A stretch of DNA of 64,000 nucleotides from Saprospiraceae bacterium (GCA_015490715.1 WFXH01000088.1:1-64000), one strand, 5' to 3'. Shown: positions 1 through 64,000, numbered from the stretch's first letter. Numbers and translations: made by a program. Notes: generated from the sequence alone by a model not told the origin.

Positions 1-30
1 CTACCCAATCCCCAGCCAAAAGAAACAAAC

Positions 31-136
<106 letters not shown>

Positions 137-182
137 ATCTCTTCTTGTTTTAAAACCGCTGACAAAAACACCTAAAAGCTAC

Positions 183-210
183 AGCCTGTGCATCCGCATG
201 GGCTTTTTTT
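183..210 (+). terminator. Probable terminator of the rRNA operon
   Basis: AGCCTGTGC and GCATGGGCT can pair, with two wobble pairs, around a 4-base loop and are followed by a run of seven T. It lies 47 bases after the 5S gene, as expected for an intrinsic terminator. The following stretch, 211-532, holds no gene or RNA that I recognise. Confidence 0.6.
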
Positions 211-532
211 ATACTTACATTGACCTAAATCCCATTGCCCCATCTATTATCTCGATTTAGACACTACTTCTTACATCATTACTATTCGTAGAAGGCTCCA
301 ACGACCTTTTCCTATAAATAGCTTGAACAGTTGAGCTCCTTTAATCATCCCTTGTAGGGAGAAAATCTCTTTCCCCTAGCTCTTATAGATATGCCTTTCA
401 TAGCCGTTGCGATACACCTCTAATCTATTCGAAAAAAATATGATGCAGCACATTTTGACGTTGTATTACCAGCATTGGCGTACCTTTAGGGGTAGAGTCG
501 TGAAGTATTTTGCCAGTTCAATTGTACTTCGT

Positions 533-1558
533 ATGATTAGGATTAGGCAATCCCTGAGTAGGAAAGGTGTAGTTGGGGGAGTCATTCTCTCGATGGTTTT
601 TGGTATCTTTAGTTGTAACGACGAAGTGGATATCATCGAAGAGGGAAAAGTCATCCCCGTAGTGTACGGATTTCTCAATATAGGAGATACAGCGCAGTAC
701 ATCCGCGTGGAAAAGGTCTTTGGTGAAGAGGGAAAGGATGCCTACACTACTGCTTCGGATTCGTCGCAGATCTTCTTTGGCCCAGAACTCGAGGTGCAGA
801 TGAGTGTGGATACCTCAGAGGGATGGTATACGCTGCAGCGCGTAGACGGTGCAATGGAGGGATTTCCTCGGGATTCAGGGGAGTTTTATTACAAGAGCAA
901 TCCTCTCTACAAGCTGTTGAGCGCTGTATTGGATTTTCGCACAGATGCTCCTGTGTATTTGCGTCTGGTACTGGAGGGCGTTCCAATAGCGACGTCATCT
1001 ACGCGGATGGTTGGCCCCATCACCATGCGCTTTCCCCTTGAGCCTACCGTCTATTGGGACCATTCGAAACCCCTCAATGTGCGGATCAGAACAACCCGAT
1101 CCGCAAGAGTCTTCGACATCCGCCTGCGATTTCATATCGAAGAACGCCCATTCGATAACCCCGGGCAAGTGCGACAGGTGGTGCTCGATTGGACGCCTCT
1201 GCAACTGGAGAGGCGTACGCCTTCCATATTCCAGTTTTTTACCATCGATGCAGGTGCACTCTATGCCTTCCTTGCGAGCCATTTGGAGGTGGATCCCAAT
1301 GTGCAACGCCGACTGGTGTCCTTCGACATTGGTGTTTCGGCTGGGGGCGAAGAGTTTGAGGCCTATGAAAATCTCGCCCTTGCCAATGTCGGCATTACGG
1401 GAGCCTTAGAACTGCCGCTGTATTCCAATATAGAGGGGGGATTGGGTATTTTTAGCAGTGTGTCTCATCTCTTCTTAGACGGATATGAGCTGGATAAGTC
1501 TTCGATGGATTCACTTGTAACACAGAAGGTACTCCAGCCGTATAATTTTGTTAAGTAA
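533..1558 (+). CDS. DUF4249-like outer-membrane lipoprotein
   Basis: Read from the ATG at 533 the protein has 341 residues. It starts with a basic stretch and a hydrophobic segment ending in the lipobox-like sequence FGIFSC, so a diacylated Cys and export by the lipoprotein route are likely. The open frame extends back to 407, but that would put 42 extra residues before the signal peptide. The body is beta-rich with no catalytic motif. Early residues (VIPVVYGFLNIGDTAQYIRV) and the C-terminal YSNIEGGLGIFSS resemble DUF4249 proteins, Bacteroidota lipoproteins often found near TonB-dependent receptors. No receptor gene is adjacent here. Function unknown; the family assignment is from remembered motifs and moderately sure. 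Confidence 0.6.
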   Translation: MIRIRQSLSRKGVVGGVILSMVFGIFSCNDEVDIIEEGKVIPVVYGFLNIGDTAQYIRVEKVFGEEGKDAYTTASDSSQIFFGPELEVQMSVDTSEGWYTLQRVDGAMEGFPRDSGEFYYKSNPLYKLLSAVLDFRTDAPVYLRLVLEGVPIATSSTRMVGPITMRFPLEPTVYWDHSKPLNVRIRTTRSARVFDIRLRFHIEERPFDNPGQVRQVVLDWTPLQLERRTPSIFQFFTIDAGALYAFLASHLEVDPNVQRRLVSFDIGVSAGGEEFEAYENLALANVGITGALELPLYSNIEGGLGIFSSVSHLFLDGYELDKSSMDSLVTQKVLQPYNFVK

Positions 1559-1584
1559 ACAATGTGATATTGGAGGATTATGAG

Positions 1585-2925
1585 TTAACGCCGTTTGCCC
1601 AGACCAAACTGTTGCATTAGCGGGAACATCCCCTTGCCCTTTGACAGTTGGTGCATCATCTTACGCATCTGCTCAAATTGTTTGATAAACTGGTTGACTT
1701 CGTGGATGTCGTTGCCACTACCCCGTGCTATGCGCCGTTTGCGACTGTGATTGAGGATTTGTGGGTTGGCGCGCTCCTCAGGGGTCATCGATAAGATGAT
1801 GGCTTCGATTTTCTTAAAGGCGCTGTCGTCGATTTCGATGTGTTTGAGTACTTTGTTCATTCCGGGTAGCAGACTGAGCAGGCTTTTGAGATCGCCCATG
1901 CGGCGAATTTGGTGGATTTGGGCGAGAAAGTCGTTGAAGTCGAATTGGTTTTTGCGGATTTTCTTTTCGAGGCGGCGTGCTTCGCGCTCGTCTATTTCGG
2001 CCTGGGCCTTTTCGACAAGTGTGACGATATCTCCCATGCCGAGGATGCGCTGGGCCATGCGCTCAGGGTGAAACACGTCGAGGGCATTGAGCTTTTCGCC
2101 GTGGCTGACAAATTTCAGAGGTTTGCCGACCACGTACTTGATCGACAAAGCGGCACCTCCGCGCGTATCGCCGTCGAGTTTGGTCAGCACGACGCCATCG
2201 TAGTCGATGACCTCATTGAAGGCTTTGGCCGTGTTGACGGCATCCTGTCCCGTCATGGCGTCGACGACAAAGAGGGTCTCCGACGGCTTAAGGGCCTCTT
2301 TGAGCGATTTGATTTCGCGCATCATTTCATCATCGATGCTCAATCGACCAGCTGTGTCGACGATGACGACGTTGTAGCCTTTCTGGCGAGCGTATTCGAC
2401 AGCTCGTCGAGCTATGTCGACGGGGTCTTTGCTCTCCTCGTCGGAGAATACTTCCACTTTGATTTGCTCGCCGAGGACGCGAAGTTGTTCGATAGCGGCG
2501 GGGCGGTATACGTCACATGCGACCAAAAGGGGGCGCTTCTTCTTGTGATCGCGTACGTATTTGGCGAGCTTGGCTGAAAAAGTTGTCTTTCCCGAGCCTT
2601 GAAGGCCAGCAATGAGCACGATGGCGGGATTGCCCGTGAGGTGGATATCAACAGCATCGCTGCCCATCAGTTCGGTCAGCTTTTCGTGGACAATCTTGAC
2701 AAGCAATTGCCCCGGCTTGACGTTTCGCAAGCGATTCTGCTGCCCGAGCGCCTCCTCTTTGACCTTTTCGGTAAACTCTCGCGCGATTTTATAGTGTACA
2801 TCGGCGGCGACCAATGCCCGCCGTATATCCTTGAGCGTACTGGCTATGTTGACCTCGGTGAGCTTGCTCTCACCCTTGAGGTGCTTAAAAGCCATTTCAA
2901 GTCTTTCCGTCAGCGATTCAAACAT
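1585..2925 (-). CDS. ffh: Signal recognition particle GTPase Ffh (SRP54)
   Basis: 446 residues, the normal length. The N domain (about 1-90) is followed by the G domain with P-loop GLQGSGKTT near residue 108, DTAGR near 190 and TKLDGD near 248. A methionine-rich M domain follows (about 300-446, with RRMGDLKSLLSLLPGMNK and SRKRRIARGSG, the RNA/signal-sequence binding part). It binds 4.5S RNA and signal peptides of nascent membrane proteins and docks with FtsY. It is monocistronic on the minus strand, tail to tail with the lipoprotein gene, with its own -7 box at 2948-2955. Confidence 0.97.
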   Translation of the reverse strand: MFESLTERLEMAFKHLKGESKLTEVNIASTLKDIRRALVAADVHYKIAREFTEKVKEEALGQQNRLRNVKPGQLLVKIVHEKLTELMGSDAVDIHLTGNPAIVLIAGLQGSGKTTFSAKLAKYVRDHKKKRPLLVACDVYRPAAIEQLRVLGEQIKVEVFSDEESKDPVDIARRAVEYARQKGYNVVIVDTAGRLSIDDEMMREIKSLKEALKPSETLFVVDAMTGQDAVNTAKAFNEVIDYDGVVLTKLDGDTRGGAALSIKYVVGKPLKFVSHGEKLNALDVFHPERMAQRILGMGDIVTLVEKAQAEIDEREARRLEKKIRKNQFDFNDFLAQIHQIRRMGDLKSLLSLLPGMNKVLKHIEIDDSAFKKIEAIILSMTPEERANPQILNHSRKRRIARGSGNDIHEVNQFIKQFEQMRKMMHQLSKGKGMFPLMQQFGLGKRR

Positions 2926-2947
2926 GGGTATTCGATTTTTCCGAGGA

Positions 2948-2955
2948 CAAAAGTA
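2948..2955 (-). promoter_or_regulatory. Promoter -7 element of ffh
   Basis: Minus-strand TACTTTTG matches the Bacteroidota -7 consensus TAnnTTTG, 22 bases upstream of the ffh ATG. No TTG at a good -33 spacing is visible. Confidence 0.5.
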
Positions 2956-3089
2956 GCATTTCTGCAGGTATTAACTCTCCGATGTCCAATAGTGTTCAGA
3001 GCGGTGCAGCTGCTCTCGATGATTGCCGTGTCTTTTTATTTTTTCGAGGTAGCACGATTTCATACAAGCCATTCCTGAAATCGAATATC

Positions 3090-3097
3090 TAAATTTG
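3090..3097 (+). promoter_or_regulatory. Promoter -7 element of the YfcE-type gene
   Basis: TAAATTTG matches TAnnTTTG exactly. It overlaps the first possible TTG start of the downstream frame (3095). If it is the promoter, translation must begin further down, at 3158 or 3161, which also fits the protein family. No good -33 TTG is seen. Confidence 0.45.
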
Positions 3098-3157
3098 TAT
3101 GTAAGGTCATCGATCCAATGTATTATTTCATACCTTGCGGATTTAAATAAAATTGTA

Positions 3158-3652
3158 GTGTTGCAAATAGGAGTACTGTCGGATACACATGGGGCACTAG
3201 ACGAGGAGGTATTGGAGGCACTCGAGGGCTGCGATCAAATTTGGCACGCCGGCGATATTGGCACATTGGAAATCATCGATCGACTTCGGGGGATATGTCC
3301 TGAGGTGAAGGCCGTCTACGGCAATATCGACCCGCCGTCGTTGCGACGTGTGTTTCCGGAAGTATGGGTCTTTGAAGTCGATCAGCTCAAGGTGGTCATG
3401 CTGCACATAGCGGGGTATCCTGGGAAATACACCGCTCAAGCGCGGCAACTGTTAAAGCAGCAACGGCCTCAGCTGCTCGTCTGCGGGCATTCGCACATCT
3501 TAAAAATCGTCCGCGATCCCAAATATGGGCATTTGCATCTCAATCCCGGTGCTGCGGGTCGAGAGGGATTCCATAAAGTGCGCACCATTGTACGTTTCGG
3601 CGTGATTGGGGAGCGACTCGTGGATGTGCGTGTGCATCAATGGGATCGGTGA
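3158..3652 (+). CDS. YfcE/MJ0936-family metallophosphoesterase
   Basis: A small single-domain calcineurin-like phosphodiesterase of about 163 residues. The metal-binding motifs appear in family order: SDTHG, HAGDIG, GNID, CGHSH and NPGA. Members hydrolyse phosphodiesters in vitro with Mn2+; the natural substrate is uncertain. The family begins almost directly with the first motif (here LQIGVLSDTHG), so the start is GTG 3158 or TTG 3161 rather than the TTG at 3095, which lies inside the -7 box. There is no ATG in a plausible place. The gene stands alone, followed by a 141-base gap before rluD. Confidence 0.85.
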   Translation: MLQIGVLSDTHGALDEEVLEALEGCDQIWHAGDIGTLEIIDRLRGICPEVKAVYGNIDPPSLRRVFPEVWVFEVDQLKVVMLHIAGYPGKYTAQARQLLKQQRPQLLVCGHSHILKIVRDPKYGHLHLNPGAAGREGFHKVRTIVRFGVIGERLVDVRVHQWDR

Positions 3653-3793
3653 TCAATGTACATTCTTGCCGTTTGAGTAAGGTGTTTTTGGGTATAAAAT
3701 CGTGCGCCTTCTACATAGGAATTTGTGGAGATTTCATAAAGGGGATTAAAACATATTGACAGGCGAGAGGTTTAAAATGGTATATCCGACATC

Positions 3794-4879
3794 ATGAGTG
3801 GTAACCCTATGGCCGAACGCGAAAAAGTGGATCATGGAGGTACAACGCAGGAGGGCGAAGAGCTCATCTTAGAGCAAATCATTCGCGTCGATAAAAAGCA
3901 GACGCCCATCCGCATCGATAAGTTTTTAGTCGACAAGCTCGAAAAGGTCAGTCGCAACAAGATACAACTTGCTATCAAAGAAGGGCTCATTACGGTCAAT
4001 GGCAACCGCGTCAAACCCAACTACCGCGTCAAGCCCCAAAATCAAATCAAGGTCGTCTTTCCCAAAGAGCCGGTACAAAATTATGTCACCCCAGAGGATA
4101 TCCCCTTAGACATCGTCTACGAAGACGATCATCTCTTGGTGGTCAACAAGCCGGCGGGAATGGTCGTGCATCCCGGTGTGGCGCATTATTCGGGGACACT
4201 GGCCAATGCACTGGCTTATCACGTCAAAAGCAAAAAATTGCCCATTTTGGCGGGCAGCCCCATGGATCGTCCAGGCTTGGTTCACCGCATCGATAAGGAT
4301 ACCTCCGGGTTACTGGTCGTGGCAAAGTCGGAAGAGGCGCTCATCGGATTGGCTAAGCAATTTTATCACCACACCGTATACCGCAGGTATTGGGCTTTGG
4401 TGTGGGGAGAGCCCGATCCTCCAGAAGGTACCATCATCCGTAATGTGGGTAAGGATCCGAAAGTGCGCACGCGCATGCGCGTCTTCGAACACGGCGAAAT
4501 GGGAAAATACGCACTAACTCATTACAAGGTCATCGAGCCACTGTATTACGTATCCTTAGTGGAGTGCCGCCTCGAGACGGGACGCACGCATCAAATACGG
4601 GTACACATGAAGTACCTCGGCCATACCTTGTTTAACGATAAGCAATACGGAGGCAACCGAATCCTCAAGGGAACTCCCCATGCCAAGTACAAGCAATTTG
4701 TCGAAAACTGCTTTAAAATCCTTCCTCGTCAAGCCTTGCACGCCAAATCGCTCGGCTTCGTCCATCCCATCACTAAGGAGTACATGCAATTTGAATCCGA
4801 TTTACCCATGGATATGCAACGGGCTTTGGAGAAATGGCGGAAATACGTCTACGATAAGCGCAATAAAATGGAAGTATGA
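3794..4879 (+). CDS. rluD: RluD-family 23S rRNA pseudouridine synthase
   Basis: 361 residues. An S4 RNA-binding domain (about 30-90, IRIDKFLVDKL through ITVNGNRVKPNYRVK) precedes the catalytic domain. This carries HRIDKDTSGLLV, whose first Asp is the family's catalytic residue, and the later GRTHQIRVH. It probably isomerises uridines in helix 69 of 23S rRNA (RluD type), though RluA/C-type targets cannot be told apart by eye. Start is ATG 3794 or ATG 3809, five codons on. Its stop overlaps the next start as ATGA, so the PolX-like gene is co-transcribed and probably translationally coupled. Confidence 0.9.
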   Translation: MSGNPMAEREKVDHGGTTQEGEELILEQIIRVDKKQTPIRIDKFLVDKLEKVSRNKIQLAIKEGLITVNGNRVKPNYRVKPQNQIKVVFPKEPVQNYVTPEDIPLDIVYEDDHLLVVNKPAGMVVHPGVAHYSGTLANALAYHVKSKKLPILAGSPMDRPGLVHRIDKDTSGLLVVAKSEEALIGLAKQFYHHTVYRRYWALVWGEPDPPEGTIIRNVGKDPKVRTRMRVFEHGEMGKYALTHYKVIEPLYYVSLVECRLETGRTHQIRVHMKYLGHTLFNDKQYGGNRILKGTPHAKYKQFVENCFKILPRQALHAKSLGFVHPITKEYMQFESDLPMDMQRALEKWRKYVYDKRNKMEV

Positions 4880-6549
4880 AATTGTCCAATGTCGAGATTG
4901 CCCGCCTGTTTTCCGAACTTGCCTTCTGGCTTCAGGTCGAAGGCGATAATCCCTTCAAAATACGTGCGTATACTCGTGCAGCTGATACACTGAAGCGACT
5001 TCCAAAACACGTCTTTGAGTACACCGAAGAAGAGCTTAAAAACATCTCGGGATTTGGAAAAGCCATCGTCGAAAAGCTCGGTCAGATCAGACAAAGTGGA
5101 ACCTTTCAAACACTGGAGCGCTATCGCAACAAGTATCCACCTTCGCTACTCGAAATGGCTAAGGTCAGTGGACTGGGACCCGGCAAAATTGGAACCCTCT
5201 ATCGAGACTTTCACGTACAGTCACTGGAAGATCTCTGGACGTGCATCGAAGACGGCTGTATCACCAAGGTAAAGGGTATATCATCAAAAGTAGTGCCCAA
5301 ACTGCGCGAATCGGTGCGCTATCTCTTAGACAATCGCCATCGGTTACGGTACGACGAGGGGGAAAGGGTGGCGAAGCAGTTTATCGATTTTGTCCGTAGT
5401 GCCGAACGTAGAGGTCACATCTGGACAATAGGTACACTGGCGAGTTTTGACAATGTGCTCGAAAGCCTGGATTTCCTCACCGACATTCCAACGGATCGAT
5501 TGCAGGAGATACTTTCTGGATATCCCCATCTCGATGGGATCAAGCAATCGGAGGAAGGGACAAGGGTCCAACTTCGAGACTTGGCCGTTCCGATTCGTAT
5601 ACGTTACGGGCAAACTTCCAATCTCGGTAGTCTGCGCGTGCAGTATACCAGCAGTGGTGAATTTTTTCGAGCATTGGTCGATCGCTTTGGCTATGTCGAA
5701 AGTCCAACGGAAGAGGACTTTTTTCGCCAGTTGGGAGTACCGTATGTGCCTGTGGAGCTGCGTCATAACCCTATTGTTCTTGAAGGTGATCACCTGCATA
5801 CCTTGGACAAGCTTGTCGAGGAGACAACCCTTCGCGGTTTTGTACACTGCCATTCGAATTACTCCGATGGGGTGTGGCCCATAGCTACTTTAATGGAAGA
5901 GGTGCGTTCGAGGGGATTTTCGTATTTGGTTTTGACGGATCACTCACAATATGCGCGCTATGCTGGTGGGCTGACCGTGGAAGAGTTGCATCGCCAATGG
6001 CGGGAAATCGATGACTTACGTCGGGCTCATCCCGATTTTCCGATTTTGAAGGGCATCGAGCTGGACATTTTACCCGATGGGAGCCTGGATTACGATGAGG
6101 ATTTACGCCGGCAATTTGATTTTATTATTGCCTCGGTACACTCCCAACTCGACATGGAGGAAGACCAGGCTACAGAGCGCATTTTACGAGCTGTCCAATC
6201 GGGTGAAATACACATGTTGGGGCATCCTACGGGAAGATTATTGCTGTTGCGCAAGGGATATCCGCTTCATTATGAAAAAATTTTTGAAGCGTGTGCTTCT
6301 AACGGTGTAGCAATTGAGCTCAATGCCAATCCGCGTAGATTAGATATTGATTGGCGTCGAATCGAAGAAGCCCTCCAAGCAGGAGTAAAAATAAGCATCA
6401 ATACCGATGCCCATCGCTTGGAGGACGTGGATTACTTCCATTACGGTATAACAGCTGGCAGGAAAGCAGGCTTGACTGTAGACGACAATATTTCCTCTTG
6501 GGATTTTACCGCATTTTGTGAACATTTTTCCATCAAACGGATGTGTTAA
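4876..6549 (+). CDS. polX: PolX-like protein: degenerate polymerase domain plus intact PHP nuclease
   Basis: 557 residues with PolX order: an N-terminal 8-kDa/HhH region (about 1-150, helix-hairpin-helix motifs near 57, 98 and 133), a polymerase beta-like core (about 160-300) and a C-terminal PHP domain (about 320-557). The PHP metal ligands look complete: HCHSNYSDG (324-332), TDHS (354), GIELD (393), then ASVHS, LGHP and NTDAH. The polymerase site does not. Where PolX has G-S-x-R-R-G...D-x-D, this protein has IGTLASFDNVLESLDF, with Ser197 at the first catalytic Asp, Asp199 kept and the two Arg lost. The third Asp is replaced by Arg241 (PIRIRYG). I infer a DNA-binding 3'-5' exonuclease or AP-site enzyme without nucleotide transfer. 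Start ATG overlaps the rluD stop. Confidence 0.85.
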   Translation: MKLSNVEIARLFSELAFWLQVEGDNPFKIRAYTRAADTLKRLPKHVFEYTEEELKNISGFGKAIVEKLGQIRQSGTFQTLERYRNKYPPSLLEMAKVSGLGPGKIGTLYRDFHVQSLEDLWTCIEDGCITKVKGISSKVVPKLRESVRYLLDNRHRLRYDEGERVAKQFIDFVRSAERRGHIWTIGTLASFDNVLESLDFLTDIPTDRLQEILSGYPHLDGIKQSEEGTRVQLRDLAVPIRIRYGQTSNLGSLRVQYTSSGEFFRALVDRFGYVESPTEEDFFRQLGVPYVPVELRHNPIVLEGDHLHTLDKLVEETTLRGFVHCHSNYSDGVWPIATLMEEVRSRGFSYLVLTDHSQYARYAGGLTVEELHRQWREIDDLRRAHPDFPILKGIELDILPDGSLDYDEDLRRQFDFIIASVHSQLDMEEDQATERILRAVQSGEIHMLGHPTGRLLLLRKGYPLHYEKIFEACASNGVAIELNANPRRLDIDWRRIEEALQAGVKISINTDAHRLEDVDYFHYGITAGRKAGLTVDDNISSWDFTAFCEHFSIKRMC

Positions 6550-6604
6550 GAATGCATTAAGATTTTTTGACTCAGTGTTATCTACATCTATACAAAAATA
6601 GCGA

Positions 6605-6612
6605 TACATTTG
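6605..6612 (+). promoter_or_regulatory. Promoter -7 element of the first DUF1573 gene
   Basis: TACATTTG fits TAnnTTTG, 34 bases before the ATG. The interval holds an A-rich leader, which in this phylum commonly favours translation in place of a Shine-Dalgarno sequence. Confidence 0.55.
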
Positions 6613-6646
6613 CAGGTACAACACAAACAAAAAAAATTGAGGTAGT

Positions 6647-7141
6647 ATGAAAAAGTACGTGTTTTTTCTGTTGATCGGAGCATTGACTGCCTGCAAGAGC
6701 GGCTCAAGCACCCAATCCCAAACGTCGAAGGCTGCTGATAAAGCTGCACAGAGTACGGCTTCTGCCACCAAGATGGATGCCAAAAAGGACGACGTACCAC
6801 AGGGGCCCATCACGACGATTAAGTTTGACGAAAACGTCTACGATTTCGGGACGGTGCCCTCAGGAGAAAAGGTCAAGCACGTGTTCAAATTTACCAACAC
6901 GGGCAACGAACCCTTAGTGATTGAAAATGCCAAAGGCAGCTGTGGCTGTACGGTAGCCGACTGGCCCCGCGAGCCCATCCCACCGGGTAAGGGTGGTGAG
7001 ATTACAGTGGTGTTTGACTCTAAGGGAAAAAGTGGAAAAGTCACCAAGCGCGTAACCATCACGGCCAACACGGATCCGAAAAATACCTTCCTCACGATCA
7101 CGGGTATCGTTGAGAAAAAGGATCAGCAGGCCGGCAAGTGA
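6647..7141 (+). CDS. DUF1573 lipoprotein, copy 1
   Basis: 164 residues. MKKYVFFLLIGALTAC is a clear lipoprotein signal with the lipid-bearing Cys at 16, followed by a Ser/Ala/Lys-rich linker (about 17-50). The rest is one DUF1573 domain, an immunoglobulin-like beta-sandwich (YDFGTVPSGEKVKHVFKFTN, then SCGCTV and PREPIPPG). It probably sits in the periplasm or outer membrane; function unknown. Its own promoter and a strong terminator at 7171-7215 make it monocistronic. A close paralogue follows, including a stretch of over 20 identical bases (7070-7092 and 7790-7812). Confidence 0.9.
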   Translation: MKKYVFFLLIGALTACKSGSSTQSQTSKAADKAAQSTASATKMDAKKDDVPQGPITTIKFDENVYDFGTVPSGEKVKHVFKFTNTGNEPLVIENAKGSCGCTVADWPREPIPPGKGGEITVVFDSKGKSGKVTKRVTITANTDPKNTFLTITGIVEKKDQQAGK

Positions 7142-7170
7142 TCGCAAATTGATTACCTCATTGTCGAGGG

Positions 7171-7215
7171 AGCAAGCGGGTGATAGACGGTGCTATCGCC
7201 CGCTTGCTTTTTTTC
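7171..7215 (+). terminator. Intrinsic terminator after DUF1573 copy 1
   Basis: AGCAAGCGGG and its near-perfect complement CCCGCTTGCT pair, extended inward by GATAG/CTATC, and are followed by a run of T. It separates the two DUF1573 genes into independent transcripts. Confidence 0.9.
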
Positions 7216-7338
7216 TCTCTCCGTCGAGGAATGCCCTTTCCATCAAGCTGAGCTTTTATTAACCAGATTTAAGATGTAATTGAGAATAGTGCCAGTAGTC
7301 TGCGTGTTTATATTAATAAAACCAAAAATGCACGGATT

Positions 7339-7839
7339 ATGAAACAGATTACTGGTTTGTTTGTGGCGTTATCCATGATCGGTTTAATTGGCTGTAAGGG
7401 TGCCACTGAAGCTGAAGAGAAAAAGAGATCTGAGACCGGAGCTGTCCAATCAAATGAGGTCTCAACGACTGTAACCACCAAGAAAGACGACACACCGACC
7501 GGCCCCGTGACGAAGATCGAGTTTGAAGAGACCGTCTACGATTTCGGTGAGGTCTTCGAAGGTGAAAAGGTACGTCACGAGTTTGTGTTTACCAACGTAG
7601 GTGACGAACCGCTTGTCATCGAAAATGCCAAAGGGGGATGCGGATGCACCGTACCTGAATGGCCGAGAGAACCCATCCCCCCCGGAGGAAAGGGTAAAAT
7701 CGTCGTCGAGTACAACACCAAGAACCACGGATCGCCCGAGGGACGCAAACAGACGAAGCGCGTGACTGTCACAGCCAATACGGATCCGAAAAATACCTTC
7801 CTGACTGTGACAGGTATCGTCAAGAAGAAATCATCCTAA
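7339..7839 (+). CDS. DUF1573 lipoprotein, copy 2
   Basis: 166 residues, a tandem paralogue of the gene before it. The lipoprotein signal ends in GLIGC, then a charged linker, then a DUF1573 domain (YDFGEVFEGEKVRHEFVFTN, GCGCTV, PREPIPPG). Signal and linker have diverged while the domain is nearly the same. The main domain difference is a short insertion (NTKNHGSPEGRKQ) where copy 1 has a tighter turn. Likely an envelope protein of unknown role. I see no clean TAnnTTTG upstream. A terminator follows at 7892. Confidence 0.9.
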   Translation: MKQITGLFVALSMIGLIGCKGATEAEEKKRSETGAVQSNEVSTTVTTKKDDTPTGPVTKIEFEETVYDFGEVFEGEKVRHEFVFTNVGDEPLVIENAKGGCGCTVPEWPREPIPPGGKGKIVVEYNTKNHGSPEGRKQTKRVTVTANTDPKNTFLTVTGIVKKKSS

Positions 7840-7891
7840 GTCCCAAGGTCCGATTTGAGCTTACCCACGACATTCAGTTCGTTGTTCACAA

Positions 7892-7919
7892 AGAGGCGTC
7901 TAAAGGACGCCTCTTTTTA
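7892..7919 (+). terminator. Intrinsic terminator between DUF1573 copy 2 and ung
   Basis: AGAGGCGTC and GACGCCTCT form a perfect 9-bp stem around TAAAG, followed by TTTTTA. It ends the plus-strand transcript and, lying just past the ung stop, may also stop the minus-strand operon, although the T run is short in that direction. Confidence 0.85.
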
Positions 7920-7970
7920 TTTTATCCTGGGGAGGGAAAACTTCTGAGGTGTTTGGGAGCAGATACGGAA

Positions 7971-8651
7971 CTATTTGATGCACCAATCGATAGGGGGCTG
8001 ACCGAGTTTTTGAAGAATTTGGTTGGTCTTGCTGAAGTGGCCGTTGTTCATAAAACGGTTGCCAGCCAGCGGGCTGGGGTGAGCGCTTTCCAATACGTAG
8101 TGTTTCATCTGGTCGATAAGGGGTTTTTTGGATCGGGCAAACTTGCCCCATAAGAGGAAGATAAGCCCCTCTTTTCGTTGGGAGAGCTTCCAGATGACGG
8201 CATCGGTAAATTTCTCCCAACCGATGGAGCGGTGGGAAGCGGGCTTGTTTTTTTCGACGGTGAGGAAGGCGTTGAGGAGGAAGACCCCTTGTTGTGCCCA
8301 ATAGGTCAGATCCCCATGGGGTGGCATAGGGCATCCGACATCGCGTTGCACTTCTCGAAAGATATTGACGAGCGATGGAGGCATCTTCACCCCCTTGGGG
8401 ACGGAAAAGCACAATCCCATGGCTTCCCCAGGATTGTGGTAGGGATCTTGACCCAGTATGACGACGCGCACTTTGTCGAAAGGAGTCTGTTCGAAAGCGT
8501 TGAAGATAAGCGGTCCAGGGGGATAAATGATTTTGCCTGCGGCCTTTTCTCTTTTGAGGAAATCCACTAAAGCGCGGAAGTACGGCTTTCGAAATTCGTC
8601 TTTGAGTACTTCTTTCCAGGAAGGATGGATTTTGACGTCTATCTCTGCCAC
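7971..8651 (-). CDS. ung: Uracil-DNA glycosylase, family 1
   Basis: 226 residues, typical length. The catalytic water-activating motif GQDPYH and the minor-groove loop HPSPLA are both present, as are NAFLTVE and LLWG. It removes uracil from DNA to start base-excision repair. The best start is GTG 8651 (VAEIDVKIHPSW); it overlaps the rfbD stop by 13 bases, making ung the last gene of the glmM-led minus-strand operon. Confidence 0.96.
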   Translation of the reverse strand: MAEIDVKIHPSWKEVLKDEFRKPYFRALVDFLKREKAAGKIIYPPGPLIFNAFEQTPFDKVRVVILGQDPYHNPGEAMGLCFSVPKGVKMPPSLVNIFREVQRDVGCPMPPHGDLTYWAQQGVFLLNAFLTVEKNKPASHRSIGWEKFTDAVIWKLSQRKEGLIFLLWGKFARSKKPLIDQMKHYVLESAHPSPLAGNRFMNNGHFSKTNQILQKLGQPPIDWCIK

Positions 8652-9535
8652 GGCATCTTCCTTTTATCTCGGTATTCAGAGAGCATTTCGCGTAGGGCAA
8701 TTTCCCAGTGTCGAACAGGTACTTGCCAGGTGCGCACGATTTTATGCAGGTCTAAACGGCTATTGGTAGGGCGCTCCACACGTGAGGGGTATTCAGAACT
8801 CGATATGGCTTGTACATCGATTTTTATGCCCTTCAACTCAAAGATTTTTTGTGCAAAGCCCCACCATGAGGTGTATCCCTCATTGGCGTAGTTGTAGATT
8901 TCGCCTTGCCAGGGGATGCGTTCGACTGCGCTTTTGCGGATGATATGCAGTATTGCCTGGGCGAGATCTTTGGCGTAGGTAGGCGAGCCAATTTGATCAT
9001 CAACGACGCGGATGGATTTTTTTGTCTTAGCCAGTTCGAGCATCGTGAGGACAAAGTTTTTTCCCCTCGTAGAATATAGCCAAGAGGTGCGAATGATGAG
9101 CGAGGGAGCGCCGCTCTTGAGGAGGAGTTGTTCGCCCGCATATTTCGAACGCGCATAGACGCCTTTTGGGTTGGCTGGGCGGGATTCGTCGATTGGGGCA
9201 TTGTCGGTGGCGTGGTAGACGTAGTCGGTACTGATGTGGACGATGGGTATCTGGTATTTTTTACACATGGCGCCCAGGCCTTCGAGTGCATGAGCGTTGA
9301 TATTGAAGGCGGTATCCTGGTTTTCTTCTGCCTTTTCTACATCGGTGTACGCAGCGGCGTTGATCACGTAATCGGGCCAATAGAGCTTGAGGTATTGGGC
9401 AAAGCGGTCGGTTTGGCAGATATCCAATTGGCGTCGTGTCAGGGGTATAATGCGGATATCGGGCATTTGCGCTCCCCACTGCTTGAGATGCGATCCGAGT
9501 TGGCCGTCTGCTCCTGTGACAAGGACGTTGATCAT
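8639..9535 (-). CDS. rfbD: dTDP-4-dehydrorhamnose reductase
   Basis: 298 residues from the ATG at 9535. N-terminal Rossmann motif VTGADGQLGSHL, then the short-chain dehydrogenase pair: Tyr/Lys in YARSKYAGE, with Ser in HISTDYVY. It makes dTDP-L-rhamnose, the last step of the pathway, using NAD(P)H. The start overlaps the rfbC stop as ATGA, the normal Rml coupling; a GTG three codons earlier is less likely. The partners rfbA and rfbB are not in the window. Confidence 0.93.
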   Translation of the reverse strand: MINVLVTGADGQLGSHLKQWGAQMPDIRIIPLTRRQLDICQTDRFAQYLKLYWPDYVINAAAYTDVEKAEENQDTAFNINAHALEGLGAMCKKYQIPIVHISTDYVYHATDNAPIDESRPANPKGVYARSKYAGEQLLLKSGAPSLIIRTSWLYSTRGKNFVLTMLELAKTKKSIRVVDDQIGSPTYAKDLAQAILHIIRKSAVERIPWQGEIYNYANEGYTSWWGFAQKIFELKGIKIDVQAISSSEYPSRVERPTNSRLDLHKIVRTWQVPVRHWEIALREMLSEYRDKRKMPWQR

Positions 9536-10083
9536 AGCATCCACGCTTCTTTATGCAAGAAGGCCGGCCACTGTTGGTCTTTGGCCGAGAGGAGGTACGG
9601 CCGATCGACGGTAGGCCATTGTATGGAAAGGGTGTCGTCGAGTGGGTGAATGCCGCGCTCGCTATGAGGGGCATAGTAATTGTCGCATTTGTAGGAGACG
9701 ATGGTATTGTCTTCGAGCGCCAGGTATCCATGAGCAAAGCCACGGGGAATGAGAAGCTGATATTTGTTGTCGTCGGAGAGCACCACCCCCACGTATTTGC
9801 CATAAGTGGGACTTTGAGGTCGCAGGTCTACTGCTACATCGAAGATGCTGCCGCGGATGACGCGCACGAGTTTGGCCTGTGCATCCTTTCCGATTTGAAA
9901 GTGTAGACCTCGAAGCACGCCCTTGTTCGACATGGCTTCGTTGTCTTGTACCCAAGTATAGCGGAGCCCGGCTTGATGAAATTTTTCACGATGAAACGTC
10001 TCCATAAAATATCCGCGCTCGTCCTCCCATACTTGGGGTTTGATAAGCCAAACCCCTTCGATATGGGTTTTGTCGAATTTCAT
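9532..10083 (-). CDS. rfbC: dTDP-4-dehydrorhamnose 3,5-epimerase
   Basis: 183 residues from ATG 10083; a TTG three codons upstream is rejected. RmlC cupin features: DERGYFMETFH, RGLHFQ with the catalytic His, VDLRPQSPTYGK, and RGFAHGYLAL. It epimerises C3 and C5 of dTDP-4-keto-6-deoxyglucose. Ten bases separate it from the der stop and it overlaps rfbD by four, so it sits inside the operon. The rhamnose product would feed surface polysaccharide. Confidence 0.95.
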   Translation of the reverse strand: MKFDKTHIEGVWLIKPQVWEDERGYFMETFHREKFHQAGLRYTWVQDNEAMSNKGVLRGLHFQIGKDAQAKLVRVIRGSIFDVAVDLRPQSPTYGKYVGVVLSDDNKYQLLIPRGFAHGYLALEDNTIVSYKCDNYYAPHSERGIHPLDDTLSIQWPTVDRPYLLSAKDQQWPAFLHKEAWML

Positions 10084-10093
10084 AGTGGGCAAT

Positions 10094-11410
10094 TTACCGA
10101 CTTTTTCGAAAATATAGTGTTAGCGGTACCCCCGTAAAGTTATACATTTTTCGCAATTGGTTTTCGACAAATTGGCGATAGGGTTCTTTGATGTGTCTTG
10201 GATGATTGGAAAAAAACACAAACGCGGGGTAGGCCAGAGGTAACTGAGTGGCGTATTTGATGCGTACCGGGCGATGTCGGTAGAGTGGTGGGGGGTGTTT
10301 TTCGGTGATTTCCTGTATGAAACGGTTGAGCTCAGAGGTTTTTATACGGCGCTTGCGGTTTTGGTACACCTCGAGGGCGGCATCGACGGCTTTGAGGAGG
10401 CGTTGTTTTTCCTTGACGGAAGTAAAGACGATGGGATAATCGCGAAAGGGAGCCGTCTGGCTACGGATGTATTCTTCGAATTTCCGTGCCGTGTGGGTGT
10501 CTTTTTCGATGAGATCCCATTTGTTGACGACTACCACAATGCCCTTGTGCTTGTCGATGCACTGCCAGAGGATTTGCTTGTCCTGTGATTCGAAGCCTCT
10601 GGTGGCGTCAATCATGAGCAAGCAGACATCGGCCTCTTCGATGGCTTTTATGGTGCGCAGGGCGGAGTAAAATTCGAGGTTTTCTTTGATCTTCGACTTT
10701 TTTCGCAGTCCTGCGGTATCGATGAGGATAAAATGCCGATCAAACTTTCGGAATTCGGTGTGGAGCGCATCGCGCGTCGTACCGGGTATGTCGGTGACGA
10801 CGTTGCGCTCTTCGCCGACCAGGGCATTGACCAGCGATGATTTACCGACATTGGGCCTCCCCACGATGGCCAGCTTTGGGATATCTTCACCGGTCGTCGG
10901 CGTGGATTCTTCCTGTTCTGGCATACATTCTGTCAAGGCATCTAAAAGCTCACCAGTGCCGCTGCCCGTAATGGCTGAAATAAAGAAAGTGTTGTCGAAG
11001 CCAAGACCCCAAAACTCGTTTGCAGTGAGTAGTCGTTCGTGATTGTCGACTTTATTGACTGCTACGAAGACGGGTTTGTTGGTCTGGCGCAAGATGTCGG
11101 CAATGCTCTCATCGATATCGGTGATGCCGGTGGTTGCGTCGGTGACGAAGATAATGTGCGAGGCTTCTTCAATGGCGATTTGTACCTGTTGGCGTATGGC
11201 CTGCTCGAAGACGTCGTCGGATTGGGGCACAAAGCCCCCCGTGTCGATGACGTTAAAGGTCTTACCGATCCACTCGGATTCGCCGTAAATGCGGTCACGC
11301 GTCACTCCACTGATGTCGTCGACGATCGACTTGCGCTCTCCTACGAGTCGATTGAAGAGCGTTGATTTACCGACATTGGGCCTTCCCACGATGGCTACGA
11401 TGTGTGCCAT
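10094..11410 (-). CDS. der: Ribosome biogenesis GTPase Der (EngA)
   Basis: 438 residues with the family's two tandem GTPase domains. The first P-loop is GRPNVGKSTLFNRLVG near residue 8 and the second GRPNVGKSSLVNALVG near 183. The G4 motifs NKVD and NKWD are present, and a C-terminal KH-like domain (about 355-438) follows. It acts in 50S subunit assembly. It lies 18 bases downstream of the phosphatase gene and 10 bases before rfbC. Confidence 0.97.
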   Translation of the reverse strand: MAHIVAIVGRPNVGKSTLFNRLVGERKSIVDDISGVTRDRIYGESEWIGKTFNVIDTGGFVPQSDDVFEQAIRQQVQIAIEEASHIIFVTDATTGITDIDESIADILRQTNKPVFVAVNKVDNHERLLTANEFWGLGFDNTFFISAITGSGTGELLDALTECMPEQEESTPTTGEDIPKLAIVGRPNVGKSSLVNALVGEERNVVTDIPGTTRDALHTEFRKFDRHFILIDTAGLRKKSKIKENLEFYSALRTIKAIEEADVCLLMIDATRGFESQDKQILWQCIDKHKGIVVVVNKWDLIEKDTHTARKFEEYIRSQTAPFRDYPIVFTSVKEKQRLLKAVDAALEVYQNRKRRIKTSELNRFIQEITEKHPPPLYRHRPVRIKYATQLPLAYPAFVFFSNHPRHIKEPYRQFVENQLRKMYNFTGVPLTLYFRKSR

Positions 11411-11428
11411 ATTGCTAATTTGTTACGT

Positions 11429-13306
11429 TTAACGCAATCGCACGCGTTCGATTTCCGCAAAGGTGTCGGGATCGACGACTTCCATATCGATGCGTTTTCC
11501 CTGCACGTGGAAGAGCACTAAGGCATTGAGTGTGGAGAATATTTGCACGTCGTCGCTCCAGGGGAGCTGTTCCTGTGCGTAATATGGTGCACCAGCGGCT
11601 CCGTTGGTGATTTGGGTAAAGGGCCGTGAAAGGTGCAGGCGTTTTTTATCCCAATGAGGAGGATAAATCGGCGTTTTGCTGGTGAGGATCAGCCTACTGT
11701 AGTTGTGTTCGTCGCCGTGGAGTAGGCTGACGCATTTGGAACAGCGGTTGACGACGATGTCGAGTAATTCATCGCGACGTTCGATGATGCCTTTGGGATG
11801 GGGCTGTCCATTGATGTACGGTCGGATGTCGTTATTGCCGTGATACCACATGTCGTCGCGGGCATGTCCGCCGTTGGGAAATGCCGGCGTGTGCATTGTT
11901 ACGAATACATGGTCAATATCTGGATCGGCTTCGAGCTTTCGAACTACCGTGTCCAACCATTTTAATTGTGCATCCATGATGTAGCCGTGTACATTGCCCG
12001 AAACGAGTGGGATTTTCCCGGTCGAAGGGGCGTACCAATAATTGGAATTCATGACGATGACGGCTACATTGTCGTAGGTGTAGTAGTAGACGTTTTCCTT
12101 ATAGCTTGGGAAATCCATCTGGTCGGGATTGGGGTCGTAGGGTTCGCCGTCTTCGCTTACCGGACCGTTTAGGGGATTGACGAAGTGTTGGGCAAACAGG
12201 GCCTCCGACGAGGCATCGGCGAAGGGAAATCGATCGATCGCAATGCCGTTGTCAAAGGCGCGCATGAGGGCTTCGTGATTGCCCATGCCGATGTACATGG
12301 GTGCGTAATGCCAGTAGTATCGCACGGCATTTTTAAAGTTGGCGTATTCGAGATTCATCACATCGGGATCCGTCTTATAGCCATCGATCATGTCGCCTGT
12401 GAATTGGAAGAATTTCGCCCCGCGCTGGAGAGCGAGAGTGGTCATCTTTTTTAGAATGTAGGCATTGGTGCCGTAGATACTGCGCTCACCTCCTCCTTGG
12501 CCGGAGCGGCTATCGCTGGCAAAGGCCCAAGTAAAAGACGTTCGACTTCCCTTGCGCGGCGCTGTTTCAAATGAATAACTCTCCTTCCAGTCGCCGTAAA
12601 AGACCGTATAGCTGTATTGAGTGGTCGGTGACAGACCGGTTATAGGTATTTCATGCACGGTGGTGTCGCGTCGATCGGGCGTATAATACATCTTTCCGTT
12701 GACCTGAATGGCAACGACAGTAGGGGAGGAGGTGCGGAGCGAAATCACAACACTGGTGTCGGTGAGCATTTGCACAAAAGGGCCTTCGGTCAAGGTGATA
12801 TCGGTTGTAAAAGGCCCCTTTCCTTTGAGATTGACCTTGCCATCGTAGAGAAACTGTCCGTTGGCATCGACGATGCGGTAGCCCAGAATGAGTCTGCCCG
12901 TTTTCTCCCATTCGACGAAGTCGTATTTCCCTCGAAAGGTCTTTTTGATATTGAGCTTTGCCCTGCCGTGTTGAATCTTCAGATTACGCTTAAAAAATAC
13001 GGGCTGCGGAAATCGTATGCCTTCTGTTTTGATGAGGCCGTAGTAAATCGTGCCCTGGAAGCTCGTATCTTCAAAGTTCCACTCTACGCCATTGGCTGTG
13101 CCTTTGGGCAGACGCGCAATTTTTCGGTAGGTAAAGGGGTAGATGCGCACCTTTTGGAAAAAGGTATCTCCCTTGGTGGGATGGACTACATACAGGCCTG
13201 TAGAATCAGCATACATGTGGGAGTGTACGTCTGGTACGGCTATTTGACCGTTGATGGCAGCCAGTACGAGCCAATAAGTTGTAGCGACAGTAAAGATCTT
13301 TTTCAT
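11429..13306 (-). CDS. Secreted purple-acid-phosphatase-like metallophosphoesterase
   Basis: 625 residues with a signal peptide (MKKIFTVATTYWLVLAAINGQ). A beta-rich N-terminal half includes a fibronectin/PAP-N-like segment (about 205-255, ITGLSPTTQYSYTVFYGDW). It leads into a metallophosphatase domain (about 260-570) with FASDSRSG, TGDMIDG, GNHEA, VTMHTPAF and LHGDEHNYSR, a full set of two-metal ligands. It probably hydrolyses phosphate esters outside the inner membrane; substrate unknown. No T9SS sorting domain is evident at its C-terminus. It lies 12 bases after glmM and 18 before der, an odd place for a secreted enzyme. Confidence 0.85.
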   Translation of the reverse strand: MKKIFTVATTYWLVLAAINGQIAVPDVHSHMYADSTGLYVVHPTKGDTFFQKVRIYPFTYRKIARLPKGTANGVEWNFEDTSFQGTIYYGLIKTEGIRFPQPVFFKRNLKIQHGRAKLNIKKTFRGKYDFVEWEKTGRLILGYRIVDANGQFLYDGKVNLKGKGPFTTDITLTEGPFVQMLTDTSVVISLRTSSPTVVAIQVNGKMYYTPDRRDTTVHEIPITGLSPTTQYSYTVFYGDWKESYSFETAPRKGSRTSFTWAFASDSRSGQGGGERSIYGTNAYILKKMTTLALQRGAKFFQFTGDMIDGYKTDPDVMNLEYANFKNAVRYYWHYAPMYIGMGNHEALMRAFDNGIAIDRFPFADASSEALFAQHFVNPLNGPVSEDGEPYDPNPDQMDFPSYKENVYYYTYDNVAVIVMNSNYWYAPSTGKIPLVSGNVHGYIMDAQLKWLDTVVRKLEADPDIDHVFVTMHTPAFPNGGHARDDMWYHGNNDIRPYINGQPHPKGIIERRDELLDIVVNRCSKCVSLLHGDEHNYSRLILTSKTPIYPPHWDKKRLHLSRPFTQITNGAAGAPYYAQEQLPWSDDVQIFSTLNALVLFHVQGKRIDMEVVDPDTFAEIERVRLR

Positions 13307-13318
13307 ACAGCGTTCATC

Positions 13319-14722
13319 TTATGAATTGACAATTTCTTCTATCTCCTGTTGGATGTATTGGACAAAAGTTTCAGCACGCTCTTGCGCTTCTTCGCGTGTT
13401 GGAGCTTCGGCGTAGATGCGCAGAATAGGTTCGGTGTTGGACGGGCGTATGTGTACCCATCCATCATTGAAGTACCATTTTATACCATCGCTCTGATCAA
13501 TAGATTGAACATCGACGGGCGTTTTATTCGACAACCTGGTCAACAAGGTGGGAAGCGATACGGCCCTGTCGAGGGGCATTTTTGTCTTATAGATGATGTA
13601 TTGTGGTAGCTGTTGTTTCCACTGGGATAGGGTATAATCAAAATGAATCATGCCACTGAGTACCAGTGCAATGCCGACAAGGGCATCGCGGCCGTAGTGC
13701 AAAGGGGGATAGATGACTCCTCCGTTGCCCTCACCTCCGATGACGGCGTTGGTCTCTTTCATTCTCTGGATGACATGGGCTTCACCTACGCGCGAGGCTG
13801 CGTAGTTGCCGCCGTACTTGAGGGTAATATCGCGCAGTGCCTGGGTAGAAGAGAGATTGGACACCGTGTTGCCTGGATGCTGGGACAGGACATAATCGGC
13901 TGCTGCGACGAGGGTGTATTCTTCATTAAATGGTTGGCCGTGTTCGTCGATAAAAACGAGGCGATCGACATCGGGATCGACTGCGATACCCAGATCTGCA
14001 CCCACTTCTTTGACGCGACGACACAAATCATGCAGATGTTCGGGCAACGGCTCCGGGTTGTGCACAAACCGACCATCCATCGTGGCATGGAGGACTTCGT
14101 AATCGCAGTGCAAAGCCTGCATAAGTGCCGGCACAGCTAATGCTCCTACGGAGTTGATGCCATCGATGACGATGCGAAACTTACGCTTGCGGATGGCCTC
14201 GGTGCGCACAAGGGGTAGCGAAAGGATCGCACATACGTGGTGATCGAGTGCATCAGTACAACGATAGACGTTTCCGAAGCTGTCAATGGGAGCATAGGTA
14301 AAGGTAGATTGGTCGAAAAAGGCCGAAAGTGATTGGAAATCATCAGGTGAGAGTACTTCTCCTTCGCGGTTGAGAAATTTTAAGGCATTCCATTCGATAG
14401 GATTGTGGCTGGCGGTGATGACGATACCTCCGTGGGCATCATAGTAGCGTACCGCCATTTCGGTAGTAGGGGTGGTGGCGAGGTCGAGTTGTAAGACATC
14501 TACGCCCATCATTACCAGCGTACTCTCCACAATCATCGAGATCCACTTTCCACTCGGTCGGGCATCGCGTCCCACGACTATTTTTAGATCAGTAGAGTTT
14601 GTGTTGTCCTTACACCAGGTGGCAAAAGCACTTACCGCCCGAACGATCTGTGGAGGATGTAGTCCCTCTACATCCACTCCAATGGTGCCCCTAAGGCCAC
14701 TTATCGATGTCATCAAAGGCAT
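13319..14722 (-). CDS. glmM: Phosphoglucosamine mutase-type phosphohexomutase
   Basis: 467 residues. All four phosphohexomutase elements are visible: the phosphoserine loop TASHNP, the metal loop DPDVDRL, the sugar loop GEGNGG and the phosphate-binding loop RPSNTEP. It probably converts glucosamine-6-P to glucosamine-1-P for peptidoglycan and lipid A; phosphomannomutase activity cannot be excluded by eye. Start is ATG 14722 or ATG 14713, the second directly before TSISGLRGTIG. First gene of the minus-strand operon that runs to ung; no clear promoter motif seen upstream. Confidence 0.88.
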   Translation of the reverse strand: MPLMTSISGLRGTIGVDVEGLHPPQIVRAVSAFATWCKDNTNSTDLKIVVGRDARPSGKWISMIVESTLVMMGVDVLQLDLATTPTTEMAVRYYDAHGGIVITASHNPIEWNALKFLNREGEVLSPDDFQSLSAFFDQSTFTYAPIDSFGNVYRCTDALDHHVCAILSLPLVRTEAIRKRKFRIVIDGINSVGALAVPALMQALHCDYEVLHATMDGRFVHNPEPLPEHLHDLCRRVKEVGADLGIAVDPDVDRLVFIDEHGQPFNEEYTLVAAADYVLSQHPGNTVSNLSSTQALRDITLKYGGNYAASRVGEAHVIQRMKETNAVIGGEGNGGVIYPPLHYGRDALVGIALVLSGMIHFDYTLSQWKQQLPQYIIYKTKMPLDRAVSLPTLLTRLSNKTPVDVQSIDQSDGIKWYFNDGWVHIRPSNTEPILRIYAEAPTREEAQERAETFVQYIQQEIEEIVNS

Positions 14723-14832
14723 GAGCAGTAGATTTCATCCATACAACGCTCAATATCCGGCCTACCATGCATCTGTCCATGTATAAACTTCGATATGCAT
14801 TAAATGTTACATTACTTGTAAGATCATCGCAG

Positions 14833-15057
14833 ATGAATCGACGTGAGGTATTCATAGCAGTAGGATTTGTGCTTTTTCTTCTGGGAATGTTGTCGCTCAT
14901 TTTATCCTTTGTGGGGATGCAGTTCGTCTTTATGAAATGGCTCGACGCGTGGGGAAAGGGTTACGGTACCCTCTTTCGAATACTCATCATCGGCTTGGGT
15001 ATCCTCATGGCATATTTTGGATCAGAGTCTGAGGTTAAAAACTCGGACAAAAATTGA
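14833..15057 (+). CDS. Small membrane protein of unknown function
   Basis: 74 residues from ATG 14833; the frame is open back to 14767, but the upstream part reads like non-coding sequence. Two hydrophobic segments (about 7-27 and 46-62) flank a short loop (MKWLDAWGKGYG), so both ends probably face the cytoplasm. The tail is polar (SESEVKNSDKN). No family recognised. It converges with the PorP/SprF-like gene and overlaps its 3' end by 23 bases, which makes it either a real compact neighbour or a weak call. Codon use looks normal for the window. Confidence 0.55.
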   Translation: MNRREVFIAVGFVLFLLGMLSLILSFVGMQFVFMKWLDAWGKGYGTLFRILIIGLGILMAYFGSESEVKNSDKN

Positions 15058-16138
15058 AGTCGTTGGTGTATTCGCCGATGTAGCTAATCGAAAATTCGTA
15101 GCTGAATAAGCCGACGTATCGCGCACCAAAATCAGAAATGGATTGCGCCATTAGTGTGTGGATAAAGAGTCCTTTGATCTCGAGTCCAACGCCTATTTCG
15201 ATGGCTTTGGGTAGAAGTGGAGTAGTGGGGGTATTCCCCAAGCGCAGAGCCGAGGTGAATCGCACTGCCTGTACATTGCCTTCATAAAAGAGCTTTCGGA
15301 AGGAAAGGCCAGTGCTGAGATCGAGATGTGGTCCCTGGCGTAAAAATCGCATGGAGGGATACCATGCATAGCCTTCTTGAGCGATGCGATAACTGCTGTA
15401 CAGTACAAACCTTCGAAAGAGGACACTGCTCTTTGAGAAGGGGACGTTTTGGCTCTGGACAAGGGAATAAAACGAACTCTGGGCAGGTAATATGTGGTAA
15501 GTGGCTAAGCCAACCACAAAACTCCGGTATGGGGATGGTTGTGTGGTAAAACGCAGTCCTACAGAGAGCTCAGGAAAAGCCAAGACATTGGGAGGTAGTG
15601 ATTCGTTGGTCGGCAGCGTGTAACCATCGACGCCGTTGAATTGGTCTTGAAAGGTCAAGTTTTCATAACTAATACCGCGCTGCGTAATCCCGAATTGCAG
15701 CCCTGCCGAAAGATAACTCTTTCGGAGAGGATGGAGATTGTAGGAATACGATGCTCCGAGGGCAATGTGATTGGTATAGCTTCCGAAGAAGTTGAATCGA
15801 TCGCTAAAAAACACCAGTCCGATGCCCCAATAGTCGTTTAAAGAACCAAAAGGGCGGGAAAATTTGACGTCGCCACTAAAGAGATAGGACGAAAGTACAT
15901 GTCCGTCTAAGGGTGTCCATTGATTGCGGTAGGCAAAGGCAACGCGATATTGACCGGGTATTTGTGCTATTTCCGCGGGTGAGATCCAGAGAGCAGTGGC
16001 CAGTGCATCGGAAAAGCGCACATCTTGAGCTTGTGCTGAGTGAGGAGCATACAGTATCCACAAACAGAGAAAGAGCCATACGAACCTGGCCTTGTTTGGA
16101 CCATATATTACTCGATAAAGCCCTGTTGGCGCATCCAT
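15035..16138 (-). CDS. PorP/SprF-family type IX secretion membrane protein
   Basis: 367 residues with a signal segment ending near SAQAQD. PorP/SprF hallmarks follow: VAFAYRNQWTPLDG, an alternating beta-strand pattern through the body and AGLQFGITQRGI. Family members are outer-membrane barrels that work with the T9SS or anchor gliding adhesins such as SprB. The only possible start, ATG 16138, lies 31 bases inside the cystathionine beta-synthase-like gene, so translation is probably coupled. Being next to no large adhesin here, its partner is unknown; the giant cysteine-rich proteins at 54.9-64 kb are candidates (inference). Confidence 0.85.
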   Translation of the reverse strand: MDAPTGLYRVIYGPNKARFVWLFLCLWILYAPHSAQAQDVRFSDALATALWISPAEIAQIPGQYRVAFAYRNQWTPLDGHVLSSYLFSGDVKFSRPFGSLNDYWGIGLVFFSDRFNFFGSYTNHIALGASYSYNLHPLRKSYLSAGLQFGITQRGISYENLTFQDQFNGVDGYTLPTNESLPPNVLAFPELSVGLRFTTQPSPYRSFVVGLATYHILPAQSSFYSLVQSQNVPFSKSSVLFRRFVLYSSYRIAQEGYAWYPSMRFLRQGPHLDLSTGLSFRKLFYEGNVQAVRFTSALRLGNTPTTPLLPKAIEIGVGLEIKGLFIHTLMAQSISDFGARYVGLFSYEFSISYIGEYTNDFNFCPSF

Positions 16139-17088
16139 TCGTCGTTGTAGATTTTTTTGATGTAGCGGCTTCCGTGGTCGTGAAAGATGACGACGACGAC
16201 ATCATTACTGGTCAGTTGCTCGCGCAATTGGTGCAATCCGGCAAGTGCGGCCCCCGCCGAATACCCCATGAGCAAGCCTTCCTCACGGGCAAGCCGTCGG
16301 GCAGCAAGCGCTGCATCTTTGTCGGTGACTTTTTCGAAATGATCGATAATGTCAAAATCGACATTGCCCGGAATGATATCCTCCCCAATCCCTTCGGTCA
16401 AATAAGGATAGATTTCCTCCGGATCGTATTGTCCCGTCTCGTGGTACTTCTTAAAAACTGAACCGTAGGTGTCGATACCCCAAATGACGATATCCGGGTT
16501 TTGCTCTTTGAGGTAGCGTCCCGTACCGGAGATGGTACCGCCTGTACCTACGCCAACAACCAGATGGGTAATCTTTCCGTCTGTTTGCCTCCAAATCTCC
16601 GGGCCTGTGGTCAAATAGTGGGCTTTGGGGTTGGAAGGGTTTTCGTATTGATTGCACCAAAAGCTATTGGGAATTTCTTCGCTAAGACGACGCGCAACCG
16701 AGTAATATGAACGCGGATCATCGGCGGGTACATCGGTAGGGCAGATATAGACCTCGGCCCCCATGGCCTTCAGCATGTCGATCTTTTCTTTTGATTGCTT
16801 GTCTGTCGTAGTAAAGATGCATCGGTATCCGCGTACGGCAGCTACCAGCGCCAATCCCATGCCCGTGTTGCCCGAAGTACACTCGATAATGGTCCCTCCG
16901 GGTTTGAGCAATCCCGCCTTCTCGGCATCGTCAATCATCTGGATGGCCATGCGGTCTTTGATGGAATGGCCGGGATTGAAGGTCTCCACTTTTGCAAAGA
17001 CGGTGGCGGGTATTTCATGGACCGATTTGTGGAGCTTGATCAGCGGGGTATTGCCCACCGTTTCAAGTACGTTGTCGTAATACTCCAT
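16108..17088 (-). CDS. Cystathionine beta-synthase/cysteine synthase-like PLP enzyme
   Basis: 326 residues from ATG 17088. The fold-type II PLP features are clear: VGNTPLIKL, HSIKDRMA with the Schiff-base Lys, ECTSGNTGMGL, and GVGTGGTISGTGRYLK for the cofactor phosphate. The C-terminal HDHGSRYIKKIYNDEWM resembles cystathionine beta-synthases more than CysK, but there is no C-terminal CBS-domain pair. It uses serine or O-acetylserine with homocysteine or sulfide. Methionine-cycle support comes from ahcY in the same window, though far away. It sits 64 bases after the LysM gene and overlaps the PorP/SprF-like gene by 31. Confidence 0.85.
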   Translation of the reverse strand: MEYYDNVLETVGNTPLIKLHKSVHEIPATVFAKVETFNPGHSIKDRMAIQMIDDAEKAGLLKPGGTIIECTSGNTGMGLALVAAVRGYRCIFTTTDKQSKEKIDMLKAMGAEVYICPTDVPADDPRSYYSVARRLSEEIPNSFWCNQYENPSNPKAHYLTTGPEIWRQTDGKITHLVVGVGTGGTISGTGRYLKEQNPDIVIWGIDTYGSVFKKYHETGQYDPEEIYPYLTEGIGEDIIPGNVDFDIIDHFEKVTDKDAALAARRLAREEGLLMGYSAGAALAGLHQLREQLTSNDVVVVIFHDHGSRYIKKIYNDEWMRQQGFIE

Positions 17089-17152
17089 AACACCACGCAG
17101 ATGGTACACTCAAAGGAACGCATCAAATAGGGGCATGTTGTGCTGAAGATCC

Positions 17153-18070
17153 TCAATTGGCATCTTCTACCGGGGCATGATACACGATCTTGGCGTAAAA
17201 TCGACTGTCCAAAATACCCAGTTCATCGGCGACTCCCTTGGACACCACCATGTCGATATCTGATGGATAGGCCCCCTCTAAGATGGTACCAACGACACGG
17301 GCCTTGACCCGCGTATCCAACAAAGGATTGATGATTTCGATGATGCTGCCCTCGGGAATGTGCCGATGCAAAACGTATAACCCCTGTACGTCGGACGATT
17401 TGTCCCAATACCCTACCGAACTGATCTCCACAATGCGTTCGGTAGCCCTGTCTGTAAACTGTTGTTCTAAACTGTGTTTTTCGTCTTGATGCGTGCGATA
17501 CTGACGCACTGCTTCTGCTTTCTCAATGGGATCGACTCCTCCCTTGGCCAGCCATCCTATTTGCAAATATTGGCCCGGCAGTATGCGATAGTCCTCCAGG
17601 GTGTTGAGCTGTGCAAGGTTGTCCACAGAGGTGTGCCATTTTCTGCGAGCTATTCCGTACAGCGTTTCCCCTTTTTGTACGCGATAAAACACCGGCACAT
17701 AACCTTGTGAGGTATCTAAATGAGGGTCTTTTAATATTGCCGCCGGCGAAATCGCTATGCGTAACGTGTCTCCATAACGCAGCAAGTGTCCATCTCTAAG
17801 TGCAGGATTGTCTTCTAAAATAGTCGTCACATCGGAGCCATAAAATCGCGCAATAGAATACAGCGTTTCCCCTTTTTTTACGAGATGGTAGACATAGTCG
17901 TTGCCCTCACCGGATTGAATCACAATCTCATGCGGATATCGAATACCAACCAAGGCCCGGGACATCAAAGGTTGATCCTGTGTATTTTGTGCCGTCGCAG
18001 CCCCCACCAAAGAGTGGCAAAAAACCATCAAGGCATACATTCTCCACCATCGATCTCTCCGTGCTTTCAT
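17153..18070 (-). CDS. Secreted protein with two LysM domains and a double-psi beta-barrel
   Basis: 305 residues. A signal peptide (about 1-27, ending VGAATAQ) is followed by LysM 1 (about 60-105, YHLVKKGETLYSIARFYG) and LysM 2 (about 127-172, FYRVQKGETLYGIARRKW). A charged linker leads to a C-terminal RlpA-like double-psi barrel (about 210-300, GLYVLHRHIPEGSIIEI through VVSKGVADELGI). LysM binds peptidoglycan. RlpA barrels can be lytic transglycosylases, but I cannot confirm the catalytic Asp. Probable wall-binding periplasmic protein. It has its own -7 box and starts a cluster with the PLP enzyme and PorP/SprF-like gene. Confidence 0.85.
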   Translation of the reverse strand: MKARRDRWWRMYALMVFCHSLVGAATAQNTQDQPLMSRALVGIRYPHEIVIQSGEGNDYVYHLVKKGETLYSIARFYGSDVTTILEDNPALRDGHLLRYGDTLRIAISPAAILKDPHLDTSQGYVPVFYRVQKGETLYGIARRKWHTSVDNLAQLNTLEDYRILPGQYLQIGWLAKGGVDPIEKAEAVRQYRTHQDEKHSLEQQFTDRATERIVEISSVGYWDKSSDVQGLYVLHRHIPEGSIIEIINPLLDTRVKARVVGTILEGAYPSDIDMVVSKGVADELGILDSRFYAKIVYHAPVEDAN

Positions 18071-18096
18071 ATCTTTATACGATTTAAAATCCGCTG

Positions 18097-18104
18097 CAAA
18101 GATA
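18097..18104 (-). promoter_or_regulatory. Promoter -7 element of the LysM gene
   Basis: Minus-strand TATCTTTG, 26 bases upstream of the LysM ATG, matches TAnnTTTG. On the opposite strand a near match TACGTTTTG (18125-18133, one base too long) may serve kdsB. Confidence 0.55.
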
Positions 18105-18176
18105 CGTATTAAAATTTTTTATAATACGTTTTGGGTTAATTTTTTGGCATTTACCAGCAAAACGACCCTTAACAGT

Positions 18177-18929
18177 ATGACCAAGCTAATCGAGCGATGT
18201 ATCGTCATACCGGCGCGCCACGGATCTACAAGACTTCCGGGTAAGGTTTTGATGGATTTGGGTGGAAAGCCCATTGTTCAGCACGTCATAGAGCGTGCTT
18301 TAGAGGTGGTAAACAAAGACGAGGTGCTCTTAGCTACCGATCACCCGTCGATTGCACGTGTAGCAGAGCCATTTGGTATACGCATTGTCATGACGGATAG
18401 TGCGATACCCAACGGTACTTTGCGTTGCCTTCGAGCTTTGGAGGCTATAGAGTTAGAGCCTCAATATGTGATCAACTTACAGGCGGATGAGCCGTTTGTC
18501 CGTCGAGGGGATCTTGAGCGGGTCTTTCTACAGCTTGAAAGAGGGGATGAAATCGTCACTCTTGCCATGGAGCCGACGTATGTAGAAGACTATCATTCTG
18601 CTCATCACGTCAAAGTCGTTTGCGACAAAGCGCGACGGGCCCTGTACTTTAGCAGGGCGCCCATCCCGTGGGGAATCACCAAAGATGTCCTGGCGGAAGT
18701 ACGTATCCACATCGGCATCTATGGGTTTCGATATTCCGTTATGAAATCGTTGACAACAGGGGTGATTCCCGCGCTTGCGCGGAGGGAAAAGCTCGAGCAG
18801 CTCAGCTGGCTCTGGGTTGGGAAGACGGTACGCGTGTTGGATACCTCAGGACTCTACATTGGCATTGATACCCTGAAGGATTACGAGCGCGCGCTGGAGT
18901 GGATCAACGCGAGAGGATCGAAGGACTAA
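18177..18929 (+). CDS. kdsB: 3-deoxy-manno-octulosonate cytidylyltransferase
   Basis: 250 residues from ATG 18177; the frame is open back to 18144 but the family starts here. The nucleotide-binding signature PARHGSTRLPGK and the metal/substrate stretch INLQADEPFV are plain. It activates KDO as CMP-KDO for attachment to lipid A, in keeping with the lpx operon further along. Its 3' end overlaps the convergent cdd gene by 26 bases. Confidence 0.94.
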   Translation: MTKLIERCIVIPARHGSTRLPGKVLMDLGGKPIVQHVIERALEVVNKDEVLLATDHPSIARVAEPFGIRIVMTDSAIPNGTLRCLRALEAIELEPQYVINLQADEPFVRRGDLERVFLQLERGDEIVTLAMEPTYVEDYHSAHHVKVVCDKARRALYFSRAPIPWGITKDVLAEVRIHIGIYGFRYSVMKSLTTGVIPALARREKLEQLSWLWVGKTVRVLDTSGLYIGIDTLKDYERALEWINARGSKD

Positions 18930-19335
18930 AGGCATCGGGCAGCAAGGAGTGTGCGGAGGGATAGATGTGATAGTGTTTGCTGTCTTTGTAGCACAGGATC
19001 GAAATCGCCGCTTGTTGGCGCCATTCGATTTCGAACAGCACTTGCCTGCAGGCTCCACAGGGGGTCAGAAGTGAGGAGGGTTTGCTGAGGATGCAGAGGC
19101 GACGAATCACTTTCGCTGGATGTTGTATGAGGGCAGTATAGAGGGCGATGCGTTCGGCACACATGCTTAAGGGGAAAGATGCGTTTTCGACATTGGCCCC
19201 TTGTAGGATCGTGCCATCTTCGAGCAGACAGGCACAACCTACGTGGTAGTTGGAATAGGGTGCATACGATAGATGTATCGCTTGCTGTGCTCGTTCAAGA
19301 AGGGTTTGCCATGTATCGTCCCAGCGGTGTGGCAT
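18904..19335 (-). CDS. cdd: Cytidine deaminase
   Basis: 143 residues from ATG 19335; a TTG 12 codons upstream is less likely. Zinc site complete: CAERIAL supplies the first Cys and catalytic Glu, and PCGACRQ the other two Cys. SYAPYSNYHVGCA is also typical. It deaminates cytidine and deoxycytidine for pyrimidine salvage. Convergent with kdsB, with a 26-base overlap of coding ends. Confidence 0.92.
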   Translation of the reverse strand: MPHRWDDTWQTLLERAQQAIHLSYAPYSNYHVGCACLLEDGTILQGANVENASFPLSMCAERIALYTALIQHPAKVIRRLCILSKPSSLLTPCGACRQVLFEIEWRQQAAISILCYKDSKHYHIYPSAHSLLPDAFSPSILSR

Positions 19336-19436
19336 CGTGGAAGGGAGGTGTATTTTTAAAATGCGTACCAAATTTCATGCCATGCTGCGGAATCCTTCCT
19401 GTGATATTGTTCACTGTGGGCCATCAGGGAAGCGCG

Positions 19437-19444
19437 TATTTTTG
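19437..19444 (+). promoter_or_regulatory. Promoter -7 element of the rhodanese gene
   Basis: TATTTTTG fits TAnnTTTG, 38 bases before the ATG; the interval is an A/T-rich leader. Confidence 0.5.
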
Positions 19445-19482
19445 CGCTTGAAAATTTTAAAGATTTAAAAAACCAAGGAATT

Positions 19483-19752
19483 ATGAAGGCATTCAAGGAC
19501 GGAGTACTAATTGATGTGCGAGAGCCCAACGAGTATTACGCCGGCCATGTAGATGGAGCGATCAACATTCCGCTGAGTACGCTGCAACAGCGCATTGAGG
19601 AGATCCGAGCAATGGGTAAGCCTCTCTACTTGTATTGCCAGTCCGGCAATAGAAGCGGAATGGCCGAGATGTTGCTCCGTGCACATGGCATCAAAGAAGT
19701 GTACAATATCGGCGGCCTTTACGAGGCCAGACAATTTGTAGAGGCCGTTTAA
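19483..19752 (+). CDS. Single-domain rhodanese-like protein
   Basis: 89 residues, just one rhodanese domain: DVREPNEYYAGHVDGAINIP at the front, the active-site loop YCQSGNRSG with the persulfide-forming Cys near 54, and NIGGLYEA near the end. No signal peptide, so cytoplasmic. Such stand-alone domains carry sulfur as a persulfide or act as low-molecular-weight sulfurtransferases; the acceptor is not shown. Monocistronic, convergent with the FG-GAP gene, whose stop is 13 bases away. Confidence 0.9.
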   Translation: MKAFKDGVLIDVREPNEYYAGHVDGAINIPLSTLQQRIEEIRAMGKPLYLYCQSGNRSGMAEMLLRAHGIKEVYNIGGLYEARQFVEAV

Positions 19753-19765
19753 ATCACACTCCATC

Positions 19766-22072
19766 TCAGTGCACGACCCAAATCCGCTGGGTCGTGCACA
19801 CTCCCTCTTTGGTACATGCAGTCGCTATGTAGATACCCGCAGGCAGGGAGGGTAGATAAAGCGAGGTCGAGCCTTCCTTTAATCTTTTCACGCTATGCAG
19901 CTTTCCTTGGAGATCTCTGAGGAAGAGTGTTAGGGGAGAGGTGCTTTTGATGTGTAATGTACTCCTGGGGGAATAGTACATTTCAATAGAAACTCTCTCC
20001 TGTTTGGGCTCAGTCGTGCTAGTCCAAGATCCGTCGACGCGTAGGGTGGTTTTGTACCAACGCAAGCCTCCTCGAGCATTGCCCACGAGCATTTCGAGGA
20101 TGCCATCACTATCGATGTCGATGACGGCGGGATGGAGGCGATCCCATTCGTTGAGCGCACCGTAGTTGGCCGCCATGATGGGGAAGCTATCAAGGGGATT
20201 GGTCCCCGCTTGGATGACGAAGATACCGCTATTGGTCCCTGCGAAGAGGAGTAAAATAGAGGAATTTGAAGCAGTCGAGTAAAAAGATGGAGCACTGTAG
20301 ACTTTACTGCCAAAGCGGCGGATGTTTTGTAAGATGAGCCTTCCCAGACACGGTGTATTCGATCCAGCATGCGGATCGGGGTCGAATTGCGGATTGCCTA
20401 CCGTTCCGTTGTTGTGGTAGTAGAAGAAATTTCCGCAGGCAAAGCCCTGTTGGTCGTTGGTCGCTTGTCGGCTGCCGAGTACGATATCCGCCAGGCCATC
20501 TCTATCGAGATCGACGATAGCGGGCACGGCATTGCGCAGAGCACGCAGGTGGAAGTAATCGCGTATGATGGTATCGTAAGCGAAGGGCTGGGAGGGGCCC
20601 GCAGTATTTTCTACATAAAAGAGCCCACCGTTGACTTCGCCAACGAGAAGGTCCACATCGCCGTCGCCGTCTAAATCTCCAAATGCCGGAGCAAAACTCC
20701 ACGTGCCGTCGAGGCCCTCGCTAAAACGTGAAAATCCCAACCAATCGCTGTCTTCGATGTGAAATGCCGGCTGGCTTGCTGTGCCGACGTTTCGCAAGAG
20801 CATCAGGGCGCTTCGCTTGACCCCACTGGGTTGATAGTAGAAATCATTTCCCACCACGATGTCGATCAAACCATCGGCATTGTAGTCCACGAAAGCCGGA
20901 TGGGCTCCGCTCCCTAAATCCAACATTTCACCCACGAGAAACGCTTTTGATTCAAGGACAAAATGTGGACTGGTATCGCGTCCCACATTGCGATAGTACC
21001 ACACATTATAGGTGTTCGAGGCATTGTACTTGGCGTTAGGGGCAACGAGTATGTCGCGTAATCCGTCCCCAGAGACATCGATGCCAAAACTCGCCAGAAA
21101 GATATCCATCATCACCGGGGTAGCATAAGCTGGAAAATTCGGATCTTGATACCGCATCCAAGCATGAGCTCCAGCTCTGCCGTCGTTGCGCAGGAATACG
21201 ATGTGCGAAGACGTGAGATCGCCAACCCACAGATCGAGGTCGCCGTCGCTGTCTGCATCCCATGCGGAAAGGGTCGATCCTGCATGTCGGGGCTCTACTT
21301 GCCAGCTCTCTTGGTAACACCGAGTCGAGTCTGGGGAGAGGAATATTTCGGAGGAAAAACCGCTTTCCCAAAACTTGCCCCAGCACTGCTCTTCCAGTAC
21401 GAAGTGAAAGGTGCCGAGGGGATTGCCGTCCTCGACATCCGTATTGCGGTAATAATACACATAACCTCCTAACGGTTCAAAGGTCAGCAAATCCATATCT
21501 CCATCGCCATCGAAATCCTCAATCGCAGGATAGTCCGGTGCGTCGACCTGGATATTGACGTACTTTCCGGGGGCGTACTCATAGTGCAAGATATCGAAGG
21601 TACCGTACTCAAAAGAAAGGCGTTCGAACGAGAGTTTTCCCTCACTGCGCCTACCATGGTAGACCTCTACGCCTGGAGGTCCCTGCGATGTACTCGATGA
21701 GGCAAAGATGTCCATGACGCCGTCTTGATCGTAATCCCTCAAGGCTACCCAGTCAAAGAGCTCGGGGAAACACACTTCGTATTGCGGTGCCCATTCCCAC
21801 TGGGTTGTGGTATCCCGTGTCCTACGTATAAAACAGTACACACTACTTCCCACGCGGTCGAATATAAAGAGATCTTCGATGCCGTCTCCGTTGAGATCGA
21901 CAGTGCTGAATTGTGGCGCGTTCATACCCCCACAAAATCCGTATTCCATTTTTACGGAATCGACAGTAAAGACGGGGATAGATATCGGTAAAAAACGCTG
22001 GCTAAAAGCGAGGATGGGACAGATAAGAAGTCCAGCCCACAGGGAGAAGATTTTAGACAGATGACTCAACAT
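19766..22072 (-). CDS. Secreted FG-GAP/VCBS-repeat protein with T9SS sorting domain
   Basis: 768 residues. A signal peptide (about 1-24, ending LAFSQ) precedes a chain of FG-GAP/VCBS repeats, each with a calcium-type DxDGDG loop: DLNGDGIEDLFIF, DYDQDGVMDIF, DFDGDGDMDLL, DADSDGDLDLWVGD, DVSGDGLRDI, DYNADGLIDIVVG, DLDGDGDVDLLVGE, DLDRDGLADIVLG, DIDSDGILEMLVG. These should fold as a calcium-bound beta-propeller. The last ~70 residues (LPAGIYIATACTKEGVC to IWVVH) look like a type A T9SS sorting domain, so the protein is probably exported across the outer membrane. Role unknown; adhesion or polymer binding is inference. A perfect hairpin covers its last codons. Confidence 0.88.
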   Translation of the reverse strand: MLSHLSKIFSLWAGLLICPILAFSQRFLPISIPVFTVDSVKMEYGFCGGMNAPQFSTVDLNGDGIEDLFIFDRVGSSVYCFIRRTRDTTTQWEWAPQYEVCFPELFDWVALRDYDQDGVMDIFASSSTSQGPPGVEVYHGRRSEGKLSFERLSFEYGTFDILHYEYAPGKYVNIQVDAPDYPAIEDFDGDGDMDLLTFEPLGGYVYYYRNTDVEDGNPLGTFHFVLEEQCWGKFWESGFSSEIFLSPDSTRCYQESWQVEPRHAGSTLSAWDADSDGDLDLWVGDLTSSHIVFLRNDGRAGAHAWMRYQDPNFPAYATPVMMDIFLASFGIDVSGDGLRDILVAPNAKYNASNTYNVWYYRNVGRDTSPHFVLESKAFLVGEMLDLGSGAHPAFVDYNADGLIDIVVGNDFYYQPSGVKRSALMLLRNVGTASQPAFHIEDSDWLGFSRFSEGLDGTWSFAPAFGDLDGDGDVDLLVGEVNGGLFYVENTAGPSQPFAYDTIIRDYFHLRALRNAVPAIVDLDRDGLADIVLGSRQATNDQQGFACGNFFYYHNNGTVGNPQFDPDPHAGSNTPCLGRLILQNIRRFGSKVYSAPSFYSTASNSSILLLFAGTNSGIFVIQAGTNPLDSFPIMAANYGALNEWDRLHPAVIDIDSDGILEMLVGNARGGLRWYKTTLRVDGSWTSTTEPKQERVSIEMYYSPRSTLHIKSTSPLTLFLRDLQGKLHSVKRLKEGSTSLYLPSLPAGIYIATACTKEGVCTTQRIWVVH
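19769..19799. repeat. Perfect 12-bp inverted repeat at the end of the FG-GAP gene
   Basis: GTGCACGACCCA and TGGGTCGTGCAC flank a 7-base loop. It covers the last ~10 codons of the minus-strand FG-GAP gene and lies 17 bases past the rhodanese stop. No T run follows on either strand, so it is not a standard intrinsic terminator. It could protect both convergent mRNAs from 3' decay. Confidence 0.8.
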
Positions 22073-22237
22073 TGCAAAGACCTAATTTGATTTGTATCTT
22101 GCGGCATGGCGGTGTAAAGATAAACGAAAACCCCTCAGATTGCGTTATAAAACTGATGAGAAGCGGAACTACTGATCCTTTTGGCACCCCAGAAATGGTA
22201 AATCCATCTCAATTGTTCAAATTAAAAGATTTTATAA

Positions 22238-24289
<2,052 letters not shown>

Positions 24290-24798
24290 AAGGATCTCTA
24301 TTTCCTAATACCAGCTGGTTAGAAGTAAAGGACAAGGCAGGGGGAGCTTTGTATATAACGAACACACCATCTTCATCTTATTGCCATTGATCGATTAGTG
24401 CCATATGTGTGGAAAGTTCGTCTAAACGTGAGTGCCTTTAGGTATCACGAAGTCGTCTATACCATTACAGTTGTAAGCATTAGGTATTTAAGACGAGAGA
24501 GATTACCTTTTAGTGCGAAGTAGTTGCATCATCGCTTGTGGACACTTACGCCCCCCAAGGGAAAAGTAAGCTGCATTCGACGTAGTTGGCGCGATACCGA
24601 GGAGGCTATATGCCCATTAGGGAAGTGGTGTGCCATATCCTTGTACGTATCGGTAGTTGAAAAGCAATAACTCATCTTCCTTTTAACACTTATGATGTGC
24701 CATACCGATTCGGTATCCTACATGCGAGGTGTTTCGAAAGGAGCAATGCATTCGGGAGTGGGACATTGCATTTGCGAAAACATCATTCGGGGTCGAAT
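24290..24798. other. Gene-free intergenic region after gyrB
   Basis: About 500 bases with stops in every frame, no hairpin terminator that I can see and no RNA that I recognise. The element TGCCATA occurs three times (about 24400, 24630 and 24696). It may be decayed coding sequence, but no family could be supported. Confidence 0.5.
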
Positions 24799-25539
24799 TT
24801 ACAGAGGGAAGCTTATGCCTCCAAGAAAGGTAATGTTCGTATTGTACCATTTTTCATCGAATGGTTTTAGTTCAAGCCATGGAGTGAGTGCTTGATTATA
24901 TCTCGACTCCAGAAAGAGCCGGTACTTGCCTACGGGCTTGGACAATCCCATTCCGAGATGAATGCCCCATTCTGTCTTATGGATGGGTCCTATATCGCTG
25001 ATGTCGGATGTGCTTATCTTGAATTTTATGATATCGTCAATACCGAAATAGACTCTTACGTTGGCACCGGTGAGTATATCCAAATGCGTTCCTGCCAAAA
25101 AATACAGGTTTGTCTCTTTTTTGGAAGGCGATGGGTAGTAATACCATGTGAGGGGGAGCTGCAAATAGTGGAGTTTTAGTCGAAGCCGAAAATCATAGGA
25201 TAAGGATAGGTCCAGGTCGGCATCGATATCGTCTAAGGACAGATTGAATTCGGACTTCTCTCGGTAATAATAGCCTTTTTGTACGTAATTTAATCCGACA
25301 GATAGTCGATTGTGGTCGTCAATGTAGATTAAAAAGTTGCCCCCGATGTACGGCCCGAGGTGAAAGGATGAAATGTTCGTCCCTTCAAATTCGGACTTTA
25401 CGATGTGCATACCCGGAGCGAAGCCCGCGCTCAAGCGCAACATGTGTTGGGATTGAGCGTGCAGGGGTGTGGGATTGTACAGGCTCATTAAGAGGGATGA
25501 GAGTAGAAAACCAACGGCAGTAATTTTCCATCGCATCAT
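24799..25539 (-). CDS. PorT-like outer-membrane beta-barrel protein
   Basis: 246 residues. A signal peptide (about 1-28, ending LHAQS) is followed by alternating strands rich in Tyr/Leu/Gly, with turn-rich segments and a terminal phenylalanine strand (FLGGISFPL). It has the layout of the small 8-strand 'outer membrane beta-barrel' (PorT-type) proteins of Bacteroidota (RLSAGFAPGMHIV, NRLSVGLNYVQKGYYY, LQLPLTWYYYPS). Function unknown; a general barrel rather than a proven T9SS component. Two ATG codons stand in tandem at 25539 and 25536. It lies 127 bases downstream of the M23 peptidase on the same strand. Confidence 0.78.
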   Translation of the reverse strand: MMRWKITAVGFLLSSLLMSLYNPTPLHAQSQHMLRLSAGFAPGMHIVKSEFEGTNISSFHLGPYIGGNFLIYIDDHNRLSVGLNYVQKGYYYREKSEFNLSLDDIDADLDLSLSYDFRLRLKLHYLQLPLTWYYYPSPSKKETNLYFLAGTHLDILTGANVRVYFGIDDIIKFKISTSDISDIGPIHKTEWGIHLGMGLSKPVGKYRLFLESRYNQALTPWLELKPFDEKWYNTNITFLGGISFPL

Positions 25540-25666
25540 AGTACTTTTTTATGTATAAAACAGGCGCCTGCACAAAAGATATGCGCGATGCTTCCATGCA
25601 CATGTGCAGAGGCATTTCAAAGGTGAAGAAAATAGAGGATGCACTCTTGATTATTGTGAGTAATCC

Positions 25667-26653
25667 TCAATCAAAAGATTGGTTAAATCGAGATGCGTGG
25701 TCGACCAGTTCTTGGTATTCTTCGGGGGTAAGGCCATCCATGACGTAGTAGATGGGGTTGACGGCCTTGCCGTGGTAGTGCACTTCGTAATGCAGATGTG
25801 GGGCGGTGGAAGTGCCGGTATTCCCAATTTTGCCGATCACCTGGCCGCGTTTTACACGTTGGCCTTTACGCACGAGTACTTTGGAAAGATGTGCGTAGAG
25901 GGTTTGATAGCCATATCCGTGGTCGATGACGATGTGTTTGCCGTAGCCGTATTTTCGATTTTTCACCCGCACGACTACACCGTCCCCAGTAGCGATAACG
26001 TCGGTGCCTTCGGGAGCAGTAAAGTCGATGCCCTTGTGCATTTTCACGACTTTGTGGATGGGGTGTAGCCGCAGTCCAAAGCCCGAGAGGAGCTCTACGC
26101 TGCGCTTTAACTTATCTTCGCGTACGGGTTTGATAGAGGGCATGTGTTGGAGGAGTGCTTCTTGCTGGATAGTGAGTTGTTCGACCGTATCCATCATCAG
26201 GGAGTGCAAATAGAGCTTTCGCTTGAGCTTATTGATCTTTTCTTCGGTCGTTTGTACGAGGTCTTGGAGATTGTCGCTATTTCCTATGCTTTGGATTACT
26301 TTATGACCACCGACGCCCCCCTCCCAAATATTTTCATCGATGGGTTCCATCCCAAAGAGCGTGCGAAATACACCGCTATTGCGTTCATGGAGATTATCCA
26401 AGACGTCTTCCATTATTTGCAATTTCTCTTCTAATTGTTGGTAGCGGTGTTTGATGCTTGTCAATTCGCTGCGAAGGGCGCGCTCCTGCGGAGTATCGAT
26501 CCATTTGTCGGAAAACCAAAACAAGATCAGTGTGGCCCCAATGATGGAAAAGAGATGGATGAGGACTGTTCGAACCCTTTCAAGGACACTCGGTCGATAA
26601 ACTTCGTACGATAATGTGTGTTTATTGTAAATGTACTTTTGCTGTTGAGCCAT
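25667..26653 (-). CDS. Membrane-anchored M23 (LytM-type) peptidase
   Basis: 328 residues: a cytoplasmic N-terminus, one transmembrane segment (about 29-47, TVLIHLFSIIGATLILFWF), a coiled coil (about 55-95 and 135-175) and a C-terminal M23 domain (about 200-310). The zinc ligands appear as HKGIDF and HLHYEV, with HIVIDHGYGYQTLYAHL between. It is either an active wall endopeptidase or, as in EnvC/NlpD, an amidase activator; the complete ligand set favours activity. It is divergent from alaS, a pairing I recall from other Bacteroidota. The promoter at 26722-26753 has both boxes. Confidence 0.9.
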   Translation of the reverse strand: MAQQQKYIYNKHTLSYEVYRPSVLERVRTVLIHLFSIIGATLILFWFSDKWIDTPQERALRSELTSIKHRYQQLEEKLQIMEDVLDNLHERNSGVFRTLFGMEPIDENIWEGGVGGHKVIQSIGNSDNLQDLVQTTEEKINKLKRKLYLHSLMMDTVEQLTIQQEALLQHMPSIKPVREDKLKRSVELLSGFGLRLHPIHKVVKMHKGIDFTAPEGTDVIATGDGVVVRVKNRKYGYGKHIVIDHGYGYQTLYAHLSKVLVRKGQRVKRGQVIGKIGNTGTSTAPHLHYEVHYHGKAVNPIYYVMDGLTPEEYQELVDHASRFNQSFD

Positions 26654-26671
26654 GCACTACGTTTTAATCGC

Positions 26672-26679
26672 CTAAATTT
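26672..26679 (+). promoter_or_regulatory. Possible distal -7 element for alaS
   Basis: TAAATTTG on the plus strand would start a transcript near 26686 with a leader of about 200 bases. The nearest upstream TTG (26644) is 25 bases away, slightly beyond the usual spacing. No better candidate lies nearer alaS. Confidence 0.3.
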
Positions 26680-26721
26680 GCATCGTACCTATCTTGTCCG
26701 CCTTATGGATTTTATGCAATG

Positions 26722-26753
26722 CAAAGATATAGGACTCTCTGGGGTATCACCAA
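26722..26753 (-). promoter_or_regulatory. Complete Bacteroidota promoter of the M23 peptidase
   Basis: On the minus strand TTTG (-33; its TTG is at 26753-26751) is followed after 21 bases by TATCTTTG (26729-26722). Both boxes and spacing agree with the TTG-N17-23-TAnnTTTG rule. The leader to the ATG at 26653 is about 60 bases. Confidence 0.7.
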
Positions 26754-26882
26754 ATAATGAAGTCAAAATTTTAATTGGAAGATATATGATTTTTTGTAAT
26801 GCGTAATCGTTTGATGCACGTAGAGTAGTTATGGTAGGTGTTGATCTCAAAATGTGAATGTTGAAGTTTAAGTATAATACAT

Positions 26883-29528
26883 ATGTGGTCTTCTAAGGAG
26901 GTTAGGGATACATTTTTGGACTTTTTTCGCGAGCGTGGGCATGTGATCGTACCATCGGCGCCCATTGTCAACAGAGATGATCCCGAGTTGATGTTTACCA
27001 ATGCGGGTATGAATCAGTTTAAGGATATCTTTCTCGGTGTGCGTCCTCCTGAGCATACGCGCGTAGCCAATACGCAGCGATGTCTTCGGGTATCGGGTAA
27101 GCACAACGATCTCGAGGAGGTGGGATACGATGGTTATCACCACACGATGTTTGAGATGCTCGGTAACTGGTCGTTTGGCGACTATTTCAAAGAGGAAGCG
27201 ATTGCGTGGGCGTGGGAGTTGATTACCGAGGTGTACGGCTTAGATCGGGACCGCCTCTATGTGACGGTCTTTGAAGGCGATGACGATGAAGGTTTAAAAA
27301 GGGATGAGGAAGCAGCTGCTGTATGGGGGAAATACATAGAGACCGATAGAATCTTGTATTTCGGCAAGGCGGATAATTTTTGGGAGATGGGCAAGAGCGG
27401 GCCTTGTGGGCCGTGTTCGGAAATACACATCGACTTGCGTTCGGAGGAAGAGCGAAAGCGCCTCGACGCCCGCACGCTTGTCAACACCGGTCATCCCGAA
27501 GTCATCGAGCTGTGGAATTTGGTGTTCATCCAATACAACCGAAAAGCAGATGGCACCTTGGAGCCGCTTTCGACCTACCACGTCGACACAGGCATGGGCT
27601 TCGAACGCCTGTGCATGGTCCTTCAAGGAAAGAAGTCGAGCTATGAGACGGATATCTTCCAACCGATCATAGCGGCCATCGAAGATAAGACGGGGAAACA
27701 ATATAGTTCTAACTACCGAGATGAAGCCTATCGGGATATCGCCTTTCGAGTGGTAGCTGATCATGTACGCGCAGTGGCTTTTGCCATCGCCGATGGTCAG
27801 CTGCCGTCGAATACGGGGGCGGGATATGTCGTTCGGCGCATCTTGCGTCGTGCTGTGCGGTATTACTATTCCTATTTAGACAGGAAAGAGCCTCTCCTTT
27901 GCGAGTTGGTCCCGCTACTGGTATCGTATTATGAGGATGTTTTTCCCATTCTGGCGAAGCAAAGCGAGCTCGTTCAGAAGATCATCGAAGAGGAAGAGCG
28001 GGCATTTTTACGCACCATTGCATCGGGCCTACGCCGATTTGAGCAGCTCAGCGTAGACAAAGATGTATTGACGGGGGAAGAGGTCTTTGAATTGTACGAC
28101 ACGTATGGATTCCCCTACGATCTGACGGAGTTATTGGCGCGCGAACGTGGTATGCGAGTCGATGCCGAGGGCTTTCGCAAAGCACTGGAGCGACAGCGCA
28201 ATCGAAGCCGTGCATCGGCGCAGATCTCCTCATCCGATTGGGTGCTACTTGCCGAAAGTACCGACACGGTCTTTACGGGATACGATTCCATGGTGGAGGA
28301 AAACGTCCGACTCCTTCGCTATCGCGAGATTCGCGAAAAGGGAAAAAACTTCTTTGAATGGATCTTTGACCGCACGCCATTTTATGCAGAGGGAGGTGGT
28401 CAGGTAGGAGATCGCGGTTGGGTCTACTTTGGAGATGAGAGAATCGCCGTGATCGACACCTACAAAATGCATGCCCTACACATCCATCGCACGCAGAAGG
28501 CACCTGCGGATCTTAGCGGCCCCATTAAGTTGGTAGTCGATGTGGAGCGCCGTAGGGATACGATGCGTCATCACTCCGCGACCCATCTTTTGCACGCTGC
28601 CCTTCGACAGGTGCTTGGTGCACACGTAGAGCAAAAGGGTTCGCTTGTAGCGCCCAATTATCTGCGCTTTGATTTTTCCCACTACGAAAAAATGCGTCCC
28701 GAGCAGATTGAGGCAGTTGAGGCCCTGGTCAACCAAAAGATTATGGAAAACATCCCGCTGGAAGAGCAGCGAGATATACCTATTGAGGAGGCGAAGCGGG
28801 CTGGTGCGATGATGTTGTTTGGGGAGAAGTACGGCAATCGGGTGCGCATGATCACCTTTGACAGCCAATTTTCTCGAGAGCTCTGTGGCGGCACGCACGT
28901 CGCGAGGACGGGAGATATCGGCTGGTTTGCGATAACTTCCGAAACAGGTATTGCGGCAGGTGTACGTCGCATAGAGGCAAGGGCGGGGCGTCATGCTTAC
29001 GAATACATTAGCTCCGAACGCCGTCAGCTTCGGGAGTTGCGCACTTTGCTAAAGACTTCCGACAACGTTGTCAAGCAGGTTGAACAACTCCAGATACGAC
29101 TCAAAGAGCTGGAAAAAGACATCGAGCGCAGGAAGCGCGAGTATCTTCAGCAGATTCGAGAGCGGCTCATCCAGCATGCAGTATCCATGGATGGATATCG
29201 GCTTGTCGTCGCCGAGTTAAAAGACATTGATGCTGCTGGGGTCAAAGATTTGGTCTATCAATTGGAGCAGAGCTTGCGGCCGGCGGTAGTCGTTGTGGGA
29301 TATGTATCCAAAGAAAAGCCCCAGCTCGCTATTCGGGTGAGTGAGTCTCTTGCGGTGGAGGAGGAATTTGACGCGAGGAAAATTGCCGCAACGCTGGCAT
29401 CCGAGATCGGTGGTGGTGGAGGAGGCCAGCCCTTCTTTGCCACGGCAGGAGGAAAAAAGACCGAAGGTCTTCCCAGCGCCCTTCAAAAGGCCAAAGCGCT
29501 CTTTCAATCGATAAAAACGCAGCAATAG
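26883..29528 (+). CDS. alaS: Alanyl-tRNA synthetase
   Basis: 881 residues, full length. The class II catalytic core comes first (TNAGMNQFKDIFLG, RVANTQRCLRVSGKHNDLE, FEMLGNWSFGDYFK), then the tRNA-recognition region, then an editing domain with zinc/active residues HSATHLLH and CGGTHV. A C-terminal coiled coil and glycine-rich C-Ala segment (EIGGGGGGQPFFATAGG) follow. It charges tRNA-Ala and clears Ser/Gly mischarging. It is first in an operon with the HMG-CoA lyase-like gene four bases away and the Omp85-like gene. Confidence 0.97.
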   Translation: MWSSKEVRDTFLDFFRERGHVIVPSAPIVNRDDPELMFTNAGMNQFKDIFLGVRPPEHTRVANTQRCLRVSGKHNDLEEVGYDGYHHTMFEMLGNWSFGDYFKEEAIAWAWELITEVYGLDRDRLYVTVFEGDDDEGLKRDEEAAAVWGKYIETDRILYFGKADNFWEMGKSGPCGPCSEIHIDLRSEEERKRLDARTLVNTGHPEVIELWNLVFIQYNRKADGTLEPLSTYHVDTGMGFERLCMVLQGKKSSYETDIFQPIIAAIEDKTGKQYSSNYRDEAYRDIAFRVVADHVRAVAFAIADGQLPSNTGAGYVVRRILRRAVRYYYSYLDRKEPLLCELVPLLVSYYEDVFPILAKQSELVQKIIEEEERAFLRTIASGLRRFEQLSVDKDVLTGEEVFELYDTYGFPYDLTELLARERGMRVDAEGFRKALERQRNRSRASAQISSSDWVLLAESTDTVFTGYDSMVEENVRLLRYREIREKGKNFFEWIFDRTPFYAEGGGQVGDRGWVYFGDERIAVIDTYKMHALHIHRTQKAPADLSGPIKLVVDVERRRDTMRHHSATHLLHAALRQVLGAHVEQKGSLVAPNYLRFDFSHYEKMRPEQIEAVEALVNQKIMENIPLEEQRDIPIEEAKRAGAMMLFGEKYGNRVRMITFDSQFSRELCGGTHVARTGDIGWFAITSETGIAAGVRRIEARAGRHAYEYISSERRQLRELRTLLKTSDNVVKQVEQLQIRLKELEKDIERRKREYLQQIRERLIQHAVSMDGYRLVVAELKDIDAAGVKDLVYQLEQSLRPAVVVVGYVSKEKPQLAIRVSESLAVEEEFDARKIAATLASEIGGGGGGQPFFATAGGKKTEGLPSALQKAKALFQSIKTQQ

Positions 29529-29532
29529 TTTG

Positions 29533-30420
29533 ATGAAGGATTCCATCCACATCACCGAGTGTCCGCGGGACGCCATGCAGGGGCTAAAGCAATTTATTCC
29601 CACCGAAGACAAGGTGCGGTATATACAGGCATTATTGGAGGTAGGGTATGAAATCGTGGACTTTGGAAGTTTTGTTTCACCGAAGGCCATTCCTCAGATG
29701 CGCGACACCGCAGAAGTAGTGCGCAAGCTCGATCTATCGCGCACGACTACCAAACTCCTTGCCATCATCGCCAATTTGCGGGGAGCAGCCCAGGCAGTGC
29801 AGTTCGAGCAAATCCATTACTTGGGGTTTCCGTTTTCCGTGTCGGAAACATTTCAGATACGCAATACCAATGCGACCATGGAAGAAAGCATCGATCGCGT
29901 GCTCGACATTCATGCACTGTGTCAACAAAACGGCAAAGAGTTGGTCGTCTATTTATCCATGGCTTTTGGCAATCCCTATGGGGATCCCTGGAATCTCAAG
30001 AGTGTCGTCAAATGGATAGAGTACTTTATTCAGGCAGGCATTCGGAGATTTGCACTTTCCGATACGATTGGCGTAGCCAATCCGGATAGCATCGTATACC
30101 TCTTCACGGGGTTGACGTCGGAATACCCCCATTGTACCTTTGGCGCACACTTTCATACCCGACCCGATAATTGGTACGACAATGTCAAGGCGGCGTACGA
30201 TAGCGGGTGTCGTCATTTTGATGCCGCCATTGGAGGATTTGGAGGCTGCCCAATGGCCAGAGATGAACTGACGGGTAATCTCCCCACAGAGTCGCTTTTG
30301 GAGTTTTGTCGCACCGAGCACATTCCCTGCACGATTGATGATGATGCTTTTCTGCATGCATGGGATATAGCACGTGAGATTTTCCCCAATCGACCGCTGC
30401 ATCATGTGGCCATTCCATAG
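29533..30420 (+). CDS. Hydroxymethylglutaryl-CoA lyase family protein
   Basis: 295 residues from ATG 29533. An HMGL-like TIM barrel: the opening ITECPRDAMQG corresponds to the E-x-G-x-R-D-G-x-Q catalytic motif with Arg-Asp kept. VDFGSFVSPKAIPQM, ALSDTIGVANPDS and the metal-binding HFHTRPDNW follow. The C-terminal GGFGGCPMARDELTGN matches the family's Cys-containing loop. It should cleave HMG-CoA, or a similar 3-hydroxy-3-methylacyl-CoA, to acetyl-CoA and acetoacetate in leucine breakdown. It starts four bases after alaS and overlaps the Omp85-like start by 17 bases. Confidence 0.9.
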   Translation: MKDSIHITECPRDAMQGLKQFIPTEDKVRYIQALLEVGYEIVDFGSFVSPKAIPQMRDTAEVVRKLDLSRTTTKLLAIIANLRGAAQAVQFEQIHYLGFPFSVSETFQIRNTNATMEESIDRVLDIHALCQQNGKELVVYLSMAFGNPYGDPWNLKSVVKWIEYFIQAGIRRFALSDTIGVANPDSIVYLFTGLTSEYPHCTFGAHFHTRPDNWYDNVKAAYDSGCRHFDAAIGGFGGCPMARDELTGNLPTESLLEFCRTEHIPCTIDDDAFLHAWDIAREIFPNRPLHHVAIP

Positions 30421-31684
30421 GTTACGAGCCAATCTCTTATCTATCCACACCGCGATCATAATTGGGTTATGGGTATTTCCCACAGCTGCTCAGACGGTAT
30501 CGTCGATTTCCTTTGAGGGCGTAAGACGTACGGATACGAGCTGGCTCGTGGGCTTTTTACGACAAAGGCCTGGAACAGAGTTGAATTTGGTCGAGATCGA
30601 ACGCGATGCTCAGCGCCTGAAGCGTTTGAGATTATTTCATTGGGTGTCGTATCGCATCGTACCCACTGAGGACAAAGATACGGTGTATGTGCGGTGGCTC
30701 ATTCGTGAAGGCTGGTACCGATTTCCCTATTTGTGGGGCATTTGGTATAGCGGGCTTCGAGGTGTCGAGCTTGGAGGGACAGATATACATCTCTTGGGGA
30801 AAGGTATTAGAGCAGGATTTTGGATCAAAGCCTACCAGCGACTCTCCTGGGGAGTGATGTTTGACAGGCAAATATTACATCCTCGATCGTGGGGCTATGG
30901 CGCAATGGTCCAGCGATATCGCAGCATTGAGCCCCTTTACTTTCGTCCGGCAGTGGTCAATGTAGACTATACGCTTGTGCAGTTTGAGTGGAATACGTAT
31001 TACCAGCTATCGGATGTATGGCGTGTAGGTGTAGGAATATCCTGGCTCTATGAGCGTTTTGATTTCTTTCAAGAGATATTGGGTTACGACACTGTGCGAA
31101 CCTATAAAAACGGCATTACGCTATTCGTAGTGTCGGATCAAAGGGAATACGACGAGGAATTGGTTCGCCGTGGGGTGTATGAAATGCAGATACGCGGCAT
31201 TTACGATTGGCAATACCCACAATTGGGGTGGCTTCAGCTGGACATGTATTTTACGCATTATTGGGTGCTTCCTTGGCGTGTACAGCTGATCGCTCGTGGT
31301 GGATTGGGCATTGCCACACATCGCTATTCACCCTTTTTACCTTACGTTATCGATGGGCAGATAAATGTGCGCGGTGTAGGGTATCGCGTTTGTCGCGGTA
31401 CGGGCGTCGTATGGTCGAATTTTGAAGGTAGGCGAAGAATCCTAGAAACCCCCTGGTTTGATTGCCTCGGGGCGATATACATCGATATAGCTGGAATACG
31501 CGATGCCGAAGGGCCAGCATGGCGTTTTTTTCATCCGTCGGGTAGGTATTTTTCTTCAGGTGTGGGATATGTGTTCCGATGGAAGCGCGGGTGGGTCGTT
31601 TCATCGGCATTGTATGGTAGTCTCGTCTGGGGGCCGGACGGCATGCGCTTTTCCCCTGTGTTGTTGGTAGGCGATTGGTTTTAA
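30404..31684 (+). CDS. Small Omp85-like outer-membrane protein with one POTRA domain
   Basis: 426 residues from ATG 30404, which lies inside the HMGL gene; the frame extends to 30374, but a signal peptide (about 1-30, ending FPTAAQT) is placed correctly only here. One POTRA domain (about 30-110, VSSISFEGVRRTDTSWLVGF, then the LFHWVSYRIV strand) is followed by a Tyr/Trp-rich beta-barrel of about 300 residues ending in VLLVGDWF. BamA has five POTRAs and about 800 residues, so this is a minimal member, perhaps like PatC/Omp85 shorter forms. Role unknown: protein insertion or passive porin are both possible. Followed by rsmD on the other strand. Confidence 0.75.
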   Translation: MWPFHRLRANLLSIHTAIIIGLWVFPTAAQTVSSISFEGVRRTDTSWLVGFLRQRPGTELNLVEIERDAQRLKRLRLFHWVSYRIVPTEDKDTVYVRWLIREGWYRFPYLWGIWYSGLRGVELGGTDIHLLGKGIRAGFWIKAYQRLSWGVMFDRQILHPRSWGYGAMVQRYRSIEPLYFRPAVVNVDYTLVQFEWNTYYQLSDVWRVGVGISWLYERFDFFQEILGYDTVRTYKNGITLFVVSDQREYDEELVRRGVYEMQIRGIYDWQYPQLGWLQLDMYFTHYWVLPWRVQLIARGGLGIATHRYSPFLPYVIDGQINVRGVGYRVCRGTGVVWSNFEGRRRILETPWFDCLGAIYIDIAGIRDAEGPAWRFFHPSGRYFSSGVGYVFRWKRGWVVSSALYGSLVWGPDGMRFSPVLLVGDWF

Positions 31685-31703
31685 GATTTCATACGTGCTA
31701 TCA

Positions 31704-32264
31704 TCACTCTTCTTCCGTTGGAGGGAGGTACTGGAAGACGCTAAGGAGCGTTCTGCCGTATCGCTTTTGAAAGGCAAAATGGGGGAGGTGTTCGAAGTAA
31801 GAGCCCCTGGCGTGTTCGACGATGAGGATACCACCGTGGGTGAGGAGTGGTTTGTTAAAAATATTTCGGAGGAGTGCAGCAGTGCCCGTATATCGGTAGG
31901 GAGGGTCGGCGAAAATGATGTCGTAGGGTTGGTGATGTATGCGTATAAAATCTTCGACCTTCATGGGTACAACTCGGATGGAGTCGTCGATGCCAAAGTC
32001 GCTCGCTGTCTTTTGGATGAAGGCGACGCATTGTGGATTGCTCTCAACGGCAGTGATATCTCGGCATCCTCGTGAGGCCATTTCATAGCTCATCCCTCCA
32101 AAACCGGCAAAGAGATCCAAAAAACGCACTTTGCTCAAATCGTAGCGATGTTCGAGGATATTGAATACGGCCTCACGCGTCTTGTCCGAAGTGGGGCGCA
32201 CGCCAGGGAATTTGCCCTTCGGGTAAAATTTACGGCCACCTAAGAATCCGCTAATGATGCGCAT
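31704..32264 (-). CDS. rsmD: 16S rRNA (guanine(966)-N(2))-methyltransferase RsmD
   Basis: 186 residues from ATG 32264. The N-terminal RIISGFLGGRKF and VRPTSDKTREAVFNIL are RsmD signatures. The SAM-binding motif is LDLFAGFGGMSYEMASRG and the catalytic motif is DPPY. It methylates G966 of 16S rRNA. Overlaps the DUF3822 gene by 14 bases; last gene of a three-gene operon, a gene pairing I recall from other Bacteroidota. Confidence 0.93.
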   Translation of the reverse strand: MRIISGFLGGRKFYPKGKFPGVRPTSDKTREAVFNILEHRYDLSKVRFLDLFAGFGGMSYEMASRGCRDITAVESNPQCVAFIQKTASDFGIDDSIRVVPMKVEDFIRIHHQPYDIIFADPPYRYTGTAALLRNIFNKPLLTHGGILIVEHARGSYFEHLPHFAFQKRYGRTLLSVFQYLPPTEEE

Positions 32265-33033
32265 AGCTGAGTCCAACAGTGTAATGTGCGGCGAAGAGAT
32301 CGTAAAAACGGTGGTATTGTGGATAGTGCGTATTGGGGTGCTTCAACAGCTGCACTTCTGGGAAATATCTCCTCATGGGATTGAGCAAATTGGATGCATC
32401 TTCAACCTCTCCATATAGCCATAAGGGCAAGCTATCGAGGGGAATGTCTAAGGAGTGTTGGCATGCCTTGAGGTAATAGATAAGGGCCTCTGCGAGGTGT
32501 TGGTTGGAAAGGTCAACTTGATTGGCATAGCTCAGCCTATGGTGTTGGAGGATGAGTATGAAAGCAATATCGCTGTACAAACCGATATAGATGCCGTCCG
32601 AGGCACTACGATAGGCGAGGTCCTTGAGGATGCCTATCCAGTGATGATAAAAATGCGTGTGGGCCTGAGCCGGCATGATCTCCCGAACTGTTGCAGGGAG
32701 CAACACCTGGTACGACAATATAGTGTCCCATGAGAGGAGTTTTCGATGCTGAAGAGTATCCAACGTATTGTTGGGGTAGATATGTTGCCAGTTCGTGAGG
32801 AGGGTTTGTAACGGTATCGTCAGACCGTGGTGGAGTAAAAACGGCACTCCATTAGAGAGGATTATGCCGATTTGGTGGGCATTTCGAAGCTGGGACTGGA
32901 TCGTGGCCAAGGAAGAGGTATCTTCATAACTGGCATAAAATAGTTGTACTTCCTGCTGGGCGGTCCCCATCGGTTGGAAAAGCGCACAGTGTTGGGGGTA
33001 AACGGCGAGAAATTGGATGGGGGTATTAGTCAT
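32251..33033 (-). CDS. DUF3822 family protein
   Basis: 260 residues, no signal peptide or transmembrane segment, and an even distribution of hydrophobic strands. The position directly upstream of rsmD and the sequence style (a central YIGLYSDIAFILILQHHRLS and AEALIYYLKACQHSLDIPLD) fit DUF3822, a Bacteroidota-specific family of unknown function that I recall as ASKHA/actin-like. I cannot identify a nucleotide-binding motif. Start ATG 33033 overlaps the upstream stop by one base (TAATG). It is rich in His and Gln. Confidence 0.75.
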   Translation of the reverse strand: MTNTPIQFLAVYPQHCALFQPMGTAQQEVQLFYASYEDTSSLATIQSQLRNAHQIGIILSNGVPFLLHHGLTIPLQTLLTNWQHIYPNNTLDTLQHRKLLSWDTILSYQVLLPATVREIMPAQAHTHFYHHWIGILKDLAYRSASDGIYIGLYSDIAFILILQHHRLSYANQVDLSNQHLAEALIYYLKACQHSLDIPLDSLPLWLYGEVEDASNLLNPMRRYFPEVQLLKHPNTHYPQYHRFYDLFAAHYTVGLSYAHH

Positions 33034-33626
33034 TACTCCCAGTTGCCGGCCATGGTGGGTTTGTTGCGGTCACCGATTTTGAGGAGCTTGTCGGGGTCGT
33101 AGTTATCGTCGTAGCGTTGATAGCGCTTGTCGCTATAGGGCCCCATGAACACTTTGTAGGGTACGCCCACTTCCATAACGGGTACCTTGGTTTTCTGGTA
33201 TTCGATGATATCGGCAAAGATCATGAAGGTATCCTTATTGGAATAGGGTACATAGGGGAGATTGTCTAAGCTATCGGGGTGTAAACCTACTTCGAGTAGT
33301 TTTTCACGAGCGGGTACGTAGTTGGTATCTCGAAGGATGGCCGTCGGATCATCGGGGTTATTGGGATCTTGTTCGAGGATGACAATGGGTACGGAGTCGT
33401 GCTTGAGCACGTAGATGAGGGAATCCCAACTGGGCGCGAAACTGCCTTTGATGGCGTTGTATACTTCTTCGGCCTTGCGGATATCCATGAGTTTTTTGAT
33501 GACGGCCAGTTCGCGCTTGGCCTTTTGTTGTTGAAATCGAATGGGTTCCTTAATGCTATTGATGAGCAAGATGGCGATGAGGATGATGCCAAGGGTCAAT
33601 AAGATGTTGAGTATAGTACGTTTCAT
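33033..33626 (-). CDS. Pseudopilin-like membrane-anchored protein
   Basis: 197 residues from ATG 33626; the frame extends to 33785, but the promoter at 33696-33703 and the hydrophobic start argue for this codon. One N-terminal transmembrane segment (about 4-23, TILNILLTLGIILIAILLIN) is followed by a helical KxxREL-rich stalk (about 30-60, with RFQQQKAKRELAVIKKLMDI), then a small globular domain. The layout resembles type IV pilins/pseudopilins without a prepilin peptidase site. This gene + DUF3822 + rsmD recurs, as I recall, in Bacteroidota. Function unknown. Confidence 0.65.
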   Translation of the reverse strand: MKRTILNILLTLGIILIAILLINSIKEPIRFQQQKAKRELAVIKKLMDIRKAEEVYNAIKGSFAPSWDSLIYVLKHDSVPIVILEQDPNNPDDPTAILRDTNYVPAREKLLEVGLHPDSLDNLPYVPYSNKDTFMIFADIIEYQKTKVPVMEVGVPYKVFMGPYSDKRYQRYDDNYDPDKLLKIGDRNKPTMAGNWE

Positions 33627-33695
33627 ACGATTGTAGGTTTTAACTACATTTTCCCTCCTGCTGCAATGATAAGGAGATTTTGTGGAATTCGACAA

Positions 33696-33703
33696 CAAAG
33701 ATA
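33696..33703 (-). promoter_or_regulatory. Promoter -7 element of the pseudopilin-like/DUF3822/rsmD operon
   Basis: Minus-strand TATCTTTG, about 70 bases upstream of ATG 33626. It lies within the first possible stretch of the divergent tsaD frame, so the two genes share a very tight regulatory region. Confidence 0.55.
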
Positions 33704-33706
33704 CGC

Positions 33707-34783
33707 ATGATTGTGTTTTTTTATGGAAATCACCGCGTTTTGGATCCCGTCGTCCTCGGCATAGAGACTTCCTGTGATGAGACATCGGCAGCGGTGCTGC
33801 GCGGAGGGAAAGTGTTGTCTAATATTGTGTCGAGTCAGCTGGAGCACAGTGAATACGGTGGGGTAGTGCCAGAGTTGGCATCCCGGATGCACTTGCGCAA
33901 CATTGTGCCGGTCGTGCAACGGGCCCTTGAGGAGGCTGAGCTGGGATTTGAGGACTTAGATGCAGTGGGTGTGACCTGTGGGCCGGGGCTCATTGGAGCG
34001 TTGATGGTGGGAGTGTCGTATGCGAGGGCTGTGGGCTTGGCCATGGATATTCCAGTGGTGCCGGTGCATCACATGCAAGCCCATGTGCACGCGTTGTGGA
34101 TTGAATACGGCGATCGGTTGAAATTTCCGTTTCTCTGCTTGACTGTATCGGGAGGACATACACAATTGGTGTGTGTAGAGGGACCGCTCAAGATGCGCAT
34201 TGTGGGGCAAACCTTGGACGATGCAGCGGGGGAAGCATTTGACAAAATCGGAAAGCTCCTTGGGTTACCCTATCCAGCGGGTCCTCGCATCGATGCGCTT
34301 GCGCGTGAAGGCAGTGTTCGGTATACCTTTCCGAAGGCAAAAGTGCCGGGATGGGACTTTTCGTTTAGTGGTTTGAAGACGGCGGTACTGTATTTTTTAC
34401 GTCAGCAGAGGGAGCGGGAGCACAATTTCATACAAAAAAACATAAACGACATCTGTGCATCGGTACAAGCCAATATTATTGAGGTATTGGTAGAAAAGGC
34501 GATCGAGGCAGCAGAGGCGATGTCCATTGGTAGGGTGGCTATCGCGGGAGGGGTGGCGGGTAATTCTCTGTTGCGGGCGCGTATACGTCACGAGGCGGAA
34601 CGCCGTGGGTGGGCGGTGTACATACCATCGATGGTCTATTGTACGGACAATGCGGCGATGGTCGCCATGCAGGCCGCGCTGCACCTCAGCTGTGGAGCGG
34701 TCCAGCCATATGAGACTGTTGCGGACCCAGCACTGCCTTGGATTGAAGAAATTGATTGTCAATGTGCTACGCATGAAAGTTGA
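33707..34783 (+). CDS. tsaD: tRNA N6-adenosine threonylcarbamoyltransferase TsaD
   Basis: About 347-358 residues. The ATP/metal signature LGIETSCDETSAAVL lies close to the N-terminus and HHMQAHVHA supplies the metal-binding His pair. SGGHTQLV and AGGVAGNS are also typical. It makes t6A37 in ANN-decoding tRNAs together with TsaB/C/E. The start is unclear: ATG 33707 adds an odd VFFYGNHR leader, whereas TTG 33740 begins directly at DPVVLGIETS as in most homologues. It is divergent from the pseudopilin-like operon, with their 5' ends overlapping in the promoter region. Confidence 0.93.
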   Translation: MIVFFYGNHRVLDPVVLGIETSCDETSAAVLRGGKVLSNIVSSQLEHSEYGGVVPELASRMHLRNIVPVVQRALEEAELGFEDLDAVGVTCGPGLIGALMVGVSYARAVGLAMDIPVVPVHHMQAHVHALWIEYGDRLKFPFLCLTVSGGHTQLVCVEGPLKMRIVGQTLDDAAGEAFDKIGKLLGLPYPAGPRIDALAREGSVRYTFPKAKVPGWDFSFSGLKTAVLYFLRQQREREHNFIQKNINDICASVQANIIEVLVEKAIEAAEAMSIGRVAIAGGVAGNSLLRARIRHEAERRGWAVYIPSMVYCTDNAAMVAMQAALHLSCGAVQPYETVADPALPWIEEIDCQCATHES

Positions 34784-34790
34784 ATTGAAA

Positions 34791-34823
34791 TTGAACGAAA
34801 TTGCCCAATATTTTGTAACTTTG
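34791..34823 (+). promoter_or_regulatory. Complete promoter of ahcY
   Basis: TTG at 34791, a 22-base spacer, then TAACTTTG at 34816-34823, fitting TTG-N17-23-TAnnTTTG. The leader to the ATG at 34863 is about 30 bases, too short for a SAH riboswitch. Confidence 0.7.
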
Positions 34824-34862
34824 CCAAATGCAACCGAAACCATACATTAAAAACGCAGTGCT

Positions 34863-36176
34863 ATGTTGATTAAGACCAAGACTTTGCCGTATAAGGTCAA
34901 AGACATCAATTTGGCCGATTGGGGTCGCAAGGAGATCGAATTGGCCGAAGCCGAGATGCCGGGCTTGATGGCCATTCGCGAAGAGTATCGGGACAAAAAG
35001 CCCCTTAAAGGTGCGCGCATAGCGGGATGTCTGCACATGACGATCCAGACGGCAGTGTTGATCGAGACCTTGGTAGAACTTGGGGCAGAGGTGGCCTGGT
35101 CGTCGTGTAATATCTTTTCTACGCAAGATCATGCCGCAGCTGCGATCGCAAAGAGAGGTATTCCCGTCTATGCGTGGAAGGGCGAGACAGAAGAGGAATA
35201 CTGGTGGTGTATCGAGCAGACGCTATACGCTTTTGAAGGGGGCAAGCCACTCAATATGATTTTGGACGATGGCGGGGATCTGACGCAATACGTATTGGAC
35301 AATCATCCCGAGATCGTCAAAGGGCTCAGAGGTATCACTGAGGAGACGACTACGGGTGTCAAACGGCTTTACGATCGCATGAAGGCTGGTACGTTGCCGG
35401 TCCCGGCGATCAATGTCAACGACAGTGTGACGAAATCGAAGTTTGACAACAAGTACGGATGTCGGGAATCGGCAGTTGACGCCATTCGCAGGGCTACGGA
35501 TCTCATGCTCGCTGGTAAGGTAGTCGTCGTAGCGGGCTATGGCGATGTCGGCAAGGGGACGGCAGCAGCATTTCGCGGTGCCCATGCGCGTGTGATTGTC
35601 ACAGAAATCGATCCCATCTGTGCGCTACAAGCCGCCATGGAGGGCTATGAGGTCAAAAAGATGATCGACGCGGTCAAAGAGGCCGATATCGTCATCACCG
35701 CCACGGGCAATAAAAATGTCGTCACCGCCGAGCACTTTAAGCTCATGAAAGACAAGTGCGTCGTAGCCAATATCGGTCACTTCGACAATGAAATCGACGT
35801 GGCATGGCTCAACAAGCATTACGGCCATACAAAAGTGACCATCAAGCCGCAGGTAGATAAATACACCGTCGACGGCAAAGACATCATCGTCCTCGCAGAG
35901 GGGCGATTGGTCAACCTCGGATGTGCCACAGGCCATCCCTCTTTTGTGATGTCCAACTCCTTTACCAATCAGGTGCTCGCACAAATCGAGTTGTGGAATC
36001 ATCCCGAGCGGTATGAAAACAAAGTCTATGTACTGCCCAAACACCTCGACGAAAAGGTCGCACGTCTTCATTTGAAAAAGCTCGGGGTGGAAATCGATCA
36101 ACTCACTCCCGAACAAGCGGAGTATATCGGCGTGCCCATCGAAGGACCGTACAAGCCTGATTACTATCGATATTGA
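34863..36176 (+). CDS. ahcY: S-adenosylhomocysteinase
   Basis: 437 residues. The substrate region ([35 protein letters not shown]), NAD-binding loop [16 protein letters not shown] and C-terminal KPDYYRY are all typical of AhcY. It hydrolyses SAH to adenosine and homocysteine, relieving product inhibition of methyltransferases and feeding homocysteine to the methionine cycle and, perhaps, to the PLP enzyme at 16-17 kb. Monocistronic: own promoter and terminator. Confidence 0.97.
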
Positions 36177-36241
36177 TCTACCATTGTAGAGGCATTGATG
36201 CCTCCTATACGCTACTGTCCACCATTTTATCCGAAAGAGCA

Positions 36242-36279
36242 AGCTCGGTGCGTTATGTAGTTAGCGCCGAGCTTTTTGT
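36242..36279 (+). terminator. Intrinsic terminator of ahcY
   Basis: AGCTCGGTGC pairs with GCGCCGAGCT (one wobble) around a 12-base loop, followed by TTTTTGTTTTT. It separates ahcY from the lpx operon. Confidence 0.9.
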
Positions 36280-36311
36280 TTTTCGCTTTTTGTCCAAAGG
36301 TTTGTCCTCTC

Positions 36312-37358
36312 ATGTCACATGTCCGGGATCTTTCAGTGTATGAAATCGTGCAGATGATCGAGGGACAGCTCGTCCGTGGGGACTCCCACAAGCGGATTAG
36401 TAATATTGCTCTACCTGCCGAAGCAAATGAAGGGGATGTCTGCGTAATAATGGGAAACAAACCACTCTTTATTGAATGTAGTGCGGGCGCAGTCGTCTGT
36501 ACGGATAAAATAGCTGATCACTATCACAAGGCGGGTGCTGTCATTGTTGTACAAGAGCCAGCAAAGGCCTTGCACCAATTGTTAAAGCATTTTGCCGGAG
36601 CCCAAAGTGGGGCAGTCCAAACAGGGATTCATCCCAGCGCTATGATCGCTGATGGTGTGCAAATAGGAGAAGCTGTCTCTGTCGGAGCACATTCCGTCAT
36701 CGAAACCGGATCGGTGATTGGGAATCGTACTCTTGTAGGGGCGCAGGTCACTATTGGGAAGCACGTGCGTATTGGTACAGATTGTGTCCTCATGGATGGG
36801 GTGCGCATCAGGGATCACACGGTCATTGGGGATCGATGTGTCATCAAACCCAATGCGGTGATTGGATCCGATGGATTTGGATTTCAAATGCTCAATGGCC
36901 GATGGGAGCATACCCCCCATCTCGGCAATGTGGTGTTGGGCAATGACGTATTCGTGGGAGCTTGTACGACCATCGACCGAGCGAAGATTGGCTCGACAGT
37001 GATCGAAGATGGGGTAAAGATCGACAATCTTGTACAAATCGCCCACAATGTGCGTATTGGAGCGCGGACGGTCATCGCTGCGCAAACAGGAGTGGCAGGT
37101 AGTACCGTCATTGGTAAGGATTGTGTCGTAGGTGGTCAAGTGGGATTTGTCGGGCACATTGAGGTAGCCGATGGCGTGCAAGTACAGGCACAGAGCGGAG
37201 TGATTTCGGCCTCAAAACCCAAGGCAAAGCTCTATGGCTCTCCGGCCATCGATTACCAGCAGTTTTTGCGCGCATATGCTATCTTTACGAAGCTACCCGA
37301 CCTCTACAGGAAGTGGCAAAAGGTATTAGCCCGATTAGAACAAAACAAGACACAATGA
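36312..37358 (+). CDS. lpxD: UDP-3-O-(3-hydroxyacyl)glucosamine N-acyltransferase
   Basis: 348 residues from ATG 36312; the frame extends to 36276 into the ahcY terminator. The N-terminal uridine-binding domain (about 1-100) is followed by a left-handed beta-helix of hexapeptide repeats (I-G-x-x-x-x pattern from about 105). Catalytic His is in IAHNVRIG, and FGFQMLNGRWEHTPHLGNV is an LpxD signature. It adds the N-linked hydroxyacyl chain in lipid A synthesis. Its stop overlaps the next start as ATGA. Confidence 0.95.
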   Translation: MSHVRDLSVYEIVQMIEGQLVRGDSHKRISNIALPAEANEGDVCVIMGNKPLFIECSAGAVVCTDKIADHYHKAGAVIVVQEPAKALHQLLKHFAGAQSGAVQTGIHPSAMIADGVQIGEAVSVGAHSVIETGSVIGNRTLVGAQVTIGKHVRIGTDCVLMDGVRIRDHTVIGDRCVIKPNAVIGSDGFGFQMLNGRWEHTPHLGNVVLGNDVFVGACTTIDRAKIGSTVIEDGVKIDNLVQIAHNVRIGARTVIAAQTGVAGSTVIGKDCVVGGQVGFVGHIEVADGVQVQAQSGVISASKPKAKLYGSPAIDYQQFLRAYAIFTKLPDLYRKWQKVLARLEQNKTQ

Positions 37359-38761
37359 ATACGGATCAATCGCTTGAGCAAACTGTGCAAGCTGCTATTC
37401 GCTTTGAAGGGGTGGGATTGCACAGTGGTCAAACGTCAAGGGTGACCATTTACCCTGCAGAAGAAGGGCATAAGGTGCGCTTCGTGCGCACAGATATCGA
37501 CGAAAGCGTGGAGATTCCCGCGGATGTGCAGTACGTCCGATCCACCCATCGAGCCACGATTCTCGCCCGAGGTGATGCACAGATATCCACGGTCGAGCAC
37601 TTATTGTCTGCTCTCTACGGGTGCGGCGTCGACAATGCACGTATTGAGCTCGAAGGGGAGGAAGTGCCGATACTCGATGGCAGTGCCAAGCCCTTCGTCG
37701 AGGCGATCAAGAAGGTAGGACGAACTGTTCAGCAAAAAGAGAGAGAATATTTTTCGCCCGACGTGACTATACGGGTTGAGGGTGAAGGAGATAGTGAAAT
37801 CCTTTTTGTGCCCGGTGATGATTTTGCACTCGATGTGCTCCTCGACTTTGGGGATTCACAGTTGTCCTCCCAGTATTTTCGTTTTACTTCTGCGATGGAT
37901 TATGCTACGGAGATTGCCCCGGCGCGCACGTTTGTCCGCTTTGGAGATATTCGGCAACTGTGGGAGCAAGGGCTCATTCGGGGAGGAAATGTTCAATCGG
38001 CAGTGGTATTGCGCGATAGCTCCTACAGTGAGGAGGCTCTCCGCGTCTTATTACGGGATATGGAGATGCCCCATCGGGTAGAGGACGTTCTGGAGGCCCT
38101 CGAGAGGCCGTGGAGATTGAGCAACGAGCCCGCTCGGCACAAGGCGTTGGATATGCTCGGAGATCTGGCCCTGCTAGGGATGCGGTTGAAGGGGAGAATC
38201 ATCGCTCGCAATCCCCATCATGCGTTAAATGTGGAGTGGGTACGGACTTTAAAGCGAAAGGCCATTGAATATAAAAAGCTCAAGGGCATGCCGAAATACG
38301 ACCTGGCAGCTGCCCCTCTCATGGATACCGAACAGATCAAGCAGTATTTGCCACACCGATATCCCTTTTTGCTCGTGGATAAAATCATCGAACTCAGCGA
38401 TACCCATGTGGTGGGGATTAAGAACATCTCCTATGATCAACCCTTTGTCATGGGACATTTTCCGGGTAATCCGGTATTTCCCGGTGTATTGCAAATCGAA
38501 GCGCTTGCCCAGACGGGAGGTATCTTAGCGATGAACATATTGGGCAGTCCGGGACAGTGGGATACGTATTTTGTGCGCATTGACGATGTCCGATTTAAAC
38601 ACATGGTACGACCAGGCGATACGCTCATACTCAAGATGGAGCTCCTCCAACCGATTAAGCGTGGTTTGGCTTTTATGCGCGGTACTGCTTATGTGCGCAA
38701 TAAGATTGCCTGTGAGGGTACATTGGCTGCGCAGTTGATTCGAAAGCGTGATATGGCATGA
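37355..38761 (+). CDS. lpxC-fabZ: Bifunctional LpxC-FabZ (deacetylase and 3-hydroxyacyl-ACP dehydratase)
   Basis: 468 residues; the fusion is a Bacteroidota trait. LpxC part (about 1-310): FEGVGLHSG, the zinc His in TVEHLLSALYG, EVPILDGSAKPFVEAI, then HKALDMLGDLALLG with the remaining His/Asp ligands. FabZ part (about 320-468): HRYPFLLVDKI and MGHFPGNPVFPGVLQIEALAQTGG, with catalytic His and Glu. It performs the committed lipid A deacetylation and the dehydration step that competes for the same hydroxyacyl-ACP pool. Starts and ends with ATGA overlaps. Confidence 0.96.
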   Translation: MNTDQSLEQTVQAAIRFEGVGLHSGQTSRVTIYPAEEGHKVRFVRTDIDESVEIPADVQYVRSTHRATILARGDAQISTVEHLLSALYGCGVDNARIELEGEEVPILDGSAKPFVEAIKKVGRTVQQKEREYFSPDVTIRVEGEGDSEILFVPGDDFALDVLLDFGDSQLSSQYFRFTSAMDYATEIAPARTFVRFGDIRQLWEQGLIRGGNVQSAVVLRDSSYSEEALRVLLRDMEMPHRVEDVLEALERPWRLSNEPARHKALDMLGDLALLGMRLKGRIIARNPHHALNVEWVRTLKRKAIEYKKLKGMPKYDLAAAPLMDTEQIKQYLPHRYPFLLVDKIIELSDTHVVGIKNISYDQPFVMGHFPGNPVFPGVLQIEALAQTGGILAMNILGSPGQWDTYFVRIDDVRFKHMVRPGDTLILKMELLQPIKRGLAFMRGTAYVRNKIACEGTLAAQLIRKRDMA

Positions 38762-39537
38762 GCTGGAATTCGCAATGCTATGTGCATCCCAAGGCACGCG
38801 TTGCTCAGACGGCGCGCCTTCATCCCTATTGTTATATCGATGCCGATGTCGATATAGCTGACGACTGTGAAGTATATCCCCATGCATCGGTGATGCAGGG
38901 GTCCAGGCTGGACAGGGGCACAAAGATCTACCATGGGGCTGTCGTCGGATCCACACCTCAGGATCTTCAGTTTCGTGGACAACACAGCGGAGTGCATATC
39001 GGCAAAAACGTCGTCATACGTGAGTACTGTACCATACATCGCAGCTCCCAAGAGGGTATGCACACTATTATAGGCGAAGGCACTCTGTTGATGGCCTATG
39101 CCCACGTGGCTCACGATTGTCGGGTGGGGAAATACTGTATACTCGTCAACAACATCAATCTGGCGGGATACGTCGAACTCGGCGATCATGTCTACATCGG
39201 AGGAGCCACTCAAGTGCAGCAATTTGTGCGTATAGGAGCACACGCCTTTATCGGCGGCAATTGTTCGGTGCGCAAGGATGTCCCCCCTTACGTCAAAGCC
39301 GCGCGTGAACCCTTGCAATTCATGGGGATCAATCACGTGGGATTGCGGAGACATGGTTTTCGCGAAGATCAAATTCGGCGTATACACGAAATCTACCGTC
39401 TCATCTATGTTGTAAATGCCAATATTCACAAGGGATTGGAGGAAGCTGAGCGGTGCTTTGGTGATTCGGAAGAATTTCAGGTCATTGCATCGTTTATACG
39501 CCAATCAAAAAACGGCGTCATTAAGGGACCATCCTAA
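38758..39537 (+). CDS. lpxA: UDP-N-acetylglucosamine O-acyltransferase
   Basis: 259 residues: hexapeptide-repeat beta-helix (about 1-185) with the catalytic His in MAYAHVAHDC, and a C-terminal helical domain starting near FREDQIRRIHEIYRLIY. It adds the 3-O acyl chain, the first lipid A step. Last gene of the lpx operon, start coupled by ATGA. It converges with bshB1 after 9 bases without a visible terminator hairpin. Confidence 0.96.
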   Translation: MSWNSQCYVHPKARVAQTARLHPYCYIDADVDIADDCEVYPHASVMQGSRLDRGTKIYHGAVVGSTPQDLQFRGQHSGVHIGKNVVIREYCTIHRSSQEGMHTIIGEGTLLMAYAHVAHDCRVGKYCILVNNINLAGYVELGDHVYIGGATQVQQFVRIGAHAFIGGNCSVRKDVPPYVKAAREPLQFMGINHVGLRRHGFREDQIRRIHEIYRLIYVVNANIHKGLEEAERCFGDSEEFQVIASFIRQSKNGVIKGPS

Positions 39538-39546
39538 TAGTGTTTG

Positions 39547-40305
39547 CTACGATACGATGTCTGCAAGGGCAATTGCGGGAGGGGTAATAGCTATGAGCCC
39601 TTCTCCGTAACGCACCTGGATCATGCGCCCGAAAAAACGATCCTTGGCTTCGATGTAGTGCCAGAAGTCTTCGGTAGAAATCGGCGTCGTAGGCTGGTCG
39701 TCTTTTTGATGGGGGGTATAAAATTGTGAGGCGTAGCAAGCGATGACCTGGCGTTTGGCTTCGAAATACGGTGTGATATCGATTACGACATCAGGAGGGT
39801 GGTAGTAATCTTGGATATAGGAAAAGACGCGGTGAGGTCGCCAGGGCTGTTGGGGCTGGTCCTTCCAGCGGCTTTGCCATTTGACGAGGCCTGAGAGGAA
39901 GAGTGCGCGTTGAAGGATCTGTTGTGCGCGACCGTGGTCGGGGTGTCGATCTGCAGGACTGGGCAGAAATACGACAGATGGTCGACACAAACGCACCAGG
40001 CGAATGATTTCATGTAGGTTGCGTTCATTATCTTCAAACTTTCCGTCCGGCCAATGGAGGTTGATTCGCAGTGTGAGCTGTAGGAGTTTAGCGGCTTCGA
40101 CGGCTTCCTGTCGACGAATGTCGGCATTACCACGGCTGCCAAGCTCACCGCGAGTCAAATCCACGATACCGATGCGATAGCCCATAGCGCGATGTTTGAG
40201 CAAAATGCCCCCACAGCTGAGCTCCACATCGTCGGGATGAGGCCCAAAAGCGAGTATATCGAGATGGAAGCCCTCTTTGTCGGGAGTGCCGTAGATGATT
40301 TCCAT
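39547..40305 (-). CDS. bshB1: Bacillithiol biosynthesis deacetylase BshB1
   Basis: 252 residues. The LmbE/PIG-L zinc site HPDDVELSCGG is followed by DLTRGELGSRG and a second ligand site near HPDHGRAQQI. It deacetylates GlcNAc-malate to glucosamine-malate, a middle step of bacillithiol synthesis. BshA and BshC are not in the window. It begins three bases after the M1 peptidase stop and is the last gene of the leuS operon. Confidence 0.9.
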   Translation of the reverse strand: MEIIYGTPDKEGFHLDILAFGPHPDDVELSCGGILLKHRAMGYRIGIVDLTRGELGSRGNADIRRQEAVEAAKLLQLTLRINLHWPDGKFEDNERNLHEIIRLVRLCRPSVVFLPSPADRHPDHGRAQQILQRALFLSGLVKWQSRWKDQPQQPWRPHRVFSYIQDYYHPPDVVIDITPYFEAKRQVIACYASQFYTPHQKDDQPTTPISTEDFWHYIEAKDRFFGRMIQVRYGEGLIAITPPAIALADIVS

Positions 40306-40308
40306 TGC

Positions 40309-41919
40309 TCAGATTTTGACAAATTCCGCCAGCAGCTCCACCTCTGGGTCGAAAATCACATCCTTTACATCATCAAAAGGGAGGGTGAGTTGGGTTTGGC
40401 GCTCTGTGATCCGAACATGGCGGTCGTGAGCGCTACCGTCAGTCCGTTGGACGCGAAGGCGGAGCGGCAAGTGAAAAGGTGGCCCCTGTTGGACTTGGCG
40501 GATCACGAGTGTTGCGGTTTGTCTTTCGAAATGGTAATGCAGAATAGGCACCTCTTTGCGCTTCAGCCATTGTGCGACAAAGGCCGACCAATCTCTTCCA
40601 GTATGCTTGGACACTATCTGGGAAAACTCTCTTGTACTGGCGTTTTGAAATCGATATTGGCGATAAAAATCGCGCAGGATGTCGATAAAGGTGTCGCGTC
40701 CTGTTTGGAGGCGCAACATGTGCAACACCCAGGCGGCGCGTTCGTACACATGCGGGGTAAGTAGGAGCTCGACGCGATCATAAAGGGTATCGACGATGGG
40801 TCGGCGATCTCTTTTGTGGTAGCGCAACGCCTTTTGGCGCTGGGTGCGCAGGCGCTGTTTTAACGCATCTGTACCGTAGTGGTCTTCGATATAAAGATTG
40901 GTCAGGTAGGTCGCCATGCCTTCGCTCAGCCACAGGTCGCTCCATCGCTTTTCGGTCACTGCATTCCCAAACCACTGATGGGCTATTTCGTGGACGATCA
41001 GGGATTCGTGATCGGCACGTCCAGTCACGCTGCTTTCGGCATAAAAGATGCATGAGGCGTTTTCCATGCCGCCGTATCGGGTACGCGACTGCACATTGGC
41101 GAGTTTGTCAAAGGGATAAGGTCCTATGAGTTGTATAAAATAATGCAACACGCGGGGGGCATAGGCATAGTCTCTCCAACCCTTTTCTCGGTCGGGGGTA
41201 AAGACCCAATAGCTCACCGGTATGCCCTGGACGCTCGTATCATGAAGTACCGCAAAGGGCGCCACGCCGATGACGGCCACTTTGGTGGGAAGGGGGTAGG
41301 AGGTCTTCCAGATCGTGCGCACTCGTGTAGGTGTGGTATTGATACAGGCGATCAATCGGCCGTTGGAAATTGTCTGAGTCCAACTCGGTGCTTCGATATC
41401 GAAAGTGAAGAGTGCTTTGTCGGCGGGGTGATCGTGGCATGGAAACCAATGCGATGCTCGATTAGGCCAGTTGTCGGCAAATGCTGTGGGCTGACCATGG
41501 CGATTTTTACTCAAGATCAAACCATCCTGAGGCATCCCATGATAGTAGATGTCGAGTTGCACCGTGTCCTGAAAGGATGGCCCACTGGCAGTGTAGATGT
41601 ACAATTTATGGGGTGCGCTCCACCATTTCATACGAAAAAAGCCCTTGTCGTATGTGGCATGGATGCTATCGACCACAAGCCCTCTGGTGTCCGAAGACGA
41701 AACGAAGTCCAAAACGAGGGTGTCTTTCGGTTTATTCAGGGTGAGGTTGATTTGAGCGTGTGCGCGGATGTGTTGTAAGGAGTCGTCTAAGGCGATTTGC
41801 ACGGAGTAGGCGAGCACATCGATGTGGGGTTGCGGTGCCGTCCGTGCCTGGCTCCACAGGGTTGGTATAGTGCCGAGGCTACTGAGCAAAAGCAGGAAAG
41901 AGATCCGAGGGGCAATCAT
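40309..41919 (-). CDS. Secreted M1-family metallo-aminopeptidase
   Basis: 536 residues from ATG 41919; the frame extends to 41988 into leuS. Signal peptide (about 1-24, ending TLWSQ), N-terminal saddle domain, exopeptidase loop YGGMENAS, zinc site HEIAHQWFGN and downstream Glu in WLSEGMATY. A shortened C-terminus (usual family length is 600-900) means a reduced or missing helical domain. It removes N-terminal residues from peptides in the periplasm or outside. Overlaps the leuS stop as ATGA. Confidence 0.9.
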   Translation of the reverse strand: MIAPRISFLLLLSSLGTIPTLWSQARTAPQPHIDVLAYSVQIALDDSLQHIRAHAQINLTLNKPKDTLVLDFVSSSDTRGLVVDSIHATYDKGFFRMKWWSAPHKLYIYTASGPSFQDTVQLDIYYHGMPQDGLILSKNRHGQPTAFADNWPNRASHWFPCHDHPADKALFTFDIEAPSWTQTISNGRLIACINTTPTRVRTIWKTSYPLPTKVAVIGVAPFAVLHDTSVQGIPVSYWVFTPDREKGWRDYAYAPRVLHYFIQLIGPYPFDKLANVQSRTRYGGMENASCIFYAESSVTGRADHESLIVHEIAHQWFGNAVTEKRWSDLWLSEGMATYLTNLYIEDHYGTDALKQRLRTQRQKALRYHKRDRRPIVDTLYDRVELLLTPHVYERAAWVLHMLRLQTGRDTFIDILRDFYRQYRFQNASTREFSQIVSKHTGRDWSAFVAQWLKRKEVPILHYHFERQTATLVIRQVQQGPPFHLPLRLRVQRTDGSAHDRHVRITERQTQLTLPFDDVKDVIFDPEVELLAEFVKI

Positions 41920-44783
41920 TGTACGACGAGGTTGATCATGCGCTTGGGCACGACGATGACTTTTTTGACTTGTTTGCCCGCGGTCCATTTTTGGGCGATC
42001 TCGGATGCGAGGGCTTGTTTTTCGATTTCATCGGGCGACATATCGGCTTCGAGGATGAGTACACCTCGTTTTTTGCCATTGATGCACAGCGGGTATTCGA
42101 CCGTTGCTTCGACGATTTGAGAGGGATCGTATTCGGGGAGTGGGGAGAGGTGCACGGATTGGTCGTGTCCCAGACGGTGGTGGATTTCTTCGGTGATGTA
42201 GGGGGCGAAGGGAGCCATGAGGCGGTTGAGGGGTTCGAGGATTTGGCGTGAGGTGGTGCGCAATTTGCGCAGTTCGCCGACGGCCATCATGAGAAAGCTT
42301 ATTGCGGTATTGTAGGAAAATCGCTCGACGTCTTCGCGTACTTTTTTGATCGTGCGATGGAGGATTTTCAGTTCTTGTGTGGTGGGAGGTACATCCTGGA
42401 CGCGCAAGCGATCGTCTTTGTCGATGAAGAGTGCGATGTATCGTTTTAAAAACTTGCTGATACCGTCGATGCCCTGCATGTTCCAGGGCTTGGATTGTTC
42501 GATAGGGCCGAGAAACATTTCATACATGCGGAAGCAATCGGCTCCGTACTGGGCGATGACGTCGTCGGGGTTGATGGTGTTGTACTTAGATTTGGACATT
42601 TTCCCGACTTCCGAATAAGTGTAAAAGCGGAAATCTTCGGCATTGTCGATGTCGTACAGTTTTCCTTCGCAGTAATATCCTTGTGGAGTGCGGAAGAGGG
42701 CATTGGCGTATTCGGGGCGCCATTTTGTAAATGCGCCTATACCTTCGACATCGAGGTAGGAGTCGGGATTGCCGTAATTTTTGACGAATCGTATGTCGAC
42801 GGGTATTTTGACGAGCTCTTCTTCGTCGTAGTGTCCCTGTTGGACGAGTTCGTAGCTGACGAATTGACGTCGGCCATCATCGGTAGGGGTCTTGAGCATG
42901 AAGATGTGTTCGATGATACCCTGGATCATGCCTTGGTTGATGAGCTTTTTAAAGGGTTCGTCTTCGGGTACCAGGCCGAGGTCGTAGAGGAACATGTTCC
43001 AGAATCGCGCGTACATCAGGTGGCCGACGGCGTGTTCGGCTCCGCCGACATAGAGGTCGACACTGCGCCAGTACTCAACGGCTTGCTGGGAAAAAGGTTC
43101 CCGATCGTTGTGGGGATCCATAAAGCGTAGGAAGTACCACGAAGATCCGGCGAATCCCGGCATCGTATCGATCTCACGTCGCCAGCCGTTGGGGAGTTCG
43201 ACCCATTCGGTGAGCTTTGAGAGGGGGGATTTGCCGTCTTTGGTGGGTTTGAAATCGCGTAAGGGTGGTAACTCGAGTGGTAGTTCGGAATCTGGGAGTG
43301 GATGAGGCACACCTTCGGGGTCGTAGACGATGGGGAATGGTTCGCCCCAATAGCGCTGTCGCGAAAAGTTGGCATCGCGAAGTTTGTAGCTCACCGCGCG
43401 CCGACCCAGGCCCCGCTTTTCGAGCTCTTCAATCATGCGCTCGATGGCCTGAGGCACTTCCAACCCGTTGAGGAAGTCGCTGTTGATCATAACGCCCACC
43501 TTGTCCTCGCGTGTGGCTTCGGGATAGGCGCTTTGGTCGATCACTTCTACGATGGGCAATTGGAAGTGTTGGGCGAAGGCGTGGTCTCGGTCGTCTCTAC
43601 TCGGCACTGCCATGATGGCACCAGTACCGTAATCGGGAAGAACGTACTCCGATATCCATATGGGCAATTGTTGGCCTGTAAAGGGGTGGACCGCATAGGC
43701 CCCAGTAAAGACGCCGGTGATCTTGCGCGTTTCGGCGCGACGCTCGAGTTCGGTGCGTGTGCGCACGTACTCGAGGTATTGCTCGACTTCTGCTTTCTTC
43801 TCTGGGGGAGTGATTTTGTCGATGAGTTCGTGTTCGGGAGCCAGTACCATAAAGGTAGCGCCGAAGAGCGTATCGGGTCGGGTAGTGAAGATGTCGATCT
43901 GGAAGTCCGAACCAACTACGGGAAAGTGGATGATCGCACCAGTGGATTTGCCTATCCAATTGCGTTGAAGGGCCTTAAGGCTGTCCGACCAATCGAGTTT
44001 GTCGAGGCCGGCGAGCAGGCGTTCGGCGTAGGCAGTAATGCGCAAAAACCACTGTACCATGGGCTTGCGTACCACGGGGTATCCGCCACGCTCAGATACG
44101 CCATCGCGCACTTCGTCGTTGGCCAATACCGTGCCGAGCTCTTCACACCAGTTGACATAGCTCTTCTTGCGATAAGCTAAGCGGTAGTGCATGAGTACAT
44201 CGCTCTTCTGCCGTGCGGAAAAAGATTTCCATTGTTCAGCGGTAAAGGGGAGATGGGGGGCGTGGAAAGCATTGACCCCACGGCTTCCTCGTGTTTCGAA
44301 GATCTCAATAAGACGCGTGATGGGTAGAGCCTTATCGGCGTCGAGATCGTAGTAGTGCTCGAACAATCGCAGGAAAATCCACTGGGTCCACTTGTAATAG
44401 CGTGGATCACATGTGCGTATTTCACGCGACCAGTCGAACGATAGACCAATCTTACGGAGCTGTTTTTTAAACCGCTGGATGTTTTGTTCGGTCGACTCTG
44501 CCGGATGCACGCCTGTTTCGACGGCATACTGCTCTGCAGGAAGCCCAAAGGCGTCAAAGCCCATGGGATGCAATACGTTATACCCCTCCATGCGCTTGAC
44601 ACGTGCATAGATGTCGGAGGCAATGTATCCGAGTGGATGACCAACGTGGAGGCCTGCCCCCGAAGGGTAGGGGAACATGTCTAAGACGTAGTATTTGGGC
44701 TTCTGACTTTGATTGTACGCTTTATAGGTGCCTTGTTCCTCCCAATATCGATTCCACTTTTCTTCAATTTCAGCGAAATTCAT
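41916..44783 (-). CDS. leuS: Leucyl-tRNA synthetase
   Basis: 955 residues, long but within the Bacteroidota range. HIGH-type motif in PYPSGAGLHVGHPLGY, the CP1 editing domain (about 240-450), and KMSKSKYN near 700. An insertion before KMSKS (about 610-690, TPTDDGRRQFVSYELVQQGH and onwards) adds length, as I recall for other members of this phylum. It attaches leucine to tRNA-Leu. First gene of the leuS - M1 - bshB1 operon, with a -7 box 20 bases upstream. Confidence 0.96.
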   Translation of the reverse strand: MNFAEIEEKWNRYWEEQGTYKAYNQSQKPKYYVLDMFPYPSGAGLHVGHPLGYIASDIYARVKRMEGYNVLHPMGFDAFGLPAEQYAVETGVHPAESTEQNIQRFKKQLRKIGLSFDWSREIRTCDPRYYKWTQWIFLRLFEHYYDLDADKALPITRLIEIFETRGSRGVNAFHAPHLPFTAEQWKSFSARQKSDVLMHYRLAYRKKSYVNWCEELGTVLANDEVRDGVSERGGYPVVRKPMVQWFLRITAYAERLLAGLDKLDWSDSLKALQRNWIGKSTGAIIHFPVVGSDFQIDIFTTRPDTLFGATFMVLAPEHELIDKITPPEKKAEVEQYLEYVRTRTELERRAETRKITGVFTGAYAVHPFTGQQLPIWISEYVLPDYGTGAIMAVPSRDDRDHAFAQHFQLPIVEVIDQSAYPEATREDKVGVMINSDFLNGLEVPQAIERMIEELEKRGLGRRAVSYKLRDANFSRQRYWGEPFPIVYDPEGVPHPLPDSELPLELPPLRDFKPTKDGKSPLSKLTEWVELPNGWRREIDTMPGFAGSSWYFLRFMDPHNDREPFSQQAVEYWRSVDLYVGGAEHAVGHLMYARFWNMFLYDLGLVPEDEPFKKLINQGMIQGIIEHIFMLKTPTDDGRRQFVSYELVQQGHYDEEELVKIPVDIRFVKNYGNPDSYLDVEGIGAFTKWRPEYANALFRTPQGYYCEGKLYDIDNAEDFRFYTYSEVGKMSKSKYNTINPDDVIAQYGADCFRMYEMFLGPIEQSKPWNMQGIDGISKFLKRYIALFIDKDDRLRVQDVPPTTQELKILHRTIKKVREDVERFSYNTAISFLMMAVGELRKLRTTSRQILEPLNRLMAPFAPYITEEIHHRLGHDQSVHLSPLPEYDPSQIVEATVEYPLCINGKKRGVLILEADMSPDEIEKQALASEIAQKWTAGKQVKKVIVVPKRMINLVVQ

Positions 44784-44803
44784 ATGCCCAACGGTTTAAA
44801 ACA

Positions 44804-44811
44804 CAAAGATA
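44804..44811 (-). promoter_or_regulatory. Promoter -7 element of leuS
   Basis: Minus-strand TATCTTTG, 20 bases before the leuS ATG, giving a short leader. Confidence 0.55.
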
Positions 44812-44831
44812 GGCATTTCGCTGTGGTAGCC

Positions 44832-44858
44832 TGGCCTCGACGACCCTTGTCGAGGCCA
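44832..44858. repeat. 10-bp perfect inverted repeat after the beta-lactamase-like gene
   Basis: TGGCCTCGAC and GTCGAGGCCA flank a 7-base loop. It lies 40 bases past the beta-lactamase-like stop and just upstream of the leuS promoter. No T run follows on the minus strand, so it is either a terminator without a U tract or an mRNA 3'-end structure, like the hairpin at 19769-19799. Confidence 0.65.
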
Positions 44859-44898
44859 CGTAGCTATGTGGTATGAAATCGATGGCGTGGAAGGAGTC

Positions 44899-46377
44899 TC
44901 AATATTTTATACATCGCATTTGATCCACTACTTGGCCTCGCGCATTGGTATAGCGTAATAGGTATATACCACTCGGCAAGTGCTGCGTATTGATGCGTAG
45001 CGTGGTTGTGTTACTGAAATCGTACATGCCGTGATATCGCCCTGTGGGCAGGTGAAAGAGTTGTACGTGGGTAGCATTGGGCAGAGCGGGTACCGTCCAT
45101 TGCACGCCGTCATAGGTCAAAGTGGATGAAACTGTGGGAGTATACACGGAAGTGACGGGAGGCAATTGGAGGTATTGCACCAAGAGTTTTCCGTATACAG
45201 GAGGCAGGACATCTCCTTTATGGGCATTGGAAGTCATCGCGCTTACTGTGACGTTAGCAGGGACATAGTGATAGATATAAGTACGGTATAAGATGCTACC
45301 TCCGTGGCCAATATAGGTGCCGTTTCGATTGGTGACGATGACCAAGCCGAGGCCATAACGCACTCCCTTGCCTATGGGGATACCGTTTGAAATCATTTCA
45401 TTCACAGAAGAGGGTTTGACCACCTGGCCAGTCACCAATTTGTACATCCAATCGGTGAGCAATTGGGGTGTTGCCATGCATGCACCTGCGGCCCATGCCA
45501 TGCTAAACATCGCATTGGGGGAGTAGTTGTATTGTGATAGGTCGTCGGGAATGTTGTCGTTATCGATGTCCAACCAAATGGGAGCTATCGGCCCTGGGGG
45601 CGTGTCGTAGGGAAAGATGGCCATGCCCTCGAGTCCAGCAGGCTCAAAGATGCGCTTTCGGACGAAGACGTGATAGGGCATGCCCGAGGCCTCTTCGATG
45701 ATCAGCCCGAGTAAAAGATAATTGGTATTGGAATAATGCCAACCCTTGCCCTTTTCGAAGTATGGCGTATCGACAAATGTCTGGAGGATTTCTTCGGGCT
45801 GCCAGATGCGCGACAGATCACTCAATATCGTTGAGACGTAATTGGGATGCTCGGTAAAATTGTAGATACCGCTCGTCATGTTGAGCAATTGGCGTATGGT
45901 GATGGTTGAGTCGACATTGGGATAGCTCGGTAGCCATTCATAAAGAGAATCTTCCAAGCTGAGCACACTGTCTTCTACCAAAAGCATTATGGCAGCAGCG
46001 GTGATGCTTTTCGTCACGCTGCCGATACCAAAGTAGTGCTGGGTAGTAGCTTGTGAAGAGGGCATTACCGATGCACCGTTGGCTACTCCCGACCACGTGC
46101 GCTCTTTGTCGTCTCGAATACCTCCAGCCAAGCACAACATGTTTGAATCGCGCTCTACCATCCGAAGGATGCTGTCGAACAACATGGAATCGTGCGCCGT
46201 AAATTGATAACTTCGAAGGTCTACCGTAGTATGAAATGGTGCGTCATAGATGACCTTTGCAAAATCATGCACCTCACTTTTCTCATCCAACATGAGTGGA
46301 ATCTGGGCCGTGTTGGGTAATGAGAGGAGGACGAGTAGAACGAAGACGACGCTCACGGTAGTCACTTTGCACTTCAT
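44899..46377 (-). CDS. Secreted beta-lactamase-fold serine hydrolase with T9SS sorting domain
   Basis: 492 residues from ATG 46377, chosen because the promoter lies just upstream. Signal peptide (about 1-25, ending LPNTAQ). Serine hydrolase motifs: SVTK (S-x-x-K), YSN (Y-x-N) and GHGG in place of KTG, the pattern of class C/DD-peptidase-like esterases (Pfam beta-lactamase). The last ~80 residues (VQLFHLPTGRYHGMY, then LPSGIYLLRYTN and QMRCIKY) form a type A T9SS sorting domain. Hydrolyses an ester or D-Ala-containing peptide outside the cell; substrate not deducible. Confidence 0.85.
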   Translation of the reverse strand: MKCKVTTVSVVFVLLVLLSLPNTAQIPLMLDEKSEVHDFAKVIYDAPFHTTVDLRSYQFTAHDSMLFDSILRMVERDSNMLCLAGGIRDDKERTWSGVANGASVMPSSQATTQHYFGIGSVTKSITAAAIMLLVEDSVLSLEDSLYEWLPSYPNVDSTITIRQLLNMTSGIYNFTEHPNYVSTILSDLSRIWQPEEILQTFVDTPYFEKGKGWHYSNTNYLLLGLIIEEASGMPYHVFVRKRIFEPAGLEGMAIFPYDTPPGPIAPIWLDIDNDNIPDDLSQYNYSPNAMFSMAWAAGACMATPQLLTDWMYKLVTGQVVKPSSVNEMISNGIPIGKGVRYGLGLVIVTNRNGTYIGHGGSILYRTYIYHYVPANVTVSAMTSNAHKGDVLPPVYGKLLVQYLQLPPVTSVYTPTVSSTLTYDGVQWTVPALPNATHVQLFHLPTGRYHGMYDFSNTTTLRINTQHLPSGIYLLRYTNARGQVVDQMRCIKY

Positions 46378-46400
46378 GAGTATAGAGATTTTGGTTACGA

Positions 46401-46431
46401 CAAAGGTATGCAAGCTCTCTGTGCTATCCAA
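46401..46431 (-). promoter_or_regulatory. Complete promoter of the beta-lactamase-like gene
   Basis: Minus strand: TTG (46431-46429), a 20-base spacer, TACCTTTG (46408-46401). The transcript would begin about 20 bases before ATG 46377, which rules out the longer open frame starting at 46431. Confidence 0.7.
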
Positions 46432-46770
46432 ATGCTAACGGGCCCCTTGGTCGACAAAAGCGCGTTACTCGTCGAAAATGTAGGTATTTTCAGTCTTGTT
46501 ATTCATGACTGGGGGCACTCTAAAGAGGTGGGTTGTTGGAGAATCACCGCATTGGATGAAGAGATTCAATAGGCTTGTATAGTGACAAGTTAGTTGTGCG
46601 CATCGCGCTTGAGGAGGAACATTTTACCCCTCTCAGTAGAAAGGCTATTGATAATGAAGTTTAGGAGCAAACATTTCTTTGTTAAACTGGGTACAACTTT
46701 CCAGTTAGCGGAGGAGGAAGTATGAGTTTACGCTGATTTATTTCATTATGCAAATCATGGGCGTATCACC

Positions 46771-46820
46771 AGGGGTATAGTTATACTCATCTCACAGGGG
46801 TATAGTTCTACTCAGTTCAT
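46771..46820. repeat. Two tandem 25-bp direct repeats in a 490-base gene-free region
   Basis: AGGGGTATAGTT begins at 46771 and again at 46796, followed by related sequence (TATACTCATCTCAC and CTACTCAGTTCAT). The first copy contains GTATA-GT-TATAC, an inverted repeat of operator type. The region 46432-46922 otherwise has no gene, terminator or RNA that I recognise. Confidence 0.65.
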
Positions 46821-46922
46821 AGGACTCATGGTGGAAAAAATAGCGCTTAAATACCAAGGTAAGGCAAAGATTCCAGGGGGAAGAGTATAAATTAATGTTG
46901 GATACAGAGTTGCAGGGTCGAT

Positions 46923-48194
46923 TTATTTCCTTTTCCCACAGCGCATGATGAGCAATTTGATCATTTCTCGCGCAGCTGCTTTGCCTTTCATTTTCACCAA
47001 GTCGCGCGGCGTCTCGTCTCCGATTTCAAAAGTGATGGATTCGGCGTGAAATTGGAGTAAAAACCAGGCCTTGCTGATAGGAGCATTGAGGTCGTAGGCT
47101 TCGCGCACCCACGGATGCGGAGGAAGGGTCTCGGCGATGCCCTCGATCCAATAGCGGTCGAAATACCGCAGCTTGCGGTCGACCGAATCGGGAAATGTAT
47201 AGTACACGTCGTATTGGGTGGAGTGAAAATCCAGCCCCAGTATGATGTTGGCTTTGTGTTTTTTGGCGCGATGGATTACGTGTTGGGCCACTTGTCGGGT
47301 CTCGGGCTGTCGAAAATATGCCCAATCGCGATTGAGGTCAATGCCGCCTGCGTTGTGTCGCCAGTGTCCCAGGTCGACACCATCGGGATTCATCAAGGGG
47401 TAGAGCCACACCTGGTGATGTTTGAAAAAGTTTGCATTGCGCCTTGTGGTATCCAATAGCGCTTCGACAAAGGCCATCATGGCCATATGGCCAGGCACTT
47501 CAGGGGGATGCTGGCGCGCTATGACGACAATGACGTCCTTGTGTGTATCGTCAGGAGTACCGATGTTGACAAACCACAGAGGACGCCCTAATGTGCTGTG
47601 GCCTATTACTTCGACGCTTTGTACCCAGGGATGGCCTTTGAGACTGTCCAGCCATGCACGTATGTGGTTTGTGGTGAGCAGCTCTTGCGCCGACACCCAT
47701 AGGGTATCACCTGCGCGTAGATGAAGGTGTAAAAATGCCGCCGTGGTATCCTCATTGAGATGGTATTGGCTCGAATCTATAGCAACCCAGCGTCCTCGAT
47801 TGTATCGCAGTTTGGGCACGTAGCGATGGCGAAACCCTTCAGGATAGTGGAGTCGTACAAATATACCAGTATCGATAGGGCTGATAATGCGAAAGGAGTA
47901 CCAGGGGGAGTGGTTGATGGGTGTATTTTCGGGCTCAATACCTATCGAAAAGCTCGTGCTGTCGTCTTCTTGCCATTGGTTGAGCCTTGCCCCGTCAAAT
48001 TGGTTGTCGAATACAATGCCGAGAGAAGAGATGTATTGGCGTTTTTCCTGGTATTGTATGGGCCTTGAACGCGTATCGACGGGTTGGGGGAAGACATTGG
48101 GGTCAAACTTGTACACGTATTTGGGAGCGCAACTCGACAACAGGGTGAAGGCAAGTCCTGCTATGACCGCGCTCTTGGCCGTGGATGCTTGCAT
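46923..48194 (-). CDS. M14-family zinc carboxypeptidase lipoprotein (cytosolic-carboxypeptidase-like)
   Basis: 423 residues. The signal AGLAFTLLSSC is a lipobox, so the protein is membrane-anchored. An N-terminal beta domain (about 60-165, NQFDGARLNQW, PWYSFRI) resembles the one preceding M14D (CCP/Nna1-like) catalytic domains. Zinc site in RQHPPEVPGH (H-x-x-E), then NPDGVDLGHWR, the third His in LDFHSTQYD and the catalytic Glu in ITFEIGDET. It trims C-terminal residues of peptides, possibly Glu/Asp-rich tails as in CCPs (inference). It lies 42 bases downstream of rpsT, possibly as part of its transcript. Confidence 0.85.
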   Translation of the reverse strand: MQASTAKSAVIAGLAFTLLSSCAPKYVYKFDPNVFPQPVDTRSRPIQYQEKRQYISSLGIVFDNQFDGARLNQWQEDDSTSFSIGIEPENTPINHSPWYSFRIISPIDTGIFVRLHYPEGFRHRYVPKLRYNRGRWVAIDSSQYHLNEDTTAAFLHLHLRAGDTLWVSAQELLTTNHIRAWLDSLKGHPWVQSVEVIGHSTLGRPLWFVNIGTPDDTHKDVIVVIARQHPPEVPGHMAMMAFVEALLDTTRRNANFFKHHQVWLYPLMNPDGVDLGHWRHNAGGIDLNRDWAYFRQPETRQVAQHVIHRAKKHKANIILGLDFHSTQYDVYYTFPDSVDRKLRYFDRYWIEGIAETLPPHPWVREAYDLNAPISKAWFLLQFHAESITFEIGDETPRDLVKMKGKAAAREMIKLLIMRCGKRK

Positions 48195-48236
48195 AAGACC
48201 CTTGGTTGAGAAGTACGAGCGATGTGCGCTACGGCA

Positions 48237-48515
48237 TTATTCAGTAGTGGCCTGTTGTTTGACGTAGAGGCTGTGTACATATCGAGCTACACGGCTCTTA
48301 AAACGATTGGCCTTATTTCTATGCCAGATGTGGCGTTTAGCCAGTTTGTCTATTTCGCTGATGACGTAGGGCAAAAACTTGCGGGCATCTTCATAGCTTT
48401 CCATGTTCAGCAGGCGTTTGACAAACGATTTGGTGCGCTTTTTATAAAAGCGGTTGTGAAGGCGTCGCTTGAGATTTTGACGCATGCGTTTCTTTGCAGA
48501 TTTCGTATTTGGCAT
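48237..48515 (-). CDS. rpsT: 30S ribosomal protein S20
   Basis: 92 residues, very basic. MPNTKSAKKRMRQNLKRR is the S20 N-terminus and the C-terminal KNKANRFKSRVAR-like helix is typical (here HRNKANRFKSRVARYVHSL). It binds 16S rRNA early in 30S assembly. Own promoter at 48547-48554. Confidence 0.96.
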   Translation of the reverse strand: MPNTKSAKKRMRQNLKRRLHNRFYKKRTKSFVKRLLNMESYEDARKFLPYVISEIDKLAKRHIWHRNKANRFKSRVARYVHSLYVKQQATTE

Positions 48516-48546
48516 AGAGCAGCATTTGTTTTTTCGAAAACGGCTG

Positions 48547-48554
48547 CAAAGATA
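48547..48554 (-). promoter_or_regulatory. Promoter -7 element of rpsT
   Basis: Minus-strand TATCTTTG, about 31 bases before the rpsT ATG. Confidence 0.55.
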
Positions 48555-48595
48555 GCGCCTTTTGGGGAAAGGAGCACGATTTTATACCACAAAAA

Positions 48596-51500
48596 TCACC
48601 GAAAAAGTTGGCGATAGTGGAGGGAGTCGAATTGGGTATAAAATTTTAGGCCTGTACCGATGCGGTTGCGCACTTCGTTGCCGATGATGGGGTTGTTTTT
48701 TAGGAAGACGTTAAAAGTCAATCCTTTGGAGCGCATATTGAGGATGTCGAGGTATACTTCGTGATCGCGCAATTGGTCGTTGCTGATGGTATTGGGAGAG
48801 TACAGGGTGCGGTAGTGCAGGCGTGCCTTGCCTTCGAAGAGCTCGACATCGACGTCGAGTCCGTACGCACTTTGGAGAAAGTATTGAGGTGTGACGGGTA
48901 GGCCTATGAGATCTTGAGCGGTGAGTTGGTCGACCTGGATTTGAATGTCGGAGATAAAACCCACTCTTTGGACGATGCGGTTGACCAGGCGGGTCAATAC
49001 GACGGATATTTGGTGGGTAAATACATCGCTCAAGCTGGAGGCATAATCGACTCCTGTGGACAGCTGGCTGATACCTGTGGGTGGGAGGAAGCTGTTGAAG
49101 CTGATGAGGGAAAAGACCTGTTGGTTGAGCATTGTGGTGTTTGCGCGTATTTCATCCAGTCGAAGTTGGACGTAATTGTTGAGCAGGCCCGTGAGGTCAG
49201 GGATTTCGATATCGAATCGTATTTCGGGTTGGTAGAGGGTGCCGGTGATGTACATCTTTAGGATGACGGGGTGTGGCTTGGCGGCTTCTGCTTGGAGCTC
49301 CTGGGGGGCATTTTGCAAGATATCGCGGATGAGCGGGCTCACAGGGGCACGGATGTCGTCGTAGACGGCAATCAAGTCGAGCTGTGCATTGATGGGATCG
49401 CCGTGCCAGAGGATGGCGCTTCCGTCGAGCACATCGAATTTGCGATTAAAGAGATTGTAGAAGGAAAAAGAGTAATACCCGTCGCTGACGTTGTAATCGC
49501 CTGTCATCTGGATGTTGCCGTCTGGGGGCATGTGCAAGTGTATTTCGCCAATGCCTCTTCCATAGACGTGGTCTCCTGCAGCACGGTCGAAGATGATGTA
49601 CACTTCCGAGGCCTCGTCGACAGTGAGATCTAAATCGAGTGAAAGGGTATACGTGGCTGCATTGCCGGATGTGTTGCGTTCTCCTTTAGGGGAGGTAAAG
49701 TAGATAAAATCTGTCGATGTAATCTCAGCGTCGTCGATCTCGTGCTCTGTGGGAATATAGATCTTTGACCCCTGGTGAGGGTGACCTACAATCTTGATGT
49801 GGAGCTGTTGAAACGGACCAATAAATTGGGCGTCGACTTGCCCAATAGCGGTTCCGTAGTAATAGGGATTGTCTTGTTCGGTGGTGGCAAGGGCCAGTAT
49901 GCGTGGCGAGTGAATACGCGTATTGAGATTGAAAGATCGAAAAGCATTATGCGCAATTCCCCCGAAGACAGTCGCCACATTTGAATCGCGATCCATCAGG
50001 GTGATCCCCGTAAAATCGATCGAATCAGGGTAAAATCGTATTGATTGATCACTAACCGTGTAGTACACCCCTGTATAATCGACTTTGGCCCCTCCTTGAA
50101 GAATGTGCACACGGCCTTCTATCTGATATTCTTTAGGTGTACCATAGAGTCGAAGATCGGCATTTGCGCTGCCCCTGAGGTCGGAAATTCCCGATGGGAT
50201 GATGATTTTTGCGAAGTTGGCCGGGATGTGCTGGCCATCCAGCTGCACATTGAAGTATGGTTTGGACAGCAGAGCGTACACAATGCCCTGCGCCCTGCTC
50301 TTCATGGGCAGATTGTTGGCCAATAAAGTGACATAAGCGGTGTCTTTTAAGCTGCGGGTATGCGCTTCGAAGTACACAGTGCCCAAATTGATGGGCAGAA
50401 TGTGTAAGTCATCGGAATAGGCAATCAGACTCCACCCTCTCCACTGCAGGACATCGTCGATGGAAAGGGAAAAGTTCAGTGATCCGTCAAAGTCGGTGGT
50501 TTTCCATCTCAGGAGTGTATCGAGCATATCTGCATCAAAATGGTAAAAGGAAGCCGACACGTGATTGGCACTGTCGGAGCCTACTAAGATGTAGTGGTTA
50601 TGGGATGAGAGGAATTTGAGATTGCTCGCTTTGAGATAACGAGGTTTTAAAACAATGGCATTGTCGTCGCTACAGCGCCAGGTGACCGAGTCTTTGCGTC
50701 CGACCCAGCCCGGAAGGACGCGCAACACCAGGGAATCGCCTTGAAGAAGGCCGGCGGCACGGATTTGAAAGGTGTCGAGTAGGTATCGAATATTGGATGC
50801 GTACACGGATGCCTCGATGGAATTGCCGCTCAATTGGATGGAGCAATGCGTATTCGATACTATTTGTTGAAGCTTTTTCCCCCGCAGCTGGCCAATGTTG
50901 AGTTGAAAAATGCCTCTTTCGGGTGCATCTTCGATGCGAATGTTGGGATGGGTGATTTTCCAGTGTAAAATTTCTACGTGTGGGCTCATGATATTGAGAC
51001 CAAAGCTCTGGTCTTTTTCTTGATAAAAAGCGCTGGCATAGAGTGTATCGACCACAATTTCATTCTGACTCAATAGTGCAGAGAGTGCTCCCATCCGCTT
51101 GGCGTTGAAGAAGAAATTGTAGAAATGGGCGTGTTTGGAAGTGTCTATTGTGGTAGTTGAATCTCTGTAGCCAAGTACGGCAAACAAATGGGAGTGGTTG
51201 GCACGCAACATGTCGAGCATATGTCGTTGGAGATCGCCCCATCGAAAATGGCCGGTGATTTTTGCATTAAACTGAGGTGCGTCGAAATAGGCATCTTTGA
51301 TTCCCGAACGGTAGACTTGTTGGTGAATGGTGAGATAAGGGATTTCTACCTCTTGGGTGTCGCGACGTATGCGGACGTTGGTGCACTGTATTTTCCCTTT
51401 GGCATCGTCAATATTTGAGGCGCGCATGTGCACTTCGACGATGCCTTCTAACTCGATGTTGGCACGGCTCCAGTTGAGGGGCTGTAAGCGTATACGGGAG

Positions 51501-53362
51501 ATTTGGGCGGTAAAATCGTACTCTGGAAGGGAGTCGAGATGGCGGATTTGACCGTCGAAGATCATGCGGATGTTGGGATCGCCGGAGAGGAGTTTGCCAT
51601 CCATGTGTGATTTGTCCAGAGTACCCGAAAAGACGATGTTTTGATAGTTGTAGCGATGAAATTCTGCCGAATGGATGTGCATTTGTAGCCGAGCTGAGGC
51701 AGTTTGAAAGGTAAGACCTCGCCCTTGATGTACGGATGCTTCGACGTGGACCTTTCCCCATTGCGTATTCCCCAAATAAGTGCCTAAATCGAAGTCGTCG
51801 AGGGTAATCGATCCCGAATATTCAGCAGCGCCAATGCCGGGGCGAAGGTTGAGACGCATGTCGGTCTTAATATGGCCTATAGCACTGTGGATCGTCCCAA
51901 AGGCCACAAAATCGCGTGGGAATCCGTCGAAATATCCCCGAAAATGGATCTTTCCGAGGCGCAACAGTTCGTCAGGTAATTTTGGGGCGAGTAGGGATAT
52001 CCACTTTGCATGTGTCTGAAGGGCGCTTGCGCGGATATTGAAAAACTTTTCTTCTTTGCGAAACAGCGATTTTGTCGACAAGCCTCCAGAAAAGGTCAAA
52101 TAGTGCCCTATGCGCACATTGAGGTTGCGACCGCGTAGGGAATTAAAGCTCCCGTATAAATGGCCACGCATCTGCAATCGCTCTTTCTGCCAACTTCGAT
52201 AAAGTGCGTGGCGAGCAATTCCCGAATGATATGGTCCCAGTATTTGAATTGGAAAATCCAAATCGATATCAAGGGTATCCCACCACAGGTAGTCTGCAAC
52301 ATTTTTCCAATCCGACAAACTGAAAAAATGAGCACTCCCTACCATTTTGCAATATCCATTTTCGGGGAGGTATAGCTCAAAATCCGACCACGTCAATGTC
52401 GTATCCGTCACCTGCAATCCCACAATGCATCCATCGGATATGCTCAGTCCTCTCGATTCGCTCAGATCAAAAATGCACTGGTCAATGCATAAGCCTTCGG
52501 GCCCAATAGTGAACGACGCAACATTGAGCCTTGGGATATCCCACAGCTGTGTGCCTTTCATCCCGTAAAGAGGACCTGTGAGGGCCTTCAGCGAATCAAA
52601 AGACATCGGATATCGTTCGATCCTCCCACTACGTATGTGTATCTGATCGAGCTTCATCCACATCGGCACCAAATCCCGCCAATATATTTCAGCGAGGTCC
52701 TCAAATATTGCATCCTCCGGCATTGAATCCTTCCGTTCTCTACTGTAAAAGATGAGCGACGGCTCCAGGAGTACGATTTCCCCAATCGACAAGGTATCTC
52801 CACGAGTGCTTTGAGGAAGTGCATGGATTTCTAATGTGCGCGCCGATAGGGTGGAGCGGAGAGACCGATGCTTTCCCCACATGTCCACTTGGAGCCCCTG
52901 TATGGCAAGGTGTTCGAGGTCAAAATAAAAATGTAACGGCTTCGAAGGATTAATGTGATCCTCAGCAGGAGCGGAGGAGCTAAGTTCGATGCTCGATCGA
53001 GTACTGTCTGTAGTTTGGCGTATATGCACGTGGAAATTGAAGAGGGTGAGGCGATGGATGCGCGGCTTTTTCCACAGCCATGAGAGAATCCTGGCATGTA
53101 GCGCAGCTTTCTCGATGGTTGCCAGGGTGTCGTCATCTCTTGTGACAGTGAGGTTGGTCAGCTTTAAGCCCCAGAGTGGGTGCAAGTAGAATGTGTCGAA
53201 TACTACGCGTGCACGCAATCGCTGAGAGAGTTCGCGTTCGATGAAGTGTTTACCCGGTGAAGAGTTTATCCAAAGTATGCCCAGCCCACTAATGCTGAGG
53301 ATGAGCAACACGAGTGCGAGGAGAAATCGCAAAAAAGCATATTGTCTATATCGGCTGTGCAT
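48596..53362 (-). CDS. tamB: TamB-family (DUF490) translocation and assembly protein
   Basis: 1588 residues. One N-terminal transmembrane segment (about 13-33, LLALVLLILSISGLGILWIN) is followed by an AsmA-like start (SPGKHFIERELSQRLRARVV, then LHPLWGLKLTNLTV) and a very long stretch of beta-strands that should form the lipid-carrying groove of TamB/AsmA-like bridges. The C-terminal ~430 residues have the TamB domain pattern (ADLRLYGTPKEYQIEGRVHI, GIGEIHLHMPPDGNIQMTGD, ILWHGDPINAQLDLIAVY). It spans the periplasm and helps outer-membrane protein or lipid transfer. No TamA partner gene is adjacent; the Omp85-like gene at 30.4 kb is a distant candidate (inference). Confidence 0.9.
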   Translation of the reverse strand: MHSRYRQYAFLRFLLALVLLILSISGLGILWINSSPGKHFIERELSQRLRARVVFDTFYLHPLWGLKLTNLTVTRDDDTLATIEKAALHARILSWLWKKPRIHRLTLFNFHVHIRQTTDSTRSSIELSSSAPAEDHINPSKPLHFYFDLEHLAIQGLQVDMWGKHRSLRSTLSARTLEIHALPQSTRGDTLSIGEIVLLEPSLIFYSRERKDSMPEDAIFEDLAEIYWRDLVPMWMKLDQIHIRSGRIERYPMSFDSLKALTGPLYGMKGTQLWDIPRLNVASFTIGPEGLCIDQCIFDLSESRGLSISDGCIVGLQVTDTTLTWSDFELYLPENGYCKMVGSAHFFSLSDWKNVADYLWWDTLDIDLDFPIQILGPYHSGIARHALYRSWQKERLQMRGHLYGSFNSLRGRNLNVRIGHYLTFSGGLSTKSLFRKEEKFFNIRASALQTHAKWISLLAPKLPDELLRLGKIHFRGYFDGFPRDFVAFGTIHSAIGHIKTDMRLNLRPGIGAAEYSGSITLDDFDLGTYLGNTQWGKVHVEASVHQGRGLTFQTASARLQMHIHSAEFHRYNYQNIVFSGTLDKSHMDGKLLSGDPNIRMIFDGQIRHLDSLPEYDFTAQISRIRLQPLNWSRANIELEGIVEVHMRASNIDDAKGKIQCTNVRIRRDTQEVEIPYLTIHQQVYRSGIKDAYFDAPQFNAKITGHFRWGDLQRHMLDMLRANHSHLFAVLGYRDSTTTIDTSKHAHFYNFFFNAKRMGALSALLSQNEIVVDTLYASAFYQEKDQSFGLNIMSPHVEILHWKITHPNIRIEDAPERGIFQLNIGQLRGKKLQQIVSNTHCSIQLSGNSIEASVYASNIRYLLDTFQIRAAGLLQGDSLVLRVLPGWVGRKDSVTWRCSDDNAIVLKPRYLKASNLKFLSSHNHYILVGSDSANHVSASFYHFDADMLDTLLRWKTTDFDGSLNFSLSIDDVLQWRGWSLIAYSDDLHILPINLGTVYFEAHTRSLKDTAYVTLLANNLPMKSRAQGIVYALLSKPYFNVQLDGQHIPANFAKIIIPSGISDLRGSANADLRLYGTPKEYQIEGRVHILQGGAKVDYTGVYYTVSDQSIRFYPDSIDFTGITLMDRDSNVATVFGGIAHNAFRSFNLNTRIHSPRILALATTEQDNPYYYGTAIGQVDAQFIGPFQQLHIKIVGHPHQGSKIYIPTEHEIDDAEITSTDFIYFTSPKGERNTSGNAATYTLSLDLDLTVDEASEVYIIFDRAAGDHVYGRGIGEIHLHMPPDGNIQMTGDYNVSDGYYSFSFYNLFNRKFDVLDGSAILWHGDPINAQLDLIAVYDDIRAPVSPLIRDILQNAPQELQAEAAKPHPVILKMYITGTLYQPEIRFDIEIPDLTGLLNNYVQLRLDEIRANTTMLNQQVFSLISFNSFLPPTGISQLSTGVDYASSLSDVFTHQISVVLTRLVNRIVQRVGFISDIQIQVDQLTAQDLIGLPVTPQYFLQSAYGLDVDVELFEGKARLHYRTLYSPNTISNDQLRDHEVYLDILNMRSKGLTFNVFLKNNPIIGNEVRNRIGTGLKFYTQFDSLHYRQLFR

Positions 53363-53454
53363 AGAAAATTGCTCCTCCTTGCGATATTGTGCTTAATAGT
53401 ACAACGCAATCGTTTAAGGCCTATTTCAAGGCCGTTGTTTGCGTAGTAGGACGC

Positions 53455-54342
53455 CTACGTAGTGGGTTGCTTTTTGAGGACGCGTTGGACTGTAATCCCT
53501 ATTTCGGCGGGGTTAGAGACGACGGTGACGCCGAGTTCACTCATGATGCGCATTTTTTCTTGCGCTGTATCGGCTTTGCCGCCTATGATGGCCCCGGCGT
53601 GTCCCATCGTTCGTCCTTTGGGTGCGGTGATGCCTGCAATATACGCCACGGTCGGTTTGGGGTTGGGCAGGGAGGCTAAATATTCGGCGGCTTCCACTTC
53701 CATCGTTCCACCGATCTCACCGATAATGATGATGGCTTCGGTTTGGTCGTCTTCCATAAAGAGTTGAACGGCCTCTTTGATGGTAGTACCCGGTACGGGA
53801 TCTCCTCCGATACCGATGCAAGTGCTCTGTCCCAAGCCCACTTTGGTCACTTGATCCACGGCTTCATAGGTCAGCGTGCCCGATCGAGAGACAATACCCA
53901 CCACACCGGGCGAGTGGATAAAGCCGGGCATGATACCGAGTTTAGCTATGCCGGGCGTTATGACGCCAGGGCAATTGGGTCCGATGAGTCGACATTTTTT
54001 GTCGGCGATAAAGCCTTTGACACGTACCATGTCTTGTACGGGTATTCCTTCGGTGATGCAGACGATGAGCTCGATACCGGCGTCGGCGGCTTCGCAGATG
54101 GCATCGGGTGCAAAAGCCGGAGGTACGAAGATGACGGATGCATTGGCGTCGGTGGCCTCCACAGCTTCGCGTACTGTATTGAATACGGGAACACCCAAAT
54201 GCGTCATGCCTCCTTTTCCAGGCGTCACCCCTCCTACGACATTGGTGCCGTAGGCTTGCATTTGCTCAGTGTGAAAACTTCCCTCTTTACCCGTAATTCC
54301 CTGGACGATTACCCGAGTATTTTTATCGACTAATACTGCCAT
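53455..54342 (-). CDS. sucD: Succinyl-CoA synthetase subunit alpha
   Basis: 295 residues from ATG 54342. CoA-binding domain ([26 protein letters not shown]) and the phosphohistidine loop [10 protein letters not shown]; also [11 protein letters not shown] and [10 protein letters not shown]. It couples succinyl-CoA cleavage to nucleoside triphosphate formation in the TCA cycle. Its beta partner sucC is not adjacent. Starts two bases after the ftsB-like stop, so the two are one transcript. Confidence 0.97.
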
Positions 54343-54344
54343 CA

Positions 54345-54638
54345 CTACTTAATTATGAACACATCTTCGTCGGCATCGTGTAAGTAATACCGCTCGCGTG
54401 CGTATTTTTCTTTGTCGACTTTGAGCTCGAGTTCTTCAACACGTAAGGCTCGTATCTTTTGTCGATATTCCTCGATGCGTGCTTCGGTCTCTTCTATTTC
54501 GCGATGCAAGCGGTACTGAAATTGCAAATTGTACGCGTCGAAAAAAGTGATCCATACGACAAAAAATACTACAGCCCATACGTACTTGTTGGACCACTTG
54601 CTTTGCAAAAAACGATATGTCCAATGCCAAAAGCGCAT
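54345..54638 (-). CDS. FtsB/DivIC-like septum formation initiator
   Basis: 97 residues from ATG 54638; the frame continues to 54665 but would start inside the -7 box. One transmembrane segment (about 21-36, [16 protein letters not shown]) is followed by a coiled coil (about 40-75, [20 protein letters not shown]) and a short acidic end ([13 protein letters not shown]). This is the layout of FtsB/DivIC, which bridges FtsL and FtsQ in the divisome. The motif [16 protein letters not shown] matches the family's RE-x-x-gl/mp-x-edE region. First gene of the ftsB - sucD transcript. Confidence 0.82.
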
Positions 54639-54662
54639 CGAGGCGATCCTTCTGTCAAAGGA

Positions 54663-54670
54663 CAAAGGTA
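54663..54670 (-). promoter_or_regulatory. Promoter -7 element of the ftsB-like gene
   Basis: Minus-strand TACCTTTG, 24 bases before ATG 54638; it overlaps the earlier possible start of the frame, which supports the later ATG. Confidence 0.55.
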
Positions 54671-54883
54671 CGCAATCTCGATTTTAATGGACCCTCTTTA
54701 CGATAAGCTCGCACGATTTTATACAGAGATACTCGCATTTCGGTGATATCCTCCAAGCGGCTACAACATGAAACTGCCGTATACCAATCCTTGAAATATT
54801 GCGCTTCTATGACCTACACATCGCATGTATGCAAAGCCGAACAACACGAATCTCCCTCCATATATGCATTCGATTTTAATACA

Positions 54884-54891
54884 TATATTTG
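54884..54891 (+). promoter_or_regulatory. Promoter -7 element of the first large cysteine-rich gene
   Basis: TATATTTG matches TAnnTTTG, 24 bases upstream of ATG 54916. No TTG at good spacing. Confidence 0.45.
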
Positions 54892-54915
54892 TCAAGCATA
54901 TGAAAAACAACGCTC

Positions 54916-57630
54916 ATGCCCCGTATACACTGGAGTTTTACCATGTGGTTGTGTTGCTGGTCGATGGTGGTGCACGGTACCGGATTGTTTGTGCCACCCC
55001 CGGATATGGTGATCACATGTGATTTTTGGTATGATCCGTCGACCATCGACGAACCTTCCGATCCCACTTTTGGTAGGGTTGTCTATCGTTCGGATTTGCG
55101 ACGGAAGGTCATCACTTATGATAGACTGTGTTCGGCCTTTTGCCAGGCGGATCCCACAACGGGATACAACCCCGACCAGATAAGCGATGGCTTACCATGT
55201 TCATTTTATCGTGATCTATATCATCCGGCGCATCCCGATGCCGTGCACAAACTCGTTTGGGGATGGGATGGCGTCTCTGAAAGTGGACCTGTGGAAATCG
55301 AGGTGTTTGAAGATCTCTACTGCGGGAAGGGTGTGATTACGCGTACTTTTTACCTGCGTACGTCGCAAGGCAGGGTACCTTGTGGTAGCCAGCGCATCTA
55401 CGTGGTCAATTGTGCACCATTTTATATCAACGAAAGTGTTTGCACCGATCCCAATGACGACATTATCTGGCCCAACAACTGCATCCAGCCCCCAGTCCTT
55501 ACGGAGTGCAATCCCGATATCAGTCCTGAAAATCCTCTCCTCGGTAGGCCCCGTCTTCGTCCGGGCATCAACCGACGATGCAACATGGTGGCCATCAATC
55601 ACCACGATACGTACATCACCGTCGTCCCAAGGGCGTGTTTTAAAGTCATACGCACTTGGCACGTAGTAGACTGGTGTCGCTATGACCCTACCAATCCGCT
55701 TTCCGAAGGCGTATGGACCTTCCGCCAGGTGATTAAAGTACACAACAGGGTTGCGCCTACCTTCCGATGGAAGCTCTTGGACATCAATGTTGGCGATACG
55801 ATGGTGTCTGCTCTATATTCCGACACCCAACGCCTCTGTGCCAACAAGGTCGTCATGCAAATCGAAGCGTCGGACGATTGCACACCGACTCACTTGCTAC
55901 ATACTGGATATGCTATCGACCTCTACAACGATGGCAAGGGGCCGTATGGCAGTTACGACCTCTTTGTGGGAGAGCACTTTGCTTCTAAGGGAGGTCCTGC
56001 ACACGACAATCCCTATGCGTATCGCATCGATCCCTACGATGCCAGTGGAGCATACCCTCTGGGAAAGCATCGCTGGATATGGAAGGTTGAAGATGGTTGT
56101 GGCAACAGCACTGTAATAGACACCGTGTTTGAAATTCGCGATACAAAGCCACCAACGCCGTATTGCCGTCCCGGCATCGTTACTGTCGTGATGCCGGCAA
56201 GTGGAATGGTCGATATCGATGCTGCGCAGCTGGTCTTAAAAAAGGAAGACAATTGTAGCGCTACTACCGACCTACATGTATATTTTGACCCCAATACAGA
56301 GGAGAGTATCCGTACCTTGAGCTGTGCTGATCTGCCGCCCAATGCTCCTGAAGCTCTCCTTCCTATCGATGTCTGGGTCGTCGACGAGGTAGGCAATGCT
56401 GCCGTATGTCGCACTGCCGTAATCCTTCAAGATCCCAATGGTGTGTGCTTTGACTCGACGGCCACGCGCACGGTGACACTTGATCTCTCGCGTTTCCCAC
56501 TTCGACATTTCGATGCTATTACCCTTCGCATAGAGGACACCGCATCTCATGAAGAATTTTATCGCTCTACTGTTTCTCTTAGACAGATGCTCACCGTGCG
56601 TTTTAACGCGGTGGAGATGCGTGATGCATACACAGCTCTGCTGCGCAGCTATACAGGATACTATCCGCGCAACTGGTATCAGCTATCCGACTTGTTTCGG
56701 CTATATTTCCACGTGGCGGGTTTTCAGCCCTTCCGGACAGCACGGGAATACCTCGTAGCGGATATTAACGAAGACGGACTGATCACAATGGAAGACGTCG
56801 GCATCCTGGGCAACATTTTCATGCAACAGCCCGATGTACAATACCTTCGAGACCCATGGATCGAAGTACCCATTGATGCTGCTGAAACTCTCCAAAAGGC
56901 CGTAACACCCCAAGATGCCCCGCTCTTTTTAAGACAATATTTTGGAGGGTTGCTCGCTAAATATTTCGACGACACCCTTCACGCCGTTTTCCTTGCGAAA
57001 GGCGACATCGTACCAGGCACGCCTGTTTATCGCTCGGGAAGTACTCTTTCGGTTGAAATAGAGCAGTCCGAAGAAGACGGCGCGACAGTGGTATCCTTCA
57101 CCCCATCGACGCCCACGGCGCTTATAGGGTATCACCTAAAATGGCGAGGACCTTCTGGTCGTTGGGAGGCGCATCCCTCATCAAAGTGGATATTATTGAA
57201 CAACTGCAAGGGCGACATCTGCGAGATGATCCTGCTGACCAAGGTTGTGCCAGCTCCTCGTACTATCGTACTCATACACCACAGGCGCAACCCTTCTATA
57301 AACACACCCCTTTTACAAGAAGCTGAAGGGATCGACGAGGACTTTTCCATCACTCCACTGAACATCTCTTCTCATCCCGCAAAGGCGAGAATAGTATATC
57401 GAGGTAATGGAGACTTTCTCGTGCTCAGCCTTGTCCCTACGTGGGTAAAAAGCTGGCACTGGAATCTCTATCGCTTGGATGGCCGACGTGTGCAAGGCGG
57501 GCTATTGACTCCATCTGAGGACGGTATGGGATTTATCCGCATTTCTCATCCTATGCCACCAGCTCTGTACTATTTCCACTTTGAAGGTGAAGGGTATGAA
57601 ATCGTTGTCCCAGTAACTGTATTCGACTAA
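54916..57630 (+). CDS. Large secreted HYR-like cysteine-rich protein with dockerin-like loop
   Basis: 904 residues; signal peptide (about 1-24). Then several HYR-like beta modules with paired cysteines: CFKVIRTWHVVDWCRYDP, DTKPPTPYCRPGIVTVVM and VWVVDEVGNAAVCRTAVIL match modules in the next gene. A dockerin/EF-hand loop DINEDGLITMED (near residue 616) has all calcium ligands. Beyond it is a linker region and a terminal beta segment (WNLYRLDGRRVQGG to VPVTVFD) resembling a T9SS sorting domain, though weaker than in the paralogue. Probably a surface-exposed, disulfide-stabilised matrix protein. Transcription from 54884 is likely. Function unknown. Confidence 0.75.
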   Translation: MPRIHWSFTMWLCCWSMVVHGTGLFVPPPDMVITCDFWYDPSTIDEPSDPTFGRVVYRSDLRRKVITYDRLCSAFCQADPTTGYNPDQISDGLPCSFYRDLYHPAHPDAVHKLVWGWDGVSESGPVEIEVFEDLYCGKGVITRTFYLRTSQGRVPCGSQRIYVVNCAPFYINESVCTDPNDDIIWPNNCIQPPVLTECNPDISPENPLLGRPRLRPGINRRCNMVAINHHDTYITVVPRACFKVIRTWHVVDWCRYDPTNPLSEGVWTFRQVIKVHNRVAPTFRWKLLDINVGDTMVSALYSDTQRLCANKVVMQIEASDDCTPTHLLHTGYAIDLYNDGKGPYGSYDLFVGEHFASKGGPAHDNPYAYRIDPYDASGAYPLGKHRWIWKVEDGCGNSTVIDTVFEIRDTKPPTPYCRPGIVTVVMPASGMVDIDAAQLVLKKEDNCSATTDLHVYFDPNTEESIRTLSCADLPPNAPEALLPIDVWVVDEVGNAAVCRTAVILQDPNGVCFDSTATRTVTLDLSRFPLRHFDAITLRIEDTASHEEFYRSTVSLRQMLTVRFNAVEMRDAYTALLRSYTGYYPRNWYQLSDLFRLYFHVAGFQPFRTAREYLVADINEDGLITMEDVGILGNIFMQQPDVQYLRDPWIEVPIDAAETLQKAVTPQDAPLFLRQYFGGLLAKYFDDTLHAVFLAKGDIVPGTPVYRSGSTLSVEIEQSEEDGATVVSFTPSTPTALIGYHLKWRGPSGRWEAHPSSKWILLNNCKGDICEMILLTKVVPAPRTIVLIHHRRNPSINTPLLQEAEGIDEDFSITPLNISSHPAKARIVYRGNGDFLVLSLVPTWVKSWHWNLYRLDGRRVQGGLLTPSEDGMGFIRISHPMPPALYYFHFEGEGYEIVVPVTVFD

Positions 57631-57995
57631 TGCAAGGGGAATAGTGCAGCTTTTTTATGTACTCCGAGAATAGGGGTGGCTGCCGGTTGTGAAAAAAAAT
57701 TTCAAAAATTTTATACATAGAGAAGACACCCATTCAAATTCTTCATAATGTATTAGCTCTTGTGTCCAAACCTCTTGTGAAGGACGGACACACATATGAG
57801 AAATAGCGCCTATATCCATCTGATTTATAATGAGTTAGAGGGCGATTTTTTACAGTCAATTGGAATTGTTTTTGCCTCACTATCGGTGCCGTGATTGACA
57901 TCCTCGAGAGCCGGGGGTGACAATCGCTATAGGCATAGGTGTGCATGTAGTCTGCGGAGGGTAGGTACAAATCGATCAAAACACAACAGAGACCT
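57631..57995. other. Gene-free region between the first and second HYR-like genes
   Basis: 365 bases without a convincing gene. It includes an A/T-rich stretch (57691-57720) and no standard hairpin terminator. A TTGG-N10-GC arrangement (57860-57875) recalls a sigma-54 promoter but is too weak to call. Confidence 0.5.
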
Positions 57996-60900
57996 ATGAA
58001 GGTAAAAACATTACGACGACGCATTTGGACAAGTTGGAGTATGCTGATAGGTCTGTGCATCTTGATGTTGGGATGGCAGATGGAGAGTAGTGCGCAGTGT
58101 ACGCCGACCATTCAGGGTAGGGAATATGTATGTCGTGGCGACAGCGCATTGTATTTGTTTACGGGAGGAAGTACCTTTGGTGGCCCTACCATCACTTGGT
58201 CGGTCAACGGTGGTGGGACGGTATCGACTCCCAACGGCGTGCAGACATACATCACTTGGCACACGACGGGTACATGGGAGGTGTACTTGAGCATCGCCCC
58301 CAATGTGGACTGTCCTGCCGGACAGACGGATACCATCCAGGTGACGGTCATCCCGTCGGCCAACGTCGTGATGGCCTGCAACGACAGTATACAGGTATCT
58401 CTTGGTCTTGACTGTAAAGCCGGTGTGACGGTCAATATGTTGTTGGAGGGGCCGATTCCTTACCCGGACAGCATGTATGAAATCGTACTCATCGATGCCA
58501 ATGGCGATACGCTGGCCGATGATACTGTACGCCAACAACACATAGGACAAGTGTTGACCTATTCTGTCATACATCGCTGCTCGGGCAATAGCTGTTGGGG
58601 ACGCCTGCTTGTAGAAGACAAACTGCCCCCACCGGATCTCGTCTGTGGACTCGACACAGTCGAATGTGGTAGCGACATCAGTCCAGACGTACTTGGTTTT
58701 CCTCTCCCAGCAGGTGCATCTGTGATGCCCATAGCGGGCCAACCCAACAAGTGGAAGGTCATGGGACTGGACAATTGCGCCGATGTCGTGTTGAGCTATA
58801 TCGACGATGTAGTACCCGACACCTGTCCGTTCGTCCAAAAGATTTACCGCCACTGGATGGCTACCGATGGCTCGTCGACAGTTAGCTGTATCGATACGAT
58901 TTGCGTATTGGCAGGTACGATCGACAGCACTATCTGGCCACCCGATTGGACGGGGCTCCCCGGCGATAGCATGATGCTTTCCTGCGATGGGGGCTTTCCC
59001 GTATTGCCTCCGGGGCACGAGTTTGAGGGCAATCCGCACCCCGATTATACGGGATGGCCCTTCAATGGGGTGGTCTGCGAAAATATTGCCATCAGCTTTA
59101 CCGACCGACGCTTTGGCGTCTGTCAGGGTACGTATAAAATCTTGCGTGAGTGGACAGTCATCGACTGGTGTCGCAACGATATACAGACGCACAATCAGGT
59201 CATCAAAGTCGTCGACACGCTGGGCCCCATCTTGAATTGTCGTTCGACATGTCGCGAACCCATCGTGGTACACACGACGCCAGGTACCTGTACGGCTACG
59301 TATCTCTTACCTGTTCCACAAAACTGCAATGCCTGTGGTGTAGTCAATGTCGTCAGCGAGTGTTCGGATTGGACGTATACGGTGCGACATAAGGGGCCAC
59401 CAAACGACGAACCCTTAGCTTGTGACGAAGATTACCTCGCAGTCTATACGGGCAAGTATATCCGGACGGTCGTTGTGGGGGGACAGCTGCGATACGAGGC
59501 CTATGATTTGCCCGTAGGGTACAACTGGATAGAATACACTGTCACAGATGCATGCGGCAATTCGACGAGCTGTACCATTGAGATTCTCGTCGTGGAAAAT
59601 GAGCCCCCTGTTCCGGTATGCGATGAGCACACCGTCGTGACCATCGGTCAGGATGGTGTGACCAAACTCTTCGCTGAGACCTTAGACGACGGATCGCACG
59701 ACAACTGCAGCCCACGCATTTGGTTTAAGGTCTTGCGCATGGACGAAATTGCATGCGACGGCATCAACGGAGATGACGATGCGCTCTTGCCCGGTGTTCA
59801 AGTCTATTTCGACGACTTCGCTATGTTTTGTTGTGCCGATATCGGCAAGAGTACCATGGTATCCCTTCGGGTGTTTGATGTCGATCCCGGCACGGGCCCC
59901 GTACATCCCTCACGCATGGAGCCCGGAGGGGATCTCTATGGACATTTCAGCGAGTGTATGGTAGAAGTAGAAGTCCAGGACGACACGCCACCGATCCTGG
60001 ATTGTCCAGATAGCTATGTACGTGTGCCCTGTGGTACAGATTTAAGTGACCTATCGCGTTTTGGCCAACCTACTGTGGAAGATGACTGTCCGGTAGAGCT
60101 ACTATATAGTGAAGTGCGTCGCCTTAACGACTGTGGGTTGGGACGCATCACCCGTACCTGGAGGGTCAAAAATCGCCCCTTCATCTCGTGTAGACAAACG
60201 ATTGAAGTCGTACCGGATGCCGCGTTTAATTTAGAGACGGCCATCCTATGGCCTCCACATCTCAATTTACCCAACGGGTGTTTGAGTTCGCTGCATCCGG
60301 ACAGCATACCCTCTAAGCCGCGTGTGAAAAACTCGGTCGATCCCGATTGCCATTCGATCTACTTCAACTACACCGACAAGGTATACGACATCGTCCAGGG
60401 TGCGTGTTTTAAAATACTCCGCACTTGGACAGCCTTAGACGATTGCACCAACCAGACAGCCGAGTATACGCAATACATAAAGGTGCTCAACTCGATTCCG
60501 CCTCAAGTCAGCTGTCCATCCGTAGTCCAGGTAGAGGTAGACAGCACCGATTGTTCGGCCTATGTTGTTGTCAAGGCGGAAGCAGAAGACGAGTGTACGC
60601 CATCGGAGCAATTGAAATGGCGCCACGAGATTGACCTCAACAGCGATGGCACCATTGATGCCACTGGCACGGGTGCAGATGCCTCGGGCATCTACACCTA
60701 TGGCACAAATGGCCGCCATCGGGTGCGATGGATTGTTGAAGATCAATGCGGCAATACATCGACATGTACGACCGTCATACACATGCGCGATACCAAGCCT
60801 CCATCGCCGTATTGTCGTGGTGGACTGGTCACCGTAGTGATGGAGACCAACGGTGAGGTGGAAGTATGGGCAAAGGAATTCGACATCGGCAGTACGGATA

Positions 60901-62345
60901 ATTGTACACCAGCCAACGAGCTGCGCTTTTCCTTCGATCCCTATGGTGCCCAACCTTCGAAGATCTTTAGTTGCGACGATATCGACAATGGTATTTTCGA
61001 TACCCTTGAAGTGGACATTTGGGTCATCGATCGCAGCGGCAATCGGGCCAAATGTACGAGCCGCATCATTCTCCAGGACAACAGTGCAAATGTATGCCCC
61101 GATGCGGGCTCTCTCACGGCGGGTATCAGTGGTACCGTTGTCAATCCCCTTCAGAGTGGGGTAGAAAGTGTGCAGGTAGTCCTCAATACGCCCTTTGACG
61201 AAATACGCACACAGACGACCAATGCCGAGGGACAATTTGCCTTTGAAGATCTACCGTTACGGCAGGATTATGAAGTCAAAGCACAAAAGGGCGGCCAATG
61301 GCTCAACGGCGTCACTACCATGGATATCATCCGAATACATAAGCATCTTTTAGGCATATCCTCATTCAATAGCCCGTATCAATACATCGCTGCAGATGTC
61401 AATCAATCCGATTATGTCAGTGTTGGCGATATCGCTGAAATACGCGCACTGATCCTCGGAAAGATTCGCAAATTCCGCAAAGCGCCGTCATGGGTCTTTC
61501 TACCTAAGGACTATCACTTTGCCAATCGCTTTGAGCCGTATGTGTATCCGCAGCAAATAGTGATTCAATCGCTGCCCGAGGGTGGGGCACGAGCCGATTT
61601 TGTCGCTGTCAAGATGGGCGATGTCAACTTTTCGGCGCGTACGCAATGGTCGACGCAAAACGCGCCGCGCACGCAGAAGCCCAAGGTGCAGTTGACTACA
61701 CTGGATAAGGTCTTTCATAAAAATGAAATCGTGCGCGTGCCCATCCACATTGCGCACAAGGATCTCATCGGCATTCAGTTTGCACTGCGCTTCGATGTCG
61801 AAAAGGTAGAGCTTAAAGACATTCTCTTCGGCCGAGATGTATCGGAAGACAATGTGGGATTGAGCGATGTCGATCAAGGGCTGATACGTTTTTCGTGGAG
61901 CGATGTGCAGAGCAAGTGTGATCCGCAGCCCCTGGTGCTTGTCTTTCGGGCCAAGCACGATGGACGCGTTGCCGAAATCCTCTCATTAGATCCTGCTATC
62001 CTCGCACCAGAAGCATACGACGCGGGTGAGCAGACGTATGAATTGCGATACCGCGTGCGCGACCATTCCGACAATACTGTGGAGGGCTTTGCCTTACTCC
62101 AAAACCGACCAAATCCATTCGACAAATCGACGACCATTGGGTTTATCCTGCCTCGTAGCATGCACGCCCAGATCGTCATCTACGATATCACGGGACAGGT
62201 GATTTGGAAATATGCTGGGCTATTTGACGCCGGTTACAACGAAGTAAGAGTATCCGCCGAAACCCTCGGAAAAGTCGGTGTACTCTATTACCGCCTGGAG
62301 ACCAAAGAGTTTGCATCCACTCGCAAAATGCTCCTGACAAAGTAA
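57996..62345 (+). CDS. Giant multidomain T9SS-secreted HYR-like protein with cohesin- and dockerin-like modules
   Basis: 1449 residues. Signal peptide (about 1-34, ending ESSAQ). Domains in order: a PKD-like segment (about 36-125, with FTGGSTFGGPTITWSVNGGG), several Cys-rich HYR-like modules (about 125-1070), a CnaB-like domain (about 1075-1110, SGTVVNPLQSGVESVQVVLN), a dockerin-like part with one intact calcium loop DVNQSDYVSVGD, and a cohesin-like beta domain (about 1235-1340, RVPIHIAHKDLIGIQFALRF). It ends in a type A T9SS sorting domain (about 1365-1449, LLQNRPNPFDKSTTIGFILP to ASTRKMLLTK). It should be carried to the cell surface. No enzyme motif seen, so a structural or adhesive role is likely. 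Confidence 0.85.
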   Translation: MKVKTLRRRIWTSWSMLIGLCILMLGWQMESSAQCTPTIQGREYVCRGDSALYLFTGGSTFGGPTITWSVNGGGTVSTPNGVQTYITWHTTGTWEVYLSIAPNVDCPAGQTDTIQVTVIPSANVVMACNDSIQVSLGLDCKAGVTVNMLLEGPIPYPDSMYEIVLIDANGDTLADDTVRQQHIGQVLTYSVIHRCSGNSCWGRLLVEDKLPPPDLVCGLDTVECGSDISPDVLGFPLPAGASVMPIAGQPNKWKVMGLDNCADVVLSYIDDVVPDTCPFVQKIYRHWMATDGSSTVSCIDTICVLAGTIDSTIWPPDWTGLPGDSMMLSCDGGFPVLPPGHEFEGNPHPDYTGWPFNGVVCENIAISFTDRRFGVCQGTYKILREWTVIDWCRNDIQTHNQVIKVVDTLGPILNCRSTCREPIVVHTTPGTCTATYLLPVPQNCNACGVVNVVSECSDWTYTVRHKGPPNDEPLACDEDYLAVYTGKYIRTVVVGGQLRYEAYDLPVGYNWIEYTVTDACGNSTSCTIEILVVENEPPVPVCDEHTVVTIGQDGVTKLFAETLDDGSHDNCSPRIWFKVLRMDEIACDGINGDDDALLPGVQVYFDDFAMFCCADIGKSTMVSLRVFDVDPGTGPVHPSRMEPGGDLYGHFSECMVEVEVQDDTPPILDCPDSYVRVPCGTDLSDLSRFGQPTVEDDCPVELLYSEVRRLNDCGLGRITRTWRVKNRPFISCRQTIEVVPDAAFNLETAILWPPHLNLPNGCLSSLHPDSIPSKPRVKNSVDPDCHSIYFNYTDKVYDIVQGACFKILRTWTALDDCTNQTAEYTQYIKVLNSIPPQVSCPSVVQVEVDSTDCSAYVVVKAEAEDECTPSEQLKWRHEIDLNSDGTIDATGTGADASGIYTYGTNGRHRVRWIVEDQCGNTSTCTTVIHMRDTKPPSPYCRGGLVTVVMETNGEVEVWAKEFDIGSTDNCTPANELRFSFDPYGAQPSKIFSCDDIDNGIFDTLEVDIWVIDRSGNRAKCTSRIILQDNSANVCPDAGSLTAGISGTVVNPLQSGVESVQVVLNTPFDEIRTQTTNAEGQFAFEDLPLRQDYEVKAQKGGQWLNGVTTMDIIRIHKHLLGISSFNSPYQYIAADVNQSDYVSVGDIAEIRALILGKIRKFRKAPSWVFLPKDYHFANRFEPYVYPQQIVIQSLPEGGARADFVAVKMGDVNFSARTQWSTQNAPRTQKPKVQLTTLDKVFHKNEIVRVPIHIAHKDLIGIQFALRFDVEKVELKDILFGRDVSEDNVGLSDVDQGLIRFSWSDVQSKCDPQPLVLVFRAKHDGRVAEILSLDPAILAPEAYDAGEQTYELRYRVRDHSDNTVEGFALLQNRPNPFDKSTTIGFILPRSMHAQIVIYDITGQVIWKYAGLFDAGYNEVRVSAETLGKVGVLYYRLETKEFASTRKMLLTK

Positions 62346-62404
62346 TTCGGGCCATGGATATCACGAAGCACATGCAATGGGTCATGAACAAAAGAGTGAA
62401 GATG

Positions 62405-64000
62405 ATGAAAGTGAAAAGTACAATTCTTATGAAGAAATATATCGTCCAACTGGCACTTTGGCTTGGGGTCATAGGTGTTGCCGGGCCTGTGGCTGCACAA
62501 TTTCATATCGAAAAACACATCATCGACGTGCAGCCTGCATCGTCGGGTACGGCTGGACATCTCGACGTGACTTATCAAATTCTGGTAGTCAACAACAGCG
62601 GTGCCTTGACGACGGGACATATCCTCGACGCTCTGGACGATCCTGCCAATCTCGACGGGGCCTTTGTCGGTCTGGTCAATGTGCCTCCGGTACAGGTGGA
62701 TTATGTCTCCATGGGCTCGTTGGGACTGGCCAATGGTTCTTATGACGGCCTCTTAGCAGGAGATCCACAAGTGGCCTCGGCCTCTCTGGAAAATGGCGAC
62801 ACCGTCATTGTCTCTTTTACGGTAGAGGTGGATCCCCTTGCTGGTGGCGGTGGCCCTATTCCCAACAGTGCGGTGTTTGATTGGCTAATCGACAGGGTAA
62901 CTTCAGCCCCAGCAATCTTGCAAGATTGCTGGTCGGACTGTGTGTTGGCCTGTAATAACCTTGTGCACGTATCGGTCAATTCCCAATGTGAGGTCAATAT
63001 CTTAGCGCAATCCATACTCGAAGGAGAAGATTCCTCTTGTATAGCCCTGGGCATTTTCGAGGTCATCATCCTCGATCAGAATGGCGATACGCTCACTCCG
63101 CCTCTGGGCAGTGCTTATCTCGGCGATACTCTGTACGTGTCGGTAAAAAACATCGTCTGCGGCAATAGCTGTTGGGGCAAAATACTCATCGAAGATAAAA
63201 CAGCGCCGGATTTGAGCTGTGGCTCGCGTGTCGTTAGCTGTAATGCGAGTTTAGACCCCGTCGATATTGGTTTTCCCATACCTGTGGATTCGATACTCAA
63301 CCCCAATGGACCGCCCCCTTACATTGCTACGGGCATCGATGCATGCGGCAATGTCGAGCTGACGTATCGCGACAGTGTGGTCGATCGCGGATGCAACGAC
63401 ACCAGTGCCATCGTCTATCGCAAATGGAAGGCTACTGACCCTTCGGGGTACATGGCCATGTGCTACGATACCATTTACCTAATACGTGGCAACATCACGA
63501 GCATTGATTTGCCGCCCCACTACGACGGCGTCTCAGTCAATCCCGAGGGAGATCCACCTATGCCGCCCCTGCCCGCATGTGGCGGTACATGGACAAAATT
63601 CCCCAACGGATTTCCCGATACAAGCGCAACGGGTACGGGTGCGCCAAGTGGTGTCTCGTGTGGCAAAATACAGTTTTATTTCGAAGACGACACCATTGAG
63701 ACCTGTGGAGCGGGTTTTAAGTTGCTGCGCCATTGGATTATATTGGACTGGTGCAATCCCGATACGACACTGGAATATCTTCAGCTGATTAAAATCGTGG
63801 ACGACGATCCACCCGTGATCTATTGTCCCGGCACACATGGGGTACCTGCCGATACGGTGCCGACAAAACCATGGAGCTGTACGGCAGATTATATCCTGCC
63901 TGTGCCGCGCGAAATCGATCGCACTCCTGTGCCTGACCCCTCTCAAGTATGGGTAATAAGTGAATGTAGTGGGTGGACCTACGAAGTGCGCCATCTGCCG
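62405..64000 (+). CDS. Third HYR-like secreted protein (partial, runs off the right edge)
   Basis: 532 residues are visible, with no stop before the window ends. ATG 62405 is preferred: its first four residues MKVK also begin the preceding gene, and a signal peptide (MKKYIVQLALWLGVIGVAGP, cleaved near VAAQ) follows; ATG 62429 is an alternative. After the signal comes a DUF11-like repeat segment (about 35-170, LDVTYQILVVNNSG), then HYR-like modules that align with the second gene: GNSCWGKILIEDKTAPDLSC, FKLLRHWIILDWC and SECSGWTYEVRH. The intergenic gap is only 59 bases, so it is probably co-transcribed with the second gene. Its C-terminus is unknown. Confidence 0.85.
   Translation, partial: MKVKSTILMKKYIVQLALWLGVIGVAGPVAAQFHIEKHIIDVQPASSGTAGHLDVTYQILVVNNSGALTTGHILDALDDPANLDGAFVGLVNVPPVQVDYVSMGSLGLANGSYDGLLAGDPQVASASLENGDTVIVSFTVEVDPLAGGGGPIPNSAVFDWLIDRVTSAPAILQDCWSDCVLACNNLVHVSVNSQCEVNILAQSILEGEDSSCIALGIFEVIILDQNGDTLTPPLGSAYLGDTLYVSVKNIVCGNSCWGKILIEDKTAPDLSCGSRVVSCNASLDPVDIGFPIPVDSILNPNGPPPYIATGIDACGNVELTYRDSVVDRGCNDTSAIVYRKWKATDPSGYMAMCYDTIYLIRGNITSIDLPPHYDGVSVNPEGDPPMPPLPACGGTWTKFPNGFPDTSATGTGAPSGVSCGKIQFYFEDDTIETCGAGFKLLRHWIILDWCNPDTTLEYLQLIKIVDDDPPVIYCPGTHGVPADTVPTKPWSCTADYILPVPREIDRTPVPDPSQVWVISECSGWTYEVRHLP

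Follow-up and report, generated by a model that had tools for sequence, protein, structure and literature searches.

The genes at the right end of the window encode giant, cysteine-rich stalk proteins that, at roughly even chances in our estimation, form a calcium-dependent cohesin-dockerin network on the cell surface after export by the type IX secretion system (T9SS), a network built of stalks and not of enzymes. The window, the whole stretch analysed here, starts at base 1 of a contig of 69,106 bases and ends at base 64,000, in a genome of 2.45 Mb and 115 contigs. The most telling part of the system is a dockerin-cohesin cassette in the stalk proteins together with a set of tandem-cohesin partner proteins, both of which were missed by the first-pass annotation of this DNA. 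At their C-terminal ends the proteins bear cohesin and dockerin, the two parts of the plug of cellulosomes, and this suggests surface proteins that are assembled by plugging together.

Four genes make up the array. Gene 1 (g1, 54916-57630, plus strand) is an open reading frame of 904 aa with a signal peptide, a short Cys-rich stalk, a degenerate dockerin and a divergent C-terminal sorting region. Gene 2 (g2, 57996-62345, plus strand) encodes a full-length family member of 1449 aa with 53 Cys. Gene 3 (g3) begins at 62354 on the same strand and is still open at the window end (64000), with at least 549 aa inside the window. The first-pass annotation had named a stop of g3 as a non-secreted pseudogene just past the window as a finding that would speak against it, and had suggested that more copies might follow. 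When the sequence was extended to the right, g3 proved intact up to contig position 66838 (1494 aa, 48 Cys and an intact sorting domain), and a further copy, gene 4 (g4), was found to start at 66960 and to continue for at least 715 aa until it is cut off by the contig end at 69106. The intergenic gaps are 365 bp (g1-g2), 8 bp (g2-g3) and 121 bp (g3-g4), and as those among g2-g4 are short, these three genes could be co-transcribed. A promoter scan of the array gave no excess over shuffled sequence and a terminator scan (15 versus 11.6) was uninformative. Further upstream in the window, at 44899-46431, a serine hydrolase with a beta-lactamase fold (PF00144, 144.8 bits) carries its own T9SS sorting domain (24.2 bits).

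The first three genes had been described as related on the basis of shared motifs, and the relationship was borne out by homologous regions that are long, much more similar than by chance and extend well past what a common HYR profile would give. By BLASTP, g2 and g3 are 33.5% identical over 1376 aa (E = 0) and g1 and g2 29.7% over 569 aa (E = 3e-54), while g1 matches g3 at E = 8e-45 and the family profile A1 at positions 10-758 (E = 2e-194). The W..(I/V/L)DWC motif occurs in all genes, GNSCWG...EDK in g2 and g3 with the variant GNQCWG in g4, SECS.WTY.VRH in g2 and g3, and DTKPP.PYCR.G in g1 and g2, with a degenerate form in g3. The GNSCWG and SECS modules are absent from g1. The MKVK start that g2 and g3 had been thought to share is a coincidence: the longest reading frame of g3 begins ahead of this tetrapeptide, which the sister species has not kept.

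The predicted proteins follow a shared plan of a variable head, a Cys-rich Ig/HYR-like stalk and a nearly Cys-free C-terminal cassette. The heads differ among copies: that of g4 is Laminin_G_3 (LamG/ConA-like, 111 bits) and that of another family member, C75b, consists of DUF11 repeats. The proposal of a cysteine-rich stalk is supported by the position of the cysteines, 52 of 53 in g2 and 48 of 48 in g3 lying before the cassette. In g2 the stalk occupies 58359-61103 on the plus strand (approximately residues 122-1036), and its AF2 models (pLDDT 78.8 and 85.2) predict a string of Ig-like beta domains. Foldseek searches with the stalk returned generic Ig/cadherin chains, mostly cadherins, titin and complement. 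The HYR profile (PF02494) scored 28.4 bits in g2, above the gathering cut-off of 21.7, but the best stretch covers only profile positions 54-80 of 81; neither g1 nor the in-window part of g3 contained a match to it. The stalk resembles HYR and HYR_4C (PF23237) in its HYR-like stretches, with g2 above the HYR cut-off, but differs in that only about 27 residues match in g2 and in having longer modules and a cysteine pattern of its own.

Within the cassette the predicted order is a CarboxypepD_reg/Cna-like domain, dockerin, cohesin and a type A T9SS sorting domain. On the plus strand of g2, these are found as a CarboxypepD_reg/Cna-like Ig domain at 61125-61298 (PF13620, 5e-7, 30.4 bits, just below the cut-off of 32.3), a dockerin-containing block at 61248-61637 (A3 profile, 173 bits), a cohesin-like domain at 61686-61913 (PF00963, 22.7 bits, just below the cut-off of 24.1) and the type A C-terminal sorting domain at 62109-62333. 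The cohesin and the dockerin of g2 itself are both just below the Pfam cut-offs, and PF00963 scores above 24.1 were obtained for the cohesins of three paralogues (C41, 55.8 bits; C85, 41.3 bits; C34, 32.0 bits).

The family dockerin profile matched the solved ScaB dockerin (4uyp) at E = 5e-9. The match to solved dockerins begins at the end of calcium loop 1 and includes loop 2 and both helices; the first half of loop 1 is absent from its usual position and appears instead at the C-terminal end of the block. There, a conserved K-x-G-D-V-N motif follows a hairpin about 100 residues downstream of the loop 1 remnant, and in g2 this GDVN motif, which we propose to be that half of loop 1 in a new position, occupies 61617-61628 on the plus strand. 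An alignment of 57 sequences, which represent over 25 genera, shows no variation at D421, D445, D456 or G519 and 98% conservation at D520 (residue numbers follow the top row of alignment A1). By comparison with solved dockerins, D421 would be position 12 of loop 1, D445 and D456 positions 1 and 12 of loop 2, and D520 the missing position 1 of loop 1. With the GDVN block grafted before the two helices, the profile aligns end to end with solved dockerins, and its summed score against four solved dockerin segments increases by 51.7 bits; the median for the 91 blocks tested was 1.2 bits and the best block off the motif gave 17.2, any added calcium-loop-like motif inherently raising such scores. 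Together these observations support the view that the cassette dockerin is circularly permuted. AF2 models of the dockerin block had block means of mostly pLDDT 84-95. A dockerin-like pair in ordinary order, unlike that of the permuted cassette, was noticed in an 822 aa protein of the same genome (L121:1325-3793), which also has a sorting domain and, by eye, a cohesin-like region.

Export by the T9SS, proposed earlier from the end of g2, is supported by the direct TIGR04183 search, in which the sorting domains of g2 (26.9 bits) and g3 (36.3 bits) exceed the cut-off of 23. No sorting domain was identified in g1 by this search, its end being homologous through the family profile only. The genome encodes the T9SS machinery in the form of full-length PorU sortase (1074 bits) and SprA (2129 bits), and contains 52 sorting domains above cut-off. 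From these sorting domains and the presence of PorU and SprA, the window proteins are putative type A cargo of the T9SS.

Candidate partners for the dockerins were found as tandem-cohesin proteins. C85b, encoded adjacent to the family member C85, contains cohesin-like domains in four copies (79 bits, with three of the stretches passing the Pfam threshold) together with SprB repeats and a type B sorting domain of the CHU_C kind; it is followed by a PorP/SprF gene in an arrangement that is conserved in the sister species. The C85b-type locus (L036:3018-6890) has relatives in ten inspected loci (L111-L120), usually with PorP/SprF downstream. The C85b-type proteins of other genera contain 2-8 cohesins, with Pfam scores of 71-197 bits in those scanned, and a gene of about 260 aa with a single cohesin and a type A sorting domain is often located beside the tandem-cohesin gene, sometimes preceding it. 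Scans of cassette proteins, scaffolds and heads detected no enzyme or CBM family, except for the LamG/ConA-like head of g4.

Of 61 Saprospiraceae genomes, 53 contain both the cassette dockerin and a match to the tandem-cohesin profile; the eight genomes without either were G006, G007, G022, G023, G034, G453, G473 and G474. Because the lenient tandem-cohesin profile may match the cohesins of the cassette, a strict cut (best E <= 1e-45) was applied, which left a tandem cohesin in 44 of the 53 cassette genomes versus none of the 8 others (Fisher 8e-6, relatedness ignored); since the genomes are related, this co-occurrence is not independent evidence for each genome. The genes are also clustered: at least 11 of the 42 best scaffolds, one being taken per genome, are located within 10 kb of a cassette, with 2.2 expected (P ~2e-5). 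This test is preferred over the ten inspected loci because those were partly picked for their cassette neighbourhood.

The array is part of a large family. A genome search with g2 returned 48 matched segments in approximately 20 genes, in addition to two weaker HYR-type proteins, and the family genes total 25,610 aa or 3.1% of the genome. The assembly breaks repeatedly in or beside family genes, as seen at the contig ends of C25, C34, C41, C42, C58, C62, C69, C75 and C88, and because many copies are at contig ends, the number of family members in this MAG, and in others like it, is uncertain. Stalk and cassette were present in most Saprospiraceae genera sampled and no other family of the order gave scores comparable to these. 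Of 396 genomes drawn from across the phylum, with two candidates scored per genome so that copies may be missed, only three outside Saprospiraceae had a match at 1e-40, all covering the cassette alone.

The first-pass annotation had ascribed the array to local expansion by duplication, which the phylogeny does not support. Branches between the g1, g2 and g3 lineages measure 1.2-3.3 versus 0.02-0.2 between orthologues, the sister grouping of g2 and g3 has 65% support only, the best relatives of g1 are copies on other contigs, and the copy nearest to g3 lies on contig C80. Recent tandem duplication is supported by neither the tree nor the best matches, though the data neither establish nor reject a clade of g1, g2 and g3 (AU p = 0.40). 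In the tree these are deep, separate lineages, and the paralogues split long before the two sister species diverged. One pair of copies stands apart: the 3′ ends of the family genes on contigs C62 and C34 (L037:1-810 and L039:5980-6789) are 97.8% identical over 810 nt, other copies being far more diverged, and a 371-nt stretch common to C34 and C69 is 89.5% identical. Such similarity suggests that the cassette underwent duplication or gene conversion recently, or that the assembly contains an overlap.

In the sister species the four-gene array is kept in the same order, beside sucD and TamB. Identity to the orthologues is 82.5% for g1, 92.6% for g2, 92.4% for g3 and 93.9% for g4, there is no indel in g2 or g3, and all cysteines are conserved in both (53/53 in g2 and 48/48 in g3). 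With dN/dS values of 0.065 (g2), 0.071 (g3), 0.064 (g4) and 0.19 (g1), as compared with 0.02 for sucD and 0.14 for TamB, the array genes are constrained by purifying selection and are not decaying repeats.

The most likely mode of action, in our view, may be depicted as follows: The giant stalk proteins would be exported by the T9SS and anchored through the sorting domain. Calcium would then allow their dockerins to plug into cohesins, either on adjacent rods or on tandem-cohesin scaffolds, and the resulting cell-surface network would present different heads for adhesion, as a matrix or for particle capture. In its more specific form, to which we give somewhat less than an even chance, this would be a non-enzymatic cellulosome-like network in which permuted dockerins plug into SprB-type tandem-cohesin scaffolds as well as into the cohesins of the stalk proteins themselves, with dozens of heads displayed in a modular manner.

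The dockerin and cohesin of the same chain could instead pair in cis, which would give no network, and a rigid base formed in cis is the main rival to it. The proteins would then be ordinary T9SS adhesins or stalks in which the Cna-like domain, dockerin and cohesin constitute a calcium-stabilised base with no intermolecular plugging. In favour of this, the two domains lie side by side in full-length copies, the models of the dockerin block are of high confidence, and calcium-binding linkers are used by many bacterial adhesins. This explanation leaves unaccounted for the tandem-cohesin partners, their matching presence and absence and their clustering with cassette genes, and we regard it as less likely than the network. 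A self-assembling paracrystalline S-layer or disulfide-linked sheath, in line with the disulfide-stabilised surface layer or matrix proposed in the first-pass annotation, appears improbable: the high Cys content, fully conserved between species, the many copies and a weak Foldseek likeness to the Ig chains of S-layers, Sap among them, speak for it, but divergent copies with different heads are unlike the single repeating subunit of a lattice, the Ig-chain matches are generic, and no S-layer anchor domain was found. A role in an apparatus for predation or capture, on the model of the Aureispira grappling hook protein GhpA, likewise a giant Ig-like surface protein from a genus placed in Saprospiraceae, is most improbable, as the GhpA base structure 9fly ranks second and fifth in Foldseek but with TM-scores of just 0.12-0.18, unrelated Ig chains score alike, and homology was rejected on a fold match that is generic and on the absence of any sequence match to 9fly even at E <= 10.

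The proposed cohesin-dockerin network resembles the cellulosome, e.g. that of Acetivibrio cellulolyticus ScaB, in its non-catalytic tandem-cohesin scaffolds (four cohesin-like domains in C85b and up to 8 in relatives) and in its many dockerin-bearing clients. It differs from the cellulosome in that the clients are Cys-rich stalks, those tested being without enzyme or CBM except for the LamG-like head, that the dockerin halves appear rearranged and each client has its own cohesin, and that export and anchoring would be by the T9SS. The scaffold partners share SprB repeats, the CHU_C type B sorting domain and the adjoining PorP/SprF with the SprB-type gliding and adhesion proteins of Flavobacterium, but bear 2-8 N-terminal cohesins, whereas the window proteins lack SprB repeats and are predicted type A cargo. 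Cohesins and dockerins outside cellulosomes are in themselves already known. In the open-access papers searched, we found no description of the T9SS combined with tandem-cohesin SprB-type scaffolds and non-enzymatic, Cys-rich clients with rearranged dockerins. As each module is known and the combination is absent from the literature searched, these are known modules in a new combination.

If the network exists as proposed, a family-wide T9SS version with stalks in place of enzymes would represent a new way to organise the Gram-negative surface. It would also provide a concrete, testable function for hundreds of proteins now recognised by 'HYR / T9SS sorting domain', in bacteria that are common in activated sludge and in the sea.
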